Of a DNA stretch of 64,000 nt, positions 1-64,000 are shown piece by piece. Position numbers and translations under genes: made by a program. The notes beneath the pieces were generated by a model that did not search any database, was not told where the DNA came from, and saw only the letters and a list, made by a program, of their open reading frames with translations. This stretch comes from Thermostichus lividus PCC 6715. Its GTDB lineage: Bacteria > Cyanobacteriota > Cyanobacteriia > Thermosynechococcales > Thermosynechococcaceae. Numbering within the stretch: the first letter of the stretch is position 1; the number at the start of each line of letters is the position of its first letter. The stretch lies in contig NZ_CP018092.1 in the NCBI RefSeq assembly GCF_002754935.1, positions 1 to 64,000 of the forward strand. The letters run 5' to 3'.

Positions 1-154
1 ATGATTGTTGAACAGCAGTTGGAATCTTGCGCCCCACTACCTGTCAGAGCGATCTACAATCGTATCACTTCTTGCGAGGCACGGGTAGCCATTGCTAGGC
101 TCACCGTGCGGTGGTGGGTTGTCGTTCCTTGACATTGCGATTAATGAGGTTTTT

Positions 155-1519
155 GTGATTAGTTCTGCCGAGGAACTTTGGTGCCAGATGTTAGAGCGGC
201 TACAACTGCTGTTGAGTCGGCCAACGTTTGAAACGTGGATTAAAACGGCAACGGTACAATCCTTCGATGGGAAGGTCTTGAGCATCTGTGCCCCCAATCC
301 GTTTGCCCGTAACTGGTTGCAGAAGTATTACCTGAAAACCATTGCCGATGTGGCGCGTGAAATTGTTGGCGAAGCCATCACCATTGAGTTAGCGATCGCC
401 CAAGGCGCAGAGCACGACACCAGTATTCGCCCCATCAACCGTTCGGAGGTAGAGCCGGGGGTGAGTTCACCAGCGCGGCAGCGGGGCAGCGATCTAAATC
501 CTAAGTATGTCTTTTCCCGCTATGTGGTGGGCCCCAATAACCGCATGGCTCATGCGGCCTGTTTAGCTGTTGCAGAGTCGCCGGGGCGAGAGTTTAACCC
601 GCTGTTTCTTTGTGGCGGGGTTGGGCTGGGGAAAACCCATCTGATGCAGGCCATTGGTCACTATCGTCTCGAAATTGATCCCAACGCCAAAATCTTTTAT
701 GTATCGACGGAGCAGTTCACCAACGACCTGATTGCCGCCATCCGCAAAGACAGTATGCAGAGCTTTCGTGAGCACTACCGCGCAGTGGATGTGATGCTTG
801 TGGATGACATTCAGTTTATTGAGGGGAAGGAGTACACCCAAGAGGAGTTCTTCCATACCTTTAACACCCTCCACGAAGCCGGCAAGCAGGTGGTGCTCGC
901 CAGCGATCGCCCCCCCAGTCAAATTCCACGCTTGCAGGAGCGACTGTGTTCCCGCTTTTCGATGGGGCTAATTGCCGATATTCAACCCCCCGATCTCGAA
1001 ACCCGCATGGCTATTCTGCAAAAAAAAGCCGAGTACGAAAATATCCGCTTGCCGCGGCAGGTCATTGAATACATTGCCGCCAGCTACACTTCCAATATTC
1101 GCGAGCTAGAAGGGGCACTGATTCGGGCGGTGGCGTACATTTCAATTTCTGGGCTACCCATGACCGTGGAAAACATTGCACCGGTTCTGAGTCCGGCAAC
1201 CCGCAAAATTGAAACGTCGCCGGAGATCATTTTGCAAGTCGTCTCAGAGACCCTCAATGTCCCTATAAGCGATCTCAAAGGCAACTCGCGCCGTCGGGAA
1301 ATTAGTGTGGCGCGTCAGGTGGGGATGTATCTGATGCGGCAATACACTGGCTTGAGTTTGCCAAAAATTGGCGAAGAATTTGGTGGTAAAGACCATACTA
1401 CGGTCATGTATAGCTGTGATAAGGTGGCGGAACTGCAACGCAGCGATCCGGAAATGGGTAGCCTGCTGCGGCAATTGAGCGATCGCATCAACCTTGCCAG
1501 TCGGCCAACAGAACCATAA
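155..1519 (+). CDS. dnaA: Chromosomal replication initiator protein DnaA
   Basis: DnaA is the AAA+ ATPase that binds DnaA boxes and opens the origin. The protein has the four-domain layout: an N-terminal interaction domain over about the first 80 residues ([22 protein letters not shown]), a short variable linker, an AAA+ core with Walker [11 protein letters not shown] near residue 157 and Walker [10 protein letters not shown], and a C-terminal helix-turn-helix domain with the signature [12 protein letters not shown] chose the GTG at 155 because AGGT lies five bases upstream and conserved homology begins there; an open frame runs back to an ATG at 92 but adds 21 unconserved residues. Length 454 aa is normal for cyanobacteria. 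The next gene begins about 95 bases downstream. No cluster of TTATCCACA boxes is visible next to it, so an adjacent origin cannot be claimed. Confidence 0.97.
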
Positions 1520-1613
1520 CATCCTTACGGGTGTTCGGTGCTCTAAAATCTGCGGATTTGAGCGACTTGGTGTTCTTGCGCTAGGGTAGAGTTACACTGC
1601 CGAGGTTGTTGCC

Positions 1614-2060
1614 ATGACTGCCACCACTGATCTTGAAGGCTGTGCATTTTTAGCCGCTCAAGCAAAAGTCAAGTCCTATTTGGCATCTTGGTTTCAGTTA
1701 GGCAAGCGCGTCTGTATTTGGGGTGGGAAACAGCGACTCCTACCGCAGCCAGTGCTGCAGGGCGATCGCTACAGTCAAGCCTTTGAGGCGTGCTGGGCAT
1801 TCTTAATGTCTGAGCACTCAGGAGACTGTTTTTTAGAAGACACGAATGAAACCATTGCGCAACTGCTGACCCAGTGCTGGGACATTACCCCCTGTGCCCG
1901 CTGCCAAATGCCCATTGCCTTGCCTTGTAATGGCTTACCACCGATTCACTGTCCCTGCGCTAGCCTTGGGAACTGGCCGAATTTTGATCTGCCCCTTCCC
2001 CGTGCCCCCATCAACCCCCGTACGCATCTGCTGTCGCTACAAAAACGCCTAGGGGTCTAG
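1614..2060 (+). CDS. Conserved hypothetical protein with cysteine pairs
   Basis: I do not recognise this 148-residue protein as a named family. It is soluble, with no signal peptide or membrane segment. The C-terminal third holds two cysteine pairs, CARC and CPC, about 20 residues apart, suggesting a small zinc ribbon or metal-binding knuckle. The N-terminal half is rich in aromatic residues (ASWFQLGKRVCIWGG). It ends five bases before the start of the phosphopantetheinyl transferase gene, so the two are probably co-transcribed and perhaps translationally coupled. HIP1-type GCGATCGC octamers fit the local genome style, so nothing suggests recent transfer. The start is the first ATG; no strong ribosome-binding site is visible. 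Confidence 0.72.
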   Translation: MTATTDLEGCAFLAAQAKVKSYLASWFQLGKRVCIWGGKQRLLPQPVLQGDRYSQAFEACWAFLMSEHSGDCFLEDTNETIAQLLTQCWDITPCARCQMPIALPCNGLPPIHCPCASLGNWPNFDLPLPRAPINPRTHLLSLQKRLGV

Positions 2061-2065
2061 AGGGA

Positions 2066-2665
2066 ATGGTGTGGGACGCTCCCCTACCCCCCGTGCTGCA
2101 TCCCCAATGGCAATCTAGGCCACAGGTTTTGAAGCCCCAGTCCCTCCATCTGTGGTGGGTTCTTTTGCCGCGCCATCAACCCCGGCAAGCAGTTCTCCGC
2201 CAGTATCTGCGCCTCTATCTGCCAGATCTAGACGAGGCGCCTCTGCCCACCACGGCTTCAGGAAAACCCTATTTACCCCAGTTGAACTTTAATTGGAGTC
2301 ACTCCCAAGAGATTGCGCTCCTTGCTGTCAGTGGTGCATGGGCGGTGGGTGCTGATATAGAAGTGGTGCGCCCCCACCCCCATCGGCAGGCGATCGCGCG
2401 GCGTTTTTTTGGTGCTGGGCTGCAAACAGCTTTAGCGGCTGCGCCTGAGGAGGAGCGCGATCGGGTATTTCTATACGGGTGGACCTACTACGAAGCGTGG
2501 CTCAAAGCCCATGGCGGCTCGCTATGGCAGTTGCCACCAGCCCTAGAACCCCACTATGCCTATCGCTTTGGGGTTGGCGATCGCGCTGTGGCTACTGTTG
2601 TCACCCTTTGCCCTGATCCGCCCGATGTGCAGTTTTTCCGGCTGCCACCGCACAATTGCGCATAA
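2066..2665 (+). CDS. 4'-phosphopantetheinyl transferase, Sfp/HetI type
   Basis: The enzyme moves phosphopantetheine from coenzyme A to a serine of acyl or peptidyl carrier proteins, activating fatty-acid ACP and any PKS/NRPS carriers. Two family motifs are visible: the Mg2+-binding VGADIEVV near residues 92-99 and the downstream W-x3-YEAWLKAHG motif near 141-152. At 199 residues it is slightly short for the Sfp class but both catalytic motifs are present. Many cyanobacteria carry a single Sfp-type enzyme that also serves primary ACP; this may be that enzyme, which is inference. It follows the preceding hypothetical gene by five bases with AGGG ahead of the ATG. Confidence 0.88.
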   Translation: MVWDAPLPPVLHPQWQSRPQVLKPQSLHLWWVLLPRHQPRQAVLRQYLRLYLPDLDEAPLPTTASGKPYLPQLNFNWSHSQEIALLAVSGAWAVGADIEVVRPHPHRQAIARRFFGAGLQTALAAAPEEERDRVFLYGWTYYEAWLKAHGGSLWQLPPALEPHYAYRFGVGDRAVATVVTLCPDPPDVQFFRLPPHNCA

Positions 2666-2798
2666 AAAATGCTGATGAAATGCTCATAGGCTCTCGCTCC
2701 CCCGCGTAAGGAACAGTACGATCAATGAGACCGTCCAACCAGCAATAACTGCAGCAAGAACACAGCAGAGCCGTTTAGACGTTTTGAGGAGTTGACCG

Positions 2799-3476
2799 AT
2801 GAAACGCTTGCAAAAACTGGGCTTAGGCATTTTAATGATGGCTTGTTTTGGTACGGCTGTCCCCCAGCCGGCTGAAGCAGGAATGTTTACCCAAACGGAG
2901 GTGGAGCAGTCGAACTATGTTGTCATGGCGGTTCCCATTGCCCGCGGGGGCTATCGTCTGTTAGTTGTGGAGCAAATCAAAAATACACGTCCCTGCTGGA
3001 GTGAATCTGGGAGCAATCCCATCGTTGTGGATCCCCTGTTGACCACCTTTGACTTTACGGGGATCTGTGGCCGTGCTACCGACAGCAATGGCTATTCCAT
3101 TCGCGTTGCCCAGCAGGACTTAGGGTTGCAGTACAGCTTACGCATCGAGCAAGGCAACGGTGAACTCGTTCTTGTGGGCAGCAGCCACCGGGGTGGGCCT
3201 GCAATGGTGATTGGCCGCACCTATGGTATGCAAGAGGGGCAATTTCTGAAATTTATCTTGGAGCCGGGCTGGCGGCTAACCCGGCGTACCTACGAAGGGC
3301 GGGTTCTCGGCCATGTTTACTTCACAAACGATTCTTGGGAAGCGGCAACGGGTGCAGCCCCTGCCTCGGTGAGCAACCAAGAGGTACCCCCACCCGTGCC
3401 TGTCAGCAATAAAGTCAACCAATTACCGACGTCAGCTGCCCCGATCTCCATCCCTGTACCTAGCCCCCAAAGCTAA
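2799..3476 (+). CDS. Secreted DUF3747 family protein
   Basis: This 225-residue protein has a clear Sec signal peptide: a basic start (MKRLQKLGLG), a hydrophobic core and a probable cleavage after PAEA near residue 27. The body matches my memory of the cyanobacterial DUF3747 family (GMFTQTEVEQSNYVVMAVPI, then GYRLLVVEQI). Two cysteines near residues 65 and 88 could form a disulphide in the periplasm. The last 40 residues are proline- and serine-rich and low-complexity. GAGGAG lies eight bases before the ATG, which supports the start. The stop overlaps the convergent tlyA stop by four bases. The molecular function of the family is unknown. Confidence 0.85.
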   Translation: MKRLQKLGLGILMMACFGTAVPQPAEAGMFTQTEVEQSNYVVMAVPIARGGYRLLVVEQIKNTRPCWSESGSNPIVVDPLLTTFDFTGICGRATDSNGYSIRVAQQDLGLQYSLRIEQGNGELVLVGSSHRGGPAMVIGRTYGMQEGQFLKFILEPGWRLTRRTYEGRVLGHVYFTNDSWEAATGAAPASVSNQEVPPPVPVSNKVNQLPTSAAPISIPVPSPQS

Positions 3477-4225
3477 GCAACTTGGCGAAAATGCGCCAGA
3501 AACTCCTGATTGCCAGCAGGGCCTAAAAGGGGGGATGGGGTCAGCCCTAGGCACGTCCATCCTTGTTCTACCGCCGCTGCAATGACCTGAGCCACAGCGT
3601 CGCGCCGTGCTTGGTCATCGCGCACCACTCCCTTCTTGCCGAGGCGATCGCGCCCCACTTCAAACTGCGGCTTAATCAGCGCAATTAATTCTCGCGGGGG
3701 CAGCAATAGGTGCCAAAGAGCCGGTAGAACCTTGGTCAAGGAAATAAAGGAGACATCCACAACCCCCAGATCCGGACGCGGATCCTCAGGGGCATAGAGG
3801 TCTGCCGCAGTGAGATGGCGCAGATTTGTGCGCTCTTTAAGCACAAGCCGTGGGTCTTGGCGTAGTTGCCAAGCAACTTGGCCGTAGCCCACATCAACGC
3901 CATAGACCCGTTTTGCCCCTGCTTGCAGCAAACAGTCGGTAAAGCCGCCGGTTGAAATGCCGCCGTCAAGGCAGACGCGATCGCGCACCACGATGGCAAA
4001 GGTCTCTAGGGCATGGGCTAGTTTTTCACCCCCTCGCGACACGTAGGGGGATCGCGCCTTGATCTGAATTGTGGCATCGATCGCCACTAATGTGCCCGGC
4101 TTGTCAATGGGAACGTGGTTCACTTGCACGTCGCCCGCCCGAATCCAACGTTGTGCTTGTTGGCGGCTCTCGCACAGGTGCCGTTCTACCAAAAGGACAT
4201 CGAGGCGTTCTTTTGCAGGGGTCAT
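3473..4225 (-). CDS. tlyA: TlyA family rRNA (cytidine-2'-O)-methyltransferase
   Basis: TlyA-family proteins (often annotated hemolysin A) 2'-O-methylate cytidines in ribosomal RNA. The 250 residues show an N-terminal S4 RNA-binding domain (RLDVLLVERHL to about residue 60), then SPYVSRGGEKLAHAL, then a Rossmann methyltransferase with the SAM loop LDGGISTGGFTDCLLQ and the DVSFISL segment. The usual LDIG in motif I reads LDGG here, a mild deviation. The start overlaps the stop of the upstream binding-protein gene as ATGA, so the pair forms an operon. Substrate specificity (16S, 23S or both) cannot be told from sequence. Confidence 0.9.
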   Translation of the reverse strand: MTPAKERLDVLLVERHLCESRQQAQRWIRAGDVQVNHVPIDKPGTLVAIDATIQIKARSPYVSRGGEKLAHALETFAIVVRDRVCLDGGISTGGFTDCLLQAGAKRVYGVDVGYGQVAWQLRQDPRLVLKERTNLRHLTAADLYAPEDPRPDLGVVDVSFISLTKVLPALWHLLLPPRELIALIKPQFEVGRDRLGKKGVVRDDQARRDAVAQVIAAAVEQGWTCLGLTPSPLLGPAGNQEFLAHFRQVA

Positions 4226-5834
4226 TGAGCGTTTTGGAGAAGGGCAAAGGAGAAGTACTGGTTCACATCCAGCGCCAGACCGCTAATGCTGGGCTGGCTA
4301 AAGAGGGTGGTTTGACTTTGCCACAACGGGATAAAGGCCACGGCCTCAGCATTTAGAACTTGCAGTTGGCGCAATAGCTCATCTCGCCGCTGGGGATTCG
4401 TTTCACGACGGCTGGCGGCAATGAGGGTATTGGCCTGGGGACTGTAAAAGAACGACCCCCAAGCGGCACTGGCACCACTGTCGCATCCCGCTGTGGTTGA
4501 ACCGCGATCGCAGCTTAGAAATGGCTCTAAATAGTTATCGGGATCATAGAAATCCCCATACCAGTCCAGCATAACCAGCGGGTAAGCCCCCGTGTCCAGA
4601 TTGCGGTAAATGGTGGCAGCGTCAGCACTGTCGAGTTGTACCCGCACGCGATCGCCCAAGTCGCGCTCTAAGGAAGCTTTGAGAACAGTAGCTGCCAAAA
4701 CATTACTGGGAATGTTGGCGCGATACCAGAGGTTTACGACAAGGGGGTGTTCCGCCGTCACGGCAGCCGCCTCTAGCCACTGAGCCACTGTAGCGGGCTG
4801 ACCGTCCCCGTAGCGATCGCGAAACACTGGCTCACTCACCGGAAATAAGGTAGGGACAAGGGAATAGAGCGGATCCACTGCCCCAGAAACACCCGTTCCT
4901 CCAGCCGTTGGCGATTGATGCTGGCCGCTAGCAGTTGCCGTGCCCCTAACTGATCCCAAGGGGGCTGCCGCAGGTTGAGGCTGAGCACCGTAATGGCATT
5001 TCCCTCGCCAGCGATCACCTGCCAGTGGTGGGTGCTGGCCTGCTCCGTGAGGGCGCGAATTTGATTCGGGTCCAAGGCTCCAGCGGCAATATCCACACTG
5101 CCCGTGCGAAAGGCATTGTAAAGATTGGCGCTACTGGAAAAGACTTGCAGGCGAATCCCTTGATTGCGAGGGGGATCACCCCAGTATTCCCTAAAGGGTT
5201 TGAGGTGCACCCCATCGGTGCCGTAGGCGGCTAATTGGTAAGGGCCTGTTCCCACAAACTGGTTGGGCAGAAAGCGATCCGCTGCCGCTGCGTAGGCCGT
5301 TGGCGAAATAGCACACAGGCCACTAAAGGCCAGTAGGTGGGGCAAGGCTACAAAGGGTTCCTTGAGTTGAATTTCAAGGAGATCCTCCCGCAGTGCCCGA
5401 ATGGCCGCCACTCGCCCCGCCAACAGCGAGGAGGGTTGGCCACCACTGTCCATAAACCGTTGCAGCGAAAACACCATGGCCGCTGCATTAAAATCAGTAC
5501 CATCGTGAAAGCGCACCCCCCGCCGCAGGGGAATCCGATAGGTTAGGCCATCCGCGCTGACCTCCGGTAACGCTGTTGCTAACTGAGGTACAAGTTCATG
5601 GCTGTTGGGGGCATAGGTATAAAGGCGATCGCCCATATTGTAAAGAAGTAACCCGGCAAGGGTTTCGTAGGCATCGGCAGGATCTAAGGTACGCAGGCGA
5701 GCCGTAGTGCCAATGACAATGGTGTCGCGCTCTGGAGTGCCCACGAGGCGATCGCCTCCACAGGCCCCCAAAAATATGGTGAAGAACAGCGCAAGGCCCA
5801 ACCAAAAGAGTCGCTGCCAACAAGACCGAGACAT
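4222..5834 (-). pseudogene. Frameshifted ABC peptide-binding lipoprotein (OppA/DppA family)
   Basis: Two overlapping frames together encode one family 5 extracellular solute-binding protein. The N-terminal part starts at 5834 (MSRSCWQRLFW), has a lipobox LGAC, and shows RTLDPADAYET, RGVRFHDGTDF and the GTGPYQL segment typical of peptide-binding proteins. It is read to about 4880, where it runs into an early stop at 4836; the other frame continues with VDPLYSLVPTLFP and ends at 4222. The switch falls at a G run (4881-4884 on the minus strand); adding one G gives a 537-residue protein, the normal family size. The first ATG of the open frame at 5903 lies inside tRNA-His and is not the start. It is translationally coupled (ATGA) to tlyA. 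No permease or ATPase genes are nearby. Confidence 0.85.
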
Positions 5835-5861
5835 CAACACCAAAAAAAACTTAGACGAAAG

Positions 5862-5935
5862 GGCGAGCGATGGGATTCGAACCCACGAATGGTGGAACCA
5901 CAATCCACTGCCTTAACCTCTTGGCTACGCTCGCC
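5862..5935 (-). tRNA. tRNA-His (GTG anticodon)
   Basis: The minus strand folds into a complete cloverleaf: acceptor GCGAGCG pairing with CGCTCGC, U8/A9, a D arm with GCC/GGC stem, anticodon arm GTGGA-TTGTGGT-TCCAC with anticodon GTG, and T arm GTGGG-TTCGAAT-CCCAT. The histidine identity pair is visible: an extra G at -1 (position 5935) opposite discriminator C73 (position 5862). CCA is not encoded; the following bases are CTT. It sits between the binding-protein gene and the divergent DUF4359 gene. Confidence 0.96.
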
Positions 5936-5986
5936 ATGCTTCTTAAGCTAGTCTTTGATTGTAACATTTTGGCTTTATATTTCTCC

Positions 5987-6361
5987 ATGGCTCTGCCTCT
6001 TAATTCACGTTCTTACTATTCATGGTTAGCTGGGGGTGTTGCTCTCACCGCCGTGGCCGCCGGGGTCACCAACCCCACCCCTGCCGATTACCAGCGCCGT
6101 GCCACCACAGAAATTAATACGTTTCTGCTCACCCACGTGTGTCCGCAGTTGATGCAGCAAACGACGGCGATCGCGCCGTTAGTCATAGACACCTGCGAAG
6201 ACTTAGAAGTGGGAGCGGCTGAGGAGATTGAGCGCTACATTGCTTACCATACTCGCGCCTATAATCTTGGGGTGGCCACCCTATTTGTGACCGAGTTACC
6301 GATCCAAACCGTTTGGAGCCTCGGTGCCTTTGGCCAGATTGTGCCCCTCCCCCTGAGCTAG
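5987..6361 (+). CDS. DUF4359 domain-containing protein
   Basis: A 124-residue protein with one N-terminal hydrophobic stretch (YYSWLAGGVALTAVAAGV) followed by NPTPADYQRRA, a paired-cysteine central region (HVCPQL, DTCEDL) and a C-terminal WSLGAFGQI motif. This matches my recollection of cyanobacterial DUF4359 proteins, small secreted or membrane-anchored proteins of unknown function. The frame is open upstream to 5870, but that part lies inside tRNA-His, so the ATG at 5987 is the sensible start. The stop overlaps the convergent ureF stop by four bases. Confidence 0.75.
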   Translation: MALPLNSRSYYSWLAGGVALTAVAAGVTNPTPADYQRRATTEINTFLLTHVCPQLMQQTTAIAPLVIDTCEDLEVGAAEEIERYIAYHTRAYNLGVATLFVTELPIQTVWSLGAFGQIVPLPLS

Positions 6362-7041
6362 CTACGGAACAGCCGACAGTACTGGGTTTCGTGCTGCATA
6401 CTGGCCAAGGCCAAACCAAGGGTACAACTTCCTAAGTCATCATCCGTGCACTGCACACTCTGCTGCACAGCCGCACCTAACTCACCCTGAAGCTGCCGCA
6501 GGAGAACTTGCCCCGCCGTTTGTCCCAAGGGAATCAGTTTTACCCCAGCACCAATGAGGGTGCTCAACCAACTGTGGAGATACCCCAATACCGCCGTTTC
6601 CAGAGGAATGGCTGCCATGGCCGCAGCAATACTAAAGGCAATACTCGTATTCCACGGATAGGGATGCGCTGTGGGAAGTTCCGCCGGCAGGCGATCGCCC
6701 TCAAGGGTCTGTACCAGTTCCATCAACGCCGTCCCCATCTGCCAGTTCTGCGCCCGCAGTTCCTCAGTTTCCCGCGCCGCCGAAAGCCAGGCATTCCAGT
6801 ACCGCAGCCGCTCTATATCGGTTGCCATAAACGCTCGATAGGCTCTGACCATCACCGCAGCCTCCAACTGGGCACTGCCCGCCCTCAGCTCAAAGGTCAG
6901 CCAGTCTTTAAGGGCATTGGCCGTGGTTAACTGCTGCTGCGCCACTAGCGTTTCTAACCCTTCAGAATAGTTAAAGCCGCCAATGGGTAGCGTTGGACTC
7001 ACCCACTGCAACAGGGTTAAAAGCGATCTATCCGTGAGCAT
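6358..7041 (-). CDS. ureF: Urease accessory protein UreF
   Basis: UreF joins UreD(H) and UreG in the complex that loads nickel into apo-urease. The sequence shows the family hallmarks: LLQWVSPTLPIGGFNYSEGLE at the N-terminus, followed by an all-helical body, and a C-terminal CTLGLALASMQHETQYCRLFRS. The ATG at 7041 (MLTDRSLL) is preferred; an upstream in-frame ATG at 7086 adds 15 unconserved residues. It overlaps ureE by 14 bases, so the two are co-translated. No ureA, B, C, D or G genes lie in the window, so the structural urease genes are elsewhere, as is common in cyanobacteria. Confidence 0.95.
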   Translation of the reverse strand: MLTDRSLLTLLQWVSPTLPIGGFNYSEGLETLVAQQQLTTANALKDWLTFELRAGSAQLEAAVMVRAYRAFMATDIERLRYWNAWLSAARETEELRAQNWQMGTALMELVQTLEGDRLPAELPTAHPYPWNTSIAFSIAAAMAAIPLETAVLGYLHSWLSTLIGAGVKLIPLGQTAGQVLLRQLQGELGAAVQQSVQCTDDDLGSCTLGLALASMQHETQYCRLFRS

Positions 7042-7471
7042 GGGAGGGGTAGGCTCCGCTTTCGGGGCAAAAGGCAGCGATCTCAAAGGTGACCGTTAGC
7101 CCCCGCTGCTCCAGCAATGTTTGCAGTACCGGATCCGCCGCAAGGCGCAAATGACTGGCATGGATCTCGAGGGGCACATGGCGATTGCCCAAATGGTAAG
7201 CAGCCTGTAGCAAGGACAATGCATCCGCCCCCTTGACCCGCAGTGTGGGTTCCGGCTTGGCCAGAATTTTGGCCACAACGGTACCATCGTCCGTCGCCAC
7301 AAACTCTCCGGGGCGCAGGATCGTTCCCCGCGATAACTTTAAATACAATGCCTGCCCCTCCTCGCTTTGGCAGTAGAGACGACTGCGACACCGCTCTTCC
7401 GCCGTTAGGGCAAGGTGTAAGCAGCGGGCAGCCGCCAAGGGTTCCGAACAACGTTGGGTCAGCGTTAACAT
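7028..7471 (-). CDS. ureE: Urease accessory nickel metallochaperone UreE
   Basis: UreE delivers Ni2+ to the urease activation complex. At 147 residues it has the usual two-domain form: an N-terminal beta domain (LTLTQRCSEPL, RGTILRPGEFVATDDG) and a C-terminal ferredoxin-like metal domain with YHLGNRHVPLEI, whose histidine is the conserved interfacial nickel ligand. The tail ends SHAHG, a short version of the histidine-rich extension seen in some UreE proteins. The ATG shares one base with the stop of the hybrid kinase gene (TAATG), so ureE translation is probably coupled to that gene. Confidence 0.95.
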   Translation of the reverse strand: MLTLTQRCSEPLAAARCLHLALTAEERCRSRLYCQSEEGQALYLKLSRGTILRPGEFVATDDGTVVAKILAKPEPTLRVKGADALSLLQAAYHLGNRHVPLEIHASHLRLAADPVLQTLLEQRGLTVTFEIAAFCPESGAYPSHAHG

Positions 7472-10400
7472 TACATTAAAGTTAATTCGACAATCTTATC
7501 AAAGCGAAACCCCTTCACAAGCTGCTGTAGCCCCTCAATCAATATCGCTTCTTCTAGGGAAATATCGGCAATTAATTCCTGAATCCGCTTGCTGTTGAGT
7601 TTCTTGGCCGCCTGTTGCAATTCGGCAATCCACGGGCGAGGCATCACCATGAGAGCGGCAGGATCAAGGGTCACCGGCCGGGGCGTGGCAGGAACCGCAG
7701 CGATCGCCAGCGTGTCATAGCGATACTCGAGAGCGAGGTGGTGGGCAAGGCGCTCAAGAATCGTTTGGGGACGGAAGGGCTTGGCGATATAATCGTCACA
7801 GCCAATGTGGAGCAGTTCTTGCTTATCGTGCTCAAAGCTACTGGCCGTCACGGCTAGAATTTTTGGAGACTGCTCGCCGCCGTGGGCTTTAATATAGCGG
7901 GTAGCGGCTTTGCCGTCCATCACTGGCATCCGAATATCCATTAAAATAGCGTGGGGGTGCCAAGCCTGCCACTGCTGAATGGCCTCCTGACCATTTTCGG
8001 CTTCGCGGCACTGAAACCCCAATGGCTCCAGCAACTGCACAAGTAGCTGACGGTTTTCCGCGAGATCGTCCACCACCAGAATTCGCACCTCAGCCGTGGG
8101 GTCTGCCAACCCAACAATGGAACGGGGAGTTTCCTCCCGTAGATCTTGGGTCTCCCCTAGGCCAACCGTAATCTCAAACGCAAAGTGGCTGCCGTGTCCT
8201 TTTTCACTGTGGACGTGAATATCCCCCCCCATCAGTTGCACAAATTGGCGACTAATGGCCAGCCCCAGTCCGGTACCCTCGCTCACTTTTTTTGCTACTG
8301 CTGGTTTGCACAAAGGGCTGAAAAAGCTGGCTCACCTCCTCTTCACTCATGCCAATGCCCGTATCGCTCACTTCAAAGGCTAGGCGCGGCGGATCGGTAG
8401 CGTGGTAGTGCACCTTGAGCGCCACCCCCCCGTCCTTCGTAAATTTAATGGCATTGCCAAGGAGGTTCACCAAGACCTGACGCAGTTTCATTTCATCAGT
8501 TTTGATGGCGGGGGGTAACTCTGGCGGCAGATCAAAGAGCAAGCGCAACCCCTTGGCTTCGGCGCGCACCCGTAACATGTCCCGCAGGGTGTCGAGCATC
8601 CGCTGCAAATCAAAGGTCGTTTCTTGCAACGTAATCCGTCCCGCTTCGATTTTGGCCATGTCCAACACATCGTTGATCAAGCCCAGCAGGTGCTCACCGC
8701 TGCGATTAATGGTTTCAAGGGTTTTGCGGTGCTGAGCGCCAACGGAGCGATCGCCAAGGAGAATTTGACTAAAGCCGAGAATGGCATTGAGGGGCGTACG
8801 CAGTTCATGGCTCATGTTGGCCAAGAAAATACTTTTGGCCTTATTAGCAGCTTCTGCGGCGTCCTTTGCTTTAATGAGTTCCTGTTCTGCCCGTCGTCGT
8901 TGATAGGCCGCAAGACTAATGGTGACAATATCCGCCACATTAGAGACAAAGCTGCGCTCTTCCACAAGCCAGACGCGCGGTTCCGCCACCTGCTCAACGC
9001 AGAGAATGCCGAGCAGTTGACCATTAAAGACAATGGGGGCATCAATCAGGGAGCGCACGTCATAGGTCAGGGCATAGTCCCGTAGTTCATGGGTGCGGGG
9101 GTCAGCAAGTAAATCGTCCACCACGAGTGGTTCGCCCTTTTGCAGCAGCTTGAGATACTCAGGATAGATGGGCTGGCGGTTGTGCTGTGGCTCTTGGCCA
9201 GTGGCAGCATCGTACTGAGCAATGCACAGGAGATGATCCCCCTGTAACTCCCATGCGGTCACCCGCTTCACCTTGAGGGTGGTAGCCGTGGCCTGAATAA
9301 TTTCCTGCAGCGCCTTACGAAAATTGCCTTGCTGAACGTGGGGAGACTGGCTCAATCGCACCAAGGCTTCATTGTGGGTGTACAGAATCTTTTCTTTCTG
9401 GAGGAGTTGAGTGTTGGCCGCCGCCAGTTCCGCCGTGCGGTGAGCCACTTCCTCTTCAAGGCGTTGGTTAAAGCGATGAAGTTCGCTGAAATTTGCCTGA
9501 AGTTGCCCGGCCATATCCACAAAGGTGCGCCCCAAGTTGCCAATTTCATCTTTGCCAGTGGTATCCACACCCCCACTGATGTCTAAATCGCCAGCGGCAA
9601 TTTTGCGAGCCGCGCTGTCCAGCTTTTGGATGGGTTGCACCATATAGCCGGTAACCAGCCATGTCACAATGCTAATCAGGCCAAAGGAGGTGACGAGAAT
9701 CAGTAGGCCAAACCGGGTTTCTTGATGGACAAAGGCAAGAAATTCTGCCTCATCAAGGCGAATGGCTAAGCTCCACTGGGCTTGGGAAATTGGGGCATAA
9801 AAGATCCACTGTCGTCGGCTTGAGCTCCAGTCCTGCATCCAGCGATGACCGGTTTGGCCAGCTACCATCGCCGCCCCTAGTTCTTTCAAATCTGACCGAT
9901 TCTGTGCCTGGGCAACCTCAAAAACAGACTGTCCGATGTAGGTCTGATCGCCATGGAAAATAACCTGTCCCTGATGATCCAGCACAAAAAACTGCGCTTC
10001 TTGCAACCCCTCAATATCTATCTGCTCTTCAAGGCTCTCTAGGGCAACATCTACGGTGGCAACACCACGAATTTGGCCGTTGCGACGAAATGGTGCTGAG
10101 AAGGTGACCATGAGGGCATTGCCAGCCCCCTTATCAAAGTAGGGTTGACTCCAGCGGGCTTGACCTGTCCGTACAGCCTCGCTATACCACTGCCATTGGG
10201 GCTCGGTGTAGTCATAGACTTGCCCTGTGTCCACCTTGCGCAGTTGATTCCCCTGCTTAAACACGTAGGGGCAAAAGAGGCGTTTTTGGGGTGAAAAGCT
10301 GTAGGGGGCAAAGGCGATCGCCGACCCGTAGGTCAACGGATTCAGTTGTACGTTTTTTGTTAAGAACTGATAAAGCTCTGCCTCACTAGCCGTGGGAAGC

Positions 10401-10630
10401 GCTTCAAGGGCATGAGCCGTTGTGCTGGCTAGCTCTGCTATCTGTCTCAAGTTGTCGTTAAACTGCGTCGCATACAGCACCACCAAATGCTGCTGCCATT
10501 CCTCGTAATCAAGGGTATTGCGGCGCACGATGCGGGAGCGAATGTACAAAAACAGCCCTGTATAGATCACCACAATGGGTAACAGCGTCCACAGCAAAAG
10601 TTTGTGGCGGAAGGATAATTGACCCACCAT
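7471..10630 (-). pseudogene. Hybrid sensor histidine kinase (Cache-HAMP-GAF-HisKA-HATPase-REC), frameshifted
   Basis: One large signalling protein split between two frames. The first frame (from 10630) has a transmembrane helix at residues 10-30, an extracytoplasmic double-Cache-like sensor region to about 310, a second helix ([17 protein letters not shown]), a HAMP linker, a GAF domain around 420-590, HisKA with [19 protein letters not shown] and the ATPase N box [10 protein letters not shown] and DTGIGM. It derails at an A7 run (8287-8293 as T on the plus strand) and stops at 8252. The other frame resumes [17 protein letters not shown], then a receiver with ILVVDD, MDIRMPVMDG and AKPF, then a 90-residue helical tail. 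Removing one A gives a 1052-residue protein. Its stop overlaps the ureE start. The ligand is unknown. Confidence 0.88.
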
Positions 10631-10709
10631 GGCGATCGCCCTCCAAGGATGCGGCGCAACTGAATGTCTCTATCCTAGGGTGAGACAGACTGCAGGGTGT
10701 TGCAAATGC

Positions 10710-11138
10710 CTACTGGTGAAAAAAGTCGAGGAGAATGCGCTGATGCATACTCCCCAGGGGGCGGGGTTCCCCAAGGGTGGTGGCAAAATGAACCCCCTGC
10801 ACCACGGACGCATAGGGCACCAAATCCATCCCTTGGCCTTCCTGTAGATCAAGCGCATCGAGACCACAGGTTAAAGGGGCAACAAACACAGACCGCCGCG
10901 CATAGGGATCCACATACTCCCCAAAAAACCTGCATTCAGGAAGGCGATAGCCAATTTCTTCATAGACTTCGCGCACCACTCCCATTTCAGGGGTTTCGCC
11001 GGCCTCTAAGTGACCGCCAAATAAGCCCCAGTGCCCGGGGTAAAGAATCGTTGCAACGTCATCGCGCAACTGCATGAGGACGCGATCGCCTTGGTAGAGA
11101 ATAGCAAGGGAAACGTGGATCAGGGGTGATGCGGCCAT
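10710..11138 (-). CDS. Nudix hydrolase
   Basis: Nudix enzymes hydrolyse nucleoside diphosphates linked to another moiety. The full Nudix box is present, GHLEAGETPEMGVVREVYEE followed by IG, matching G-x5-E-x7-REVxEExG, near residues 50-72. The protein of about 142 residues is a single-domain MutT-like enzyme; substrate cannot be inferred, with oxidised nucleotides, ADP-sugars and NADH all possible. I chose the ATG at 11138 (MAASPLIHVS); an upstream in-frame GTG at 11168 adds ten residues but has no properly spaced ribosome-binding site. It stands alone upstream of the kinase-ureEF group in the same direction. Confidence 0.85.
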   Translation of the reverse strand: MAASPLIHVSLAILYQGDRVLMQLRDDVATILYPGHWGLFGGHLEAGETPEMGVVREVYEEIGYRLPECRFFGEYVDPYARRSVFVAPLTCGLDALDLQEGQGMDLVPYASVVQGVHFATTLGEPRPLGSMHQRILLDFFHQ

Positions 11139-11370
11139 ACATCTGAGGTATTTGGTATCCAGAGACACCTTAACCCATGACTGACATTTGTAAAGTAAAA
11201 TGGAAGCTATCTATCCCCTAGATGTATCAGACCGTGCAGCGTAATCTTCCCTAACCCCTACCATTGAGACCTGTTTGAGACCCATGCGCTGCCTAGGGAC
11301 AATCCAAGAAACCACCGTTAAGTGCCCTATCGTTACTCCTCCTATAGCAATTGTTGTACGAACTCATCCC

Positions 11371-11401
11371 TTGCATAAGATTTTACAAACTGGTATATAG
11401 T
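11371..11401 (+). promoter_or_regulatory. Candidate sigma70-type promoter for the DUF1815 gene
   Basis: TTGCAT at 11371-11376 and TATATA at 11394-11399 are separated by 17 bases, a good sigma70 arrangement, about 80 bases upstream of the DUF1815 start. The rest of the 342-base gap from 11139 to 11480 contains no gene or recognisable RNA that I can see. Confidence 0.4.
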
Positions 11402-11480
11402 GGCACACTCTTAAGATTGTCTTAATATTTTCTTGGGGGTTGTCGTATCGGTTTATTCGTTTTGTGGAGTTTGTTGTGTT

Positions 11481-11804
11481 ATGTTTTATCGCTTAGCCGA
11501 GCAACATCGCCAGTTTATCCGAGATCTGGTCTTGAATTTGCAAGCCTTAGCCACTGCCCTTGAGCATCGTGGGTTCATGGCCTCGTGCTACACCTGTGGT
11601 GGCGAGCTGAACAGTGCCTCCTTCATGGTCAGTTTGGCCGACAACCACCTCATCCGCTTTTTAGTGTCGGACTATGGCATTACCTGGACAGAAATGCGCG
11701 ATGATCGCGAACTCATGAAATTAGAGGGGGCAGATGCCATTAATCAACTGCAAGAATTAGCCAACCTCTTAAAACAATCCCCCACCGTAGCAGTCACGGT
11801 CTAG
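11481..11804 (+). CDS. DUF1815 family protein
   Basis: A 107-residue cytosolic protein matching the cyanobacterial DUF1815 family as I remember it: FIRDLVLNLQALATALEHRG, the core SCYTCGGELNSASFMVSLAD and SDYGITWTEMRDDRELMKLE. It contains a CxxC pair (CYTC) that could bind metal or be redox-active. The ATG at 11481 aligns with the family start; an in-frame ATG at 11433 would add 16 residues unlike the family. Its function is unknown; the family appears restricted to cyanobacteria, which is recollection. It is monocistronic here with a plausible promoter upstream. Confidence 0.85.
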   Translation: MFYRLAEQHRQFIRDLVLNLQALATALEHRGFMASCYTCGGELNSASFMVSLADNHLIRFLVSDYGITWTEMRDDRELMKLEGADAINQLQELANLLKQSPTVAVTV

Positions 11805-11912
11805 GCGCTGCCGGTTATTCCTAGGGCTGACCATTCCCTGAGCTAGCAACAACGCTGTAGTGCTAGGTTAGAAATACACCTTGGCCCCTGCGTTGATCCC
11901 ACGCCATAATCC

Positions 11913-12787
11913 ATGACCGAATTGTCTTTTAATTGGCAGCATCAGTACCTCTACGTTAACCAAGTTCGCCTGCATTACGTCACCCAAGGCACAGGTGATC
12001 TCGTCGTTTTGCTCCACGGTTTCCCGGAATTTTGGTACTCGTGGCGATTCCAAATTCCCGTTTTGGCGCGGCATTTCAAGGTGGTGGTGCCAGATTTGCG
12101 GGCTATAACGACTCTGATAAACCTAGCCACGGCTATGATCTCGATACCCTCAGTCAAGATGTGGTTGCCCTCATTCAGGAACTGGGCTATGAGCGGGCAC
12201 ATATTGTAGGCCACGACTGTGGCGGGCTGATTGCGTGGCATGTGGCGGCTCGCTTCCCCCAGATGGTGCAGCACTTAGCGGTACTGAATAGTCCCCATCC
12301 TTACCGCACGGGTCAAGAACTATGGCAGCAGCTAGAGCAGTTTTGGCGCACTTGGCCACTGTTGGCCTGTCATATTCCTGGGTTGGCAGAATACTGGCTC
12401 GGCCAAAATTTACAGGGCTTTCTCCACGATCTGTTTCAGCGGTACTCCATTCGCAAGGCAGCTTTTTCCACAGAGACGCTGCAACTGTACCAAGCGGCTC
12501 TCGAAAAGGCGGGGGCGATCGCCGCTGTCCTCAAAAGTTATCGCCACCTATGCTCCCCCCAGCAATGGTGGCAGTTGTTGCAACAGCACAGAGAAGCCAT
12601 TACTAGCCCCACCCTCGTCCTCTGGGGAGCCGATGATCCCCTTGCGCAACCAACCCTTGCAGACGGTATGGGACAGTGGATTCATGCCCCATGGCGACTC
12701 AAGTGGTTGCCGGAGTGTGGCCATTGGGCACAACAGGAAGTTCCCGGCCTCGTCAATCGTGAACTCCTCGCCTTTTTACGGGCATAA
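11913..12787 (+). pseudogene. Frameshifted alpha/beta hydrolase (epoxide hydrolase / haloalkane dehalogenase type)
   Basis: Two frames encode one alpha/beta-fold hydrolase. The first, from 11913, has [19 protein letters not shown] and KVVVPDLR, then loses homology. The other resumes [17 protein letters not shown] and carries the nucleophile elbow GHDCGG with an aspartate nucleophile, LVLWGADDPLAQP (acid) and ECGHWAQQE (catalytic histidine). The Asp nucleophile and HGFPEFW oxyanion motif place it with epoxide hydrolases and haloacid or haloalkane dehalogenases. The break is at GGG 12100-12102, where one additional G would give VVVPDLRGYNDSD and a 291-residue protein. All triad residues survive in the joined product. 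Substrate unknown. Confidence 0.87.
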
Positions 12788-12817
12788 AAAATCCCTCCCC
12801 CACCTTGGGAGAGGGAT
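12785..12817 (-). terminator. Rho-independent terminator for the DUF4912 gene
   Basis: On the minus strand a hairpin with arms ATCCCTC (12791-12797) and GAGGGAT (12811-12817) is followed by TTTTTT. It lies 20 bases past the DUF4912 stop and also just after the convergent hydrolase stop, so it may insulate both genes. Confidence 0.65.
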
Positions 12818-12835
12818 GCCTGCCAAGGGTTCAGC

Positions 12836-14071
12836 CTAAGCTAACCACTCCAACACCGCTTCTTCTTTGGTATTAGTGCGGCGCTCAGGGGTTTCGCGGG
12901 TGAACTTCATGTGGATGGCACGGTTTTGCTCGCCATCTGCCGCCACCGCCAAAATTGGGAAGTCAATCAACCCATCTTGGAACGACATCTGGAAGCGGAA
13001 GGTGCCATCGGGGTTCAGCTTAATGGGGCGACCACCAATGGTGACGGTGGCATCCGGCTCAGTGGCACCATAGACAATGAGTTCTGCGTCTGCCACTAAC
13101 CAGAACTTGCGGGGACGGATCGGTGCTGCCGAAGCTGAGAAGCCTACCCCTGACATTGTCAGGCCAGAAACAGTGGGGACTGCCCACAACCCCACGCCCG
13201 AGGGGAACACGTAGGAGCTAATGGCCATTTCTGGCAATTGCGAGATAGAACTGGGAACTTGGTGCATAGAACCAAAGAGAGACCCGGCGACCCGTTGTGC
13301 CTCTGCCCCTTCCGCCATGGCAAAGATGCCTTCGTAAATGGGGTTGGGTTCTGCGGTACCCGCTAGGGGTGCCCCTAGATCAAAGAGGGTCTTGCCCCGC
13401 AAATCCATGTCCCAATCCACGGTAATGAACTGATCCCACACCCAATCGGAGGGATAGGTCGGCGGGATATGAACCGGGGCAGAGCGTGCCAGCACTAACC
13501 AGCGCCCATCGGGGCAACGATAGCCAATTTCAACAACATAGTCGCGATCGCTGACGGGGATAGGTAGGTACCACTCCCGTGCCAATTCATCGCAGGGATA
13601 CTCTTGAACACTGTGGGGAATTTGACGGTCGAGGTTGATATTGGTGGCATCGTACAGGCGCAGAGCCAGTTGCTGCCCGCCTTGGCGGCGCAGATCTTCA
13701 CGGTGCTCGTTAGGCACATCCCAGTAGGCATAAGCCCACTGCGGATCCCGGGGCATCAGGACAATGCGGCTTTCGCCGTAGCCGCCGGGTAAATCCCCCA
13801 GCCCTTCATCCACTGTGGCTAAAAGAACCTCATCTTGAGCAGGACCGAGATCGAATTTTGCTGCTTCCACTTTTTCTTGCGACTCCAATTTAGAGGGGAC
13901 AGGTTGTACCGGAATCGTAGTTGTTCCGTTGGCTTCTGCCTGTTTTTCACGGATGGCAGCGAGGAGTTGATCTTTACGCATACGGCTATAGCGGGACACT
14001 TGCAGTTCACTGGCGACTCGCCGCAACTGCCGCAACGTCATTTCTTCTAAGGGGGGGCGATCTTTCGGCAT
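12836..14071 (-). CDS. DUF4912 domain-containing protein with Rho-N/SAP-like start
   Basis: A 411-residue protein. Residues 8-45 (EEMTLRQLRRVASELQVSRY, then RKDQLLAAI) resemble a Rho N-terminal or SAP-like nucleic-acid-binding helical hairpin. From about residue 95 a DUF4912 domain follows (SRIVLMPRDPQWAYAYWDVP, later EIGYRCPDGRWLVLARS). The C-terminal 150 residues include a beta-rich segment (LIVYGATEPDATVTIGGRPI) that looks like an Ig/big-type fold. This is a widely conserved cyanobacterial protein of unknown role; DNA or RNA binding is inference from the N-terminus. It is transcribed away from sufS across a palindrome-rich intergenic region, with AGGAGG just ahead of the ATG. Confidence 0.82.
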   Translation of the reverse strand: MPKDRPPLEEMTLRQLRRVASELQVSRYSRMRKDQLLAAIREKQAEANGTTTIPVQPVPSKLESQEKVEAAKFDLGPAQDEVLLATVDEGLGDLPGGYGESRIVLMPRDPQWAYAYWDVPNEHREDLRRQGGQQLALRLYDATNINLDRQIPHSVQEYPCDELAREWYLPIPVSDRDYVVEIGYRCPDGRWLVLARSAPVHIPPTYPSDWVWDQFITVDWDMDLRGKTLFDLGAPLAGTAEPNPIYEGIFAMAEGAEAQRVAGSLFGSMHQVPSSISQLPEMAISSYVFPSGVGLWAVPTVSGLTMSGVGFSASAAPIRPRKFWLVADAELIVYGATEPDATVTIGGRPIKLNPDGTFRFQMSFQDGLIDFPILAVAADGEQNRAIHMKFTRETPERRTNTKEEAVLEWLA

Positions 14072-14177
14072 AGGTGCCTCCTAAGTAGTGTTGATAGACC
14101 TTGCTATCCCTTGCCCTTCATATTTGGCAAAAAAAATCCGCGCCGTCAAGGCAATAAAACGTAACATTGACCAACCG

Positions 14178-14227
14178 ATACGTAATTCCCCGAAATTCGG
14201 GGATCGTATGTCATGAATCTATGACAT
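14178..14227. promoter_or_regulatory. Two stacked inverted repeats between DUF4912 and sufS
   Basis: The first dyad has perfect 8-base arms around one base, TCCCCGAA-A-TTCGGGGA (14187-14203), framed by outer arms ATACG (14178-14182) and CGTAT (14205-14209). The second is ATGTCAT-GAATCT-ATGACAT (14208-14227), with perfect 7-base arms and a 6-base spacer. They sit about 80-100 bases upstream of the sufS -10 candidate and look like dimeric repressor operators; the regulator is unknown. Confidence 0.5.
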
Positions 14228-14280
14228 TTATAGCGACTGGGGATCACACGCGTTTCATTCCTGCGGCGGCAGGGATGTCG

Positions 14281-14307
14281 TTGGGGTACGGGGACAAAGA
14301 GTATAGT
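14281..14307 (+). promoter_or_regulatory. Candidate sufS promoter
   Basis: TATAGT at 14302-14307 is a good -10 hexamer 43 bases before the sufS start; TTGGGG at 14281-14286 is a weaker -35 with a 15-base spacer. Only the -10 is convincing. Confidence 0.35.
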
Positions 14308-14349
14308 AAGAACTAAGCCGTACCCGCGTGGGTCTATTTCGTTGCTGTG

Positions 14350-15612
14350 ATGGGTTCAACCATGACAATTGCCTCTAGCCGCTGCCTCGCCGATCTGTGC
14401 CGCGCTGACTTCCCGATTTTGGCGCAGCGGGTTCACGATCGCCCCTTAATTTACTTTGACAATGCCGCCACCTCCCAAAAGCCTCTGGCGGTCTTAAATG
14501 CTCTTGAGACTTACTATCGCTGCTACAACGCCAATGTTCACCGTGGGGTGCATACCCTCAGCGCCCAAGCCACAACGGCCTACGAAGGGGCGCGGGAAAC
14601 GGTTGCTCGCTTTATCAATGCGTCTAGTGCTGCCGAGGTCATCTATACTCGCAATGCTAGCGAAGCCATTAACTTGGTTGCCCGTAGTTGGGGGATGACA
14701 ACGCTGGAGGCGGGGGATGAGATCATCCTCTCGGTGATGGAGCACCACAGTAATTTAATTCCATGGCAGTTTGTGGCACAGCAGACGGGTGCTTGCCTTA
14801 AATTTGTGGAGCTGACCCCAGAGCAGACCTTTGATCTGGCGCATTATGAAGAGTTGCTCAGCGATCGCACCCGTTTAGTGGCAGTAGCTCATGTCTCGAA
14901 TACCTTGGGCTGCCTCAACCCCATTCCGGACATTGTCCGCCTTGCCCATGCCAAGGGAGCGCGGGTACTGGTGGATGCCTGCCAAAGTGTACCCCACCTG
15001 CCCATCGATGTGCAGCAGTTGGGCTGTGATTGGCTGGTGGCCTCTGGTCATAAAATGTGCGCCCCTACCGGGATTGGTTTTCTGTGGGGGCGGGCGGAGT
15101 TATTGCGGCAGATGCCCCCATTCCTCGGTGGCGGTGAAATGATTGCCGATGTTTTTCTTGACCATGCCACCTACGCCGATATTCCCCACAAGTTTGAAGC
15201 GGGTACCCCCGCCATTGCCGAGGCGATCGCCCTCGGGGCAGCTATTGACTACTTAAACCAATGGGGGATGGAGCGCATCCACGCCTACGAGCAAGAGCTA
15301 ACAGCGTATCTGTTTGAGCGATTGCAGACCCTACCCAATGTCACCCTCTACGGCCCAACCGCTGGCGAGCGAGCAGCCTTGGCCAGCTTTACGGTGGCCC
15401 AGGTACATCCCCACGATCTCTCGACGATTTTGGATCAAGCGGGGATTGCCATCCGGGCGGGGCACCACTGCACCCAGCCGCTACACCGCTATCTAGGTGT
15501 GCAATCGACGGCACGAGCCAGCCTGTACTTCTACAACACCCGCGAGGAAATTGATCAGTTTATTGTGGCGCTTGGCGAAGCCATTGACTTCTTTGGGGAG
15601 GTTTTTGCCTAG
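14350..15612 (+). CDS. sufS: Cysteine desulfurase SufS
   Basis: SufS is the PLP enzyme that takes sulfur from cysteine to feed Suf-type iron-sulfur cluster assembly. Group II desulfurase features are clear: [11 protein letters not shown] near the start, [20 protein letters not shown], the PLP lysine in [14 protein letters not shown] near residue 235, and the catalytic cysteine in [15 protein letters not shown] near residue 375. Length about 420 residues is normal. Start candidates are GTG 14347, ATG 14350 and ATG 14362; none has a strong ribosome-binding site, so the N-terminus is uncertain by a few residues. sufB, C and D are not in the window; in other cyanobacteria sufS often sits beside them. 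It converges on dnaE with a four-base stop overlap. Confidence 0.95.
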
Positions 15613-16953
15613 GGGGTTAAGCGCAGGAGTTCCTTGGCCTGAGTCTCAAAGCCAGCACTGCTGAGGGCACGGTAGGCGCGATCGGCATCTTCAACCCGGA
15701 ACTGTGCCCCCAAGCGCACGTACTGATGGTGGCGGCCATCGGTCACCTTCACGACCACCGGTACCTTGGGTAGCTCTCCTCCCTGTTGCTTGAGTACCTC
15801 CGCCAGACGATTCTGTGTCTGAATGTCACTGGCTTTTTTCAACCGGCAACTGTACGATAACCAGCTTCACCTCTTCCAGCGGTTCGGCATCTTCAATGAC
15901 GAGTTGGAGGCGCTCATCCCGCTGATCCACGGTGCCCCACACCAGTAAGCGGTGATCCACACGCAAGTGCTCGTGAATCCGTTCGTAGGCTTTGGGAAAG
16001 ATAACTGCCTCTGCTTGGCCGGTGAGGTCTTCTAGCTGGGCGATCGCCATGCGATCTCCTTTTTTCGTTGTGATCGGCTTTAACTCAGTAATTAAGACAA
16101 TGGCACTAATCGTGCTATCGGCACTGGCGTGCTCTAAATCCCCCAAACTAACGGGGGCAACCATGGCCGCAGACCGATGTACATCCTTGAGGGGATGGTT
16201 CGAGACGTAAAAGCCAAGGAGTTCTTTTTCCTGCCGTAATTTCTCGGATTCGGGCAAATCTGGCACGGGCGGAGCCGTAGGAGCCGGATCATAGCTGCCC
16301 GTGGGTTCAGTGCTCGTGCTGCCCCCCAGCAGATCAAAGAGGTTGACCTGGCCAATCGCCCGATCTTTGGCTCGCCCTTGCGCCCACTCCAGCACCAACG
16401 GCAGATCCGCAAGGAGTTGGTTGCGGTTCCGTTGCGGATGCAACTCATCCATGGCACCACAGTTAATCAATGCCTCGATGGCACGACGGTTGAGGACACG
16501 GCTATCGACGCGATCGCAAAAATCCCCAAGGCTTTGAAACACACCACCGCGCTCTCGTGCTGTCAGGATGGCTTCAATGGCCCCCTGCCCCACATTGCGT
16601 ACCGCCGATAAGCCAAAGAGAATTTTTTCGCCCACTGGGGTAAAGTCAATTCTGGAACGATTGACATCTGGGGGCAGTACCTCAATCCCCATACTCAAGC
16701 ACGTGGCAATGTAGCGCTGCACCTTATCTTGATCACCGCTTGTGGAGGTGAGCAGCGCCGCCATGTACTCTACGGGAAAATGAGCTTTGAGAAAAGCCGT
16801 TTGGTAGGTGACGTAGCCGTAGGCGGTGGAGTGGGACTTATTGAAACAGTTGGCAGCAACCACCCCGTTGGCCAGCAAGAAGTTATGATCTCCGGCCAAA
16901 CCAATATCGTAAACTGCCTCCCAGCCAATCACCCGTCGGCCAATAATTTTCAT
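15609..16953 (-). CDS. dnaE: DNA polymerase III alpha subunit, C-terminal half with split-intein fragment (frameshifted near the end)
   Basis: The first 35 residues are the C-terminal part of the cyanobacterial DnaE split intein ([19 protein letters not shown]), ending in Asn35 before Cys36, the +1 extein residue; the extein then begins [16 protein letters not shown]. Trans-splicing with the N-half, encoded elsewhere, yields the replicative polymerase. The ATG at 16953 has GGAG upstream. The extein covers the end of the polymerase core, the helix-hairpin-helix region and an OB fold. At an A6 run (15834-15839 as T on the plus strand) the frame runs into a stop at 15826, while the conserved C-terminal tail ([20 protein letters not shown]) continues in another frame to 15609. 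Removing one A gives 447 residues, close to known DnaE-C proteins. Confidence 0.92.
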
Positions 16954-16983
16954 AGGTTTGCCCGCTCCAATAACCGCTGCTCT

Positions 16984-17652
16984 CTATTCTAGGCATGGCA
17001 CCGCGGGCAGATCGGGCAGGCGCAGATCCCGCAAGGGCTGACCCGCTAGGCAACAGTAATAGGCCGTGAACCAATCAGGGGTTTGCACCCCCACACTGGC
17101 CAATGCCGCCACCGTCGGAAACGGCCACAGCCGATCAAAAATGACCCCCTGCTGCCAGCTAAATTGCAGAAAGTAACAACCGACCGGGGCATTGAGGGCG
17201 CTCAGTAATCGCCGCCCAAGACCATAGAGCTGTTGCCGGTCACGATCCGCTGTATGAATTGGCAATTGCCACTGCCCCGCCACCAGACCCAACACCTCGC
17301 CAAAGAGCGTTCCCTTAGCCGTTTGGGCAAGGGGTAACTGATAGATACCACCCTCGGCCACCCGAATCCCCCACTGCGCCACCTGAGCACGCAACGCTCC
17401 CACTTCCTGACACTGCTGCCACACTGGTAAGGCTAACGGTGCCATAAACGTGAGGCTATAGTCTAGCTGTTCTAGCGAGGGAGTGTAGGTGTTAGGGGCA
17501 CTCAGCACGCCCACCTCAATTACGGCTGCCGGATGGGCTTGTCTCAGGAGCGGTACCACCTGATCCACCGTCTGCTCGTAGGACAGCTCGTGTTCGCTAG
17601 GCTGTGCGCTACACCAAATGTAAATTCTTCTGGCATTCGTCTGATGCATCAT
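16984..17652 (-). CDS. Hypothetical protein
   Basis: I do not recognise this 222-residue protein. It has no signal peptide or transmembrane segment and is rich in Gln, Trp and Pro. Notable stretches are RRIYIWCSAQPSEHELSYEQ at the N-terminus, a repeated LPLA/APLALPVW pattern, and a cysteine- and aromatic-rich tail (WFTAYYCCLAGQPL). It lies 30 bases upstream of the dnaE C-half in the same direction, so it may share a transcript. Codon use and a GC content similar to neighbours argue that it is a real resident gene. Start at ATG 17652 or 17649. Confidence 0.65.
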   Translation of the reverse strand: MMHQTNARRIYIWCSAQPSEHELSYEQTVDQVVPLLRQAHPAAVIEVGVLSAPNTYTPSLEQLDYSLTFMAPLALPVWQQCQEVGALRAQVAQWGIRVAEGGIYQLPLAQTAKGTLFGEVLGLVAGQWQLPIHTADRDRQQLYGLGRRLLSALNAPVGCYFLQFSWQQGVIFDRLWPFPTVAALASVGVQTPDWFTAYYCCLAGQPLRDLRLPDLPAVPCLE

Positions 17653-17756
17653 GGGCTGTCTCCAGTGTTTAGATGAAAACGTCAGTATCCTTCACCACAG
17701 ACCCCAATGCAACCTTTTTAGGTGCCAAGAAGCAAGCCTATTGTCGTCTAGTACAG

Positions 17757-17972
17757 TTGTGTAAACTACTCCCAGCTAAAGCAGGGAGCTTTTAGTAGCC
17801 CTGCAGTTAGCAAGCCAACCACGAGCCTCTGGGGTGGTTTACAACACCCCCAATCGACCGTTACCAGTGCCTTGAACAACCGTTTCTGGTGTCCGCAGTA
17901 CAATTATAACCTAAAACAACTGAAGTTGCTAAAGGAGCTTTCCTACCCGCACTGAAGTACGGGGCTTCCAGC
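17757..17972. repeat. Palindrome-rich element, possible IS200/IS605-type remnant
   Basis: This stretch encodes nothing visible but contains several dyads: CTCCC-N-GGGAG around 17770-17788, GGGGTG-N8-CACCCC at 17831-17850, and a hairpin around 17946-17963 (ACCCGCACTGAAGTACGGGG). TGTAAACTACTCCC near 17760 recurs inverted as TGTAAACCACCCC at 17831-17844, enclosing about 85 bases. Hairpin-bearing ends and lack of a gene resemble leftovers of an IS200/IS605 (tnpB) element. One hairpin recurs near 40.08 kb. No transposase frame remains, so the assignment is tentative. Confidence 0.35.
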
Positions 17973-18004
17973 CCTACCCGATGTGAATGTTTTGATTTGC
18001 AAAA

Positions 18005-18226
18005 ATGCATCTAAAGCCAAACCAAATGCTATTAAAACATGATCGAGGAGCGCTGTTTCAAGCCTTCATAACCTTGATTGTGTATTTAATCTTAGTGTTG
18101 TTAGACAGTCCGAAGATATATCCACAGCAACTACTAAATAAATTGATATATACGCTCATTGTGACACGAGAGGAACAGAACGTGTACCGTTGGGGCAGGC
18201 GGTACCTGATAGGGGCTTCACTGTAG
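18005..18226 (+). other. AT-rich open frame, possible transposase C-terminal remnant
   Basis: A 73-residue frame with a hydrophobic segment (LFQAFITLIVYLILVLL) and a basic tail. The pattern loosely resembles the C-terminal helix of IS4-like transposases, but the match is by eye and weak. The surrounding region from 17973 to 18641 is AT-rich compared with the genome, lacks HIP1 octamers and contains no other credible gene. It follows directly on the palindromic element, which fits a decayed insertion site. Confidence 0.2.
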
Positions 18227-18641
18227 TAGAAATATTAAATTTTGTGCAGAATTTAACACCTGTGGTAGGTATCAATGAATTGATGATGACAACTGACACA
18301 CATGTAATTTTGCTTACCTCCTCTCTTACCATTCTTACAGATATGAGTAGATTGGCATTCTGGGCATTGTATGAGAACTCATCCTAATTTCTCCCTTTAT
18401 GATGCAACGCCGTATTTTGGGGCTAGGGTAACGATATTTTGCGGTGGGTAACATTCTGTATCGAAATTAGCTGTAATTTTTTTAAGCGTAGCAATCGCTT
18501 TACAATAAAGGTATGAACTAAGAAGGATCATGCTTTCTCAAACACTCATTAAATACTTATTAACAATAATTCTTCTGCGGGGGATAAACGTTCGTTCCTA
18601 GCTCCCTATAGTCTTTAGTTTCAACAGAAATACTAGGGCTT

Positions 18642-19034
18642 TTGATCATTTCTCAAACTGCTTTTGAGGAATTGAGGCAGGTAACATACGTCTCCGGCGG
18701 GGGAAGGCGGGGGTTACTATGCTGTATTCTATACTTTGGACGGCAGTCGTTTGCCGTGAGCTTTGTGGTGGCTTTATTAGCTGGGTTACAGATGTTCTGC
18801 ATACCAATGGCATCTAGTCAGAACTCTGCGTCGGGAACCCTTAGCGTTGGAGCCGTAGTCATCAATAGTTGTAATATAAACCACTCGGTGGTGGCGGGAT
18901 TACAGCGATCGCCCAATAATGATCGCCGTCTTGAATGTTGGCACCCTAGCAATCGCCAAAATAACGCAGTCAAACCGGAGGTTCACTTAATCAATGAAGG
19001 TGAGGGGCAACATCGAGTACTGGTGGTTTACTAA
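18642..19034 (+). CDS. Putative small secreted protein, unknown family
   Basis: The frame encodes up to 130 residues. Residues 38-58 (AVSFVVALLAGLQMFCIPMA) resemble a signal peptide, so the true start is probably internal, for example the GTG in front of SFVVALL. The mature part has SGTLSVGAVVINSCNI followed by a short cysteine-containing loop and ends LINEGEGQHRVLVVY, a layout reminiscent of small secreted beta-sandwich proteins. It carries a GCGATCGC octamer, unlike the AT-rich sequence upstream. The family is not recognised and expression is unproven. Confidence 0.4.
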   Translation: MIISQTAFEELRQVTYVSGGGRRGLLCCILYFGRQSFAVSFVVALLAGLQMFCIPMASSQNSASGTLSVGAVVINSCNINHSVVAGLQRSPNNDRRLECWHPSNRQNNAVKPEVHLINEGEGQHRVLVVY

Positions 19035-19132
19035 TTGACCCAGCGGGTTAGGGAAACGTTTTTGCTGAAACGTCCCTCTATAATGCCAAGATACTGAATA
19101 TTTCTAAGGTTCAAGGGATGAGGTAGCGGAAC

Positions 19133-20884
19133 GTGTTGTTGTCTCAGCATAGTGACCTGTGGCGGCGGGGGGCAGTGCTCGTTGCGGTTACCGCTTCAAC
19201 GCTATTGGCGACAGCGTCTTTACAGGCGCAAACTCTACAGGGCGATCGCCTCAATTTGAACGGGCGCGATTATCCTGTGGCCTGGAGTCAGTGGACGAAC
19301 GATCAAAATCAACAGATCACTGGCATTAGCGATGGCGCCCTTGCCAATCGGTTTGGCCTACTCCTAGGTGATACCAGTGATCCGTGGCAGCAGCCCGTGG
19401 CTTGGTTTCAAGAGCAATTTAGCCCCTTGGCCGTTCGCTTTAGCCCAAATGGGATGTACCGCTACCTAGACATCACCCCACTGATCCAGCAGCACCAGTG
19501 GCAAGTGCAGCCTCAGGGTACAACGCTGCGGATTACTACGCCCCCCAGTCGCATCCTTAGTTGGCGGCAGGGTCGGCAACCCTGGGGCGATCGCTGGGTC
19601 TTTGAGCTAGATCGACCAACCCCTTGGCAGGTTAATCGCCTCACCTTTAGTCGCACGGGCACCACCCCCCGGGATCTCAGCTTAACCATTGAAGCCAGCG
19701 GTCAGTTGGCCGCTATTGCGGGGGTAAAAATTACAGCGGCAGCCAATCGAACCGTATTGGAAACCCAAATCGGTGGGACGACTCGGCCAGTGGCCTCCAT
19801 GCTGTTGAACCCACCGCGCCTCGTGATCGATTTCCGCAATGATGCCCCCCCAGCCCGCACAATTCAGTGGGCACCCGGCCTTCGCTGGCAGGAGCAGACC
19901 GTCAATTTGGGGGCACGCCAGTTTCCCGTCAGCCTGTTAGTCATGACCCCCCAAACGCCCGGACTGCGAATCCGCCCGCTGTGGATGAATTCAGCCACCG
20001 TAGTGGGGCTGGCAACCCTACCAGAACTGGCACAACGCTGGCAAGCTGCGGCTGCCATTAATGCAGGGTTTTTTAATCGCGATCGCCAAGCTCCCCTTGG
20101 CGCCATTCGCAGTGAGAACCAATGGATCTCAGGCCCCATTCTCAACCGTGGCGCCATTGGTTGGAATGACACGGGTCAGATCGTCGTTGGTCGTCTGAGC
20201 CTGCGGCAAACCGTTACGACGCCGAGCGGTGCACTGCCCATCGTCACCGTTAACTCTGGCTATGTTCAGGCGGGTCTTGCCCTTTATACCCCGGCGTGGG
20301 GGGCAAGCTACACCCCCAAAACAGGGACTGAAACAGTGATTATGGTTCGCAATGAACAAGTCATCAGCCAACGTCCCGTCAGCAGCAACCAGCCCCAAGC
20401 CGTAGCAATTCCGCGGGATGGTTACCTACTGGTTGCACGCAACTTTGACTCTGCCCTCGGTAACTTTCCCCCAGGAGCTGCCCTCCAAATTAATACGAGT
20501 GCTGTGCCCGCTAGCTTCGATGGCTTTGCCAATATTGTGGGTGCCGGACCACTCCTTGTCGAGCAGGGACGAGTGGTTCTCAATGCAGCCCTTGAGCAAT
20601 TTGGTGCCGGTCTAGATGCCCAAGCTGCCCCCCGCAGTGCCATGGGGAATCGCAGTGATGGCAGGATTGTTTTTGTAACCACCCATAACCGTGTGGCTGG
20701 CTCAGGCCCCACCCTAGGGGAATGGGCACAGGTGGTACAGCAATTAGGCTTAGTGAATGCGGTGAACCTCGATGGCGGTAGCTCAAGCGCCCTTTACCTA
20801 GGGGGTGTATTGGTGGATCGGCACTCAGTGACAACCACCCGGGTGAATAATGCCATTGGTGTGTTTTGGCAACCTACACCTTGA
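19133..20884 (+). CDS. Phosphodiester glycosidase (NAGPA) domain protein, secreted
   Basis: A 583-residue exported protein. It starts at GTG 19133 with AGGT about ten bases upstream and has a signal peptide (AVLVAVTASTLLATASLQAQ, cleavage near residue 33). The central region is beta-rich and resembles an AMIN-like envelope domain (WVFELDRPTPWQVNRL, PPRLVIDF). The C-terminal half is a phosphodiester glycosidase domain (DUF2233/NAGPA): AAINAGFFNRDRQAPLGAI, VGAGPLLVEQG, APRSAMG and NAVNLDGGSSSALYLGG. The family includes the human uncovering enzyme and bacterial proteins thought to act on surface or wall sugars; the cyanobacterial substrate is unknown. It ends 16 bases before tRNA-Pro on the opposite strand. 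Confidence 0.88.
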   Translation: MLLSQHSDLWRRGAVLVAVTASTLLATASLQAQTLQGDRLNLNGRDYPVAWSQWTNDQNQQITGISDGALANRFGLLLGDTSDPWQQPVAWFQEQFSPLAVRFSPNGMYRYLDITPLIQQHQWQVQPQGTTLRITTPPSRILSWRQGRQPWGDRWVFELDRPTPWQVNRLTFSRTGTTPRDLSLTIEASGQLAAIAGVKITAAANRTVLETQIGGTTRPVASMLLNPPRLVIDFRNDAPPARTIQWAPGLRWQEQTVNLGARQFPVSLLVMTPQTPGLRIRPLWMNSATVVGLATLPELAQRWQAAAAINAGFFNRDRQAPLGAIRSENQWISGPILNRGAIGWNDTGQIVVGRLSLRQTVTTPSGALPIVTVNSGYVQAGLALYTPAWGASYTPKTGTETVIMVRNEQVISQRPVSSNQPQAVAIPRDGYLLVARNFDSALGNFPPGAALQINTSAVPASFDGFANIVGAGPLLVEQGRVVLNAALEQFGAGLDAQAAPRSAMGNRSDGRIVFVTTHNRVAGSGPTLGEWAQVVQQLGLVNAVNLDGGSSSALYLGGVLVDRHSVTTTRVNNAIGVFWQPTP

Positions 20885-20899
20885 CCCCCTCGGACTCTA

Positions 20900-20973
20900 T
20901 CGGGATGACAGGATTTGAACCTGCGACCCTCTGCTCCCAAAGCAGATGCGCTACCAAGCTGCGCTACATCCCG
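20900..20973 (-). tRNA. tRNA-Pro (TGG anticodon)
   Basis: The minus strand forms a full cloverleaf: acceptor CGGGATG with CATCCCG, discriminator A, a D arm with GCGC stem and GG pair, anticodon arm TCTGC-TTTGGGA-GCAGA giving anticodon TGG, and T arm GCAGG-TTCAAAT-CCTGT. CCA is not encoded. Confidence 0.95.
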
Positions 20974-21081
20974 CAACTACCTACCCTAGCTTAGCATTGA
21001 ACCCACGCAACTCATCGTTGTCTATGGAGAGCTTTAAAAATTTCTGGAACAAGACCTGCCCCTATCCAATCCCGTCTGCGG

Positions 21082-21087
21082 TATGAT
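21082..21087 (+). promoter_or_regulatory. Candidate -10 element for ado
   Basis: TATGAT lies 46 bases before the ado start in the roughly 140-base gap between tRNA-Pro and ado. No strong -35 hexamer is visible, so only the -10 is proposed. Confidence 0.3.
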
Positions 21088-21132
21088 AACGGAAGTCTTG
21101 CTATCCCAGTGTATGTGTTAGGAGAGTTCGCA

Positions 21133-21828
21133 ATGACAACGGCTACTGCAACGACCGTACTGGACTACACCAGTGACAGCTATAAAGATGCCTATAGCCG
21201 CATCAATGCCATTGTCATTGAAGGGGAGCGGGAGGCTCACGATAACTATCTTCAACTGGGTGAACTGCTACCACAGCACACGGACGAGCTGGTGCGTTTA
21301 GCAAAAATGGAAGCCCGCCACAAAAAAGGCTTTGAAGCCTGTGGTCGCAACCTGAGTGTTACGCCAAACATGGAGTTTGCCCAAGCATTCTTTGCGCAGC
21401 TACACGGTAACTTCCAAGCGGCAGCGGCTGAGGGCAAAATTGCAACGTGCCTGTTAATTCAAGCCCTGATTATTGAATGTTTTGCGATCGCCGCCTACAA
21501 CATCTACATTCCTATGGCTGATCCTTTTGCCCGTAAAATTACAGAGGGGGTTGTGAAGGACGAATACACCCACCTCAACTTTGGCGAAGTGTGGCTCAAA
21601 GCTAATTTTGCAACAGTGAAAGCAGAGCTAGAGCAGGCCAACCGCGACAACTTACCCATTGTGTGGAAGATGCTCAACGCCGTGGAGGCGGATGCCAAGG
21701 TGTTGGGGATGGAAAAAGATGCCCTCGTCGAAGATTTCATGATTCAGTACAGTGGTGCCCTAGAAAATATCGGCTTTACCACCCGCGAAATTATGAAAAT
21801 GTCTGTTTATGGCCTGACTGCGGCATAA
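21133..21828 (+). CDS. ado: Aldehyde-deformylating oxygenase (alkane synthase)
   Basis: ADO converts long-chain fatty aldehydes to alkanes or alkenes plus formate using a ferritin-like di-iron centre. The 231 residues are all-helical and show iron ligands in [24 protein letters not shown] and [12 protein letters not shown] (ExxH motifs), plus the conserved [14 protein letters not shown] segment. The ATG at 21133 has GGAGAG seven bases upstream; an in-frame ATG at 21109 adds eight residues and is not favoured. Acyl-ACP reductase, which supplies the aldehyde, follows 37 bases downstream, the standard cyanobacterial hydrocarbon pair. Confidence 0.97.
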
Positions 21829-21865
21829 TGGTGGCTTAATATACTGTTACGTTTAGTCACCCTAT

Positions 21866-22894
21866 ATGTTTGGATTAATTGGTCATCTGACGAATCTTGA
21901 GCATGCTCAGGCGGTTGCCCATCAGTTAGGCTATCCCGAATACGCTGATCAAGGTCTTGAGTTTTGGTGCATGGCACCACCGCAGATCGTCGATGACATC
22001 ACGGTGACCAGTATAACGGGGAAAACAATTTACGGTAAGTACGTGGAGTCGTGCTTTTTGCCAGAAATGCTGGCTCATCAGCGGGTCAAGGCAGCGACCC
22101 GCAAAATTATCAATGCGATGGCTCACGCTCAGAAGCACAACATTGACATTACTGCCTTGGGTGGCTTTTCCTCAATCATTTTTGAAAATTTCGACCTCGA
22201 GAAAATGTCCCATGTGCGGAACATTGAACTCGATTTTCGTCGGTTTACAACAGGCAACACCCACACCGCCTACATCATTTGTCAGCAAATAGAACAGGCG
22301 GCTCCGCAGGTGGGGATTGATCTCAAGAATGCTACCGTGGCTGTGTGTGGTGCCACGGGGGACATTGGTAGTGCGGTGTGCCGCTGGTTAAACACGCAGT
22401 TAGATGTTCACGATCTGTTGCTGGTGGCTCGCAACCGCGATCGCCTTGAGGAACTACAAGCGGAACTGGGTCGGGGGAAAATTCTTGAGTTGATGGAAGC
22501 GCTTCCCCTCGCGGATATTGTGGTGTGGGTGGCGAGTATGCCCAAGGGGGTAGACCTCGCACCAGAGCAACTCAAGATACCTTCCTTAATGATTGATGGC
22601 GGTTACCCCAAAAACATGGGCAGTAAAATTCAGCACCCTGACATTCATGTGTTGAATGGTGGCATTGTTGAGCACGCCCTTGATATTGACTGGAAGATTA
22701 TGGAAATCGTCAACATGAATGTGCCCTCACGGCAGATGTTTGCCTGTTTTGCGGAGGCTATGATCCTAGAGTTTGAAGGCTGGCACACCAATTTTTCTTG
22801 GGGGCGCAACCAAATTACCGTTGAGAAAATGAAACAGATTGGAGTGGTGTCTCGCAAACATGGTTTTCAGCCGCTGTTATTCAATATGAATTAG
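21866..22894 (+). CDS. aar: Long-chain acyl-[acyl-carrier-protein] reductase
   Basis: AAR reduces acyl-ACP to fatty aldehyde with NADPH. The N-terminus [18 protein letters not shown] is diagnostic, and a Rossmann dinucleotide motif [15 protein letters not shown] sits near residues 160-175. The length of 342 residues equals the usual family size. It lies between ado and accA, so acetyl-CoA carboxylase, acyl-ACP reduction and alkane formation are encoded side by side. All three point in the same direction with gaps under 50 bases, consistent with one transcript. Confidence 0.97.
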
Positions 22895-22942
22895 TTCAGT
22901 CAATCACTATTACAACTCACGTTTTAAGGAATTGAACGATCT

Positions 22943-23917
22943 ATGGCAAATGAACGCCGCACGCTCCTACTGGAATTTGAAAAACCTCTTGTCGAGCTAG
23001 AGGCACAAATCCAGCAGGTACGAGATAAGTCTTCGGAGTTTGGCGTGGATGTCTCGGAGCAAATCCGCGATCTCGAAGAGCGCGCCAAGCACTTGCGCCA
23101 CGAAATCTTTAGTAAGTTGACTCCGGCGCAAACCCTGCAAGTGGCACGGCATCCCCGCCGCCCCAGTACGCTGGACTATATTCAGGCCATTAGTGATGAG
23201 TGGTTTGAACTCCATGGCGATCGCCGTGGCAGTGATGACCCTGCCTTGGTGGGGGGGGTGGGTCGCCTTAATGGTCAACCTGTTGTGATGCTGGGGCAGC
23301 AAAAAGGCCGCGACACCAAAGATAATGTGGCGCGCAACTTTGGTATGGCCTCGCCTGGCGGCTATCGCAAAGCCCTGCGGCTGATGGAGCACGCCAACCG
23401 TTTTCAAATGCCGATTCTCACCTTCATTGATACCCCTGCGGCATGGGCGGGGGTGGAGGCCGAAAAGTTTGGTCAAGGAGAAGCCATTGCCTATAACCTT
23501 CGCGAAATGTTCCGTCTTGAGGTGCCGATTCTGTGTACGGTGATTGGTGAAGGCGGATCGGGCGGTGCCCTAGCGATTGGCGTGGGCGATCGCCTGCTAA
23601 TGTTTGAGCACGCCGTTTATAGTGTGGCACCACCGGAAGCCTGTGCCGCCATTCTCTGGCGCGATGCCCAAAAAGCACCCCAAGCCGCAGAAGCCCTGAA
23701 AATTACCGCCCGTGACCTACTGAAATTAGGCATCATTGACGAAATTGTTCCGGAGCCGGTCGGGGCAGCCCATAGCAACCCCGTGGAAGCAGCCGAGAAC
23801 CTAAAAGCTGCTCTGCTGCGTAACTTAGCGGATGTTCAAGCCCTTAGTAGCAGTGAGCGGCGCGAGCTACGCTATCAAAAATTTCGCCGCATGGGGGTCT
23901 TCAGTCAAGCAGTATGA
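22943..23917 (+). CDS. accA: Acetyl-CoA carboxylase carboxyltransferase subunit alpha
   Basis: AccA with AccD forms the carboxyltransferase that makes malonyl-CoA, the first committed step of fatty-acid synthesis. The 324 residues show an N-terminal coiled region ([16 protein letters not shown]), then [15 protein letters not shown], and the crotonase-like core with [30 protein letters not shown] and [27 protein letters not shown] precedes the ATG. It follows aar by 48 bases and overlaps the next gene as ATGA, so the operon continues. accB, accC and accD are elsewhere. Confidence 0.97.
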
Positions 23918-24621
23918 CCCAACAGGTTCTCATTACCGGAGCCAGTAGTGGCATCGGGGCAGCGACGGCTATTGCCTTTGCCAAAGCAGGGTTTAACGTA
24001 GTGCTCTTGGGGCGATCGCCGGCCAAGCTAGCGACTGTTCATGCCCAAGTAGTGGCCTGCGGTGTCAATGCCAGCAGCCATACCCTTGACTTTGCCGATC
24101 CACTGCCCGTGCGATCGCGCCTTGAAGAAATTTTAGCTGCCGTCGGTGAGGTGCACTGCCTCATCAACAATGCTGGCATCGCACAAACGGTGCCGTTGAT
24201 TGCGCAGCCCCTAGCGGACTGGCAAACCATGCTCAATGTTAACCTCACCAGTGCCTTACTGTGTGCCCAAGCAGTTCTTCCCCAGATGCGATCGCGTCAG
24301 TGCGGTACGATAGTAAACGTGGTGTCGATCGCTGGAAAACAAGTCTTTCCGGATTGGGGAGCTTACTGCGCTTCTAAGTTTGCTTTAATGGGGCTGACCA
24401 AATCCTTAGCGTGTGAAGAACGCTCCCACGGCATTCGTGTCACCGCTATTTGCCTAGGCGCCGTTGATACGCCCATCTGGGAACAGGTAGAGGGAACCTT
24501 TGACCGCAGCGGTATGCTTACGCCCGACATCATTGCTGACACTATTTTGACTACTGTTTTACTCCCCCAAAACGCCTTCGTTGAAGAGCTAGTGATGATG
24601 CCCCTTGGCGGAACCCTCTAA
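23914..24621 (+). CDS. Short-chain dehydrogenase/reductase (SDR) family oxidoreductase
   Basis: A classical SDR of 235 residues: cofactor motif [19 protein letters not shown] at the N-terminus, structural motif NNAG near residue 88, catalytic Ser in VNVVSIAG and YCASK (Tyr-x3-Lys) near residue 150. The first strand followed by GRSPAK suggests NADP preference, which is inference. It overlaps accA by four bases (ATGA), so it is translationally coupled to fatty-acid synthesis. It might act on a ketoacyl or aldehyde substrate, but it is not the canonical FabG and substrate cannot be read from sequence. Confidence 0.9.
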
Positions 24622-24659
24622 GCTCATGCTGACCTTGCACCTGAATTTGCCCTAGTTTT

Positions 24660-25364
24660 ATGACGAGTTCTTCTTCTAACCGCCTAACTATGTCTGAATC
24701 GATCGCCAACGGTAAAGTGACCACTCCCACTGTCCTCCCTGACCGGAACACCCACCAAGGGAAGGAAGCCATTCTCCACCCCCCCCATGCTGAAGCGGCC
24801 AAGGAGGAAATGATGGCAGCGGTGCGCAGCATTTTGCTGAATGTGGGCGAAGACCCAGAACGGGAAGGTCTGCTGAAAACGCCAAAGCGAGTGGCAGAGG
24901 CCATGCAGTTCCTCACCAGTGGCTACAGCCAATCCTTAGACACCTTGGTCAATGGGGCAATTTTTGACGAAGGCCACGATGAAATGGTCTTGGTACGGGA
25001 CATTAACTTTTTCAGCCTGTGTGAGCATCATATGCTGCCGTTTATTGGCAAGGCTCACGTGGCCTATATTCCTAACCAGCGGGTGATTGGCCTGAGTAAA
25101 TTAGCCCGCATTGTCGAAATGTATGCACGCCGATTGCAGGTGCAGGAGCGGTTGACGCGGCAGGTCGCCGAAGCCATTGAAACCGTACTTGATCCTAAAG
25201 GGGTGGCAGTCGTGATGGAGGCAAGCCATATGTGCATGGTGATGCGCGGGGTGCAAAAACCCGGCTCTTGGACGGTGACAAGCTCAATGCTAGGGGTGTT
25301 CCGTGATGATCAAAAAACGCGGGAGGAGTTCCTTAACTTGATTCGCCACCAGCCCAATTTTTAG
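24660..25364 (+). CDS. folE: GTP cyclohydrolase I
   Basis: FolE converts GTP to 7,8-dihydroneopterin triphosphate, the branch point to folates, pterins and queuosine. The 234 residues contain the zinc ligands in [20 protein letters not shown] and the later [19 protein letters not shown], plus [20 protein letters not shown]. The first 40 residues are a variable extension. Start candidates are ATG 24660 and ATG 24690; neither has a strong ribosome-binding site. It follows the SDR gene by 38 bases, and queG follows, so an early and the final enzyme of the queuosine route are neighbours. Confidence 0.96.
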
Positions 25365-25424
25365 CTTGCTGTCCCCAGCAGTTTCATTCAACGGAGCTGG
25401 CTTTGGGATTCATTGGAGGTGCCA

Positions 25425-26387
25425 TTGATTTGCGCCGCCACGATTAAAGACTACGCCTATGGCTTGGGCGTTCATCGCGTGGGCATTGTTGATCTACGCA
25501 CCTACTGCGATGATCATCCGTCAGGAACAGCGGCACTCCGGCGCTGGTTAGCTCAGGGGTACCATGCAGATATGGCGTGGATGAGTGCCCCCCACCGCCA
25601 AAACCTGCAAGCGGTATTGCCCGGCGCTCAGTCGGTGATTGCTGTTGCCCTCAATTACTTTCCGGGAGCATCTCCGCCTCAGGGCGATCGCCCCGGAAAG
25701 ATTGCCCGCTATGCTTGGGGGCGAGATTACCACAAGGTTTTAGGAAAACGCCTCAAGGCGTTGGGACAGTGGCTTAAGGAGCAGGTTCCCGACGTTTCCT
25801 ACCGCTGGTATGTTGATACTGGACCTGTGCAGGATAAAGTATGGGCGCAGCAGGCGGGAATTGGCTGGATCGGCAAGCACAGTAATGTCATTTCTCGTCA
25901 GTATGGCTCGTGGATCGCCTTAGGCGAGTTGATTACAACCCTAGCCCTCGAGGGCGATCGCCCCCACCTAAATCACTGCGGCACCTGTACCCGCTGCCTA
26001 GAGGCATGCCCGACAGGCGCCATTGTTGAACCCTACGTCGTGGATGCCAACTACTGCATTGCCTACCACACCATTGAAAACCGCCAACCGGAACTCCCCC
26101 CAGCGATTGTCCCTAAATTGGAGGGATGGGTCGCCGGCTGTGACATTTGCCAAGAGGTGTGCCCTTGGAACCAGCGCTTTGCCCAACCAACCGATATTGA
26201 GGACTTTGCGGCGCGATCGCCCCTCCTCGATACCAGCCTAGAGCAACTGGCCACCCTCTCCGACGCAGACTGGGATCACCTCACCCGTGGCTCTGCCCTA
26301 CGGCGGATCAAGCCGGCGCAGTGGCGACGCAATGCCCAAGCTCTTCTGGCTAATGCCCAAAGGGAGACACCCTCGCATCCCTATTAA
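25425..26387 (+). CDS. queG: Epoxyqueuosine reductase QueG
   Basis: QueG reduces epoxyqueuosine to queuosine in tRNA with a cobalamin and two [4Fe-4S] clusters. The protein shows [20 protein letters not shown], then ferredoxin motifs [14 protein letters not shown] and [11 protein letters not shown], exactly the family pattern. I choose TTG at 25425 because GGAGGT ends four bases upstream; in-frame TTG 25413 and GTG 25419 would put the Shine-Dalgarno inside the gene. About 320 residues is a normal length. It ends two bases before the stop of a convergent small gene. Confidence 0.93.
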
Positions 26388-26389
26388 AG

Positions 26390-26548
26390 TCAACTAACGT
26401 AGCAATCACGGCTACCCCAGATGGTGGTTCGCTCTTTGCGGATGACGCTGACATCTGTGGCCGGGTCGCTATAGGTAGGGGTTGGGCTGGCAAACCCTTG
26501 AGCGGTTAGCTGTTTTTGCTCGAGAATGGCTTGCAACCGGGAACGCAT
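26390..26548 (-). CDS. Small protein of 52 residues, unknown function
   Basis: A short gene reading MRSRLQAILEQKQLTAQGFA and ending TTIWGSRDCYVS. GAGG lies about ten bases upstream of the ATG at 26548. The first 18 residues form an amphipathic helix, the middle is Pro/Thr-rich and the tail has an IRKERTTIWGSRDCY block that looks conserved-type rather than random. Its stop falls two bases past the convergent queG stop, filling an otherwise empty 270-base gap. I do not recognise the family; a single cysteine near the C-terminus is the only notable residue. Confidence 0.5.
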   Translation of the reverse strand: MRSRLQAILEQKQLTAQGFASPTPTYSDPATDVSVIRKERTTIWGSRDCYVS

Positions 26549-26661
26549 ATCTAGAGTCCTCAAAACATCTATACCCTTAGGATGCCAAGGACGGCAATAA
26601 CTGCCAGTGATTGTGCCCTGCTCTCAAGGTGATTTTATCGACAGCAGTGGGTTGCTCCAGA

Positions 26662-28113
26662 TCACAAGGGTAACTCACGCCGCAGGGCAACGGTAGGGCT
26701 TTCAGCCCCAGTGGCAGGATCAATGGCGATCGCCATCAGGGCAATGGTTCGAACTGTGGCTGGTACATCGATATGTAGCACCGCCTGCCACAGATCGCCA
26801 TGGCGGTAAAAGTCAAACTCAACTAGCCAGCGTGGCCCAGCAATTAACTCTCCAGTGGCGGCATTGGTAATCCAAACCTTAACAGAGCATCCTCGCTGTG
26901 CTAGCGGCAAGTTAACCTTGAGGTGCAGCGGGGAGACCAGCGGATCGGGGGTAAGGGCGAGTTCGGGCGGCTTGAGCAGATAAGGCGTGGTGGTCGCGGT
27001 TGGTCTATCTTCCGGTGTAAAGTCCGGTGGCGGAGCTAACTCCGCTAACTGTTGCAAACGAGACCAAAATCGTTCTTGGCGATCGATCGGGAGTTGGGCT
27101 GGAGGGGGCACCGTGACTACTGAAAGAGGTTGACAAAAACTGGGGAGATCAACCGTTAAGGGCACCTTGGTGGGTTGCAATTGTGGTGGCAGTTGAAATT
27201 TAGCCGCAGGAACAGGTTCTAAGGGAATATCGGCCAGAATGGGTAACTGTGGGCCTGTGGCGATGAGGGAACGGGAGGCGGGTTCGGGGGAGTCAGGCTC
27301 CCTCGCGGGGGTAACGGGTTTAGGGGGAGGGCTAACCGTCTCTTCTGGTACCGGCAGCACCGTCACCATAAACGCCTGTACTTGGCACAGATCATTGCGT
27401 TCCAGAGGTTCACTGGGGAAGACCCGCGCTTCCCCCACCATCACTGGATAGGCGGATAGGTTGGGGAGTGTGCACGTAAACACCCATCCCGAGCCTTGGG
27501 CGATGGCCGCCACGGTCTGCTCATGCACCACATCGCGGGTAACGGGGTTGCGCAACCGAATGAGCACTGTTCCGGGTACCCCAAGGGTACCAGAAAGACT
27601 CAAGGTTTCATCGGCAAAAATCGTGTAGGCACTCTGGGACAGTTGGATAAGGGCTTGGGGCAACGGCGTGGCAGCGGCAACCCTAGCAGCCTCCTCCATC
27701 GTTGAACTGGCGGGTGAGGTGGTCGGCGCTGGGGAGGCCTCAGGGACAGGCAGCCAATCCCACTCTTCAACCGGGGCAAGAACATCAAGGCCAATGGTGA
27801 AGGTTTCAGGGGTCAGTACACCCTCCTGAGTTGCTCGACACTGAAATTCCCAGCGGCCTCCCTGAAGATAGGTAAAGGGCAAAATCCCCATTAGCCCCGT
27901 GGAACTACTGCGGTGAATGCGGCGCTGGTAACGCTGTTTAGGGACGCCATGATCATCGTAGAGGTGGGTAATTTGGACTTCAACGGACGTATCGGGAATT
28001 GGACAGCGCGCCATCAAGCGATAGCTACCCTCTAGTACCTCAGCCGATGGCGGCTCTAGGGGCAACCACTCGCGATCGCCCTCCTTTTGTAATAAAAATT
28101 CCCATGCACCCAT
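26662..28113 (-). CDS. Proline-rich conserved hypothetical protein
   Basis: A cytosolic protein of about 483 residues, starting MGAWEFLLQKEGDREWLPLE. The N-terminal 130 residues form a beta-rich domain (GSYRLMARCPIPDTSVEVQI, TYLQGGRWEFQCR). A second beta domain (FADETLSLSGTLGVPGTVLI) covers about 165-260, a proline-rich linker of about 120 residues follows, and a third beta domain ends the protein (LHLKVNLPLAQRGCSVKVWI). This looks like an Ig-like repeat scaffold. I recall similar cyanobacterial proteins without assigned function. In-frame starts at 28173 and 28152 would add 20 or 13 residues; no ribosome-binding site decides. Confidence 0.7.
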   Translation of the reverse strand: MGAWEFLLQKEGDREWLPLEPPSAEVLEGSYRLMARCPIPDTSVEVQITHLYDDHGVPKQRYQRRIHRSSSTGLMGILPFTYLQGGRWEFQCRATQEGVLTPETFTIGLDVLAPVEEWDWLPVPEASPAPTTSPASSTMEEAARVAAATPLPQALIQLSQSAYTIFADETLSLSGTLGVPGTVLIRLRNPVTRDVVHEQTVAAIAQGSGWVFTCTLPNLSAYPVMVGEARVFPSEPLERNDLCQVQAFMVTVLPVPEETVSPPPKPVTPAREPDSPEPASRSLIATGPQLPILADIPLEPVPAAKFQLPPQLQPTKVPLTVDLPSFCQPLSVVTVPPPAQLPIDRQERFWSRLQQLAELAPPPDFTPEDRPTATTTPYLLKPPELALTPDPLVSPLHLKVNLPLAQRGCSVKVWITNAATGELIAGPRWLVEFDFYRHGDLWQAVLHIDVPATVRTIALMAIAIDPATGAESPTVALRRELPL

Positions 28114-28240
28114 AGTTGAACCATTACTTTCCCACTGCTTACGATATTGCATAGAAGACGCATATTTATGCAATCTTCACTGCAAATTGAGTGTCCTTGC
28201 CCGAACATCCTAGCCGGTAGCATGGGCGATCGCCAGAGCT

Positions 28241-29431
28241 TCAGCAACCGTGCAACTGGGCTTGAACAAGCGACACATCATCACTGCCAAACGCATAGGG
28301 AGCGGCATACTGCTGAACTTGGCGAATCAAGGCGGGCAACGAGGGCACGCCGTTCTGCTGATGGGCGTGGTGCAGCAGGTCTGCAAAGGCCTCTAGACCC
28401 CACACGGTGCTACTAGGGGTTTCAAACTCATAAATGCCATCACTAAAGAGGTAGAGCACAGCGTGCTCAGGAACCTGAAGGCTGTCTTCGTTAAAACTCA
28501 TGTTTTCAAACATCCCAATGGGAATGCCTGCGGTTTTTAGCTGTTGGACGGAGCAGGTGTCATCGCCAAGGCTGACCAAAAGGGCAGGGGGATGCCCACC
28601 ACTAGCGTAGGTGAGGATCCGCGTTTGGCAATCGTAAACGCCATACCAAATTGTAAAGTATTTGTCGTGCTGGTCACTCATTTGAAAACCATTATTCAGT
28701 GCTTCGAGCACCTTTGCCGGGTGTTGATAGTCAATGGTTGCCCCTGCATGCCGACTAGTGGCATTGCGCAAGAGATTCAAGACCGACACCGAGGGTAACG
28801 CCGCGCCAAGGCCATGCCCAGACACATCAAGGATATAGAGCACAAGATAGCGATCGCCGACCCAAAAGAAATCAAAACAGTCCCCCCCCAACTGGCTCGA
28901 GGGTAAAAAATAGTAATTGATTTTCAGGGGAGTATCTTGGGGAGCGGGCAGGAGCGATCGCACGTAGGCAGCAGCTTCATGGAGTTCTGCCTCAAGCAGT
29001 TGCGTCTGCTTCAGAAGATCCTGATTGAGTTGATAGAGGCGTAGCCCCGCTTGAATGCGCGCCCGTAACTCATTGGGATCAATGGGCTTGGCCAAAAATT
29101 CATCGGCACCCGCATCTAACCCCTGAATACGATCCTCTAATTCCCCCTTGGCGGTCAGGAGCACGAAGAAAATCCGTGATAGATCTGGGTTTTGCTTAAT
29201 TTGGCGGCACACCTCTAACCCATCCAAGCCAGGCATCATCCAATCACAGATGATGAGCGCTGGTTTTGCTGTGGTGGCGATCGCCAACCCCTCAGCCCCA
29301 TGACTTGCCACCGCAACACTGTAGCCCAAATCCTTCAGAGTTTTCCGCAGCAGAAGACGAGTGGTGGGGTCATCATCAATCACCAGAATCGTGTAGGGCT
29401 GCTGAGCAGGAGTTGGGGGGGTGCCACGCAT
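28241..29431 (-). CDS. Response regulator with SpoIIE-type PP2C phosphatase domain
   Basis: About 396 residues: an N-terminal receiver (TILVIDDDPTTRLLLRKTL, phospho-acceptor in ICDWMMPGLDG, LAKPID) and a C-terminal SpoIIE/RsbU-type serine phosphatase with metal-binding LDVSGHGLGAALPSVSVL, ASGGHPPALL and LYLFSDGIYEFE. A short coiled coil (LLKQTQLLEAELHEAAAYV) links them. Such proteins act in partner-switching cascades by dephosphorylating an anti-sigma-antagonist. No anti-sigma or STAS gene is adjacent. The start ATG 29431 is preferred; 49 extra residues are open upstream to 29578 but look unconserved. Confidence 0.88.
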   Translation of the reverse strand: MRGTPPTPAQQPYTILVIDDDPTTRLLLRKTLKDLGYSVAVASHGAEGLAIATTAKPALIICDWMMPGLDGLEVCRQIKQNPDLSRIFFVLLTAKGELEDRIQGLDAGADEFLAKPIDPNELRARIQAGLRLYQLNQDLLKQTQLLEAELHEAAAYVRSLLPAPQDTPLKINYYFLPSSQLGGDCFDFFWVGDRYLVLYILDVSGHGLGAALPSVSVLNLLRNATSRHAGATIDYQHPAKVLEALNNGFQMSDQHDKYFTIWYGVYDCQTRILTYASGGHPPALLVSLGDDTCSVQQLKTAGIPIGMFENMSFNEDSLQVPEHAVLYLFSDGIYEFETPSSTVWGLEAFADLLHHAHQQNGVPSLPALIRQVQQYAAPYAFGSDDVSLVQAQLHGC

Positions 29432-29640
29432 AAAACCGTGCTGAGGTTGAGGCTCATCTCTACCAGTGTACGGTAGTGCTAAACAGATGAGGATGCATTG
29501 TAGTGGTGGACGAAGTACCAACTGGCTCCAATATGGTTCTCCAGCTTTTTGGAAAATGATAGCGTTTTCCTGACTCAACGCGACACTCGCTGACGCATCT
29601 GATTTTTCTGCTCAGAAGGTGACACGCTCCCGTGTATCCC

Positions 29641-30171
29641 CTAGGGATGAGCCTCTGAACTAACGCGATACATTAGGTATGTGCTAATAGCAATAATTAA
29701 GATTGAGGCAGCCAAAAGTAATAGGTCTAATGGGGTTTTAACCTTGAAGGAAATAAGCTGCTTAAAAAATGTCACCACCAAAGCCATAACAATAGTTTTT
29801 AGTAGTTTATCTTTTAATTTATCTAAGCTCTGGGACTGCATCAAGGAAATATCAGTATTTGTATCTCGAGATAAGCCTGCATCTATCTTAGAAATAAACA
29901 GTTCATAAATGCCGAGGGCAAATAGTAATAGAATAATCCCAATTAAATAAAGATCGATTCCGGTAATAATATACCCCAATGTTTTAACATAAATAGTCGA
30001 ATCACCATAGTTACTAAATTGAACGCCCAAGCCTTGAAGAATTTCGTGACTGCCCAGAATAAACAGTGCGAAAGTACTCAGAAGACTAAAAATCACTGGA
30101 ATAATCACAAAGATACGAAAATACCAGAGAACAGGCTCAACCAGTCTCTCTAGCTGGGACATTCGTCTCAT
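29641..30171 (-). CDS. UPF0114 / YqhA family membrane protein
   Basis: A 176-residue integral membrane protein. RLVEPVLWYFRIFVIIPVIFS leads the first helix; further helices lie near residues 62-85 (YIITGIDLYLIGIILLLFALGIYELF), 125-145 and 150-167. The LVEPVLWYFR start and GIDLYLIG-ELF segment match the UPF0114 (YqhA) family as I know it; function is unknown. The coding sequence is more AT-rich than its neighbours and has no HIP1 site, which may hint at transfer or relaxed codon use. Three tandem 10-base repeats lie 57-86 bases upstream of its start. Confidence 0.82.
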   Translation of the reverse strand: MRRMSQLERLVEPVLWYFRIFVIIPVIFSLLSTFALFILGSHEILQGLGVQFSNYGDSTIYVKTLGYIITGIDLYLIGIILLLFALGIYELFISKIDAGLSRDTNTDISLMQSQSLDKLKDKLLKTIVMALVVTFFKQLISFKVKTPLDLLLLAASILIIAISTYLMYRVSSEAHP

Positions 30172-30227
30172 GAGGTGAAAGCCTAAAATGATGGGGAAGG
30201 TGCTAACATCTTACCAGAGTCTTCATT

Positions 30228-30257
30228 ATTAACTGGTATTAACTGCGATTAACTGTT
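30228..30257. repeat. Three tandem 10-bp direct repeats (ATTAACTGNN)
   Basis: ATTAACTGGT, ATTAACTGCG and ATTAACTGTT follow each other without gap, an 8-base identical core repeated at exactly 10 bases, about one helical turn. A further pair ACAGGAT/TTACAGG follows. The array lies between the leuB stop and the UPF0114 start, in the promoter position of the latter, and looks like an operator for a cooperatively binding regulator. Confidence 0.6.
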
Positions 30258-30288
30258 ACAGGATATTACAGGAGTCTCTGCGAGGCAC

Positions 30289-31374
30289 TTACAGGGTGAG
30301 CTGTGCAATGAGTTGTTCCCCCATGGCTTGACAACCCACTAAGATACAGCCTTCGGTCATCAGATCGCTGGTGCGATACCCCTGCTCTAAAACAGCCAAG
30401 GTTGCCTGTTCAATAGCCGTGGCGGCAGCGGGTTGATTAAGGCCGTAACGCAGCATCATTGCAGCACTAAGTACCATAGCCAGTGGATTTGCTTTGTCTT
30501 GCCCGGCAATATCTGGGGCTGAACCATGGACGGGTTCAAACACTCCTGGGCCGCTGGCACCAAGACTGGCAGAGGGTAGCATACCAATACTGCCGGTGAG
30601 CATTGCTGCAATATCGGAAAGAATATCCCCAAAGAGATTGCCGGTCACAATGGTGTCAAACTGTTTGGGTGAGCGTACCAGTTGCATGGCGGCATTGTCC
30701 ACGTACAGATGGGTTAGTTCAACATCTGGATACTCGGCACTCAATGCAGTGAGGCGATCGCGCCATAATTGCGACACCTCTAGCACGTTGGCCTTATCCA
30801 CAGAGCACAACTTTCGTTGCCGCTTGCGAGCCGTTTCAAAGGCGACCTGCCCAATGCGATCCACTTCTGTTGCGGTGTAGGCCATCGTATTCACGCCGCG
30901 AGCCTCTCCCGACTCTGTTGTGAAAATACCGCGAGGCTGGCCAAAATAAATGCCGCCCGTTAACTCGCGCACAACCATGAGATCCACCCCCGCCACCACC
31001 TCTGGTTTCAGGGAGGAGGCATTGATCAATTGGGGCAAGATTTTCGCTGGGCGCAAGTTGGCAAATAACCCCAAGCCAGCGCGTAACTTCAGTAAACCGG
31101 TTTCTGGGCGCAAAGGTCGGGGGAGGGTATCCCACTTTGTGCCGCCAATGGCCGCAAGTAATACGGCATCGCTTTGACGACAACTCTCCAGAGTTGCTGC
31201 GGGCAAAGGCTCTCCCACGGCATCAATGGCACATCCTCCTATTAGGGCAGGGACAAATTCAAAGTCCAAGTTAAAGCGAGGGGCGATCGCCCGTAAAACG
31301 TTGAGGGTGACCTCCGTAATTTCCGGCCCAATGCCATCCCCAGCCAACACAGCAATTCGATACGCAGTGGTCAT
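30289..31374 (-). CDS. leuB: 3-isopropylmalate dehydrogenase
   Basis: LeuB oxidises and decarboxylates 3-isopropylmalate with NAD+ in leucine synthesis. Visible family features: [20 protein letters not shown] at the start, [16 protein letters not shown] with the catalytic Tyr, [13 protein letters not shown] with the catalytic Lys, and the signature [20 protein letters not shown] followed by [15 protein letters not shown]. Length about 361 residues is standard. ATG 31374 has GAAG upstream; ATG 31380 is two codons earlier and equally possible. It is monocistronic here; leuA, C and D are not in the window. Confidence 0.97.
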
Positions 31375-31520
31375 TGCCATCTTCAGAGCAGCAATCTCTT
31401 ACTGTAGCGCATCTCGACAGTGTACTTGCGCTATCGACGGCATAACTGCCTGCTAGCTTGCCGATAGCTCCTGTTCTTGCCGTGCCAACGCAGTTATGGG
31501 GAAGAGATTACAAGCAAGCC

Positions 31521-33179
31521 CTAGGCATTGGCAGACACGGGCAGTCGCTGGGGCGAGGCACTCACGACTTCAACCGTTAGGGTGACACCGAATTGGCTTT
31601 CAAAGGGGGTTTTCTTGTAGTTCACGCTCCAAATTTCCAGCTCACAGCGATCGTCGGGATGGCTGGCATAAACGGAGAGAATGAGTTCTCTCTGGGGCGA
31701 TCGCCACTCACAGGTAATGTGATCCACTGCGCCAATTTGGCGGCGATCCAAGGCTGAGGCAATGCGCAGGATGGCACTAAGTTCTTCCACGAGCTGCCGT
31801 TGTCGCCGTCCGGTTAGATGGCGAAAATTATCGTGCTTTTTCTTGGGGGGACTTTTGCGATGATAGCGACAGAGATTAGCAATCACTTCAATGTCCCCAT
31901 CGGTGTAGCCCAGCAGCCCCCCGTGGCGCACAAGGTAGTAGGAGTGCTTATGGTGTGCCGAATGACTCACGTAGTGGCCAGCATTGTGCAGAATCGCTGC
32001 GGCCCAAAGCAATTCCCGCTCGGCGTCTGTCCACTGATGCAGCGTTCCTTGGGTGTGATCAAAAAGTGTTAGGGCAAAATCCGCCACCCGCTCACTACTA
32101 GCTAAGTTGACGTGGAACTTTTGCGCCATGCTATAGGTACTGCGCTGCCGCACCGAGCTTTGATAGCGCAGCCGATCCTCAATGAGGCCATGGGTGAGCA
32201 TCCAATCCACAATAATGCCTTCCCGCAGGGCGCGATCGCAGGTGATCAGGCTAGACTGCCCCAGCATATCCATGGCTTCTGCCAAAATCACGGCTCCCGC
32301 CACAATGATTTCAGCCCGCCGCTCTGACATCCCTAGCAGTTGGCAGCGTTGGTTAATGTTCAACCGCCGTAGCTTGCCAAGGAGGTGTTGTAAATCCGCC
32401 AGAGTCAGCTCATACCCCTGTAGGGAGGTTGGGCAACTGCCGAGGCGAAGGCAGGTATGCAACATCATCAGGCTTTCAATGGTTCCTGACGTCCCCACCA
32501 ATTGGGGGGTCTCGTCGGGCTGAAGGTGGTCGCGCAATTCTTCCACGGCCCGATCGAGCATCCCCCGTACGTAGGCACGCAGGGCGCTATAGTCATGGTC
32601 ATTAATGGGATCACTTTTTACGAACAAATCCGTTAGCCGTACCGCACCCACTTTGGTACTGCTGAGATAGCGGGGTTCGTGGCCATCTCCCAAAATTAAT
32701 TCTGTTGAGCCGCCGCCAATGTCGATGATGATGTGCGGCTTACCGTTCAACTCTAGTCCTGAGAGCACTCCCAAATAGATGCGTCGGGCTTCCTCTTCGC
32801 CAGAAATCAGATCAATGGTTAAGCCTGTTTGTTCCTGCACTCGCGCCAGAAACTCGCGACCGTTGGGGGCTTCGCGTACAGCGCTCGTGGCTACGCCAAT
32901 GATGTCTTCGGCCTTTAGGCTAGTCGCTAGTTCTCGGCATCGCCGTAGAGTGGCGATCGCCCGTGCCATTGCCTCCTCGGTTAGTTGTCCGGTCAACTGG
33001 CAGCGCTCCCCCAGCCGCACCATATCTTTTTCGGCGGCAATAATTTTGAAGCTGGGTAAGCTGGGCTGAATTTGCACTACCACCATGTGGATCGAGTTAG
33101 TGCCAACATCAATAGCGGCGAGAATGCGATCGCTGAGATTGATCGGTCGCCACAAATGCAGATGTTGTTCAGCAGCCAT
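31521..33179 (-). CDS. ppx: Exopolyphosphatase, Ppx/GppA family
   Basis: Ppx removes terminal phosphates from polyphosphate. The 552-residue protein has the actin-like ASKHA fold with AAIDVGTNSIHMVVVQ and phosphate-binding IIDIGGGSTELILGDG, followed by the C-terminal HD-like domain (LHNAGHYVSHSAHHKHSYYL, CRYHRKSPPKK) that lengthens this subfamily. Some members prefer pppGpp; the distinction cannot be made by eye. A polyphosphate kinase 2 gene lies 92 bases upstream in the same direction, so the pair probably forms a polyphosphate turnover unit. Start at ATG 33179. Confidence 0.94.
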   Translation of the reverse strand: MAAEQHLHLWRPINLSDRILAAIDVGTNSIHMVVVQIQPSLPSFKIIAAEKDMVRLGERCQLTGQLTEEAMARAIATLRRCRELATSLKAEDIIGVATSAVREAPNGREFLARVQEQTGLTIDLISGEEEARRIYLGVLSGLELNGKPHIIIDIGGGSTELILGDGHEPRYLSSTKVGAVRLTDLFVKSDPINDHDYSALRAYVRGMLDRAVEELRDHLQPDETPQLVGTSGTIESLMMLHTCLRLGSCPTSLQGYELTLADLQHLLGKLRRLNINQRCQLLGMSERRAEIIVAGAVILAEAMDMLGQSSLITCDRALREGIIVDWMLTHGLIEDRLRYQSSVRQRSTYSMAQKFHVNLASSERVADFALTLFDHTQGTLHQWTDAERELLWAAAILHNAGHYVSHSAHHKHSYYLVRHGGLLGYTDGDIEVIANLCRYHRKSPPKKKHDNFRHLTGRRQRQLVEELSAILRIASALDRRQIGAVDHITCEWRSPQRELILSVYASHPDDRCELEIWSVNYKKTPFESQFGVTLTVEVVSASPQRLPVSANA

Positions 33180-33271
33180 GGGAGTTCAGCGGGGAGACAA
33201 TCATCCCCTATACTACCGTAACTTTTGAGGGGTTCAGTTGGGGGCTGCACCGGTGCTTGCCTCTCAAATGG

Positions 33272-34168
33272 TTAGTCGGGTTCATTTTCTAGCATGGCTT
33301 TTGCCTCTTGCAATTGTTGTTTATGCGCCTCGCTCATGACCGGATAGTGCAGGTCTAGACTAGCCATCTTTTGATAGATAAAATGAGCTACCATTAGGCG
33401 GGCAAACCACTTGTGGTTCGCGGGAATAATATGCCACGGTGCCCACGCCGTACTGGTGTAACGAAACACATCAGCGTAGGCATCTTGGTAATCCTGCCAA
33501 TGGCTGCGATCGCGGGCGTCGTCTAGGGAAAATTTCCAGTTTTTTTCCGGTCGGTTAATCCGCTCTAGGAAACGTTTCTTTTGCTCATCCTTAGAAATAT
33601 TTAAGAAAAATTTCAAAATGAGTATCCCATTACGGCTTAGATAGCGCTCATAACAATTGATGTCCTTAAAGCGATCGCGCCAGATGTGCTTGCCCTTTGC
33701 CTCCGGAGGGAGTTGTTGCCGATTGAGGAGGTCGGGGTGCACCCGCACCACTAATACCTCTTCGTAGTAGGAGCGATTAAAAATGCCGATGCAGCCGCGC
33801 TCGGGAAGGGCGCGGTTAGCTCGCCACAGATAATCATGATCTAAATCTTCAGCACTGGGTGCCTTAAAACTATAGACACTACAGCCTTGGGGGTTCAGAC
33901 CACTCATCACGTGCTTAATGGTGCTATCTTTGCCCGCTGCATCCATCGCCTGAAAAATAATTAACAGCGCATAGATATTTTGGGCATAGAGAATATCTTG
34001 GTAGGCGGCAAGTTTTTTAATGCCTGCTTCTAAAAGCTCCCGAGCTTCAACTTTACTTTTTAAGCCCGCAGTATCGGCGGGGTCGTAGTCCTGCCAATGA
34101 AATTTTTCACCAATGGGGACAATATAGCGTTTAGGATTAATCTGATCCAGAAAATCTTGGGGAATCAT
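33272..34168 (-). CDS. ppk2: Polyphosphate kinase 2 family protein
   Basis: PPK2 proteins transfer phosphate between polyphosphate and nucleotides, usually making NDP or NTP from polyphosphate. The 298 residues show the P-loop-like Walker A FQAMDAAGKDSTIKHVMSG, the Walker B-adjacent GIFNRSYYEEVLVVRVHP and the lid RDRFKDINCYERYL with later ERINRPEKNWKF, all PPK2 hallmarks. Single-domain size suggests a class I or III enzyme; AMP or ADP preference cannot be decided. I prefer ATG 34168 (MIPQDFLDQIN); the open frame extends to 34261 with 31 poorly conserved residues. It sits just upstream of ppx. Confidence 0.92.
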   Translation of the reverse strand: MIPQDFLDQINPKRYIVPIGEKFHWQDYDPADTAGLKSKVEARELLEAGIKKLAAYQDILYAQNIYALLIIFQAMDAAGKDSTIKHVMSGLNPQGCSVYSFKAPSAEDLDHDYLWRANRALPERGCIGIFNRSYYEEVLVVRVHPDLLNRQQLPPEAKGKHIWRDRFKDINCYERYLSRNGILILKFFLNISKDEQKKRFLERINRPEKNWKFSLDDARDRSHWQDYQDAYADVFRYTSTAWAPWHIIPANHKWFARLMVAHFIYQKMASLDLHYPVMSEAHKQQLQEAKAMLENEPD

Positions 34169-34401
34169 TACGGAGAACTCGGCGGTTTCACTGTATCCTA
34201 GCCTACATTCTCTGAAAGTATAAAAATCAAATCTCAGCCGCTTGCGACCTATGGTTAACAAATTGTATAGGTTGCCAGCAAAGGCGGATTCTCTTTGTAT
34301 GCTGTATCAATAGGCGGGCATCGCCCCTCATGTTGCGAGTCTGTTGCTGGGGCGCAAAGGGGTAACCGCACTGTTGTTACTGCGTTAGAGACGAGACGAC
34401 T

Positions 34402-34821
34402 GTGGCTCCAATCAAACCCCATAAACTGGATCTGGATGCGAGTTACCCCTGTCCCTGCCGCCGTCAAGGGGAATTGATGCCCATTGCCCTCACCGATGCC
34501 TTTGGCTGTCGCCGTTGCCAGCAAATTTTTGTTGTCCGCCCCGATGGGTTTTCCATAGAGCAGTTGGCCACCACCTACCCCTACAAGCGCGCTTGGTATT
34601 GGACAGGGCTACAGTGGAGTGTTTTGCAGCGTGGTTTTTCGGAAAACTACTGGTATTTCGCCATTGGCCTGAGCTTCTTCTTACTCATGCCTATCCTTTT
34701 GTGGTTGCCTTTGCTTCTACAATTATCCTTAAAACCGGAAGGGCTGCTATGGATTATTGCTTCCCTGCTGTTAGCACTCACCCCTGCCTTTTTGGTCTGG
34801 GTCGCTCTATCGCGCCGCTAG
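34402..34821 (+). CDS. Zinc-ribbon-like two-helix membrane protein
   Basis: A 139-residue protein starting at GTG 34402. The N-terminal half has cysteines as YPCPCRRQG and GCRRCQQIF, a four-cysteine ribbon separated by about 17 residues that probably binds zinc. Two transmembrane helices follow (YFAIGLSFFLLMPILLWLPL and LLWIIASLLLALTPAFLVWV). The family is not recognised by name, but the layout is seen in cyanobacterial hypotheticals. It ends 13 bases before the ProA-like gene, so the two are probably co-transcribed. Confidence 0.7.
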   Translation: MAPIKPHKLDLDASYPCPCRRQGELMPIALTDAFGCRRCQQIFVVRPDGFSIEQLATTYPYKRAWYWTGLQWSVLQRGFSENYWYFAIGLSFFLLMPILLWLPLLLQLSLKPEGLLWIIASLLLALTPAFLVWVALSRR

Positions 34822-34834
34822 GTAGCGTCTCCTA

Positions 34835-36019
34835 ATGCTATCGGAGTTGTTAGAGGCTGCGCGTTTTGCCAGTACTCAGCTTGCCCAAGCCTCCTACAGC
34901 AGTCGTCAGGAGGCATTGCTGGCTCTAATTAATGCCTTAAAGACGGCTGAGCCGCTATTGCTGGAGCAAAATACCCTCGACCTAGAATCGAGTCGAGACT
35001 TAGCGGTGTCTGGTATTGTTTTGGGCTGGCTACGGCTAACCCATGAGCGTTTACAACGGATTACCCGCTGGTTAGAGCAGCTCTACCAAGCCCCAGATCC
35101 GTGGGTACAGGCATTGCCCACCGGCAGAAACACCTTTCGCTATGCGGTTCCCTTGGGGGTGATCGGTTTAATCTATGAGGGGTTACCCACCTTAAGTTTG
35201 CTCATGGCAGGCTTGGCACTCAAAACGGGTAATGCTTTAGTGATATGGGGGGGAGCCAGTAGTCGGTTTACCGCTCAGGCGATCGCCAATGTTCTGCAGG
35301 ATGCCCTCAGCCGCACCTCCCTACCCCTAAGTAGCCTGCAAACCTTACCTTTTGAACTACCCCCTGCCAGTTGGCTATCCCAGCCCAAGGCAGTGGATGT
35401 GGCGATCGCCCACGGGCGTTCTCGCTTTCTTGCAGAGCACCGCAGTGCCACTTGCTGTCCGTTTGTTCCCCTTGCCCTAGGCAATAGTTATCTGGTGTGG
35501 GATGGTTCAGTTTCGCCCGAGGTCATTCTTAGCTGTATTCAGCAAAGCCATGATGGCTCTCCCGATCGCCCCCTCGCCATTGAAAAGATCATTGTGCTTG
35601 CAGGGGTCAATCCTTCGCATCTCACCTTTGTGATGAATGAACTCGCCCAAGCGGGGTACAAGTCAGCGGTTGACGAGTATCTGCGGGCAACCTATCCCGA
35701 ATTACCTATGGTGGATGCAACGGAGTGGAGCCTTCCTTACCTGAACCAACGGTTGGCTTGGCACTACGAAGAGGATTTAGGCAAAGCGATCGCTTGGATT
35801 AACCGCTACGGTACCACCGCCAGTGTCATTGCGACCACCAATTACCAAGACTGCTGTCAGTTTTATCAGCAGGTGCACACCCCCCTTGTCTATCTCAATC
35901 GATCCCCACAGTTAGAACGGCTGAGCGCCTTGGCGATCGGGGTTGTGGCCGAACGGGGTGCCTACCAAGGGGTTATGGGGATTGAGCAGTGGCTGAGCAC
36001 GAAGCAAATCTGGCTTTAG
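34835..36019 (+). CDS. ProA-like protein (glutamate-5-semialdehyde dehydrogenase family) lacking the catalytic cysteine
   Basis: A 394-residue member of the gamma-glutamyl phosphate reductase family. Family features include RFASTQLAQASYSSRQEAL, a conserved core (YAVPLGVIGLIYEGLPTLSL, MAGLALKTGNALVIWGGASS) and a C-terminal TPLVYLNRSPQLE-x-GVVAERG segment. At the position of the catalytic cysteine (normally in a CNALE motif) it reads PLAIEKIIV, with proline 246 in place of cysteine, and the usual RGG loop before it is also degraded. It is therefore likely inactive as a dehydrogenase or does something else; a canonical proA may exist elsewhere. No frameshift explains the difference. It converges with the DUF4335 gene, overlapping by four bases. 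Confidence 0.8.
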   Translation: MLSELLEAARFASTQLAQASYSSRQEALLALINALKTAEPLLLEQNTLDLESSRDLAVSGIVLGWLRLTHERLQRITRWLEQLYQAPDPWVQALPTGRNTFRYAVPLGVIGLIYEGLPTLSLLMAGLALKTGNALVIWGGASSRFTAQAIANVLQDALSRTSLPLSSLQTLPFELPPASWLSQPKAVDVAIAHGRSRFLAEHRSATCCPFVPLALGNSYLVWDGSVSPEVILSCIQQSHDGSPDRPLAIEKIIVLAGVNPSHLTFVMNELAQAGYKSAVDEYLRATYPELPMVDATEWSLPYLNQRLAWHYEEDLGKAIAWINRYGTTASVIATTNYQDCCQFYQQVHTPLVYLNRSPQLERLSALAIGVVAERGAYQGVMGIEQWLSTKQIWL

Positions 36020-36671
36020 TTGCCTGCTGGGGTTGGCGGATTGGCCTCTGGCAGTAAGGGGCTGGGAGCAGTAGTTGGCGGCGGTTGGTTGAGTTCTGGG
36101 TCTTCGGGGCGGCGTTGGGGAACTGGCATATGGAAGAACAGGGCGGCCATCACGGCTAGGCTGGCAGCGCCAATCCCCAAGGGAGTCAGTTGTTGCCGTA
36201 GGGGCACCGCAGGGGCGATCGCCCGGCGTGGCAACGAGGAAAAGGTAGGGGTAAGAGTGGGCAAGGTTTGACTATCACTACAGAACTGGTCAAGGGCTTC
36301 TACAAGATCCGCCAGTTGCAACCAAGTGAGGCAGATCTCCACCATCCGTGCCGATGTTCCCTCCGGCAGCAGCAACAGATCCACCGGAATCCGCAGCCAC
36401 ACCTGATTAAAGGACTGTGTGTCCACTTGAATAGCCTGCTGGGGCGATCGCCGCAGCTTAACCCCACTAAGCCACGTCTGGGCTGCGGCAGGCACACTGT
36501 TCAGTAACGCAACCAAGAAATCTTTTCCCCCTTGAGGGGAGCAGGTTGCCCCACAATCTCGCACTCACACACCGTCACCACATCTAATTGTCCAGCCCCA
36601 TGACCTTGGCTGCTCAGCCCCTCAATGCGTAGCGTACAGTTGGGCAGACTATACTGACGTTGCAACAGCAT
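36016..36671 (-). pseudogene. DUF4335 family protein, frameshifted
   Basis: The frame starting at ATG 36671 reads MLLQRQYSLPNCTLRIEGLS, the signature DUF4335 start, and continues to PAPLKG. At a G5 run (36527-36531 as C on the plus strand) the frame goes wrong, while another frame continues GGKDFLVALLNSV, then LADLVEALDQFCSDSQTLP and a C-terminal transmembrane helix (LGIGAASLAVMAALFF) with a proline-rich tail. One additional G restores a 218-residue protein. The DUF3038 gene immediately upstream shares the pairing typical of cyanobacteria, where both are conserved and of unknown function. Confidence 0.82.
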
Positions 36672-37298
36672 TTAACTCACTTCCCCATCAAATAAACTAA
36701 ACCATAGCCGCTCCATCCCCTTCGTTCCAGCGCACAACAATAACTGCACCAATAATTGCAGCGCCAATTCATTCAGGGCAGAGTTGTCTTTGTAAAGAAA
36801 CAGCCCTGAGCGTTGAAGATTCATCCGTTTACGAAAATGCCGTCGAAACCGATCCAGATACTCCGCCAGCGGCGCATAGGTCTCTGGTGGGAGGTTTTGA
36901 GCGTGGAGTTGATCCAGCACCAACAACAAATGACGTAGTGTGGCCGTATGCCGTCGAGCCACCTGTACCACAATGGCGGTCAGTGCTTTGGTTTCGCTCA
37001 ACGGTAAAGGGGTTCGCTGAGTCACTTGACGAAAGGGGTTTGTGCAGCGAATTTGCCAGAAGATCACACGATTGGGAATCATGACCTGCAGTTGTAGGTC
37101 TCGCACCACCTGCAGCATTAATTCCGATGCATTCAAATCCACCGACTCTAGGGCTAACAGCAACAGATCCAGTTGCCAGCGGGCACGCCGGGGACACACA
37201 CTAATTCCGGGAGGATCCGGCAGCACCGCCAACATTGGTGGCAGTAACTCGGCGGGTGTCGATTCAATTGTTGCTGGCATCGAGTTTGCCGTTTCCAT
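36672..37298 (-). CDS. DUF3038 domain-containing protein
   Basis: A protein of about 208 residues with LLPPMLAVLPDPPG near the start, the core RRARWQLDLLLLALESVDLN and IPNRVIFWQIRCTNPFRQ, then a helical C-terminal half. This is the DUF3038 family as I recognise it, nearly always next to DUF4335. Its stop abuts the DUF4335 start without a gap, so the two are translated together and may form a complex (inference). METANSMPATIE at 37298 fits family starts better than the open-frame ATG at 37343. Confidence 0.8.
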   Translation of the reverse strand: METANSMPATIESTPAELLPPMLAVLPDPPGISVCPRRARWQLDLLLLALESVDLNASELMLQVVRDLQLQVMIPNRVIFWQIRCTNPFRQVTQRTPLPLSETKALTAIVVQVARRHTATLRHLLLVLDQLHAQNLPPETYAPLAEYLDRFRRHFRKRMNLQRSGLFLYKDNSALNELALQLLVQLLLCAGTKGMERLWFSLFDGEVS

Positions 37299-37479
37299 AA
37301 ATCTAAAATGCCCACTATACAGCCCAAAGGTAACATTGGCCATAACCTAGACGATAATACCCTAAGGATTGCCCTAGGCCACAGCACCCATGACGATTGT
37401 TCCTTATCTCTATGTTGCGCAACCTCAGGGCTGTTGGGAAAGCAAGCTAGACTTGAGGAGTGTCTTGGGAGTCAGCTTG

Positions 37480-37914
37480 ATGAGTAACGATATTCCTGCT
37501 AATGCTTACGTCATCCTTGGTCTTGCCCATTGCTTTGTCCAAGTGGACGGGAAATTACAACCTGTTCAAATTATTGAACCCATTCCCTCGGCAGCCCTCG
37601 AAGCGCTCCTACACGGCCTGCCCACCTCCTACAGTGAGGCTCATGCCCTGACCTACAGCCAAGCAATGGACACTGCCAATGTCCTGAGCCACTTTCCCAG
37701 CACAGCACACCTGTGTGATGACTACGGCGAACGCCTAGCGGCAGCCACCCGCACCTATATCGCCCGTCCCCAGAGTACGGCTCATATTCCCCTTGGCGAT
37801 ACCTATCGTGACTTTAATACCTCCACCGAGCGCAAGCGAGTCCTCAACTCTGAGCGCATGGTGACAGCCGCAGATAACATCAAGCAACACGCCTACACCC
37901 ATCAAGTACTCTAG
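37480..37914 (+). CDS. Conserved hypothetical protein
   Basis: A 144-residue protein from ATG 37480 (MSNDIPANAYVILGLAHCFV), with GGGAG about ten bases upstream. The first 60 residues are well ordered (QVDGKLQPVQIIEPIPSAAL), the rest is polar with ERKRVLNSERMVTAAD. No membrane segment, no metal motif. It seems to be a cyanobacterial protein family without a named domain. An earlier in-frame ATG at 37390 adds 30 residues without ribosome-binding site. The YbjN gene follows 24 bases later in the same direction. Confidence 0.68.
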   Translation: MSNDIPANAYVILGLAHCFVQVDGKLQPVQIIEPIPSAALEALLHGLPTSYSEAHALTYSQAMDTANVLSHFPSTAHLCDDYGERLAAATRTYIARPQSTAHIPLGDTYRDFNTSTERKRVLNSERMVTAADNIKQHAYTHQVL

Positions 37915-37938
37915 GGATAGATTGCGAGGACATACGTC

Positions 37939-38388
37939 ATGGTGAGTGAAGTTCGCCCTTCTTCCCCTTCCTTGGCCGTGGATTCCACAGACTGGGTGGA
38001 AATTATAGAAACGGTGATTTCGGGATTACATCAGGGGGAGGCCCCCCTCGTCGGCCAGACAGAAACTGGCAAAATCTGGATGTTTCGCTATGGCAGTGCA
38101 GAGGTGTTTGTGCAGTTGAGTGGCTATAGCGAAGAAGACTTCCTCACGATTTGGTCTCCCGTCTTGGCTTTGCCGGTGGCGGATCTACTGGGGCTGTACC
38201 GTCGATTGCTGTCCCTTAATTGGTTGACCACGCTGGAGGCTCACTTTGCCATTGCAGAGGAACAGGTACAGGTGGTGGCAACTCGCACTTTAGCTGGGAT
38301 CACTGCGGCAGAAATTGCTCGACTCATTACCATTGTAGCAACGTTGGCAGATGACTACGATGATGCCCTACAGGCAGAATTCGGCTAA
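37939..38388 (+). CDS. YbjN domain-containing protein
   Basis: At 149 residues this is a single YbjN domain, an alpha/beta fold resembling type III secretion chaperones. Typical features: WVEIIETVISGLH, IWMFRYGSAEVFVQLSGYS and a C-terminal GITAAEIARLITIVATLADD helix. YbjN proteins are often annotated as sensory-transduction or chaperone-like regulators, without known biochemistry. It follows the preceding hypothetical gene with a short gap and probably shares its transcript. Confidence 0.8.
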   Translation: MVSEVRPSSPSLAVDSTDWVEIIETVISGLHQGEAPLVGQTETGKIWMFRYGSAEVFVQLSGYSEEDFLTIWSPVLALPVADLLGLYRRLLSLNWLTTLEAHFAIAEEQVQVVATRTLAGITAAEIARLITIVATLADDYDDALQAEFG

Positions 38389-38505
38389 TCTCTGACCGTG
38401 AGTGATGGGGGAATCAGAGCCTCGCAGTAGGAATCTGCTGGATGCTATGGTAAAAAACGTTACCCAAGCCCGCTCGGCAATCCTCCTAAAAAGTCTAAGA
38501 AGTCA

Positions 38506-40062
38506 ATGTCTGCCACCCTGCCTGCCTTTGTTGAACAGCTACTCACCGCTGCAGCGTATCCCCATCCGGTCGCTGCGCCGATTCAACTCCTGCAAACCCA
38601 TATTTCCTACGTTTTTTTGACCGGAGACTACGCCTACAAGGTGAAAAAGCCGGTGGACTTTGGGTTCTTGAACTTTACAACCCTCGATAAGCGCCGGTTT
38701 TATTGTCAAGAAGAACTACGCCTGAATCGCCGTCTTGCCCCTCAGCTTTACCTTGAGGTGGTGCCGATCCTGCAGCGGGGCGATCGCTACTATATTGGCA
38801 TTGGCGCTAACGAGGCGATCGCTGCTGACACCCCCATTGTAGACTACGCCATTCGCATGCGGCAGTTTGACCAGTCACAACTATTTTCACACCTGTTCGC
38901 TGCCAATGAACTCAGCCCATCCCTCATCGAGTCCCTTGGTAAAGAACTGGCATACTTCCACACCACTGCTACCACAACCCCTGAGATCACCAGTTTCGGT
39001 TCCCCCAGTGCCATTGCCCAAGTGATCAATAACTGCCATACCCTTGCTGAGCAGTTTATTGACCGCTGTCAACCGCGCAGCCAGTACGATGCCATCCAAG
39101 CCTTTACAAATCAATTTCTGGCCACGCATCAAGACTGGTTTGTTGAGCGCCAAGCGGCGGGCAAAATTCGTGAATGCCATGGCGATCTGCATTTGAACAA
39201 TATCTGTGTTTACAACGGTCAGGTGCAGATTTTTGACTGCATTGAGTTTAACCAAGAGTTTCGCAATATCGATGGCATTTACGATGTGGCGTTCTTGATG
39301 ATGGATTTGGAGTTTCGTGGCCGCTCAGACTTGGCGAATTTATTTTTGAATACCTATCTGGAATGGAGTAGTGACTACGAAGGGGCTAGGCTCTTGCCGC
39401 TGTACCTGTGTGTGCGTGCCTATATTCGCGGCAATGTGAATTCCCTTGCCCTCAATGATCCCGCCATTAGCGACTCTGAGAAAGCCCAGATTCAGGCCAC
39501 TGCGGCTGCGTACTACGAGGCGGCCTACCACTACACCCAACCCCGTACCCCTAAGCTCTATGTCATGTCTGGCCTTTCGGGTGCAGGGAAAAGCACTCGG
39601 GGGCGGCGCTTGGCGCAACAGGAAAACGCCATTCAAATTCGCTCTGATGCAGTGCGCAAGCACTTGGCGGGGATCCCCCTCGACCGCCACAGTCGTGATT
39701 TCCCCGATGTAGATCTCTACTCTCAGGCCATGACCCAGAAAACCTACGATCAACTGCTGGCCTACGCAGAACTACTGCTTAAGCAGGGGCATACCGTGAT
39801 TTTAGATGCCAAGTACGATCGCTGTGATCTGCGCCGCCCGGTGATTGAGTTGGCGGAACGTCTTGGGGTGCCCCTAGAAATTCACTACTGTAGTGCGCCA
39901 CCGCAGGTGCTCTCCCAGCGCCTTAGCGATCGCCAAGGGGATATTGCCGAAGCCACCCCTGACCTCCTTCCTACGCAAATGGCCTCGTTTGAACCCTTTG
40001 AAGGTGCTGAAGAGCGTTACGTCCGCCATGTGTGTGAGTATCCTGAGGAGACTCTGGTTTAG
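38506..40062 (+). CDS. Fusion of aminoglycoside-phosphotransferase-like kinase and P-loop ATPase
   Basis: A 518-residue two-domain protein. Residues 20-330 are APH/choline-kinase-like: YAYKVKKPVDFGFLNFTTLD (ATP-binding lysine), catalytic loop CHGDLHLNNICV and the DFG-like FDCIEFNQEFRNID. From about residue 345 a zeta-toxin/gluconokinase-like P-loop kinase follows with Walker A MSGLSGAGKSTRGRRLA and IRSDAVRKHLAG. This fusion is a known cyanobacterial and proteobacterial architecture annotated as bifunctional aminoglycoside phosphotransferase/ATP-binding protein; the true substrate is not an antibiotic as far as known. There is no sign of mobile context. Confidence 0.88.
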   Translation: MSATLPAFVEQLLTAAAYPHPVAAPIQLLQTHISYVFLTGDYAYKVKKPVDFGFLNFTTLDKRRFYCQEELRLNRRLAPQLYLEVVPILQRGDRYYIGIGANEAIAADTPIVDYAIRMRQFDQSQLFSHLFAANELSPSLIESLGKELAYFHTTATTTPEITSFGSPSAIAQVINNCHTLAEQFIDRCQPRSQYDAIQAFTNQFLATHQDWFVERQAAGKIRECHGDLHLNNICVYNGQVQIFDCIEFNQEFRNIDGIYDVAFLMMDLEFRGRSDLANLFLNTYLEWSSDYEGARLLPLYLCVRAYIRGNVNSLALNDPAISDSEKAQIQATAAAYYEAAYHYTQPRTPKLYVMSGLSGAGKSTRGRRLAQQENAIQIRSDAVRKHLAGIPLDRHSRDFPDVDLYSQAMTQKTYDQLLAYAELLLKQGHTVILDAKYDRCDLRRPVIELAERLGVPLEIHYCSAPPQVLSQRLSDRQGDIAEATPDLLPTQMASFEPFEGAEERYVRHVCEYPEETLV

Positions 40063-40078
40063 CTTAATCGGCGGGAAG

Positions 40079-40109
40079 CCCCGCACTGTATCTTTAGGTC
40101 AGTGTCGGG
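40079..40109. repeat. Hairpin shared with the 17.95-kb palindromic element
   Basis: Arms CCCCGCACTG (40079-40088) and CAGTGTCGGG (40100-40109) pair around an 11-base loop, with one mismatch and one G-U pair. The sequence GGAAGCCCCGCACT matches the reverse complement of 17946-17970 (GGAAGCCCCGTACT) and both have the same CAGTG-CGGG second arm. The surrounding gap 40063-40230 holds no gene, so this is probably a mobile-element end or dispersed hairpin repeat. It could also act as a terminator for the kinase fusion gene, though no T-run follows. Confidence 0.4.
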
Positions 40110-40230
40110 ATAACGCCGTGTTTGTTGAGCGTGGCTCAATAGCACCGAAGCAAACCATATTCAACGTATCAATTGCCAACACGTTGATGCCGCTTGCTCC
40201 GACAGACCTGATCGTAAGCGACTGCACACC

Positions 40231-41547
40231 TTACCATGGGCTACTAATAAGGGTAAAGGCTGACCAATAGCGGGGATGACGAAAGTCTAGGGAGTGATTG
40301 AGTTGCAGGGTTGTGGGTAAGGGAAGTTGGGTGTCTCCTAGCCAAAGATGGTCTCCGTTAGCCCTAACCTCTCCTCGCAAAAGCCGGATCTGAGCTTGGC
40401 GTAGAGCTTCACCTTTGGTGCTCCTGCGGGGAAGCTGACGATAAAACTCACTCATGAGGGCAAGCGTGCCAACGTCATCCACATACCACAGGCTAGCAAC
40501 CGCAGACTTGACCCCTGCTTGGAGGGCAACGCCTGCAAACCCTAACTCGGCATTGCGATCGCCCACGGCAGTTCGACAGGCGCTCAAGACTAGCAGTTCA
40601 AGGGTCGGGCTACGCCAATTCAGGCGACTCATCTGTGACAAGGTGAGCCGTTGATCCCACAGTTGAATGTAGGAGTTGCTAGGTGCTCCCGGTCGAAATT
40701 CGGCATGGGTTGCAAAATGCACAATATCAAAGGATTGTCGCCGTAGCGTTTGCTCAAGATTACCGAGGGTAAATTGTTGATTAAATAGTTCACGGGAGGT
40801 CGGTGCCGCTGCGTTGAGAAATTGTTGTAGCGCCCGTAGTTCAACCGGCACAGCGGGTAGGGGAGTCAAGCCCGGAAAGGTAGATGCCCCCATTGCCAAC
40901 ACCCGTGGCCGCTGCAGGCGGCGATAGTCGTGGTCAATGAGGTTAAAGGCAGGGATGCGGCTCAGGCTATACTTTTCGATGAGAAACTGCTGACCATCGT
41001 GAAGCGCTGCCAACGGTAGAGTGCGGACACCACTACCCAGACAAAATAAGAGTACTTCAATGCCTTGGGGTTTGAGATAGGTCTGCTCAAAGGGTTCAAT
41101 AATCCAACGGTATAGCTGTTGGCTACTGGTGAAATAGTCAATATTTTTCAGGGGATGGGAAACAGCCCACTGAAAGGATTGAGCCACAGGTAAAAAGATT
41201 TCCTGACGTGCTTCTTCCAGATCCACCACAATAGGGGGTTGGTTTGGGGTGATCAGGACAAGGTGAAGGTCTTGGGCTCGGGGAATAACCCACAGGACAG
41301 CGGTTTTCTGGCCAGTGGCACGACTAATCTGATCAAGGCTGCGGGCGATCGCCACCGGATCTTGGGTGACGTCAGCCAGATCTCGACCAAAATAATCATC
41401 GTACTCCTTCTTGATGCGGGTCTCCATGTTGAGTACGGCACGGCTGAGACTCTGTGGTACCCTAGGGGCGATGGTGGCTGCCTGGGCTGATGTCATACCA
41501 AAAGCCAAGCTCAGAGACGCGATCGCCCCCCACTGCAACAGGAACAT
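40231..41547 (-). CDS. Secreted CHAT-domain peptidase
   Basis: CHAT domains are caspase-like cysteine peptidases. The 438-residue protein begins with a signal peptide (FLLQWGAIASLSLAFGMTSA, cleavage after AQA) and lacks the TPR repeats that usually precede CHAT in cyanobacteria. The catalytic dyad is present: His in VHFATHAEFRPGAPS and Cys in LLVLSACRTAVGDRNAELGF; RTLPLAALHDG and GVKSAVASLWYVDD are further conserved elements. ATG 41547 has AAAGGG upstream. Export of a CHAT protease implies a periplasmic or cell-surface target, which is inference. It follows dnaB with a 49-base gap in the same direction. Confidence 0.9.
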   Translation of the reverse strand: MFLLQWGAIASLSLAFGMTSAQAATIAPRVPQSLSRAVLNMETRIKKEYDDYFGRDLADVTQDPVAIARSLDQISRATGQKTAVLWVIPRAQDLHLVLITPNQPPIVVDLEEARQEIFLPVAQSFQWAVSHPLKNIDYFTSSQQLYRWIIEPFEQTYLKPQGIEVLLFCLGSGVRTLPLAALHDGQQFLIEKYSLSRIPAFNLIDHDYRRLQRPRVLAMGASTFPGLTPLPAVPVELRALQQFLNAAAPTSRELFNQQFTLGNLEQTLRRQSFDIVHFATHAEFRPGAPSNSYIQLWDQRLTLSQMSRLNWRSPTLELLVLSACRTAVGDRNAELGFAGVALQAGVKSAVASLWYVDDVGTLALMSEFYRQLPRRSTKGEALRQAQIRLLRGEVRANGDHLWLGDTQLPLPTTLQLNHSLDFRHPRYWSAFTLISSPW

Positions 41548-41595
41548 GGCACTCACCCTTTAGATAGCGTCAGTAGTAGCATCAAAAACTAAAGT

Positions 41596-42945
41596 TTAGT
41601 CACGAGCTAGGTTTTCAAAACGAGTGTACTGGGGATCAAATAACAGTTTAACCGTGCCCACCGGCCCATTCCGGTGCTTAGCTACCAAAAGTTCACAAAT
41701 TCCCCGATCTGGTGTATCAGGATTGTAATACTCATCGCGATAGAGCAGGATCACCAAGTCTGCATCCTGCTCAATTGAGCCGGATTCTCGTAAATCTGAC
41801 ATCAGGGGGCGCTTATTTTGGCGGGCTTCAACCCCACGGCTAAGCTGGGAGAGGGCAATGACCGGTACATTCAGTTCCCGCGCCAGTCCCTTTAGGGCAC
41901 GGGTAATCTTCGAGAGTTCTTGCACCCGCCCTTCAGTGTTTTCCTCTCCCCCCATTAGTTGTAGGTAGTCAATGAGAATCAGTCCCAGCCCATTAGCATG
42001 TTCAGCATGGAGCCGTCGCGCGGTCGAGCGGATTTCTCCTAAGCTTGGGTTGGGCGTATCGTCAATATAGATCGGTAGCTGGGAGAGTAGGCCAATGGCG
42101 CGACTGAGGGGTTCCCACTGGTGTTGGCTAATCCGGCCTGCCCGTAGGTAGTTACTGTCAATGCGGGCTTCGCTGGCCAATAATCGCTGTACCAGTTGCT
42201 CTTTAGACATTTCCAGACTGTAAATCGCCACCCCCAAGCGATGAATTTCCGCAATGCGGCGGGCAATTTGCAGGGCGATCGCTGTTTTACCCATCGACGG
42301 CCGCCCGGCAATAATAATCAAATCCGAGCGTTGAAAGCCTTGAGTCATATTGTCGAGGTCGTAAAAGTTGCAGGACAACCCCGGTTGCACATTGCCGAGC
42401 GCCCGCTGCTCTAACTCTGTAAACGTGCGGGTGAGAATTTCGTCAGTGCGGGTTAACCCCTGCTGAATGCGATCCTGCGTCACGCTAAAGATTTGCTGCT
42501 CTGCTTGATCCAGAATTGTTTCTAAGCTGAGGCTAGTGTCGTAGGCCAATTTAACAACATTTGTACCCGCCTCAATGAGTTTACGGCGGAGGTACTTTTC
42601 CTTGACCAGTAGGGCGTAGCGATCGATATTGATGGCGCTGACGGTGCGATCCAGCAACTCGGCAATTTTGTTTTGCCCCCCCACTTTCTCCAGTAGGCCC
42701 TGATCTTGTAGCCACGCCGTTATACAGAGAAAGTCCGTTGGGCTGCCACGGCTGTGCAACGACAAGGCGGCTCGATAAATCTCGCGGTGAGCACTGAGGT
42801 AAAAGGCCTCCACCGGCAAAATATCAATAACACGGTTAATGGCCTCCGGGTCTAAGAGAATACCCCCCAAAATCCATTCTTCCGCTTCAAGATTCTGGGG
42901 GGGCAGCAACTGACTATCGGGCTGGAAGCTCGGCTCTTGCACCAT
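41596..42945 (-). CDS. dnaB: Replicative DNA helicase DnaB
   Basis: DnaB is the hexameric fork helicase. The 449 residues show the N-terminal helical domain (PPQNLEAEEWILGGILLDPE), then the RecA-like core with Walker A IIIAGRPSMGKTAIALQIAR, LILIDYLQLMGG, ALSQLSRGVEARQNKRP and MSDLRESGSIEQDADLV. There is no intein, which matters because many cyanobacterial dnaB genes carry one at the P-loop or further on. It sits 14 bases downstream of rplI, the common rplI-dnaB pairing. Confidence 0.97.
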   Translation of the reverse strand: MVQEPSFQPDSQLLPPQNLEAEEWILGGILLDPEAINRVIDILPVEAFYLSAHREIYRAALSLHSRGSPTDFLCITAWLQDQGLLEKVGGQNKIAELLDRTVSAINIDRYALLVKEKYLRRKLIEAGTNVVKLAYDTSLSLETILDQAEQQIFSVTQDRIQQGLTRTDEILTRTFTELEQRALGNVQPGLSCNFYDLDNMTQGFQRSDLIIIAGRPSMGKTAIALQIARRIAEIHRLGVAIYSLEMSKEQLVQRLLASEARIDSNYLRAGRISQHQWEPLSRAIGLLSQLPIYIDDTPNPSLGEIRSTARRLHAEHANGLGLILIDYLQLMGGEENTEGRVQELSKITRALKGLARELNVPVIALSQLSRGVEARQNKRPLMSDLRESGSIEQDADLVILLYRDEYYNPDTPDRGICELLVAKHRNGPVGTVKLLFDPQYTRFENLARD

Positions 42946-42959
42946 TGAGCATTACAGCA

Positions 42960-43418
42960 TTAGTCGGGAACAACTTGAATGCTGAGCTTGACACTCACTT
43001 CGGGGTGCAGCTTGATGTCAGCGGTATAGGTTCCCAATTTACGAATGTCCGGTAAGGTCATATTGCGGCGGTCAATGGTTTCGCCGGTAATTGCCTGAAT
43101 GGCATCCGCCACATCTTGAGGGGTAACACTGCCAAAAAGAGCCTCGTTTTCGCCAACCGGCATTGAGATGGTGATGGTTGCTAATTTTTCGAGGGTGGCT
43201 TTTTGTTTTTCAGCAACCCCTTTCAGCTCTGCCAATCGCTGCCGCTCTAGTTCTTGCAGACGGGCAACCCGGCGCAGGGCACTGGGTGTTGCAGGTTCAG
43301 CAAGCCCCCTTGGCAAGAGGTAGTTACGGGCATAGCCAGGGGCAACCTCTACCACTTGACCCATTCGCCCAAGTTTATTCACGGTTTCATTTAAGACGAC
43401 TTGCACCCGCTTTGCCAT
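42960..43418 (-). CDS. rplI: 50S ribosomal protein L9
   Basis: L9 binds the L1 stalk region of 23S rRNA. The 152-residue protein has [20 protein letters not shown] and the family signature [17 protein letters not shown], a long connecting helix ([20 protein letters not shown]) and a C-terminal domain with [19 protein letters not shown]. The next gene, dnaB, follows at 14 bases. AGGATACCC precedes the ATG. Confidence 0.97.
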
Positions 43419-43524
43419 GGGTATCCTCTTTGCTCACGTACGATTAATCGGTTAAACAGCCATAATACTGTTTTGAGACAAATAACTATTTTACAGGATT
43501 GTGGCGGCGATCGCCTTGGTGCAC

Positions 43525-43553
43525 AAAAAAGGGCAGAACCAGTGTTCCACCCT
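43525..43553 (-). terminator. Rho-independent terminator after psaJ
   Basis: On the minus strand, AGGGTGGAAC-ACTG-GTTCTGCCCT forms a hairpin with a central TG/TG mismatch and is followed by TTTTTT. It lies 32 bases past the psaJ stop and would end the psaF-psaJ transcript before rplI. Confidence 0.7.
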
Positions 43554-43584
43554 TGTTCTTGAATGAAGCAACGTTGAGCAGTCC

Positions 43585-43716
43585 CTAGAGGGGATGAAAT
43601 AGCAAATCTGGGTAAAAGCGGTTGAATTCAATCAGAATCCCGGCAGTAATGGTCATCCACAATGCGGCTAGCACGGGAGCCGTTGAAAGGTAGGTTAAGA
43701 GGTGTTTAGTTTGCAT
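43585..43716 (-). CDS. psaJ: Photosystem I subunit IX, PsaJ
   Basis: A 43-residue hydrophobic protein, [20 protein letters not shown] and on to [13 protein letters not shown], matching PsaJ, the single-helix photosystem I subunit next to PsaF that contributes chlorophyll ligands. AGGAG lies ten bases before the ATG. It follows psaF by 19 bases as the usual psaF-psaJ operon and is followed by a terminator. Confidence 0.96.
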
Positions 43717-43735
43717 AGAGCAGTCTCCTTAAGGG

Positions 43736-44230
43736 TTAGCGCGGGGAAACAGTAATTTCGTTGTCTTTGGCGGTCAGCTCACCAGAGGCTAACTCTTTCA
43801 GTGCGGCTAAGGGCCATGCAAACCCCGTGAGCATGCACTTAATGGCAAGGGGCACATCAATGATGATTTCTTTTTCATTCGCTTCGCCACTGTTGCGGAC
43901 AGCGATTAGGTAGGCACGACCAACCCAGCCAATCCAGCCAGTGATGAACAGAAAGAGAGCGCTGGGAATTAAAAAGTCACCCGCACGGCTGAGACGACCA
44001 TCAACGACGAGGTGGGGCAGCCCATCCTCACCACACAGCGCTTGGCTGTAACGCTCAAAACGCTTTTGTCCCGAGGCGGGATCCGCAGTGGTGTTAACAG
44101 CCGCAGCGGCACGCTTTTGAAAGGCTGGGGAATCTTTACAGGGGACGAGTCCGGCGACATCGGCAGAGGCAAGGGGCGTAAAGCCAATCCAGAGACTCAG
44201 GACTAGAAGTAGGGCTAACAATCGACGCAT
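43736..44230 (-). CDS. psaF: Photosystem I reaction centre subunit III, PsaF
   Basis: PsaF is a lumen-facing, one-helix subunit of photosystem I involved in donor docking in eukaryotes and structural in cyanobacteria. The 164-residue precursor has a signal peptide ([20 protein letters not shown], cleavage before DVAGLVPC), the lumenal block [39 protein letters not shown] with the second cysteine, and the transmembrane part ([19 protein letters not shown]). It heads psaF-psaJ. The 311 bases upstream, up to 44541, hold only an AT-rich promoter-like stretch with no second gene visible. Confidence 0.98.
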
Positions 44231-44541
44231 GGAAGTGTTGTCCTCAAATGCAGACAGGTCAAAGTGTTTTTCACAGAGTCAGCAGCGACTCGTTCAAGAG
44301 CCACACTGGCTATTGAGAGGTGGAAGCCCCCCAAACGCTGACATCATTCTAACGGATGGACTTGAACCCAACTCCCTTAAGAAAGTTAATAATTTTTACA
44401 ACAACGTTAGATGGCGTGAAGGTTTTTGCAACCGTTGGCGCTGAACGTCAAGCCGTGGGGTTGATTCGTTCTGCGTAGGGCTCAGCGTCTGCCACAGTAA
44501 TGATGGTTCCGTTAGGCTGCGTTAAAGGCTCATGCGGTTTT

Positions 44542-44910
44542 ATGAGTGCTTGCTCCTTTACAAAGGATAAAACGATTGCCGAAGCTGCGGTCACAGCGTT
44601 CAACGAGCAGTATAGTGCGGGTGAGTTTACAGAGATTTTTGAGGCAGCGGATCCACGCTTCTAGGAAACTACGAGCCCTGAGGAACTAACGAACATTTTA
44701 GCGACTGTCCAAGAGCGCTTAGGGTCTGTTGAAGAGATCAACCAAGCCTCATGGACGGTAGAGGCTATCCCCGAAGGCTCCCTCGTCAAATTGGCCTACG
44801 ATGTGGAATTTGCCGAAGCCAGTGGCACTGAAGAATTTGATTACCTGATTGCCGATGGAGAAGCCCGGCTCTTGCGCTTTAAATTTATAGTAGTGATGTG
44901 GGCGGGCTAA
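44542..44910 (+). pseudogene. Degraded lipoprotein-like gene with internal stop
   Basis: From ATG 44542 the frame reads MSACSFTKDKTIAEAAVTAF, then NEQYSAGEFTEIFEAADPRF, then a TAG stop at 44662-44664. After it the same frame continues for about 75 residues (TSPEELTNILATVQERLGSV, WTVEAIPEGSLVKLAYDVEF) until LRFKF, where it runs into the mobile-element-like sequence. The Cys near the start and the DUF4019-like body suggest a former small lipoprotein; the body homology is by eye. Both a nonsense change and loss of the 3' end support a dead gene. Confidence 0.6.
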
Positions 44911-45320
44911 AACCCCTCCGCTTTAGCGAGGGGATACAGCCAACTCAGGGGGCTTTAGCCCTCTCTATGCGTTAAACTAGAGACGTGGAAAGTAGGCGTA
45001 TCAACTACGCGAAGAAACATCCTAGTACGGAGAGATCCCGGCAAGTAAGTCACTACCGCTTTGGCGGCAAGCCTAAACCACTGCAAGCAATGGCAGGATG
45101 TTGAGCGTATCGAATTGGCTAGTGTTGAAAAGCGCGAAACCACAAACCGAAACATAAACGTAGTCCCAATAGCAGAGATGCTTGAGGTGAGTAGGGGGTC
45201 TTTGACTGCTCCCACCCGCATTAAGTTGTGGGTGACAGCTCAAGGGAAAAGCGAAGCAATGTGGCTTCAGCCCGTTGCGTAGCATCCTTTGGGGATCCCC
45301 TCTCTTTCAAAGAGGGGAGA
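44892..45320. mobile_element. Possible IS200/IS605 (tnpB-type) remnant
   Basis: The stretch begins inside the dead lipoprotein gene and ends three bases from the HNH stop. It holds hairpins CCCCTCCGCT-TT-AGCGAGGGG near 44914-44934, GGGGGC-TTTA-GCCCTC near 44948-44962, and CCCCTCT-N7-AGAGGGG at 45297-45317. A short frame between (ending VTAQGKSEAMWLQPVA at 45282) is interrupted by stops. Hairpin ends with no transposase resemble a decayed IS605-type element or non-autonomous derivative. No target duplication or full transposase is visible, so this is tentative. Confidence 0.35.
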
Positions 45321-45322
45321 AG

Positions 45323-45820
45323 TCAAATACCGATAACGTATTTACGCCACTCTTGGTGCGTCCCTGTACGTACGTGCTTGGTGACTTCAAAGTACAAACT
45401 GCTAATGGGGCGGCGGGGCGTTTGCCGCAGGGGCATACTGGCTTCTTTGGGGGTTCGGTTACCCTTTTTGACATTGCAGCGCACACAGGCAGTCACAATA
45501 TTTTCCCAACTCTCACCACCTCCACGGGACTTTGGCACCACATGATCCAGAGTGAGTTCGTCACCTGTATAACCACAGTATTGACACGAATGATTATCAC
45601 GGTGCAGGATATTGCGGCGAGTCAGCGGAATTTCTTTATAGGGGGTGACCACGTAGTGCCGCAGGCGAATGACTGTGGGCAATGGAAAGTTGTTATAGAC
45701 CAGCTTCCCGTTGTGCTCAATTTGCTCTGCTTTGCCCTTAATTAAAAGAACAACGGCCCGCTGCCAACTCGTAATATTGAGTGGTTCGTAGGAGGCATTG
45801 AGTACCAGAACCTTTGCCAT
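45323..45820 (-). CDS. HNH endonuclease
   Basis: A 165-residue HNH nuclease of the widespread cyanobacterial type. It begins MAKVLVLNASYEPLNITSWQ, has the zinc-binding CQYCG and CVRC pairs, and the catalytic HNH core TLDHVVPKSRGGGESWENIV with ACVRCNVKKGNRTPKEA. These single-domain enzymes are chromosomal housekeeping-like proteins of unclear role, not linked to an intein or intron here. The ATG at 45820 is favoured over an upstream frame extension to 45832. It lies directly beside the mobile-element debris. Confidence 0.9.
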   Translation of the reverse strand: MAKVLVLNASYEPLNITSWQRAVVLLIKGKAEQIEHNGKLVYNNFPLPTVIRLRHYVVTPYKEIPLTRRNILHRDNHSCQYCGYTGDELTLDHVVPKSRGGGESWENIVTACVRCNVKKGNRTPKEASMPLRQTPRRPISSLYFEVTKHVRTGTHQEWRKYVIGI

Positions 45821-45889
45821 ACTCGTTGACACACGGCATCCCTACCGATAATAGCATATTTTGCTGCTGCGATTTTAACCCAATCAGCT

Positions 45890-48314
45890 TTAGCGATTCA
45901 TATGCTCGGCAAGAAGTGCTTGGGCACGGGGTTTATAGAGCAGATAAAACAGCGATTCCATGTAGCGCATCATATCTTCACGATTTTCTTGAGAGGAGAA
46001 GTTCCAGAATCCGTAGATTTTTGCGAGGGACAGTAAGCGGGTACAGTGAATTTTCCACGTGTAAGTGCTATAGACCCTCTCTATCCCTGCTTTAGAAATG
46101 CTGTGCCAGTAGTTGGGATCGCGATCGCACCGCTCTAAAAAGGCAACTATTGTGTCCGCCATTTCTTCAAGGTGGGTGGGGTTAATGTAAAAGCCGTTGA
46201 TACCGTCTTGAATAATTTCCAACGGGCCACCAAACCGCGTACCAAAGGTAGGCAGGCCAGTGATCATGGCTTCTAAGATCGTCAGACCAAAGGCTTCAAA
46301 GAGCGCGGGCTGCACAAATACCCCTTGATGGTCGGCAATAATGCGATAAACTTCGCCGGAGTCGGCTTTGGGCAAGCGCACCCCTAACCAGCGAATTTTA
46401 TCGTGGAGATCGTACTGGTGAATGATTTGATAGAGCTTTTCAATTTCACTGATTTCTTCGCGATCGCTAGACTCTTCGGTGCGCAGTTTGCCGGCCACCA
46501 GAATGAGATTACAGTGCTCCTGTAGGGCTTTACTGCGGCCAAAGGCTTCTGCTAGGCCGGTGAGGTTTTTAATGCGGTCTAAGCGAGCCATTGAAAACAG
46601 AGGGCGTTTTTCCGGGTGACTGAGGTGGCCATAGACCTGCTGGGGGTCATCTAGGGTAAAGAGTAATTCCTCTAACCGTTGGCGATCGCCCTCGAGGCGG
46701 TCTCCCTGTTGATAGTAGGGGAAATATACTTGCTCATTGACGCCGGGGGGCACCACATTAAACTTGGGGCTAAACAGTTCAATGCCATTGACGACATGGT
46801 ACAAGTCCGGCATCGTGAAGGATTGGTAGGACTCGTACTGGCCAATGCTGTCGGGAGTGCCAACAATTTCTTGGTAGGTGCTGCTGATAATAAAATTGGC
46901 AGCATTCATGGCAATTAAATCCGCCGTAAACTGCAGGGAAAAGTGGTATTTATCCTCCAGATCTTGCCAGTAGAGGTTACTAAAAAGATACTTGGATTTT
47001 TCAAGGGCATGGGCAATATTGCACTGGGTGACCTTGAGGCGGCGCGCCAGTAAAAAATGCCACCAAATTGCCATCGGAATAGTTGCCAATAATGAGATCT
47101 GGCACATGGCCAAACTCAGCCCGTAGTTCGCGTTCGGCATCAATGGCGAAGGTTTCAAGGTACGGCCAAATTTCAAAGCGGGATATCCAGTTTTGGGTCA
47201 CCGCGGGGTTAAACTCTCGGAAGGGCACCCGCAAAATCCATGCATCAGTGGTACCGTAAATTTTTTCGAGGCGCTGGTTGCAAAGGGTTCCCTCAGCATT
47301 GGGAATCAGGCGAGTGAGGACAATAATTTTCGGGTGGACATCAAGAACATCTAGCCCCGCCAGCTCCAGATCTTCACGGATTTGTTTTTCAAGGCTTTTC
47401 ACCTGATCAAGGATATAGACAACTTGGCCGCCAGTGTCGGGTCGCCCCAGCACCCCCTCTTGGCCAAACCAACCGTGGGGCGAAATCAAGGCAATCCGAA
47501 AGATCATCGGAATCCGCGATACAAAGGCTTCGAGAACTTGGTGATCGGGAGAGTCCAGCAGTTGATCCAAAATTTCAAGGGTGTCGCGTACTCGCGCGGC
47601 GGTGTTCCCCCACCCCGGTTCAAAGCCGAGGGTTTGCAGGTCAAAGCGGAATTCGTTGTAGGGTTCAGCCGCTGGGCGATCGCCGAGGTGAATAATGGCT
47701 TGCTTCACCTGTTCTGAAAGATGCTGTGGTGAGCGTATCCGCTCGTTGATCAACAGTTGACAGCCGTTGTAGCGGTGAACTTGTAGGAAGTTAAAGAGGT
47801 TTTGCTGCCATTGGCGTGGATCTTGGAATAGCTTACTAGACAGATAGCGATTGAGGAAGGCCACGCCTTTGCCAATATTTTTGGAGTCGCGAATCGTGGG
47901 GGAATAGTCGTAGAAGGGCTGAACATCAATTTCAAACACATCCCCTTCGTTAGGATGGTAGCGATTCACAAAGCGATCGCGCAAGTCCAGTAGCTCTGGT
48001 ACCGACATTGGCACAATGGTTAAGTCTTCAAGGAGTCGATACACCTCCTGTTGGGCAATCCGAGGACGAATAATCCAGCATAGGCTTTCATTATCAACAA
48101 TAATTTCTTGGGTAAAGAAGATGAGCTTACCTAAGCGCGACTGAGTCATAGGAGTGTTAGGTTTGCCCTGTTCACGGCAGTACTCATCAAAGGCCGCTAA
48201 AATTTCGTTGCGCAGCAAATAGCGTTTCTCGCCAAGCTGCAAAATACGGACAAACTGACGCAGGTCACTGCGTTCGTCGCTTTCGACCACTGATTTGAGG
48301 AGTAGGGATGTCAT
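45890..48314 (-). pseudogene. Sucrose synthase, frameshifted
   Basis: Sucrose synthase reversibly makes sucrose from NDP-glucose and fructose. The N-terminal frame from 48314 covers the regulatory domains and the first Rossmann lobe (IALISPHGWFGQEGVLGRPD, then TGGQVVYILDQVKSLE, RLIPNAEGTLCNQRLEKI, PDLIIGNYSDGNLVAF). At a T6 run (A at 47052-47057 on the plus strand) it derails and stops at 47001. The other frame resumes LLARRLKVTQCNIAHALEKS and carries the second lobe with PLFSMARLDRIKNLTGLAEA and the E-x7-E motif in FEAFGLTILEAM. Removing one T gives 807 residues, the family length. It stands alone. Confidence 0.92.
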
Positions 48315-48518
48315 CGAAAAAACCTAGATCACAACAACACCTTAAACTCTAGACGGGGCTGGAGTAAAGCACGTTTCTCCTGACGCTAAAACTGCCTTAG
48401 GCTGCATCATTCGACTCATTACAGGCTCAAAAATACGCCAAGAGAAGCCGCCCTCAAGCTTGTTCTTCAACCTCAGCGGCGGATGACGCTGAGTCATGGC
48501 TCAGCGGATTAAGCACTA

Positions 48519-48552
48519 CAATAGCGCTATGCCTGCAATAGCGCCATGCCTG
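48519..48552 (+). repeat. 17-bp tandem duplication over the pyrR start
   Basis: CAATAGCGC(T/C)ATGCCTG occurs twice in a row, 48519-48535 and 48536-48552, differing at one base. Each copy contains an ATG. The second is the pyrR start; the first opens an out-of-frame ten-codon reading frame ([10 protein letters not shown]) that ends at a TAG at 48559-48561, overlapping the first pyrR codons. Confidence 0.85.
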
Positions 48553-49091
48553 CTGAAGTAGTGGACATTCTCAGTGCCGAAGACCTGCGGCGCACAGTGA
48601 CCCGGTTGGCCTCCCAAGTGGTTGAGAAGGCACGGGAGAACCTAGGGGCGATCGTCCTGCTGGGGATCCACACCCGCGGGATTCCCCTCGCACAATTATT
48701 GGCTCAGCAAATTGAGTCCCTCGAGGGGCTGTCTGTGCCGGTGGGGGCGCTCGATATTACCTTTTACCGCGATGATCTTGACCGTATTGGCCCGCGTACG
48801 CCTCAGCAAACCACCATTCCGGTAGATTTGAGTGGGCGCATTGTGCTACTGGTGGATGATGTGATTTTTAGTGGCCGTACTGTGCGCTCTGCCCTGAATG
48901 CTGTCCATGACTATGGGCGACCCAAGGCCATTTGGCTATTAGTCCTCATTGATCGGGGGCACCGCGAATTGCCAATTCATCCAGATTTCACCGGTAAAGT
49001 TTTACCCACTGCCCGCGATGAAGTGGTCAAGGTGCTGTTGCAGCAGACGGATGGGCGAGACGGGGTCGAGTTGTGGAAGCCTGCCGTCTAG
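48546..49091 (+). CDS. pyrR: Bifunctional pyrimidine regulatory protein / uracil phosphoribosyltransferase PyrR
   Basis: PyrR binds UMP to regulate pyr mRNA in Gram-positives and has UPRTase activity. The 181-residue protein has [32 protein letters not shown] and the PRPP-binding loop [20 protein letters not shown], all typical. In cyanobacteria, attenuation by PyrR is not established, so a role as UPRTase is the safer statement. It is alone on the plus strand between sucrose synthase (divergent) and aguB (convergent, four-base overlap). No ribosome-binding site is visible and its start is duplicated. Confidence 0.95.
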
Positions 49092-49945
49092 GCGACGCCA
49101 TCAGCCGTTAGTAAGACCTTGTACAGCCCCGGTCGGCGATCGCGAAAGAAGCCGTAGGCGGCGCGGAGCCGCTCAATAGCAGCCAGATCAAATGCGTGTA
49201 CCAAGACAGCCTCATCATGGCGATCGGCGACTTCCACTAGATCACCACGCGGATCGGCAATAAACGAACTGCCGTAGAAGACGTGACCGTCTTCGTCCCC
49301 AACACGATTGGCGGCCACAACGGGAATCACATTGGCCACCGCATGACCCACCATCACCCGCTGCCATGGGTCTTTTGTATCCAAGGTGGGATCGTGGGGC
49401 TCACTCCCAATGGCGGTGGGGTACAGCAGAACCTCTGCCCCCATCAAGGTCATCGCTCGGGCCGCCTCAGGAAACCACTGATCCCAGCAGATCCCAACCC
49501 CTACCTTGCCGTAGCGGGTGCGCCACACCCGGAAGCCGGTGTTCCCAGGGCGGAAATAAAATTTTTCTTCGTAGCCAGGGCCGTCAGGAATATGACTTTT
49601 GCGGTACACTCCCAAGGTAGTACCATTGGCATCAATCATGGCCACACTGTTGTAATAGACGGTGCCGGCTTTCTCAAAGAAAGACACCGGAATTACAACC
49701 GCCAGTTCTCGTGCCAAGGCTTCAAAGTGGGCGATGGTGGGGTGATTCCTGACGGGGTGCGCCCGTTCAAAGTAGATGTCCCGCTCTTCCTTACAAAAAT
49801 AATGGCCTTCGAAGAGTTCGGGTAAGACGATGACCTGTGCACCCTGACGGTGGGCTTGCCGAACTAGCTCACTCAGGTGCTCAATATTGGCATCTAGGTC
49901 GTCACTTAGTTTTGCTTGAACGGCAGCAACAGTTAGTATTTTCAT
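49088..49945 (-). CDS. aguB: N-carbamoylputrescine amidase
   Basis: AguB, a carbon-nitrogen hydrolase, converts N-carbamoylputrescine to putrescine, CO2 and ammonia. The catalytic triad is visible: Glu in [13 protein letters not shown], Lys in [20 protein letters not shown] (within 20), and Cys in [15 protein letters not shown]. About 285 residues is normal. The ATG at 49945 overlaps the aguA stop as ATGA, so both are translated together; upstream in-frame starts to 49966 are disfavoured. It is the last gene of the large minus-strand run. Confidence 0.95.
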
Positions 49946-50979
49946 AGCTCCTGCTGGGTGATGCAATGGAAGGCACCGCCCCCTTCTAAAAGGGTACGAG
50001 CACTCAAGCCAATTGTGGTGCGGCTAGGAAAAAGCTCTGCGATCGCGGCAACGGCTTTGGCATCTGCCTCAGTGCCGTAGGTGGGCACCACAACGGTGGT
50101 ATTGGCAATATAAAAATTCACATAGCTGGCAGGTAAAATCTCCCCTTGGGTGCTGGTTACGATTCCCGGAGAGGGCAGGGGAATAATTGTGAGCGATCGC
50201 CCCCGGGCATCCGTAAGCTGCTGTAACTGTTGATAAATCGCACTGAGAACGTCGTAGTTCGGATCCTCGCGGCTCCAAGGCAGCATACACACCACTGTTG
50301 CCGGTGCCACAAAGCGCACCAAGGTATCGATATGGCCGTCGGTGTGATCGTTGGCAAGCCCCGATTCAATCCAGAGAACTTTTTCCACGCCGAGGGCATC
50401 CCGCAGGTGTGCCTCGACCTCAGCAACCGTCACACCCGGATTGCGGTTGGGGTTGAGTAAACATTGCTGGGTACTCAGGCAGGTTCCCTCGCCATCCACC
50501 TCAAGGGCACCCCCTTCTAAGGTCAGGGATAGGGTGCGGTAGGGCAACCCCATCAATCTAGCTAAGCGGGGGGCTAGCTCGGCATCGCCCGCTAGCTCGT
50601 ACTTCTTGCCCCAGCCATTAAAGGGTAAGCACAGGAGTTGGCGATCGCCCTGCTCATTCACTAGGGTAATAGGAGCTGTATCCCGTAACCAAATATCGCC
50701 AAAGGGCACGCGGTGAAACTGTGGTTGCAATGCACCAAGGAGAGACTGTGCCTCACGCTCTCCGGCCTCATCGAGAACTAGGATGTTCAGTGGCTCACCG
50801 TAACAGTAACCCGTCCTAGGATCAGGGTTGGCGATCGCCCGGCACAACGCTGTAAACTCAGCGCGCACCCGCGGCAATAAATCTCCCCACAATGCTTCGT
50901 GGCTAGGAAACGCTAACCAACAGGCACGATGGGGCTGCCATTCCGCAGGCTGAAAAAACGAGGTCGGCGAGGTGCCCAT
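49942..50979 (-). CDS. aguA: Agmatine deiminase
   Basis: AguA (a guanidino-modifying enzyme) hydrolyses agmatine to N-carbamoylputrescine. The 345 residues show FQPAEWQPHRACWLAFPSHE, FGDIWLRDTAPITLVNEQG, LEGGALEVDGEGTCLSTQQC, the DHTDGHIDTLVRF histidine region and the catalytic cysteine in LLEGGGAFHCITQQ. Its ATG follows the rpmE stop with no gap (TAAATG), an arrangement that couples polyamine synthesis to the ribosomal operon. Together with aguB it completes the agmatine-to-putrescine route; the arginine decarboxylase is elsewhere. Confidence 0.96.
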   Translation of the reverse strand: MGTSPTSFFQPAEWQPHRACWLAFPSHEALWGDLLPRVRAEFTALCRAIANPDPRTGYCYGEPLNILVLDEAGEREAQSLLGALQPQFHRVPFGDIWLRDTAPITLVNEQGDRQLLCLPFNGWGKKYELAGDAELAPRLARLMGLPYRTLSLTLEGGALEVDGEGTCLSTQQCLLNPNRNPGVTVAEVEAHLRDALGVEKVLWIESGLANDHTDGHIDTLVRFVAPATVVCMLPWSREDPNYDVLSAIYQQLQQLTDARGRSLTIIPLPSPGIVTSTQGEILPASYVNFYIANTTVVVPTYGTEADAKAVAAIAELFPSRTTIGLSARTLLEGGGAFHCITQQEL

Positions 50980-51273
50980 TTACCTCTTTTTGCTTGCTTT
51001 AGGGGAATTGGTTTTAGCAACAGCCTTGTCAGTGCCTTTCTTGCCCTTAGGAGTTTGCTGAGCTTTGGTGCTACCACTGTACTTGCGGCGGAAGCGCTCG
51101 ACCCGCCCCTCCGCATCTAGAATTTTCTGAGTGCCGGTAAAGAAGGGGTGGTTCCCCGACCAAATGTCCACATGGAGTTCTGGCTTCGTTGACCCGACGG
51201 TCATCACCACTTCACCATCACAATAAACTTTGGCCTCAGGGTACCATTGCGGATGAATGTTAGGTTTGGGCAT
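50980..51273 (-). CDS. rpmE: 50S ribosomal protein L31
   Basis: L31 sits at the intersubunit bridge. The 97 residues start MPKPNIHPQWYPEAKVYCDG and show DIWSGNHPFFTGTQKILDAE and GRVERFRRKY, typical for bacterial and plastid L31. Only one cysteine is present, so this is a zinc-free (C-) form. A lysine-, serine- and threonine-rich tail of about 30 residues extends the usual length. The start at 51273 is set by homology. aguA begins right after the stop. Confidence 0.95.
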   Translation of the reverse strand: MPKPNIHPQWYPEAKVYCDGEVVMTVGSTKPELHVDIWSGNHPFFTGTQKILDAEGRVERFRRKYSGSTKAQQTPKGKKGTDKAVAKTNSPKASKKR

Positions 51274-51320
51274 AGGAACCTCGCAAAAACGATAGAACAA
51301 CCAATGACAGCCAAATAATG

Positions 51321-51734
51321 CTAGCGCTTCGAGTATTGTGGCGCTTTCCGTGCCTTGCGTAACCCGTACTTGCGCCGCTCCTTCGCGCGGGGATCACGGG
51401 TGAGATACCCCTCAATTTTCAGGGGCTTGCGATTTTCGAGATCCAATTGACACAGTGCCCGCGCCACCCCCAAGCGGATGGCATCGGCTTGGCCGGTTAA
51501 GCCACCGCCACTCGCATTCACATAGATATCGTAGCTACTCTCAAGACCAAGGGTTTCGAGGGGTGCTTTGACCAGCCCTAAATAGGTAGGGTTATGCTGC
51601 AAGTAATCAGCGCCGTCCCGACCATTAACGATAAATTGGCCATTGCCGGGTATCAATCGGACGCGGGCAATGGCGGATTTACGACGACCCGTTCCCAGAT
51701 AAACAACTCGTTTCGACTGATCAGCAATCTGCAT
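51321..51734 (-). CDS. rpsI: 30S ribosomal protein S9
   Basis: The 137 residues show [19 protein letters not shown] at the start, [20 protein letters not shown] and the C-terminal [20 protein letters not shown] with QYSKR, whose tail contacts P-site tRNA. It follows rplM by three bases, the universal rplM-rpsI pair. Confidence 0.98.
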
Positions 51735-51737
51735 GGC

Positions 51738-52196
51738 TTAAGCTCCCGGAATAGTGGTAATGGTTAAGAACTGAGGTTTTTGGGCTTGGTGAGGGTGCTC
51801 CGCCCCAGCATAGACTTTGAGCTTGGTGAACAATTTACGCCCAAGGGAGTTTTTCGGCAGCATTCCCTTGACAGCGTGCTCAATGATCCGCTCAGGGATG
51901 CGGGCTTGCAACTGATCAAAGGTCTCTGTTTTCATGCCTCCCGGACGACCGGAATGGCGACGGTAGAGCTTTTGGGAGCGTTTTTTGCCCGTAACCACCA
52001 CTTTCTCGGCATTGATCACAATGACAAAATCACCGGTGTCCATATGGGGTGTATAGATGGCTTTGTTTTTGCCTCTGAGAATCCGGGCGATCGCCGTCGC
52101 AAGGCGACCCAAGCGCTGATCCGCTGCATCAATAACGTACCACTGGGGGTCAAGGGACTCCACGGTGGGTAGCGGCGTTTTCAGGGTATTGGTCAT
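51738..52196 (-). CDS. rplM: 50S ribosomal protein L13
   Basis: The roughly 152-residue protein has [40 protein letters not shown] and the signature region [20 protein letters not shown]. The start at 52196 has GGAG seven bases upstream; the ATG at 52208 is disfavoured. It lies between truA and rpsI. Confidence 0.98.
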
Positions 52197-52214
52197 CACA
52201 AACTCCATAGATTC

Positions 52215-53054
52215 TTAAGCAATCGACAAGTGCGGCAAGGCGGTGGCCAACTGAAACTGTGGCATTGCATGGGTGCACAACCCATGGGGAAAGGGCGACT
52301 CAGGGTAGCCGACGCCTAGCAGACACAGACCCGCCGCCGGGGCTGCATACTTCACCAAATGGCGTTGCTCTTGCTGCCAGATCTCCGTAAAGCTGGCGGG
52401 CGATCGCCGCCCTTGGCCGACCTGCACCAAGAGACCCACCAGCAACCGCATCATCCCGTAGAGGAACCCAGAGGCCTGCACCTCAATTTCCACTAAGGCA
52501 CCGCGGCGCTGACAGCTCACCTCCTGCACCTCTACCCACGAATGGCGGCGCTTCGACCCTGCACGATGAAATGCACTGAGGTGATGCCGTCCGACTAACG
52601 GCAGCAACACCGCCTGCATGATCTCTGTATCAAGGGGGTACTGGTAACAGTGCCACGTTAACCCCCGCAAAAACAGGTTGGGGCAAGGATCCGTGTAAAG
52701 GGTATAACGATAGCGCCGCCAAAGCGCCGAAAAACGCGCATGCCAATGCTCAGGCACGGCTGCCGCTGCTCGAATCAGAACATCCATCGGCAAACGCGCA
52801 TTTAAGACCGCTGGCCAGCGATGGGCAGGAATCGGCGAGTTAACCGTGACGTGGGCAACCTGACCCGCTGCGTGCACCCCAGCATCTGTGCGCCCGGCCG
52901 CCACTACACTCACTGGATGATTTACGACACGGGCGATCGCCTGCTCCAGAACCTCTTGTACAGTCCGTTGCCCTACTTGGCGTTGCCAGCCGTGGAACGC
53001 CATCCCTTGGTACTGAATCAGCAGTGCAAGGCGCTGTTGCCCTGTCGTTGCCAT
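52215..53054 (-). CDS. truA: tRNA pseudouridine synthase A
   Basis: TruA converts uridines 38-40 in the tRNA anticodon arm to pseudouridine. The approximately 279-residue protein has LIQYQGMAFHGWQRQVGQRT, the catalytic-Asp motif AAGRTDAGVHAAGQVAHV, HARFSALWRRYRYTLY and FLYGMMRLLVGLLVQVGQG. I prefer ATG 53054, preceded by GAGG; ATG 53063 and TTG 53075 are alternatives. Its position between rplQ and rplM is the standard cyanobacterial order. Confidence 0.95.
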   Translation of the reverse strand: MATTGQQRLALLIQYQGMAFHGWQRQVGQRTVQEVLEQAIARVVNHPVSVVAAGRTDAGVHAAGQVAHVTVNSPIPAHRWPAVLNARLPMDVLIRAAAAVPEHWHARFSALWRRYRYTLYTDPCPNLFLRGLTWHCYQYPLDTEIMQAVLLPLVGRHHLSAFHRAGSKRRHSWVEVQEVSCQRRGALVEIEVQASGFLYGMMRLLVGLLVQVGQGRRSPASFTEIWQQEQRHLVKYAAPAAGLCLLGVGYPESPFPHGLCTHAMPQFQLATALPHLSIA

Positions 53055-53071
53055 CGCTGCCATCCTCAGGC

Positions 53072-53422
53072 TCAAACGAGTTCAATAACCGCTAGTTCAG
53101 CATTGTCCCCCCGCCGCCGCACGCTGCGAATAATGCGGGTATAGCCACCGTTGCGATCGCCATAGCGCTCAGTGGCTTGGGCAAAGAGGGCATGAACCAG
53201 TTGCTTATCGTAGAGATACCCCAATGCCCGCCGCCGCGCCGCCAGCGACCCATCCTTTGCCAAAGTAATCATTCGTTCTGCCTCTGAGCGCACAGCCTTC
53301 GCCCGAGCCTTCGTGGTCGTGATGCGACCATGGCGAATGAGTTCTGTTGTGAGGGAGCGCAAGAGTGCCCGTCGCTGATCCGCAGGCAACCCCAGTTGGG
53401 GGACACGACGTTGATGACGCAT
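53072..53422 (-). CDS. rplQ: 50S ribosomal protein L17
   Basis: The 116 residues start [20 protein letters not shown], continue [20 protein letters not shown] and [19 protein letters not shown], and end in the beta hairpin [20 protein letters not shown]. It follows rpoA in the alpha operon. Confidence 0.98.
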
Positions 53423-53450
53423 ATCAAAAACCTCAACCTGATAACTTTAG

Positions 53451-54419
53451 TTAGTTAGAGCGAGCCGCTTTTTGGGGGGGCAGCGTAATACCCAAGTGCT
53501 TTTGTAGCGCCTCAATCACTTCTTCGGCAGACTTTTGGCCAAAGTTCTTGATTTCCAATAAATCTTCTTGGGAATACTCCAATAAGTCCGCAACCGTATT
53601 CACTTGGGCACGCTTCAAGCAATTGTACGCCCGCACCGAAAGATTCAATTGCTCAATTTGAATTTGACCCGTTTCATCGTATTCATCGGTTGCCGTTGTC
53701 TCTGAGGCATGCAGGGGCACTTCTTTCAACGGACTAAAGAGATCCAGCAAAATGCCCGCTGCTTGGTTGAGGGCATCCTGAGGGGTCAAGCTGCCATTGG
53801 TCCAAATCTCAAGCTTCAGATAGTCCTGTAAGGGGCGCTCTCCCTCAGTGCCACTGGTACGCATCGAATCAACACTGTAATTCACGCGCCGCACCGGCAT
53901 AAACACCGCATCTAGCTGCAAGTAGTCCAGCGCCATGCGATCGTCACGTACCCGCTCCACCGAACGGTACCCCTTATCACGCTCCACTTTGAACTCTAGC
54001 TCTAAGGTTGCTCCTGGCATCAGCGTCGCAATGTAGTGATTGGGGTTGACTACCTCCACATCGGAGGACAACTCAATCAAAGCCGCTGTTACCGTTAGCG
54101 CCTCCGACTCAGGGGCTTGGGCGTAGATGCGACCCACCTGAGGCTCAGTTGTATGGCCGCGAACCACTAGCTGCTTCATTTGCAGCAAAATATCCATCAC
54201 ATCCTCACGCACACCGGGAATCGTAGAGAACTCGTGATTAACACCAGCAATACGCACCGCCGTCACAGCACTTCCCGGTAAATCAGACAGCAGCACCCGC
54301 CGCAGTGCGTTCCCCACCGTTACCCCTTGACCGGGCGCTAAAGGATGGAGCGCAAACTGGCCATACTGACTTTGATCCTCTTCAGTCCGTGTCTCTAAAC
54401 ATTCAATTTGATATGCCAT
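53451..54419 (-). CDS. rpoA: RNA polymerase subunit alpha
   Basis: RpoA nucleates polymerase assembly. The 322 residues have YGQFALHPLAPGQGVTVGNA with LRRVLLSDLPGSAVTAVRI in the N-terminal domain, and the C-terminal DNA- and activator-binding domain with LNLSVRAYNCLKRAQVNTVA and IKNFGQKSAEEVIEAL. The start ATG 54419 (MAYQIECLET) is preceded by GGGAG; the frame is open to 54488 but that part is unconserved. Confidence 0.98.
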   Translation of the reverse strand: MAYQIECLETRTEEDQSQYGQFALHPLAPGQGVTVGNALRRVLLSDLPGSAVTAVRIAGVNHEFSTIPGVREDVMDILLQMKQLVVRGHTTEPQVGRIYAQAPESEALTVTAALIELSSDVEVVNPNHYIATLMPGATLELEFKVERDKGYRSVERVRDDRMALDYLQLDAVFMPVRRVNYSVDSMRTSGTEGERPLQDYLKLEIWTNGSLTPQDALNQAAGILLDLFSPLKEVPLHASETTATDEYDETGQIQIEQLNLSVRAYNCLKRAQVNTVADLLEYSQEDLLEIKNFGQKSAEEVIEALQKHLGITLPPQKAARSN

Positions 54420-54457
54420 AGCCATGCTCCCAGATAACCCAAACCCAAACCTTATCC

Positions 54458-54850
54458 TTAGACTCGCCGCCGTTTGGGAGGGCGACAACCATTGTGGGGA
54501 ATCGGTGTGACATCTCGAATGAGGGTAATTTCGAGCCCAGCCGCTTGCAGTGCCCGAATAGCCGTTTCCCGACCCGACCCGGGCCCACTCACCATGACCT
54601 CAATTTGGCGCATACCCTGATCAATGGCACGTCGTGCCGCACTATCGGCAGCGGTTTGAGCCGCAAAGGGGGTTCCTTTTTTTGCGCCCTTAAAGCCACT
54701 GGAGCCAGCAGAGGCCCAAGCGATCACTTCACCGCCGGGATCGGTAATAGAAACGATTGTATTGTTGAAGGTTGATTGAATGTGGGCAACGCCACTGGGG
54801 ACATTGCGCTTTTGCTTACGAGGGCCAGACCGTTTTGCAGAGGGTGCCAT
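54458..54850 (-). CDS. rpsK: 30S ribosomal protein S11
   Basis: The 130 residues show [40 protein letters not shown], and the conserved end [20 protein letters not shown]. It lies between rpsM and rpoA. Confidence 0.98.
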
Positions 54851-54897
54851 AATCTATCCAAATATGAGGGTCGAACAGGTTACAGAGACGGAAACAA

Positions 54898-55278
54898 CTA
54901 TTTTTTGGCAGCAGGTTTCTTCTTGCCAGCGACAGTGCGACGACCACCGCGGCGAGTACGGGCATTCGTGCGCGTCCGCTGTCCCCGTACCGGTAGCCCC
55001 AAGCGATGCCGCCGACCACGGTAACTGCCAATATCCATTAACCGCTTGATGTTCATGGCTTCAAGGCGGCGTAAATCCCCCTCCACTTGGTAGTCGTCAA
55101 TGGCGGAGCGCAAGGCCGCCACATCAGCATCCGATAAATCGCGGGTGCGGGTATCAGGATTGACCCCCGTTTTCGCTAAAATTTCCTTTGAGCGGGTCAA
55201 GCCAATCCCATAAATATAGGTCAGGGCAATTTCAATACGCTTGTCCCGGGGCAAGTCAACACCAGCAATACGAGCCAT
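54898..55278 (-). CDS. rpsM: 30S ribosomal protein S13
   Basis: The 126 residues start [20 protein letters not shown] and contain [39 protein letters not shown] and the basic tail [19 protein letters not shown]. It follows rpmJ. Confidence 0.98.
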
Positions 55279-55312
55279 GAATCTAGTTCCTATCTGTTAA
55301 ACAACTAACGGG

Positions 55313-55426
55313 TTACCCTTGGCGCTGCTTGTGCTTGGGGTTGGTGCAAATCACCATCACCCGACCGCGCCGCCGAATAATGCGGCATTTTTCGCAAATA
55401 CGCCGTACCGATGCTCTTACTTTCAT
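55313..55426 (-). CDS. rpmJ: 50S ribosomal protein L36
   Basis: A 37-residue gene: [20 protein letters not shown] followed by [17 protein letters not shown]. The zinc ligands of the C+ form are all present (CxxC, then C-x4-H: CTNPKH). It sits between infA and rpsM as expected. Confidence 0.97.
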
Positions 55427-55493
55427 ATTAGTCGCTCATCTAGTCGCAAATTTTACATTCTAGCAGAGTAAAGGTCGTAAATCAAACAAATGC

Positions 55494-55718
55494 CTACTTC
55501 TTCCGCAGCCGATAGGTGATCCGTCCCTTGGTCAGGTCGTAGGGAGTGAGCTCGACCTTGACGCGATCGCCCGGCAGAATTTTGATGTAATTGCGGCGAA
55601 TTTTGCCGGAAATATGGGCAAGAACATTAAAGCCATTGTCCAAATCCACACGAAACATGGCATTGGGCAAAGACTCTGTGACCGTACCTTCAATTTCAAT
55701 GGCATCCTGCTTAGACAC
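55494..55718 (-). CDS. infA: Translation initiation factor IF-1
   Basis: IF-1 binds the ribosomal A site. The 74-residue single OB-fold protein begins at GTG 55718 ([20 protein letters not shown]), with GGAGGT five bases upstream, and contains [20 protein letters not shown] and [10 protein letters not shown]. The open frame upstream to 55793 lies in adk. It overlaps the adk stop by eight bases. Confidence 0.97.
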
Positions 55719-56298
55719 AATTGACCTCCCCAAGGCGAGCTTTAATCGCAGCAGTGACCTCCGCGATGGTGCCAGTACCATCCACATGAACAAATTTAGG
55801 ATGGCCGATGTACTGCTGAATCATAGGTAGTGTTTCTTGCTCATAGACCTGTAGCCGCTTGAGAATGGTTTCCGGTGTATCATCGGAGCGCTGCTGACCG
55901 GAAGCTGCCTGCTTCGCTCGGTTAAGGGCGCGCTCTTGGAGGATGTGGGCAGGCACATCTAAAAACAGCAAATAGTCGTAGGTTTGGCCAATATCCGTCA
56001 GCATGGACTCAAAGATCTTTGCTTGGGACGGGTTGCGCGGAAAACCATCCAGCAGCCAGCCGGTTGCTGTATCCGCTTGCTGGAGGCGATTGGCCACCAT
56101 GTCCACAATGACTTGATCTGGAACCAGTTCGCCGCGATCCATGTAGCCCTGAGCCTGTTGCCCAAGGGGCGTGCCTGCTGCTCGTTCGGAGCGCAGAATA
56201 TCCCCCGTAGAAATGTGGGGAATACCAAAGTGCTCTAGTAAAATCGCTGCTTGAGTCCCTTTGCCAGAGCCGGGGCCACCGAATAAAATTAACCGCAT
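55711..56298 (-). CDS. adk: Adenylate kinase
   Basis: Adk interconverts ATP + AMP and 2 ADP. The 195 residues have P-loop [59 protein letters not shown] and [17 protein letters not shown]. The lid is the short form without zinc cysteines. Its ATG shares a base with the secY stop (TAATG). Confidence 0.98.
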
Positions 56299-57608
56299 TA
56301 CTGCTTCACCATCCCCTCATAACGTTGTGAAATGACGTAGGTCTGAATTTGCTTCGAGGTATCAATGGCTACCCCCACTAAAATCAGCAGTGAGGTGGCA
56401 CCTAGCCCTTGGAAGGTGGTGACGCGAGTGGCACTTTCCACTGCTGTGGGAATAATTGCCACTAACCCTAGGAAAATGGCACCCAGAAAGGTCAAGCGAT
56501 TCAGCACGCGCTCTAGGTAATCTGAGGTGGCCTTCCCCGGACGAATTCCAGGAATACTTGCTCCCATCTTCTTCAGGTTTTGGGACATATCCACGGGGTT
56601 CACCACCAAGGAGGAGTAGAAGTAGCTAAAGAACAGGATCAACAGGAGATAGACAATGACGTAAACCCACGGTGTTGGCCCTGCCGGGGAGATGTAGGCA
56701 CCAATCTGAGCTATAAGTTCGTTGCGGGTAAACTGGGCTAGGGTGGAGGGCAAAATGAGGACAGCGGAGGCAAAAATAATGGGCATGACTCCCCCTTGGT
56801 TAAGCCGCAGCGGCAGGTAGCTCGTCTGCTCGCGGTAGAGTTTGCGCCCCACCTGTCGCCGCGCCGAAACAATGGGAATGCGGCGGGTGCCTTCTTGGAC
56901 AAAGACAATGCCGACAATCATGGCCAAAAAGACCGTAACAAGAATCACAATGCCGCCAACATTGCCGCCACTTTCAGCAAAGGCAATCGTTTGACCCACT
57001 GACCCCGGCAGGTACGCCACAATGCTCAAAAAGATGAGGAGGGAGGCACCATTGCCAACCCCTCGCTCAGTAATTAGTTCCGAAATCCACATCACCACCA
57101 TGGAGCCAGCAGTGAGGGCAATGACAATTTCTGCAATAAAAAACGGCCCCGGATGCAGCGCTGCTCCGGGAATTGAACTGACGAAAACAGCAATACCAAG
57201 GCTTTGGAGGATGGCCCAAGCCACGGAGACGTAGCGGGTAATCTGCGAGATTTTGCGCCGCCCCGCTTCGCCTTCATCTTTTTGTAGCCGTTCGAGGGAG
57301 GGTAAGGCTGCCGTCAGCAATTGCATAATAATGGAAGCGTTGATGTAGGGCAAAATGCCAAGGGCAAAAATGCCGAGGGCAGATATCCCACCACCAGAGA
57401 AAATATCTAGAAAGCGAATAACGGCATTGTCTTCAACACTCTGAGCAAAGACGGCGCGATCAATGCCCGGAATTGGCAAATAAATGCCTAGACGCACTAA
57501 AATTAGTAGCCCAAGCGTGATTAGTAGTCGCCCTCGCAACCCAGAGGCTTGAGCCATCTGCATAAAGGTTTCTTGGGCGGTGGGGGCTTTGCCGCGATTC
57601 ACAATCAT
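56298..57608 (-). CDS. secY: Preprotein translocase subunit SecY
   Basis: SecY forms the protein-conducting channel in the plasma and thylakoid membranes. The 436 residues have ten predicted helices, with ILVRLGIYLPIPGIDRAVFA at helix 1, the plug-region IFSGGGISALGIFALGILPY with INASIIMQLLTAALP, and cytosolic loop KKMGASIPGIRPGKATSDYL. It follows rplO by 12 bases. Confidence 0.98.
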   Translation of the reverse strand: MIVNRGKAPTAQETFMQMAQASGLRGRLLITLGLLILVRLGIYLPIPGIDRAVFAQSVEDNAVIRFLDIFSGGGISALGIFALGILPYINASIIMQLLTAALPSLERLQKDEGEAGRRKISQITRYVSVAWAILQSLGIAVFVSSIPGAALHPGPFFIAEIVIALTAGSMVVMWISELITERGVGNGASLLIFLSIVAYLPGSVGQTIAFAESGGNVGGIVILVTVFLAMIVGIVFVQEGTRRIPIVSARRQVGRKLYREQTSYLPLRLNQGGVMPIIFASAVLILPSTLAQFTRNELIAQIGAYISPAGPTPWVYVIVYLLLILFFSYFYSSLVVNPVDMSQNLKKMGASIPGIRPGKATSDYLERVLNRLTFLGAIFLGLVAIIPTAVESATRVTTFQGLGATSLLILVGVAIDTSKQIQTYVISQRYEGMVKQ

Positions 57609-57620
57609 GATCCGCTTCCT

Positions 57621-58082
57621 CTATTCGCTGTCAGTAACGACGGCATCGACACATACCCCACCCGCTGCTTCAATTTTGGCGCGAGCACTACCGCTAAAGG
57701 CAGCGGCGTGCACCTCCAGTTTGACGCTCAGCTCACCATCCCCCAGCACTTTCAAGGGATATTTTGCGGTGGTTAAAATTCCGGCCTCTAGCAGAGACTC
57801 AACGGTAACCACACTATTGGCAGGTAGGGTATTGAGACGAGCAACGTTAATTGTAGTGTAAAGCCTCCGGTTGACAATGGGGAAGTGCTTAAGCTTGGGT
57901 AGCCGTCGATAGAGGGGATTTTGCCCCCCTTCAAACCCGGGGCGGGTGGGACGACCGGAGCGGGATTTTTGCCCTCGCATTCCAAATCCACCACTGGCCC
58001 CTTGACCGGCTGAGATGCCACGGCCAATGCGCCGCTTCCGTCTCCGCGATCCCGGTTGGGGTTGAGCATCCTGAAAACGCAT
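57621..58082 (-). CDS. rplO: 50S ribosomal protein L15
   Basis: The 153 residues start [20 protein letters not shown], have the glycine-rich segment [20 protein letters not shown] and the C-terminal globular part ending [19 protein letters not shown]. It lies between rpsE and secY. There is no rpmD (L30) between rpsE and rplO, as is normal for cyanobacteria. Confidence 0.97.
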
Positions 58083-58095
58083 GGGCTACTCCTAA

Positions 58096-58620
58096 CTACT
58101 TGCTATAAAGATTTTCCACAGGGATTTCCCGCTCTTCGGCCACTTCCGGGAAGGTGCGCAACGCCGCGAGGGCTTCTAGGGCTGCCCGGGCATTGTTAAG
58201 GGGGTTACTGGAGCCCAGTTGTTTGGCCAACACGTTGCGCACTCCAGCCAGTTCCAAGACGGTGCGCACCGATCCACCGGCAATAACTCCAGTGCCGGGG
58301 GCGGCGGGACGAATCATAACGCGGGCGGCTCCGCCTTCACCAAACGTAGGGTGAGGAATGGAGTTAGATTTAGTAATGGGAACTTCGACAAGGTGCTTTT
58401 TGCCATCAGCAACGCCTTTACGGACAGCCCCAATGACGTCGGCAGCTTTGCCGACCCCAACACCCACTTGCCCGCGTTCGTTGCCGACAATAACAATGGC
58501 GCGGAAGCTTAGTTTTTTGCCGCCTTTAACGACTTTAGAGACACGGCGGATCTGAACAACTCGTTCTTGCCAATCGGTTTCTTTTTCAACTTTACGGGGG
58601 TTTTTACGACGATTTGCCAT
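58096..58620 (-). CDS. rpsE: 30S ribosomal protein S5
   Basis: The 174 residues show the N-terminal RNA-binding part [20 protein letters not shown] with [20 protein letters not shown], and the C-terminal lobe [20 protein letters not shown]. It follows rplR by 11 bases. Confidence 0.98.
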
Positions 58621-58631
58621 CGGGTCATCCT

Positions 58632-58994
58632 CTAAAAGTCCAGTCCGGCTTCACGGGCAGCATCCGCAAGGGCTTTGACGCGACCGTGATAGATATTTCC
58701 GCCGCGATCAAAGACGACTTGCTGGATGCCAGCGGCCTTGGCACGCTCAGCAATCAGCCGCCCAACTTCAGCAGAGGCGGCACAGTTGCTGCCATTTCCC
58801 AGCTTTTGTCGCAGTGACGGCTCAACACTGGAGGCGGCGACAAGGGTATGATGCCGGCTGTCGTCAATGACTTGGGCATAGATGTGCTGGTGGGAACGGA
58901 AAACAGCGAGACGGGGGCGATCGCCGGTGCCTTTGACTTTGCGACGAATGCGCTGATGCCGACTTTGACGAGCGGCAGTACGAGTTTTCTTCAT
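58632..58994 (-). CDS. rplR: 50S ribosomal protein L18
   Basis: The 120 residues include [20 protein letters not shown] with [16 protein letters not shown] and the end [20 protein letters not shown], typical of the 5S rRNA-binding L18. It abuts rplF without a gap. Confidence 0.98.
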
Positions 58995-59558
58995 CTATTT
59001 CTTCCCTGTCTTACCAACTTTGCGACGGACAAATTCACCAGAGTACCGAATACCTTTGCCTTTGTAAGGCTCAGGGGGGCGAACCCCACGGATTTGGGCA
59101 GCCAAATTACCCACTAGTTCTTTATCAATGCCACTCACAAGGACGATGGTGCCCTGCTGGACTTTTTTGCCTTGGTTATCTTCTATTTCTAAAGTAATGC
59201 CGTCGGGGGGCGTAATTTCCACCGGATGGCTGTATCCCATGCTTAGCACCAGATTTTTACCTTGCTGTTGAGCACGGTACCCCACCCCTTGGATCTCTAG
59301 CTTTTTTGTAAAGCCCTGAGCCACTCCTTCGACCATGTTGGCTACAAGGGTACGGCACAGCCCGTGGCGTTCTTTTGCTGTTCGGGATTCGTCGCGCCGC
59401 TGGACGAGAATGGTTTCACCTTCTTGGGACACCGTGACCTCTGGGGGTAGTACCCGGCTCAATTGTCCTTTGGGACCTTTGACGGTGACCTGTTGCCCCT
59501 CAAGGGTCAGGGTGACATTTTTCGGCAGGGGAATGGGGCGTTTGCCAATACGAGACAT
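58995..59558 (-). CDS. rplF: 50S ribosomal protein L6
   Basis: The 187 residues start [20 protein letters not shown] and show [16 protein letters not shown], and the signature [20 protein letters not shown] near the end. It lies between rpsH and rplR. Confidence 0.98.
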
Positions 59559-59576
59559 GTAGGACGTCCTCCGAGC

Positions 59577-59978
59577 TTACCAAACGTAACAGAGTACTTC
59601 GCCGCCGATGCCCTGCTGCCGCGCCTCGCGATCGGTCATGATGCCGCTGGAGGTGGAAATAATGGCAATCCCAATCCCCCCAAGAACCCGGGGGAGTTCG
59701 CGGGAGTTGGCATAGACGCGCAATCCGGGTTTGCTAACCCGCTTGAGAGCAGTAATAATTGGCTGGCGTTGCTTGCCGCGATATTTGAGGGCAACCACCA
59801 ATTGTCGCTGAATGCCGTCTCCCTGCTCTTCGTAGTCGCGAATGAACCCTTCTGCCTTTAGCACTTGGGCAATACTGCGAGTCATTCGCGTGGCGGGGAT
59901 GGTCGTGCTTTGATGCCGCGCAAGGTTTGCGTTGCGGATGCGAGTCAGCATATCGCCAATCGTGTCGTTTACTGCCAT
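59577..59978 (-). CDS. rpsH: 30S ribosomal protein S8
   Basis: The 133 residues start [20 protein letters not shown] after MAVN and end in the signature [20 protein letters not shown] with EVLCYVW. It follows rplE directly; there is no rpsN in between, as in other cyanobacteria. Confidence 0.98.
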
Positions 59979-60008
59979 AGTTGCTCCTTAAAAATCCTGC
60001 CTCCGGCG

Positions 60009-60554
60009 TTAGTTATCACGGAACGGCATACCCATTGCTTTTAGCAGGGCACGTCCTTCTTCATCAGTGGTGGCAGTGGTGATGATTGAGACATCCATGC
60101 CGCGAATTTGATCAATATCGTCGTAGTTGACTTCGGGAAAAATAAGTTGCTCCCGTAGTCCTAAGGTATAGTTGCCCCGGCCATCAAAACTTTTGGGGTT
60201 AACGCCACGAAAGTCACGAATCCGGGGGAGGGCAAGGTTGATGAGCCGATCTAGAAAGGAATACATGCGATCGGCACGTAGGGTAACGGCTACCCCCACT
60301 GGCATGCCTTGGCGAATTTTGAAGCCAGCGATCGCCTTCTTGGCACGGGTGACCACAGGTTTTTGACCTGTAATGGTCGCAATTTCTGCGAGTGTTGCTT
60401 CAAGGGCTTTGGCGTTTTGTGCCGCCTCCCCAAGCCCGCGATTCACCGTTATTTTGGTGATTTTGGGGACTTGGTGAATATTTGTGTACTGGAATTGCTG
60501 CATAAGTTGCGGCACAACCGTTTTGCTGTAATGGTCTTTCAGACGTTTGGACAT
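60009..60554 (-). CDS. rplE: 50S ribosomal protein L5
   Basis: The 181 residues contain [40 protein letters not shown] and the conserved [21 protein letters not shown]5 binds 5S rRNA and the bridge to S13. It lies between rplX and rpsH. Confidence 0.98.
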
Positions 60555-60604
60555 GGGGGACTTCTCCTAGGCAAGGTCTCTGGGCGTGGTCAGAGAGGGG
60601 GAAA

Positions 60605-60955
60605 CTAATCAATAATTTCCCCGGTTTTTTTGAGCATTCGGACTTTGCGACCGTCTTCGGTGTAGGTGTAGCAAATGCGGCTGGCAACGTTCTGCTTGCT
60701 GGAGTAGAGCATGACTTTGCAGCTATGAATGGGGGCTTCCTTCGTAATAATTTGGCCAGATTCCCCCTCTTGGCGAGGCTTAACATGTTTTGTTTTGAGG
60801 TTGACCCCTTTGACAATCACTTGACTGGTTTTGGGGAACACCGCTAGGACTTCGCCCACTTTGGCTTTATCGCGACCGGCAATGACTTGTACGGTGTCAC
60901 CTTTTTTGACATGCATTCGATGGCGCACAGGTGCTTTTGCTTTTTTTGCAGCCAT
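60605..60955 (-). CDS. rplX: 50S ribosomal protein L24
   Basis: The 116 residues have the KOW motif [20 protein letters not shown] with [19 protein letters not shown], and [20 protein letters not shown]. Its ATG shares a base with the rplN stop (TAATG). Confidence 0.98.
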
Positions 60956-61323
60956 TAGAGAACCTCCGGTGCCAAGGAGACAATTTTGGTGAAATTTTTA
61001 TCCCGCAGTTCGCGAGCAACCGGTCCAAACACCCGGGTGCCCCGGGGATTCCCCTCTTGGTTGATCAGTACAGCGGCGTTATCGTCAAAGCGAATGCTCA
61101 TGCCACTTTCGCGGCGGATGGCTTTGCGGGTACGCACAATGACGGCTCGGACGACATCGGATTTTTTCACGGCCATGTTGGGGGTGGCATCCTTAACCGT
61201 GGCAATAATGACATCACCCACGCTGCCATAACGACGATTACCGCCACCGAGGACGCGAATGCAGAGCAGTTTCTTGGCGCCGCTGTTGTCGGCAACGTTC
61301 AGGTAGGTTTCCTGTTGAATCAT
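60955..61323 (-). CDS. rplN: 50S ribosomal protein L14
   Basis: The 122 residues start [20 protein letters not shown], contain [20 protein letters not shown] and end [20 protein letters not shown], highly typical of L14. It follows rpsQ by 12 bases. Confidence 0.98.
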
Positions 61324-61335
61324 GGCTGGCTCTCC

Positions 61336-61584
61336 TTAAGCAGTCCCAGTGTTGAGAATTTCGGCGATCGCCCAGCGTTTGGTACGGCTGAGGGGGCGAG
61401 TTTCACGGATCCGCACGCGATCGCCAACTTTAGCTTCATTGTTTTCATCGTGGGCTTTATAGCGGCGGGTTTTGACAACAATTTTGCCGTACTTGGGATG
61501 GGCAGAGCGGTTTTCAACGGCAACGACAACGGTTTTATCCATCTTGTCGCTAACCACCACACCCACACGTTCTTTCACTGCCAT
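61336..61584 (-). CDS. rpsQ: 30S ribosomal protein S17
   Basis: The 82-residue OB-fold protein shows [40 protein letters not shown] and [18 protein letters not shown]. Its start shares a base with the rpmC stop. Confidence 0.98.
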
Positions 61585-61796
61585 TAGTTGTGTCCTCCAC
61601 TGCGGCGACGTTCATTCTCAAGGGTTAAAAGCTGAGCCAACTCATGGCGCAAATGCTTAAATTGGTGAGGTTTGACCTCCTGCCGCGTTGCTTTTTTGAA
61701 CCGCAGATCAAACAATTCTTTTTTGATAGCAACGATGCGATCGCCCACCTCTTGATCACTGAGTTGCCGCAGGTCACTCATTTTTGTTAATGCCAT
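61584..61796 (-). CDS. rpmC: 50S ribosomal protein L29
   Basis: The 70-residue helical protein shows [20 protein letters not shown] then [20 protein letters not shown], the L29 pattern. L29 lies at the nascent-chain exit. It starts two bases past the rplP stop; an ATG five codons downstream is an alternative start. Confidence 0.97.
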
Positions 61797-61798
61797 CC

Positions 61799-62230
61799 CT
61801 AACCCTCCTGTTGCACGTCATCTTGATTACGGACAATAAAGCGAGTTTTGATCGGCATCTTATAGGCGGCGAGGCGCATCGCTTCCCGAGCCGTTGCCTC
61901 CGGCACCCCTGCAATTTCGTACATAATGCGTCCGGGTTTGACCACCGCCACCCAGTATTCCGGTGAGCCTTTCCCAGACCCCATCCGTGTTTCTGCGGGG
62001 CGCATGGTGACGGGTTTATCCGGGAAAATGCGAATCCAAATTTTGCCCCCACGGCGAATATAGCGGGTCATGGCTCGCCGCCCCGCCTCGATCTGCCGCG
62101 AGGTAATCCACGCTGGCTCAAGGGCTTGCAGGGCAAAGTCACCAAAATGAATCGAGCTACCGCGACTGGCAACCCCAGTCATTCGTCCCCGCTGTTGTTT
62201 CCGAAATTTAGTACGCTTAGGACTTAACAT
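61799..62230 (-). CDS. rplP: 50S ribosomal protein L16
   Basis: The 143 residues start [20 protein letters not shown], contain [20 protein letters not shown] and [20 protein letters not shown] with [20 protein letters not shown]. It follows rpsC by 14 bases. Confidence 0.98.
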
Positions 62231-62244
62231 CGCTGACTTCCTTG

Positions 62245-62961
62245 TTAGTTAGAGCGATTTTCAAATTGAGGCAAGCGGCGTTGGCCAGTGCGCCGATGTG
62301 GTTCACGACTCGCAGCTTCTGGTTGACCTGGGAGCACTTCACCCTTGAAGATCCACACCTTGACCCCCAAAATACCGTAAATGGTGCGCGCTGTCCGATA
62401 GGCGTAGTCAATATCGGCACGTAGGGTATGCAGGGGCACTCGACCTTCGCGCGTCCATTCGGTACGGGCAATTTCAGCGCCGTTCAGCCGACCCGCCACT
62501 TGAATTTTGATCCCTTCAACCCCGGCTCGCTGTGCCCGCTGAATCGCCTGCCGCACAGCCCGCCGGAAGGCCACCCGCCGCTCTAGCTGCTGGGTGATAT
62601 ACTCCGCCAGCAAACTGGCTTCCGCATCCACACGATTGACTTCAAGGACATTGACTTTGACCGTGCGGCTAGGGGGTAGCATTTGCCGCAGGTCTTCCCG
62701 CAGCTTTTCTATCCCTTGCCCGCCTTTGCCAACAACCACCCCAGGACGAGCAGTGCGAATTTGCAACTCCACTTGATCGGCCTTGCGTTCAATGCGAATC
62801 TCGGCAATACCGGCATTCCCCATCACCTTGTTGATGTAGGTGCGGATTTGATGATCTTCTTTGAGTAAATCGGGGTAGCGATCGGCATCTGCATACCAGC
62901 GGGAGCGGTGCTCCTGAGTAATGCCGAGGCGAAAGCCAATTGGGTGAATCTTCTGTCCCAC
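62245..62961 (-). CDS. rpsC: 30S ribosomal protein S3
   Basis: The 238 residues start [20 protein letters not shown], have the KH domain with [20 protein letters not shown], and end with AREWTR-type block [20 protein letters not shown] and [14 protein letters not shown]-like [17 protein letters not shown]. It follows rplV by 12 bases. Confidence 0.98.
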
Positions 62962-62973
62962 AGTGGTATCCTT

Positions 62974-63342
62974 CTACGATTCGTCAGCGGTGTTTTGGGC
63001 AGCCACAGCAATGGTGATGTGGCAGGTTGGTTTGCGAATTTGATAGGCACGGCCTTGAGCGCGGGGGCGAAACCGCTTTAAGGAAGGGCCTTGATCCGCG
63101 TAGGCTTGGCTGATCACTAGGGTTGCTGGGTCTAACCCCAGATTGTGCTCTGCGTTAGCCGCTGCCGAGCGCAGCACCTTTGTAATGGGTTCACAGGCAC
63201 GATAGGGCATAAACCGCAGCATAATCAGGGCATCACGATAAGTTTGTCCCCGGAGTTGATCTAGCACCCGCCGTACCTTATGGGGGGACATGCGGACGTA
63301 TTTGGCTGAAGCACGGGCGGCAGGAGAAGCGGTAGAAACCAT
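62974..63342 (-). CDS. rplV: 50S ribosomal protein L22
   Basis: The 122 residues contain [40 protein letters not shown] and the exit-tunnel loop [20 protein letters not shown], which is the L22 signature. It lies between rpsS and rpsC. Confidence 0.98.
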
Positions 63343-63378
63343 AGACAGCTATCCAATACGGTGGCTAAACAGTAATGA

Positions 63379-63657
63379 TCAATGGCGGGCTTTTTTATCC
63401 CCCTTGACGTGGCTGCGGAAGTTACGGGTGGGAGCAAATTCCCCCAGCTTATGGCCGACCATTTGCTCGGTGATATACACAGGCACGTGCTGTTTGCCGT
63501 TGTGTACCGCAATGGTGTGGCCAATCATCTCTGGCACAATGGTGGATGCCCGCGACCATGTTTTGATCACCTCCTTGCTGTTGCGCTCGTTGAGTGCCTC
63601 AATTTTCCGTAAGAGATGATCTGCCACAAAGGGGCCTTTTTTCAGTGAACGTCCCAT
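63379..63657 (-). CDS. rpsS: 30S ribosomal protein S19
   Basis: The 92 residues start [20 protein letters not shown], have [20 protein letters not shown] and end with [20 protein letters not shown], the standard S19 sequence. It follows rplB by 22 bases. Confidence 0.98.
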
Positions 63658-63679
63658 AACCTAACTTCTCCGGAGTACC

Positions 63680-64000
63680 TTAAGACTGACGACCGCCACG
63701 ACCACGCTTGGACGACTTCTTGCGTCGCCGCACAATGAGGGCATTGCTGAGTTTCTTCTTCTTGCGGGTTTTGTAACCAAGGGTGGGTTTGCCCCAAGGG
63801 GTAACCGGTCCACTGCGACCAATGGGGGCACGGCCTTCACCACCACCGTGGGGGTGATCCACTGGGTTCATGACGGAACCGCGTACCTTTGGCCGCCGAC
63901 CTTTCCAACGATTGCGCCCAGCCTTACCCATGCTAAGGTTGTTGGCCTCCACATTGCCGACTTGGCCGATGGTGGCATAGCACTCTTTACGGAAGAGGCG
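63680..64000 (-). CDS. rplB: 50S ribosomal protein L2, C-terminal part (runs off the window)
   Basis: The last 106 residues of L2 are inside the window; the 5' part lies beyond 64000. The reading frame is open to the edge ([20 protein letters not shown]) and contains [20 protein letters not shown] with [20 protein letters not shown], the region with the conserved histidine near the peptidyl transferase centre. An in-frame GTG at 63952 is internal, not a start. In this operon rplW, rplD and rplC would be expected further upstream. Confidence 0.98.

Follow-up and report, generated by a model that had tools for sequence, protein, structure and literature searches.

A widely conserved ProA homologue of cyanobacteria with a dismantled active site, and its zinc-ribbon neighbour gene

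What is the role of a protein that matches gamma-glutamyl phosphate reductase (ProA) over almost its whole length, and has a proline in place of the catalytic cysteine? The gene for such a protein lies in the first 64,000 nucleotides of contig NZ_CP018092.1 of Thermostichus lividus PCC 6715, the stretch analysed here and called the window (Table 1). A first-pass annotation of these nucleotides had described a ProA paralogue free of frameshifts. This was borne out: the reading frame is open over 394 codons, and the ProA profile match spans residues 2–388, so that homology is near end-to-end. The scores were 166.6 bits for NF001221 (cut-off 289) and 144.6 bits for TIGR00407 (cut-off 317.45). By sequence, the best solved relatives in the PDB are the gamma-glutamyl phosphate reductases 8zok and 1o20. 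With a mean pLDDT of 64.1, and residues 174–216, 242–244 and 349–394 below 50, the structure model of the window protein could not be relied on; a Foldseek search with it returned ProAs as best matches, at TM-scores near 0.4. Since the best PDB matches by sequence and by fold are gamma-glutamyl phosphate reductases, the fold is probably kept.

Table 1. Positions in the window of the ProA-family gene, two of its active-site codons and the neighbouring gene
Feature	Position	Strand	Evidence
ProA-family pseudoenzyme, 394 aa, homologue of gamma-glutamyl phosphate reductase / glutamate-5-semialdehyde dehydrogenase	34835..36019	+	ORF, NCBIfam and Pfam matches, PDB sequence matches, active-site columns
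Pro246 codon, catalytic-Cys column (Cys253 of E. coli ProA)	35570..35572	+	alignment columns
Arg362 codon, column of E. coli Asp374 (Drosophila P5CS Asp715 by motif)	35918..35920	+	alignment columns
Zinc-ribbon protein, 139 aa, conserved neighbour gene	34402..34821	+	alignments, model, adjacency

At the active site the window protein reads SPDRPLAIEK, and the other ProA of the same genome reads PAACNAIET there; Pro246 does replace the catalytic cysteine, as had been proposed. Cysteine was absent from this column in 110 out of 110 relatives of an initial set. In the final comparison it was found in none of 127 members of the main clade and in none of five divergent members (families f5 and f29, in which the residue at this column is uncertain because the motif is unrecognisable), versus 94 of 94 other ProAs. 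These 94 consist of nine proteins from families f14, f30 and f33, 58 canonical cyanobacterial ProAs, 18 from other classes of the phylum, and nine from other bacteria and an archaeon. The set of 127 leaves out re-fetched loci and ten loci fetched via the neighbouring zinc-ribbon gene (L229–L238), and it includes five pairs with identical proteins, counted twice; with the ten loci taken in, the count is 0 of 137. In all 137 main-clade sequences no cysteine lies within three columns of the site, which speaks against the substitute active-site cysteine that the first-pass annotation had considered. The pseudoenzymes do have a conserved cysteine at position 225, but active ProAs share it, and it is a serine in the window protein (residue numbers of E. 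coli ProA are counted from locus L244 throughout).

The loop preceding the motif had been called degraded, and it is. The loss proved to be larger, as Arg122, Arg200, His226, Lys246 and Asp374 of the E. coli enzyme are gone too. Of 54 columns that are at least 95% invariant among the 94 Cys-bearing ProAs, 28 were kept (at least 90%) and 16 lost (below 10%) in the 127 main-clade proteins. A smaller, 121-row set gave 56 invariant columns, with again 28 kept and 16 lost; it derives from an alignment of 126 proteins, out of 246 collected by that stage, and among its 40 pseudoenzyme rows are two from zinc-ribbon-fetched loci. In this smaller set the lost columns, besides the five already named, were R65, R181, C253, E312, T370, G375, G381, A382, E383, T388 and P396. 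The residues lost are mainly Arg, Lys, His, Asp, Glu and Cys, and many of the invariant columns kept are Gly, Pro, Asn or hydrophobic positions.

The roles of some of these residues can be read from the homologous reductase domain of P5CS, which differs from the window protein in being fused to a kinase and in having a catalytic cysteine, Cys598; the window protein is unfused and lacks a cysteine at the site. Passages of two papers (PMC11061531, PMC8963878) assign these roles, and the former reports Arg712 and Asp715 of the Drosophila enzyme as substrate-binding, with Asp715 binding gamma-glutamyl phosphate. By the TRFxDG motif, these two correspond to Arg371 and Asp374 of E. coli ProA. Both are replaced in the window protein, by Gln359 and Arg362. 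Across the family, Arg371 was kept in 31 of the 40 pseudoenzyme rows, and the Asp374 column holds an arginine in 125 of the 127 main-clade members; Asp374 was kept in two of the five divergent ones. A spacing argument suggests that the lost Arg181 is probably the equivalent of P5CS Arg525, which is reported to contact the adenine of NADP(H).

The site has also gained residues. Comparison of the 40 pseudoenzyme rows with 81 rows of active ProAs revealed 17 residues that are newly fixed in the former and rare in the latter, such as Trp for Arg65 and Tyr for His226 (each 40/40). They sit in and around the old active-site motifs, and several replace motif residues, as would be expected of a new ligand site. 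Together with the probable retention of the ProA fold, this could mean that the protein is still an enzyme, an ALDH-fold protein with a remodelled cleft and a chemistry that needs no cysteine. We regard this as unlikely, given that the nucleophile, the substrate-binding aspartate and the probable adenine-contacting arginine are all lost, and that in the divergent group the motif region is eroded beyond recognition. Set against ProA as defined by TIGR00407 and NF001221 and by the structures 1o20 and 8zok, the family retains near full-length homology and just over half of the invariant columns, and departs from it by the loss of the cysteine and 15 other invariant positions, by fixed replacements and, for the window protein, by a score below cut-off. 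Because the defining cysteine, the substrate aspartate and the curated score are all missing, it is not a ProA in the functional sense.

A canonical proA was looked for elsewhere in the window's genome and was found at G000:C1:2143874-2144947 (−); the same genome also encodes a ProB. Two ProA matches were present in all 11 genomes of the genus that were searched; the Cys motif was read in each of the 11 canonical copies. The second copy was free of internal stops in 11 of 11 genomes and full length in ten. The remaining one (L012, G007:C1:2445062-2446132) lacks the last 35 residues, its open frame being of 370 aa, versus 394–428 aa in the other ten.

Beyond the genus, 388 genomes, sampled evenly across the class, were searched with the window protein. 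Matches at E ≤ 1e-5 were obtained in 386 of them, most of which matched twice. All 145 sampled genomes of family f32 encode a close relative (E of 2.1e-185 or better). The 64 genomes of family f2 have a single ProA match each, with canonical-like scores, and the three f2 loci that were read (L144, L146, L149) are all canonical ProA. A scan of the contigs of named genomes, both search patterns of which avoid the Cys motif, gave 512 relatives; the best 80 of these 512 were taken as loci and belong to many filamentous and some unicellular genera. A divergent sister group was met in families f5 and f29 (L184–L188), with the Cys motif eroded beyond recognition and the zinc-ribbon gene still upstream. 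Most sampled cyanobacteria carry a second ProA-like gene whose active site is dismantled and which is well conserved.

The first-pass annotation had noted that the gene adjoins that of a zinc-ribbon membrane protein. The neighbour is indeed there, ending 13 bp upstream on the same strand, but its presence is not incidental. A zinc-ribbon gene was found immediately upstream, on the same strand, at 76 of the 80 named loci (best 80 of 512), mostly with a gap of a few bases. With a profile built from these 76, it was directly upstream at 121 of 124 main-clade and five of five divergent loci, and at eight of nine loci of the Cys-bearing ProAs of families f14, f30 and f33, versus only one of 56 loci of canonical cyanobacterial ProA. 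These counts cover the class only and concern loci with at least 450 nt of upstream sequence, 32 loci with less being set aside (three main-clade, two canonical, 27 outgroup); zinc-ribbon-fetched loci are excluded, and with L229–L238 included the main-clade count is 130 of 133.

Alignments of the 139-aa neighbour indicate a zinc-ribbon arrangement of Cys17, Cys19, Cys36 and Cys39. Its model (mean pLDDT 81.5) has two long hydrophobic helices, residues 83–107 and 112–138, which, judged by eye, are probably membrane helices. The window's zinc-ribbon protein matched no Pfam or NCBIfam family, and a search of the PDB with its model, at E up to 0.001, was empty. The 388-genome sample contained a zinc-ribbon match in 315 genomes, with no f2 genome among the matches listed. 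Presence by itself is less telling than adjacency, since a second, weaker match was seen in seven of ten genomes examined; in the window's own genome such a match lies at G000:C1:2562997-2563278 (L263). A search outside the class (0 of 26) was run without a positive control, so that its empty result shows nothing.

Might the two genes have stayed neighbours by mere inertia, as a relic of an ancient gene order, without working together? Each persists alone in places: at L026, L192 and L196 the pseudoenzyme gene has no adjacent zinc-ribbon gene (G021, the genome of L192, has no zinc-ribbon match anywhere), and the f17 genomes and genus g99 have the zinc-ribbon gene and no pseudoenzyme, so that the pair is not obligatory. 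Besides, a ribH-like gene, as read by eye, is also a frequent neighbour (38 of the 80 named loci, best 80 of 512). Inertia nevertheless seems improbable to us in view of an adjacency of 121/124 versus 1/56, with the two genes usually a few bases apart and the outer neighbours varying, and of the absence of both genes from the f2 genomes by the searches run.

Two of the exceptions have an arrangement of their own. In one f17 genome (L134 in G057:C8; L227, 8102-9847), the gene directly downstream of the zinc-ribbon gene encodes a canonical, Cys-bearing ProA, which looks as though it had moved into the pseudoenzyme's former place. In two g99 genomes (L255, L256) its neighbours are a desaturase-like gene and one other gene, named by eye. 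Both of these flank the pair at many pseudoenzyme loci, the desaturase-like gene commonly so, and the g99 loci look as though a pseudoenzyme gene once lay between them and the zinc-ribbon gene and was lost.

Two trees bear on the origin of the family. The first (IQ-TREE, LG+C20, root not inferred) comprised 70 of the 126 aligned proteins. The main pseudoenzymes (support 100/100), the divergent ones of f5 and f29 (100/100), the Cys-bearing ProAs of f14, f30 and f33 (99/92) and the canonical cyanobacterial ProAs (100/99) each formed a group. The first three lie on the same side of a branch supported at 100/99, and the canonical cyanobacterial ProA sits among other bacterial and archaeal ProAs, its exact sister being weakly supported (88/42). 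Long branches lead to both pseudoenzyme groups and weaken their exact placing. The second tree (FastTree, 226 proteins) was built with the motif columns removed; in it, one branch (support 0.999) separated the 132 Cys-less proteins from all others, and another (0.988) did so for these together with the nine ProAs of f14, f30 and f33. The group labels had been set partly by profile score and motif; as the motif-free tree separates the 132 proteins, the family label is independent of the motif itself.

The first tree, with an AU test, rejected a duplication of the canonical cyanobacterial proA (p 4e-24). A single clade for all cyanobacterial ProAs was likewise rejected (AU test, p 4e-8). The canonical protein, mostly with the motif PAACNAIET, belongs to the same protein family as the pseudoenzyme, and differs from it in forming a separate group, in keeping the cysteine (58/58) and in rarely having the zinc-ribbon neighbour. 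The ProA of f14, f30 and f33, families which we take to be probably Gloeobacterales and probably early-branching, falls on the pseudoenzyme's side of a well supported branch and shares its upstream zinc-ribbon gene; it differs by its own Cys-bearing motif, PSVCN, and by being the sole ProA match in those genomes. From tree and neighbour, the pseudoenzyme is probably the ortholog of this ProA, and, by the AU test, not a degenerate copy of the local canonical one. The simplest history consistent with the tree and the shared neighbour would be that a native ProA already had the zinc-ribbon neighbour, that a foreign ProA was gained, and that catalysis by the native protein was lost once.

The loss of the cysteine, and the ortholog without its last 35 residues, are what one would also see in a decaying duplicate of canonical proA, a pseudogene in progress. 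The selection data point the other way. Over 36 pairs per gene, all from one set of nine genomes of the genus (the window's own genome and G008 being left out), median dN/dS was 0.087 for the pseudoenzyme and 0.075 for canonical ProA; with the former value the gene is not a pseudogene. Its near-complete integrity within the genus, the close relative in every sampled f32 genome and the rejected origin from canonical proA agree with this, so that dN/dS, distribution and AU test refute decay, to which we give hardly any credence. Catalytic loss combined with fixed new residues and purifying selection is the signature of a protein held under constraint for a new function. With catalytic and substrate-binding residues lost, purifying selection, conservation across the class and a canonical ProA present in the same genome, the pseudoenzyme proposed in the first-pass annotation is strongly supported, and on these sequence grounds the term applies to the family.

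A dismantled active site in a well conserved protein, whose gene almost always adjoins a zinc-ribbon gene, makes a new, non-enzymatic job likely. Our preferred reading, which we consider probable though well short of certain, is that this is a conserved cyanobacterial pseudoenzyme, derived from the lineage's own ProA and unable to reduce gamma-glutamyl phosphate, that works with the zinc-ribbon membrane protein encoded upstream. The native ProA would already have been paired with the zinc-ribbon gene before catalysis was lost. A second ProA, of separate origin, would then have taken over the catalytic step and freed the native one from it, and the latter would have been kept as a non-catalytic partner of the membrane protein. 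The two proteins may form a complex at the membrane, in which the ProA body would serve as a non-catalytic scaffold or sensor and the remodelled former cleft would bind another ligand or partner. A more specific version, that in the ancestor of most cyanobacteria a foreign ProA took over proline synthesis and the native one became a membrane-associated glutamate/proline sensor or scaffold, kept across most of the class, is put forward tentatively, and we would not yet bet on it. With lower confidence, the glutamate-to-proline node (ProB or the catalytic ProA) is the most likely target, being the first candidate by descent.

Could the protein instead be a direct regulator of glutamate 5-kinase or of the catalytic ProA, one that replaces ProA in a ProB–ProA assembly and has no need for the membrane protein? 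ProB was present in 12 of the 12 genomes checked, some with the pseudoenzyme and some without, and P5CS, a fusion of the kinase with the reductase, assembles into filaments, according to passages of PMC8963878. However, the conserved pairing of the genes implicates the membrane protein, and the 64 f2 genomes, with one canonical-like ProA match each, have no zinc-ribbon match. Moreover, three genomes (G146, G073 and G540, the last judged by score alone) encode the pseudoenzyme and ProB, with no second, Cys-bearing ProA match; the pseudoenzyme may thus not need a catalytic ProA. G146 and G540 are of one contig each. Proline in these three might be made from ornithine, or a ProA gene might lie in a masked stretch. 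On balance we find direct regulation rather doubtful, and retain the reading of a pseudoenzyme that works with the zinc-ribbon membrane protein.

Cyanobacteria with two "proA" genes have been treated as having two working copies. In a Synechocystis study, transcripts of both sll0461 and sll0373 were taken as glutamate-to-proline capacity, as its passages indicate (PMC12386471). Disruption of sll0461 was reported to raise PHB, according to passages of papers citing that work (PMC3766872, PMC3859321); these reports may or may not concern the pseudoenzyme family. A 2024 survey of ProA and ProB tabulated one ProA per species for 27 cyanobacteria, so that its table does not record the two-ProA pair (PMC11061531). 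Among the literature matches listed (titles, abstract openings and passages, mostly outside the subscription literature), none described the second cyanobacterial ProA as a pseudoenzyme. Should one gene of every such pair prove non-catalytic, metabolic models and engineering that assume two working copies are wrong, and an uncharacterised membrane module, common to most sampled cyanobacteria, can be tested directly in laboratory strains. The family would, moreover, document well how a native enzyme can lose catalysis in the presence of a catalytic homologue of separate origin and yet keep its gene partner; and if the native ProA did become a sensor or scaffold, its likeness to the ordinary enzyme would have hidden it.

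Promoter and terminator scans of the locus gave no signal exceeding that of shuffled sequences. Downstream, on the opposite strand, genes for DUF4335 and DUF3038 proteins, of unassigned function, occupy positions 36016-37343 (−); the first of them is convergent with the pseudoenzyme gene, and their ends overlap by 4 bases. Further on, positions 38506-40062 (+) encode a single protein that matches APH-like phosphotransferases and, in its C-terminal part, a P-loop domain (AAA_33, Zeta_toxin).
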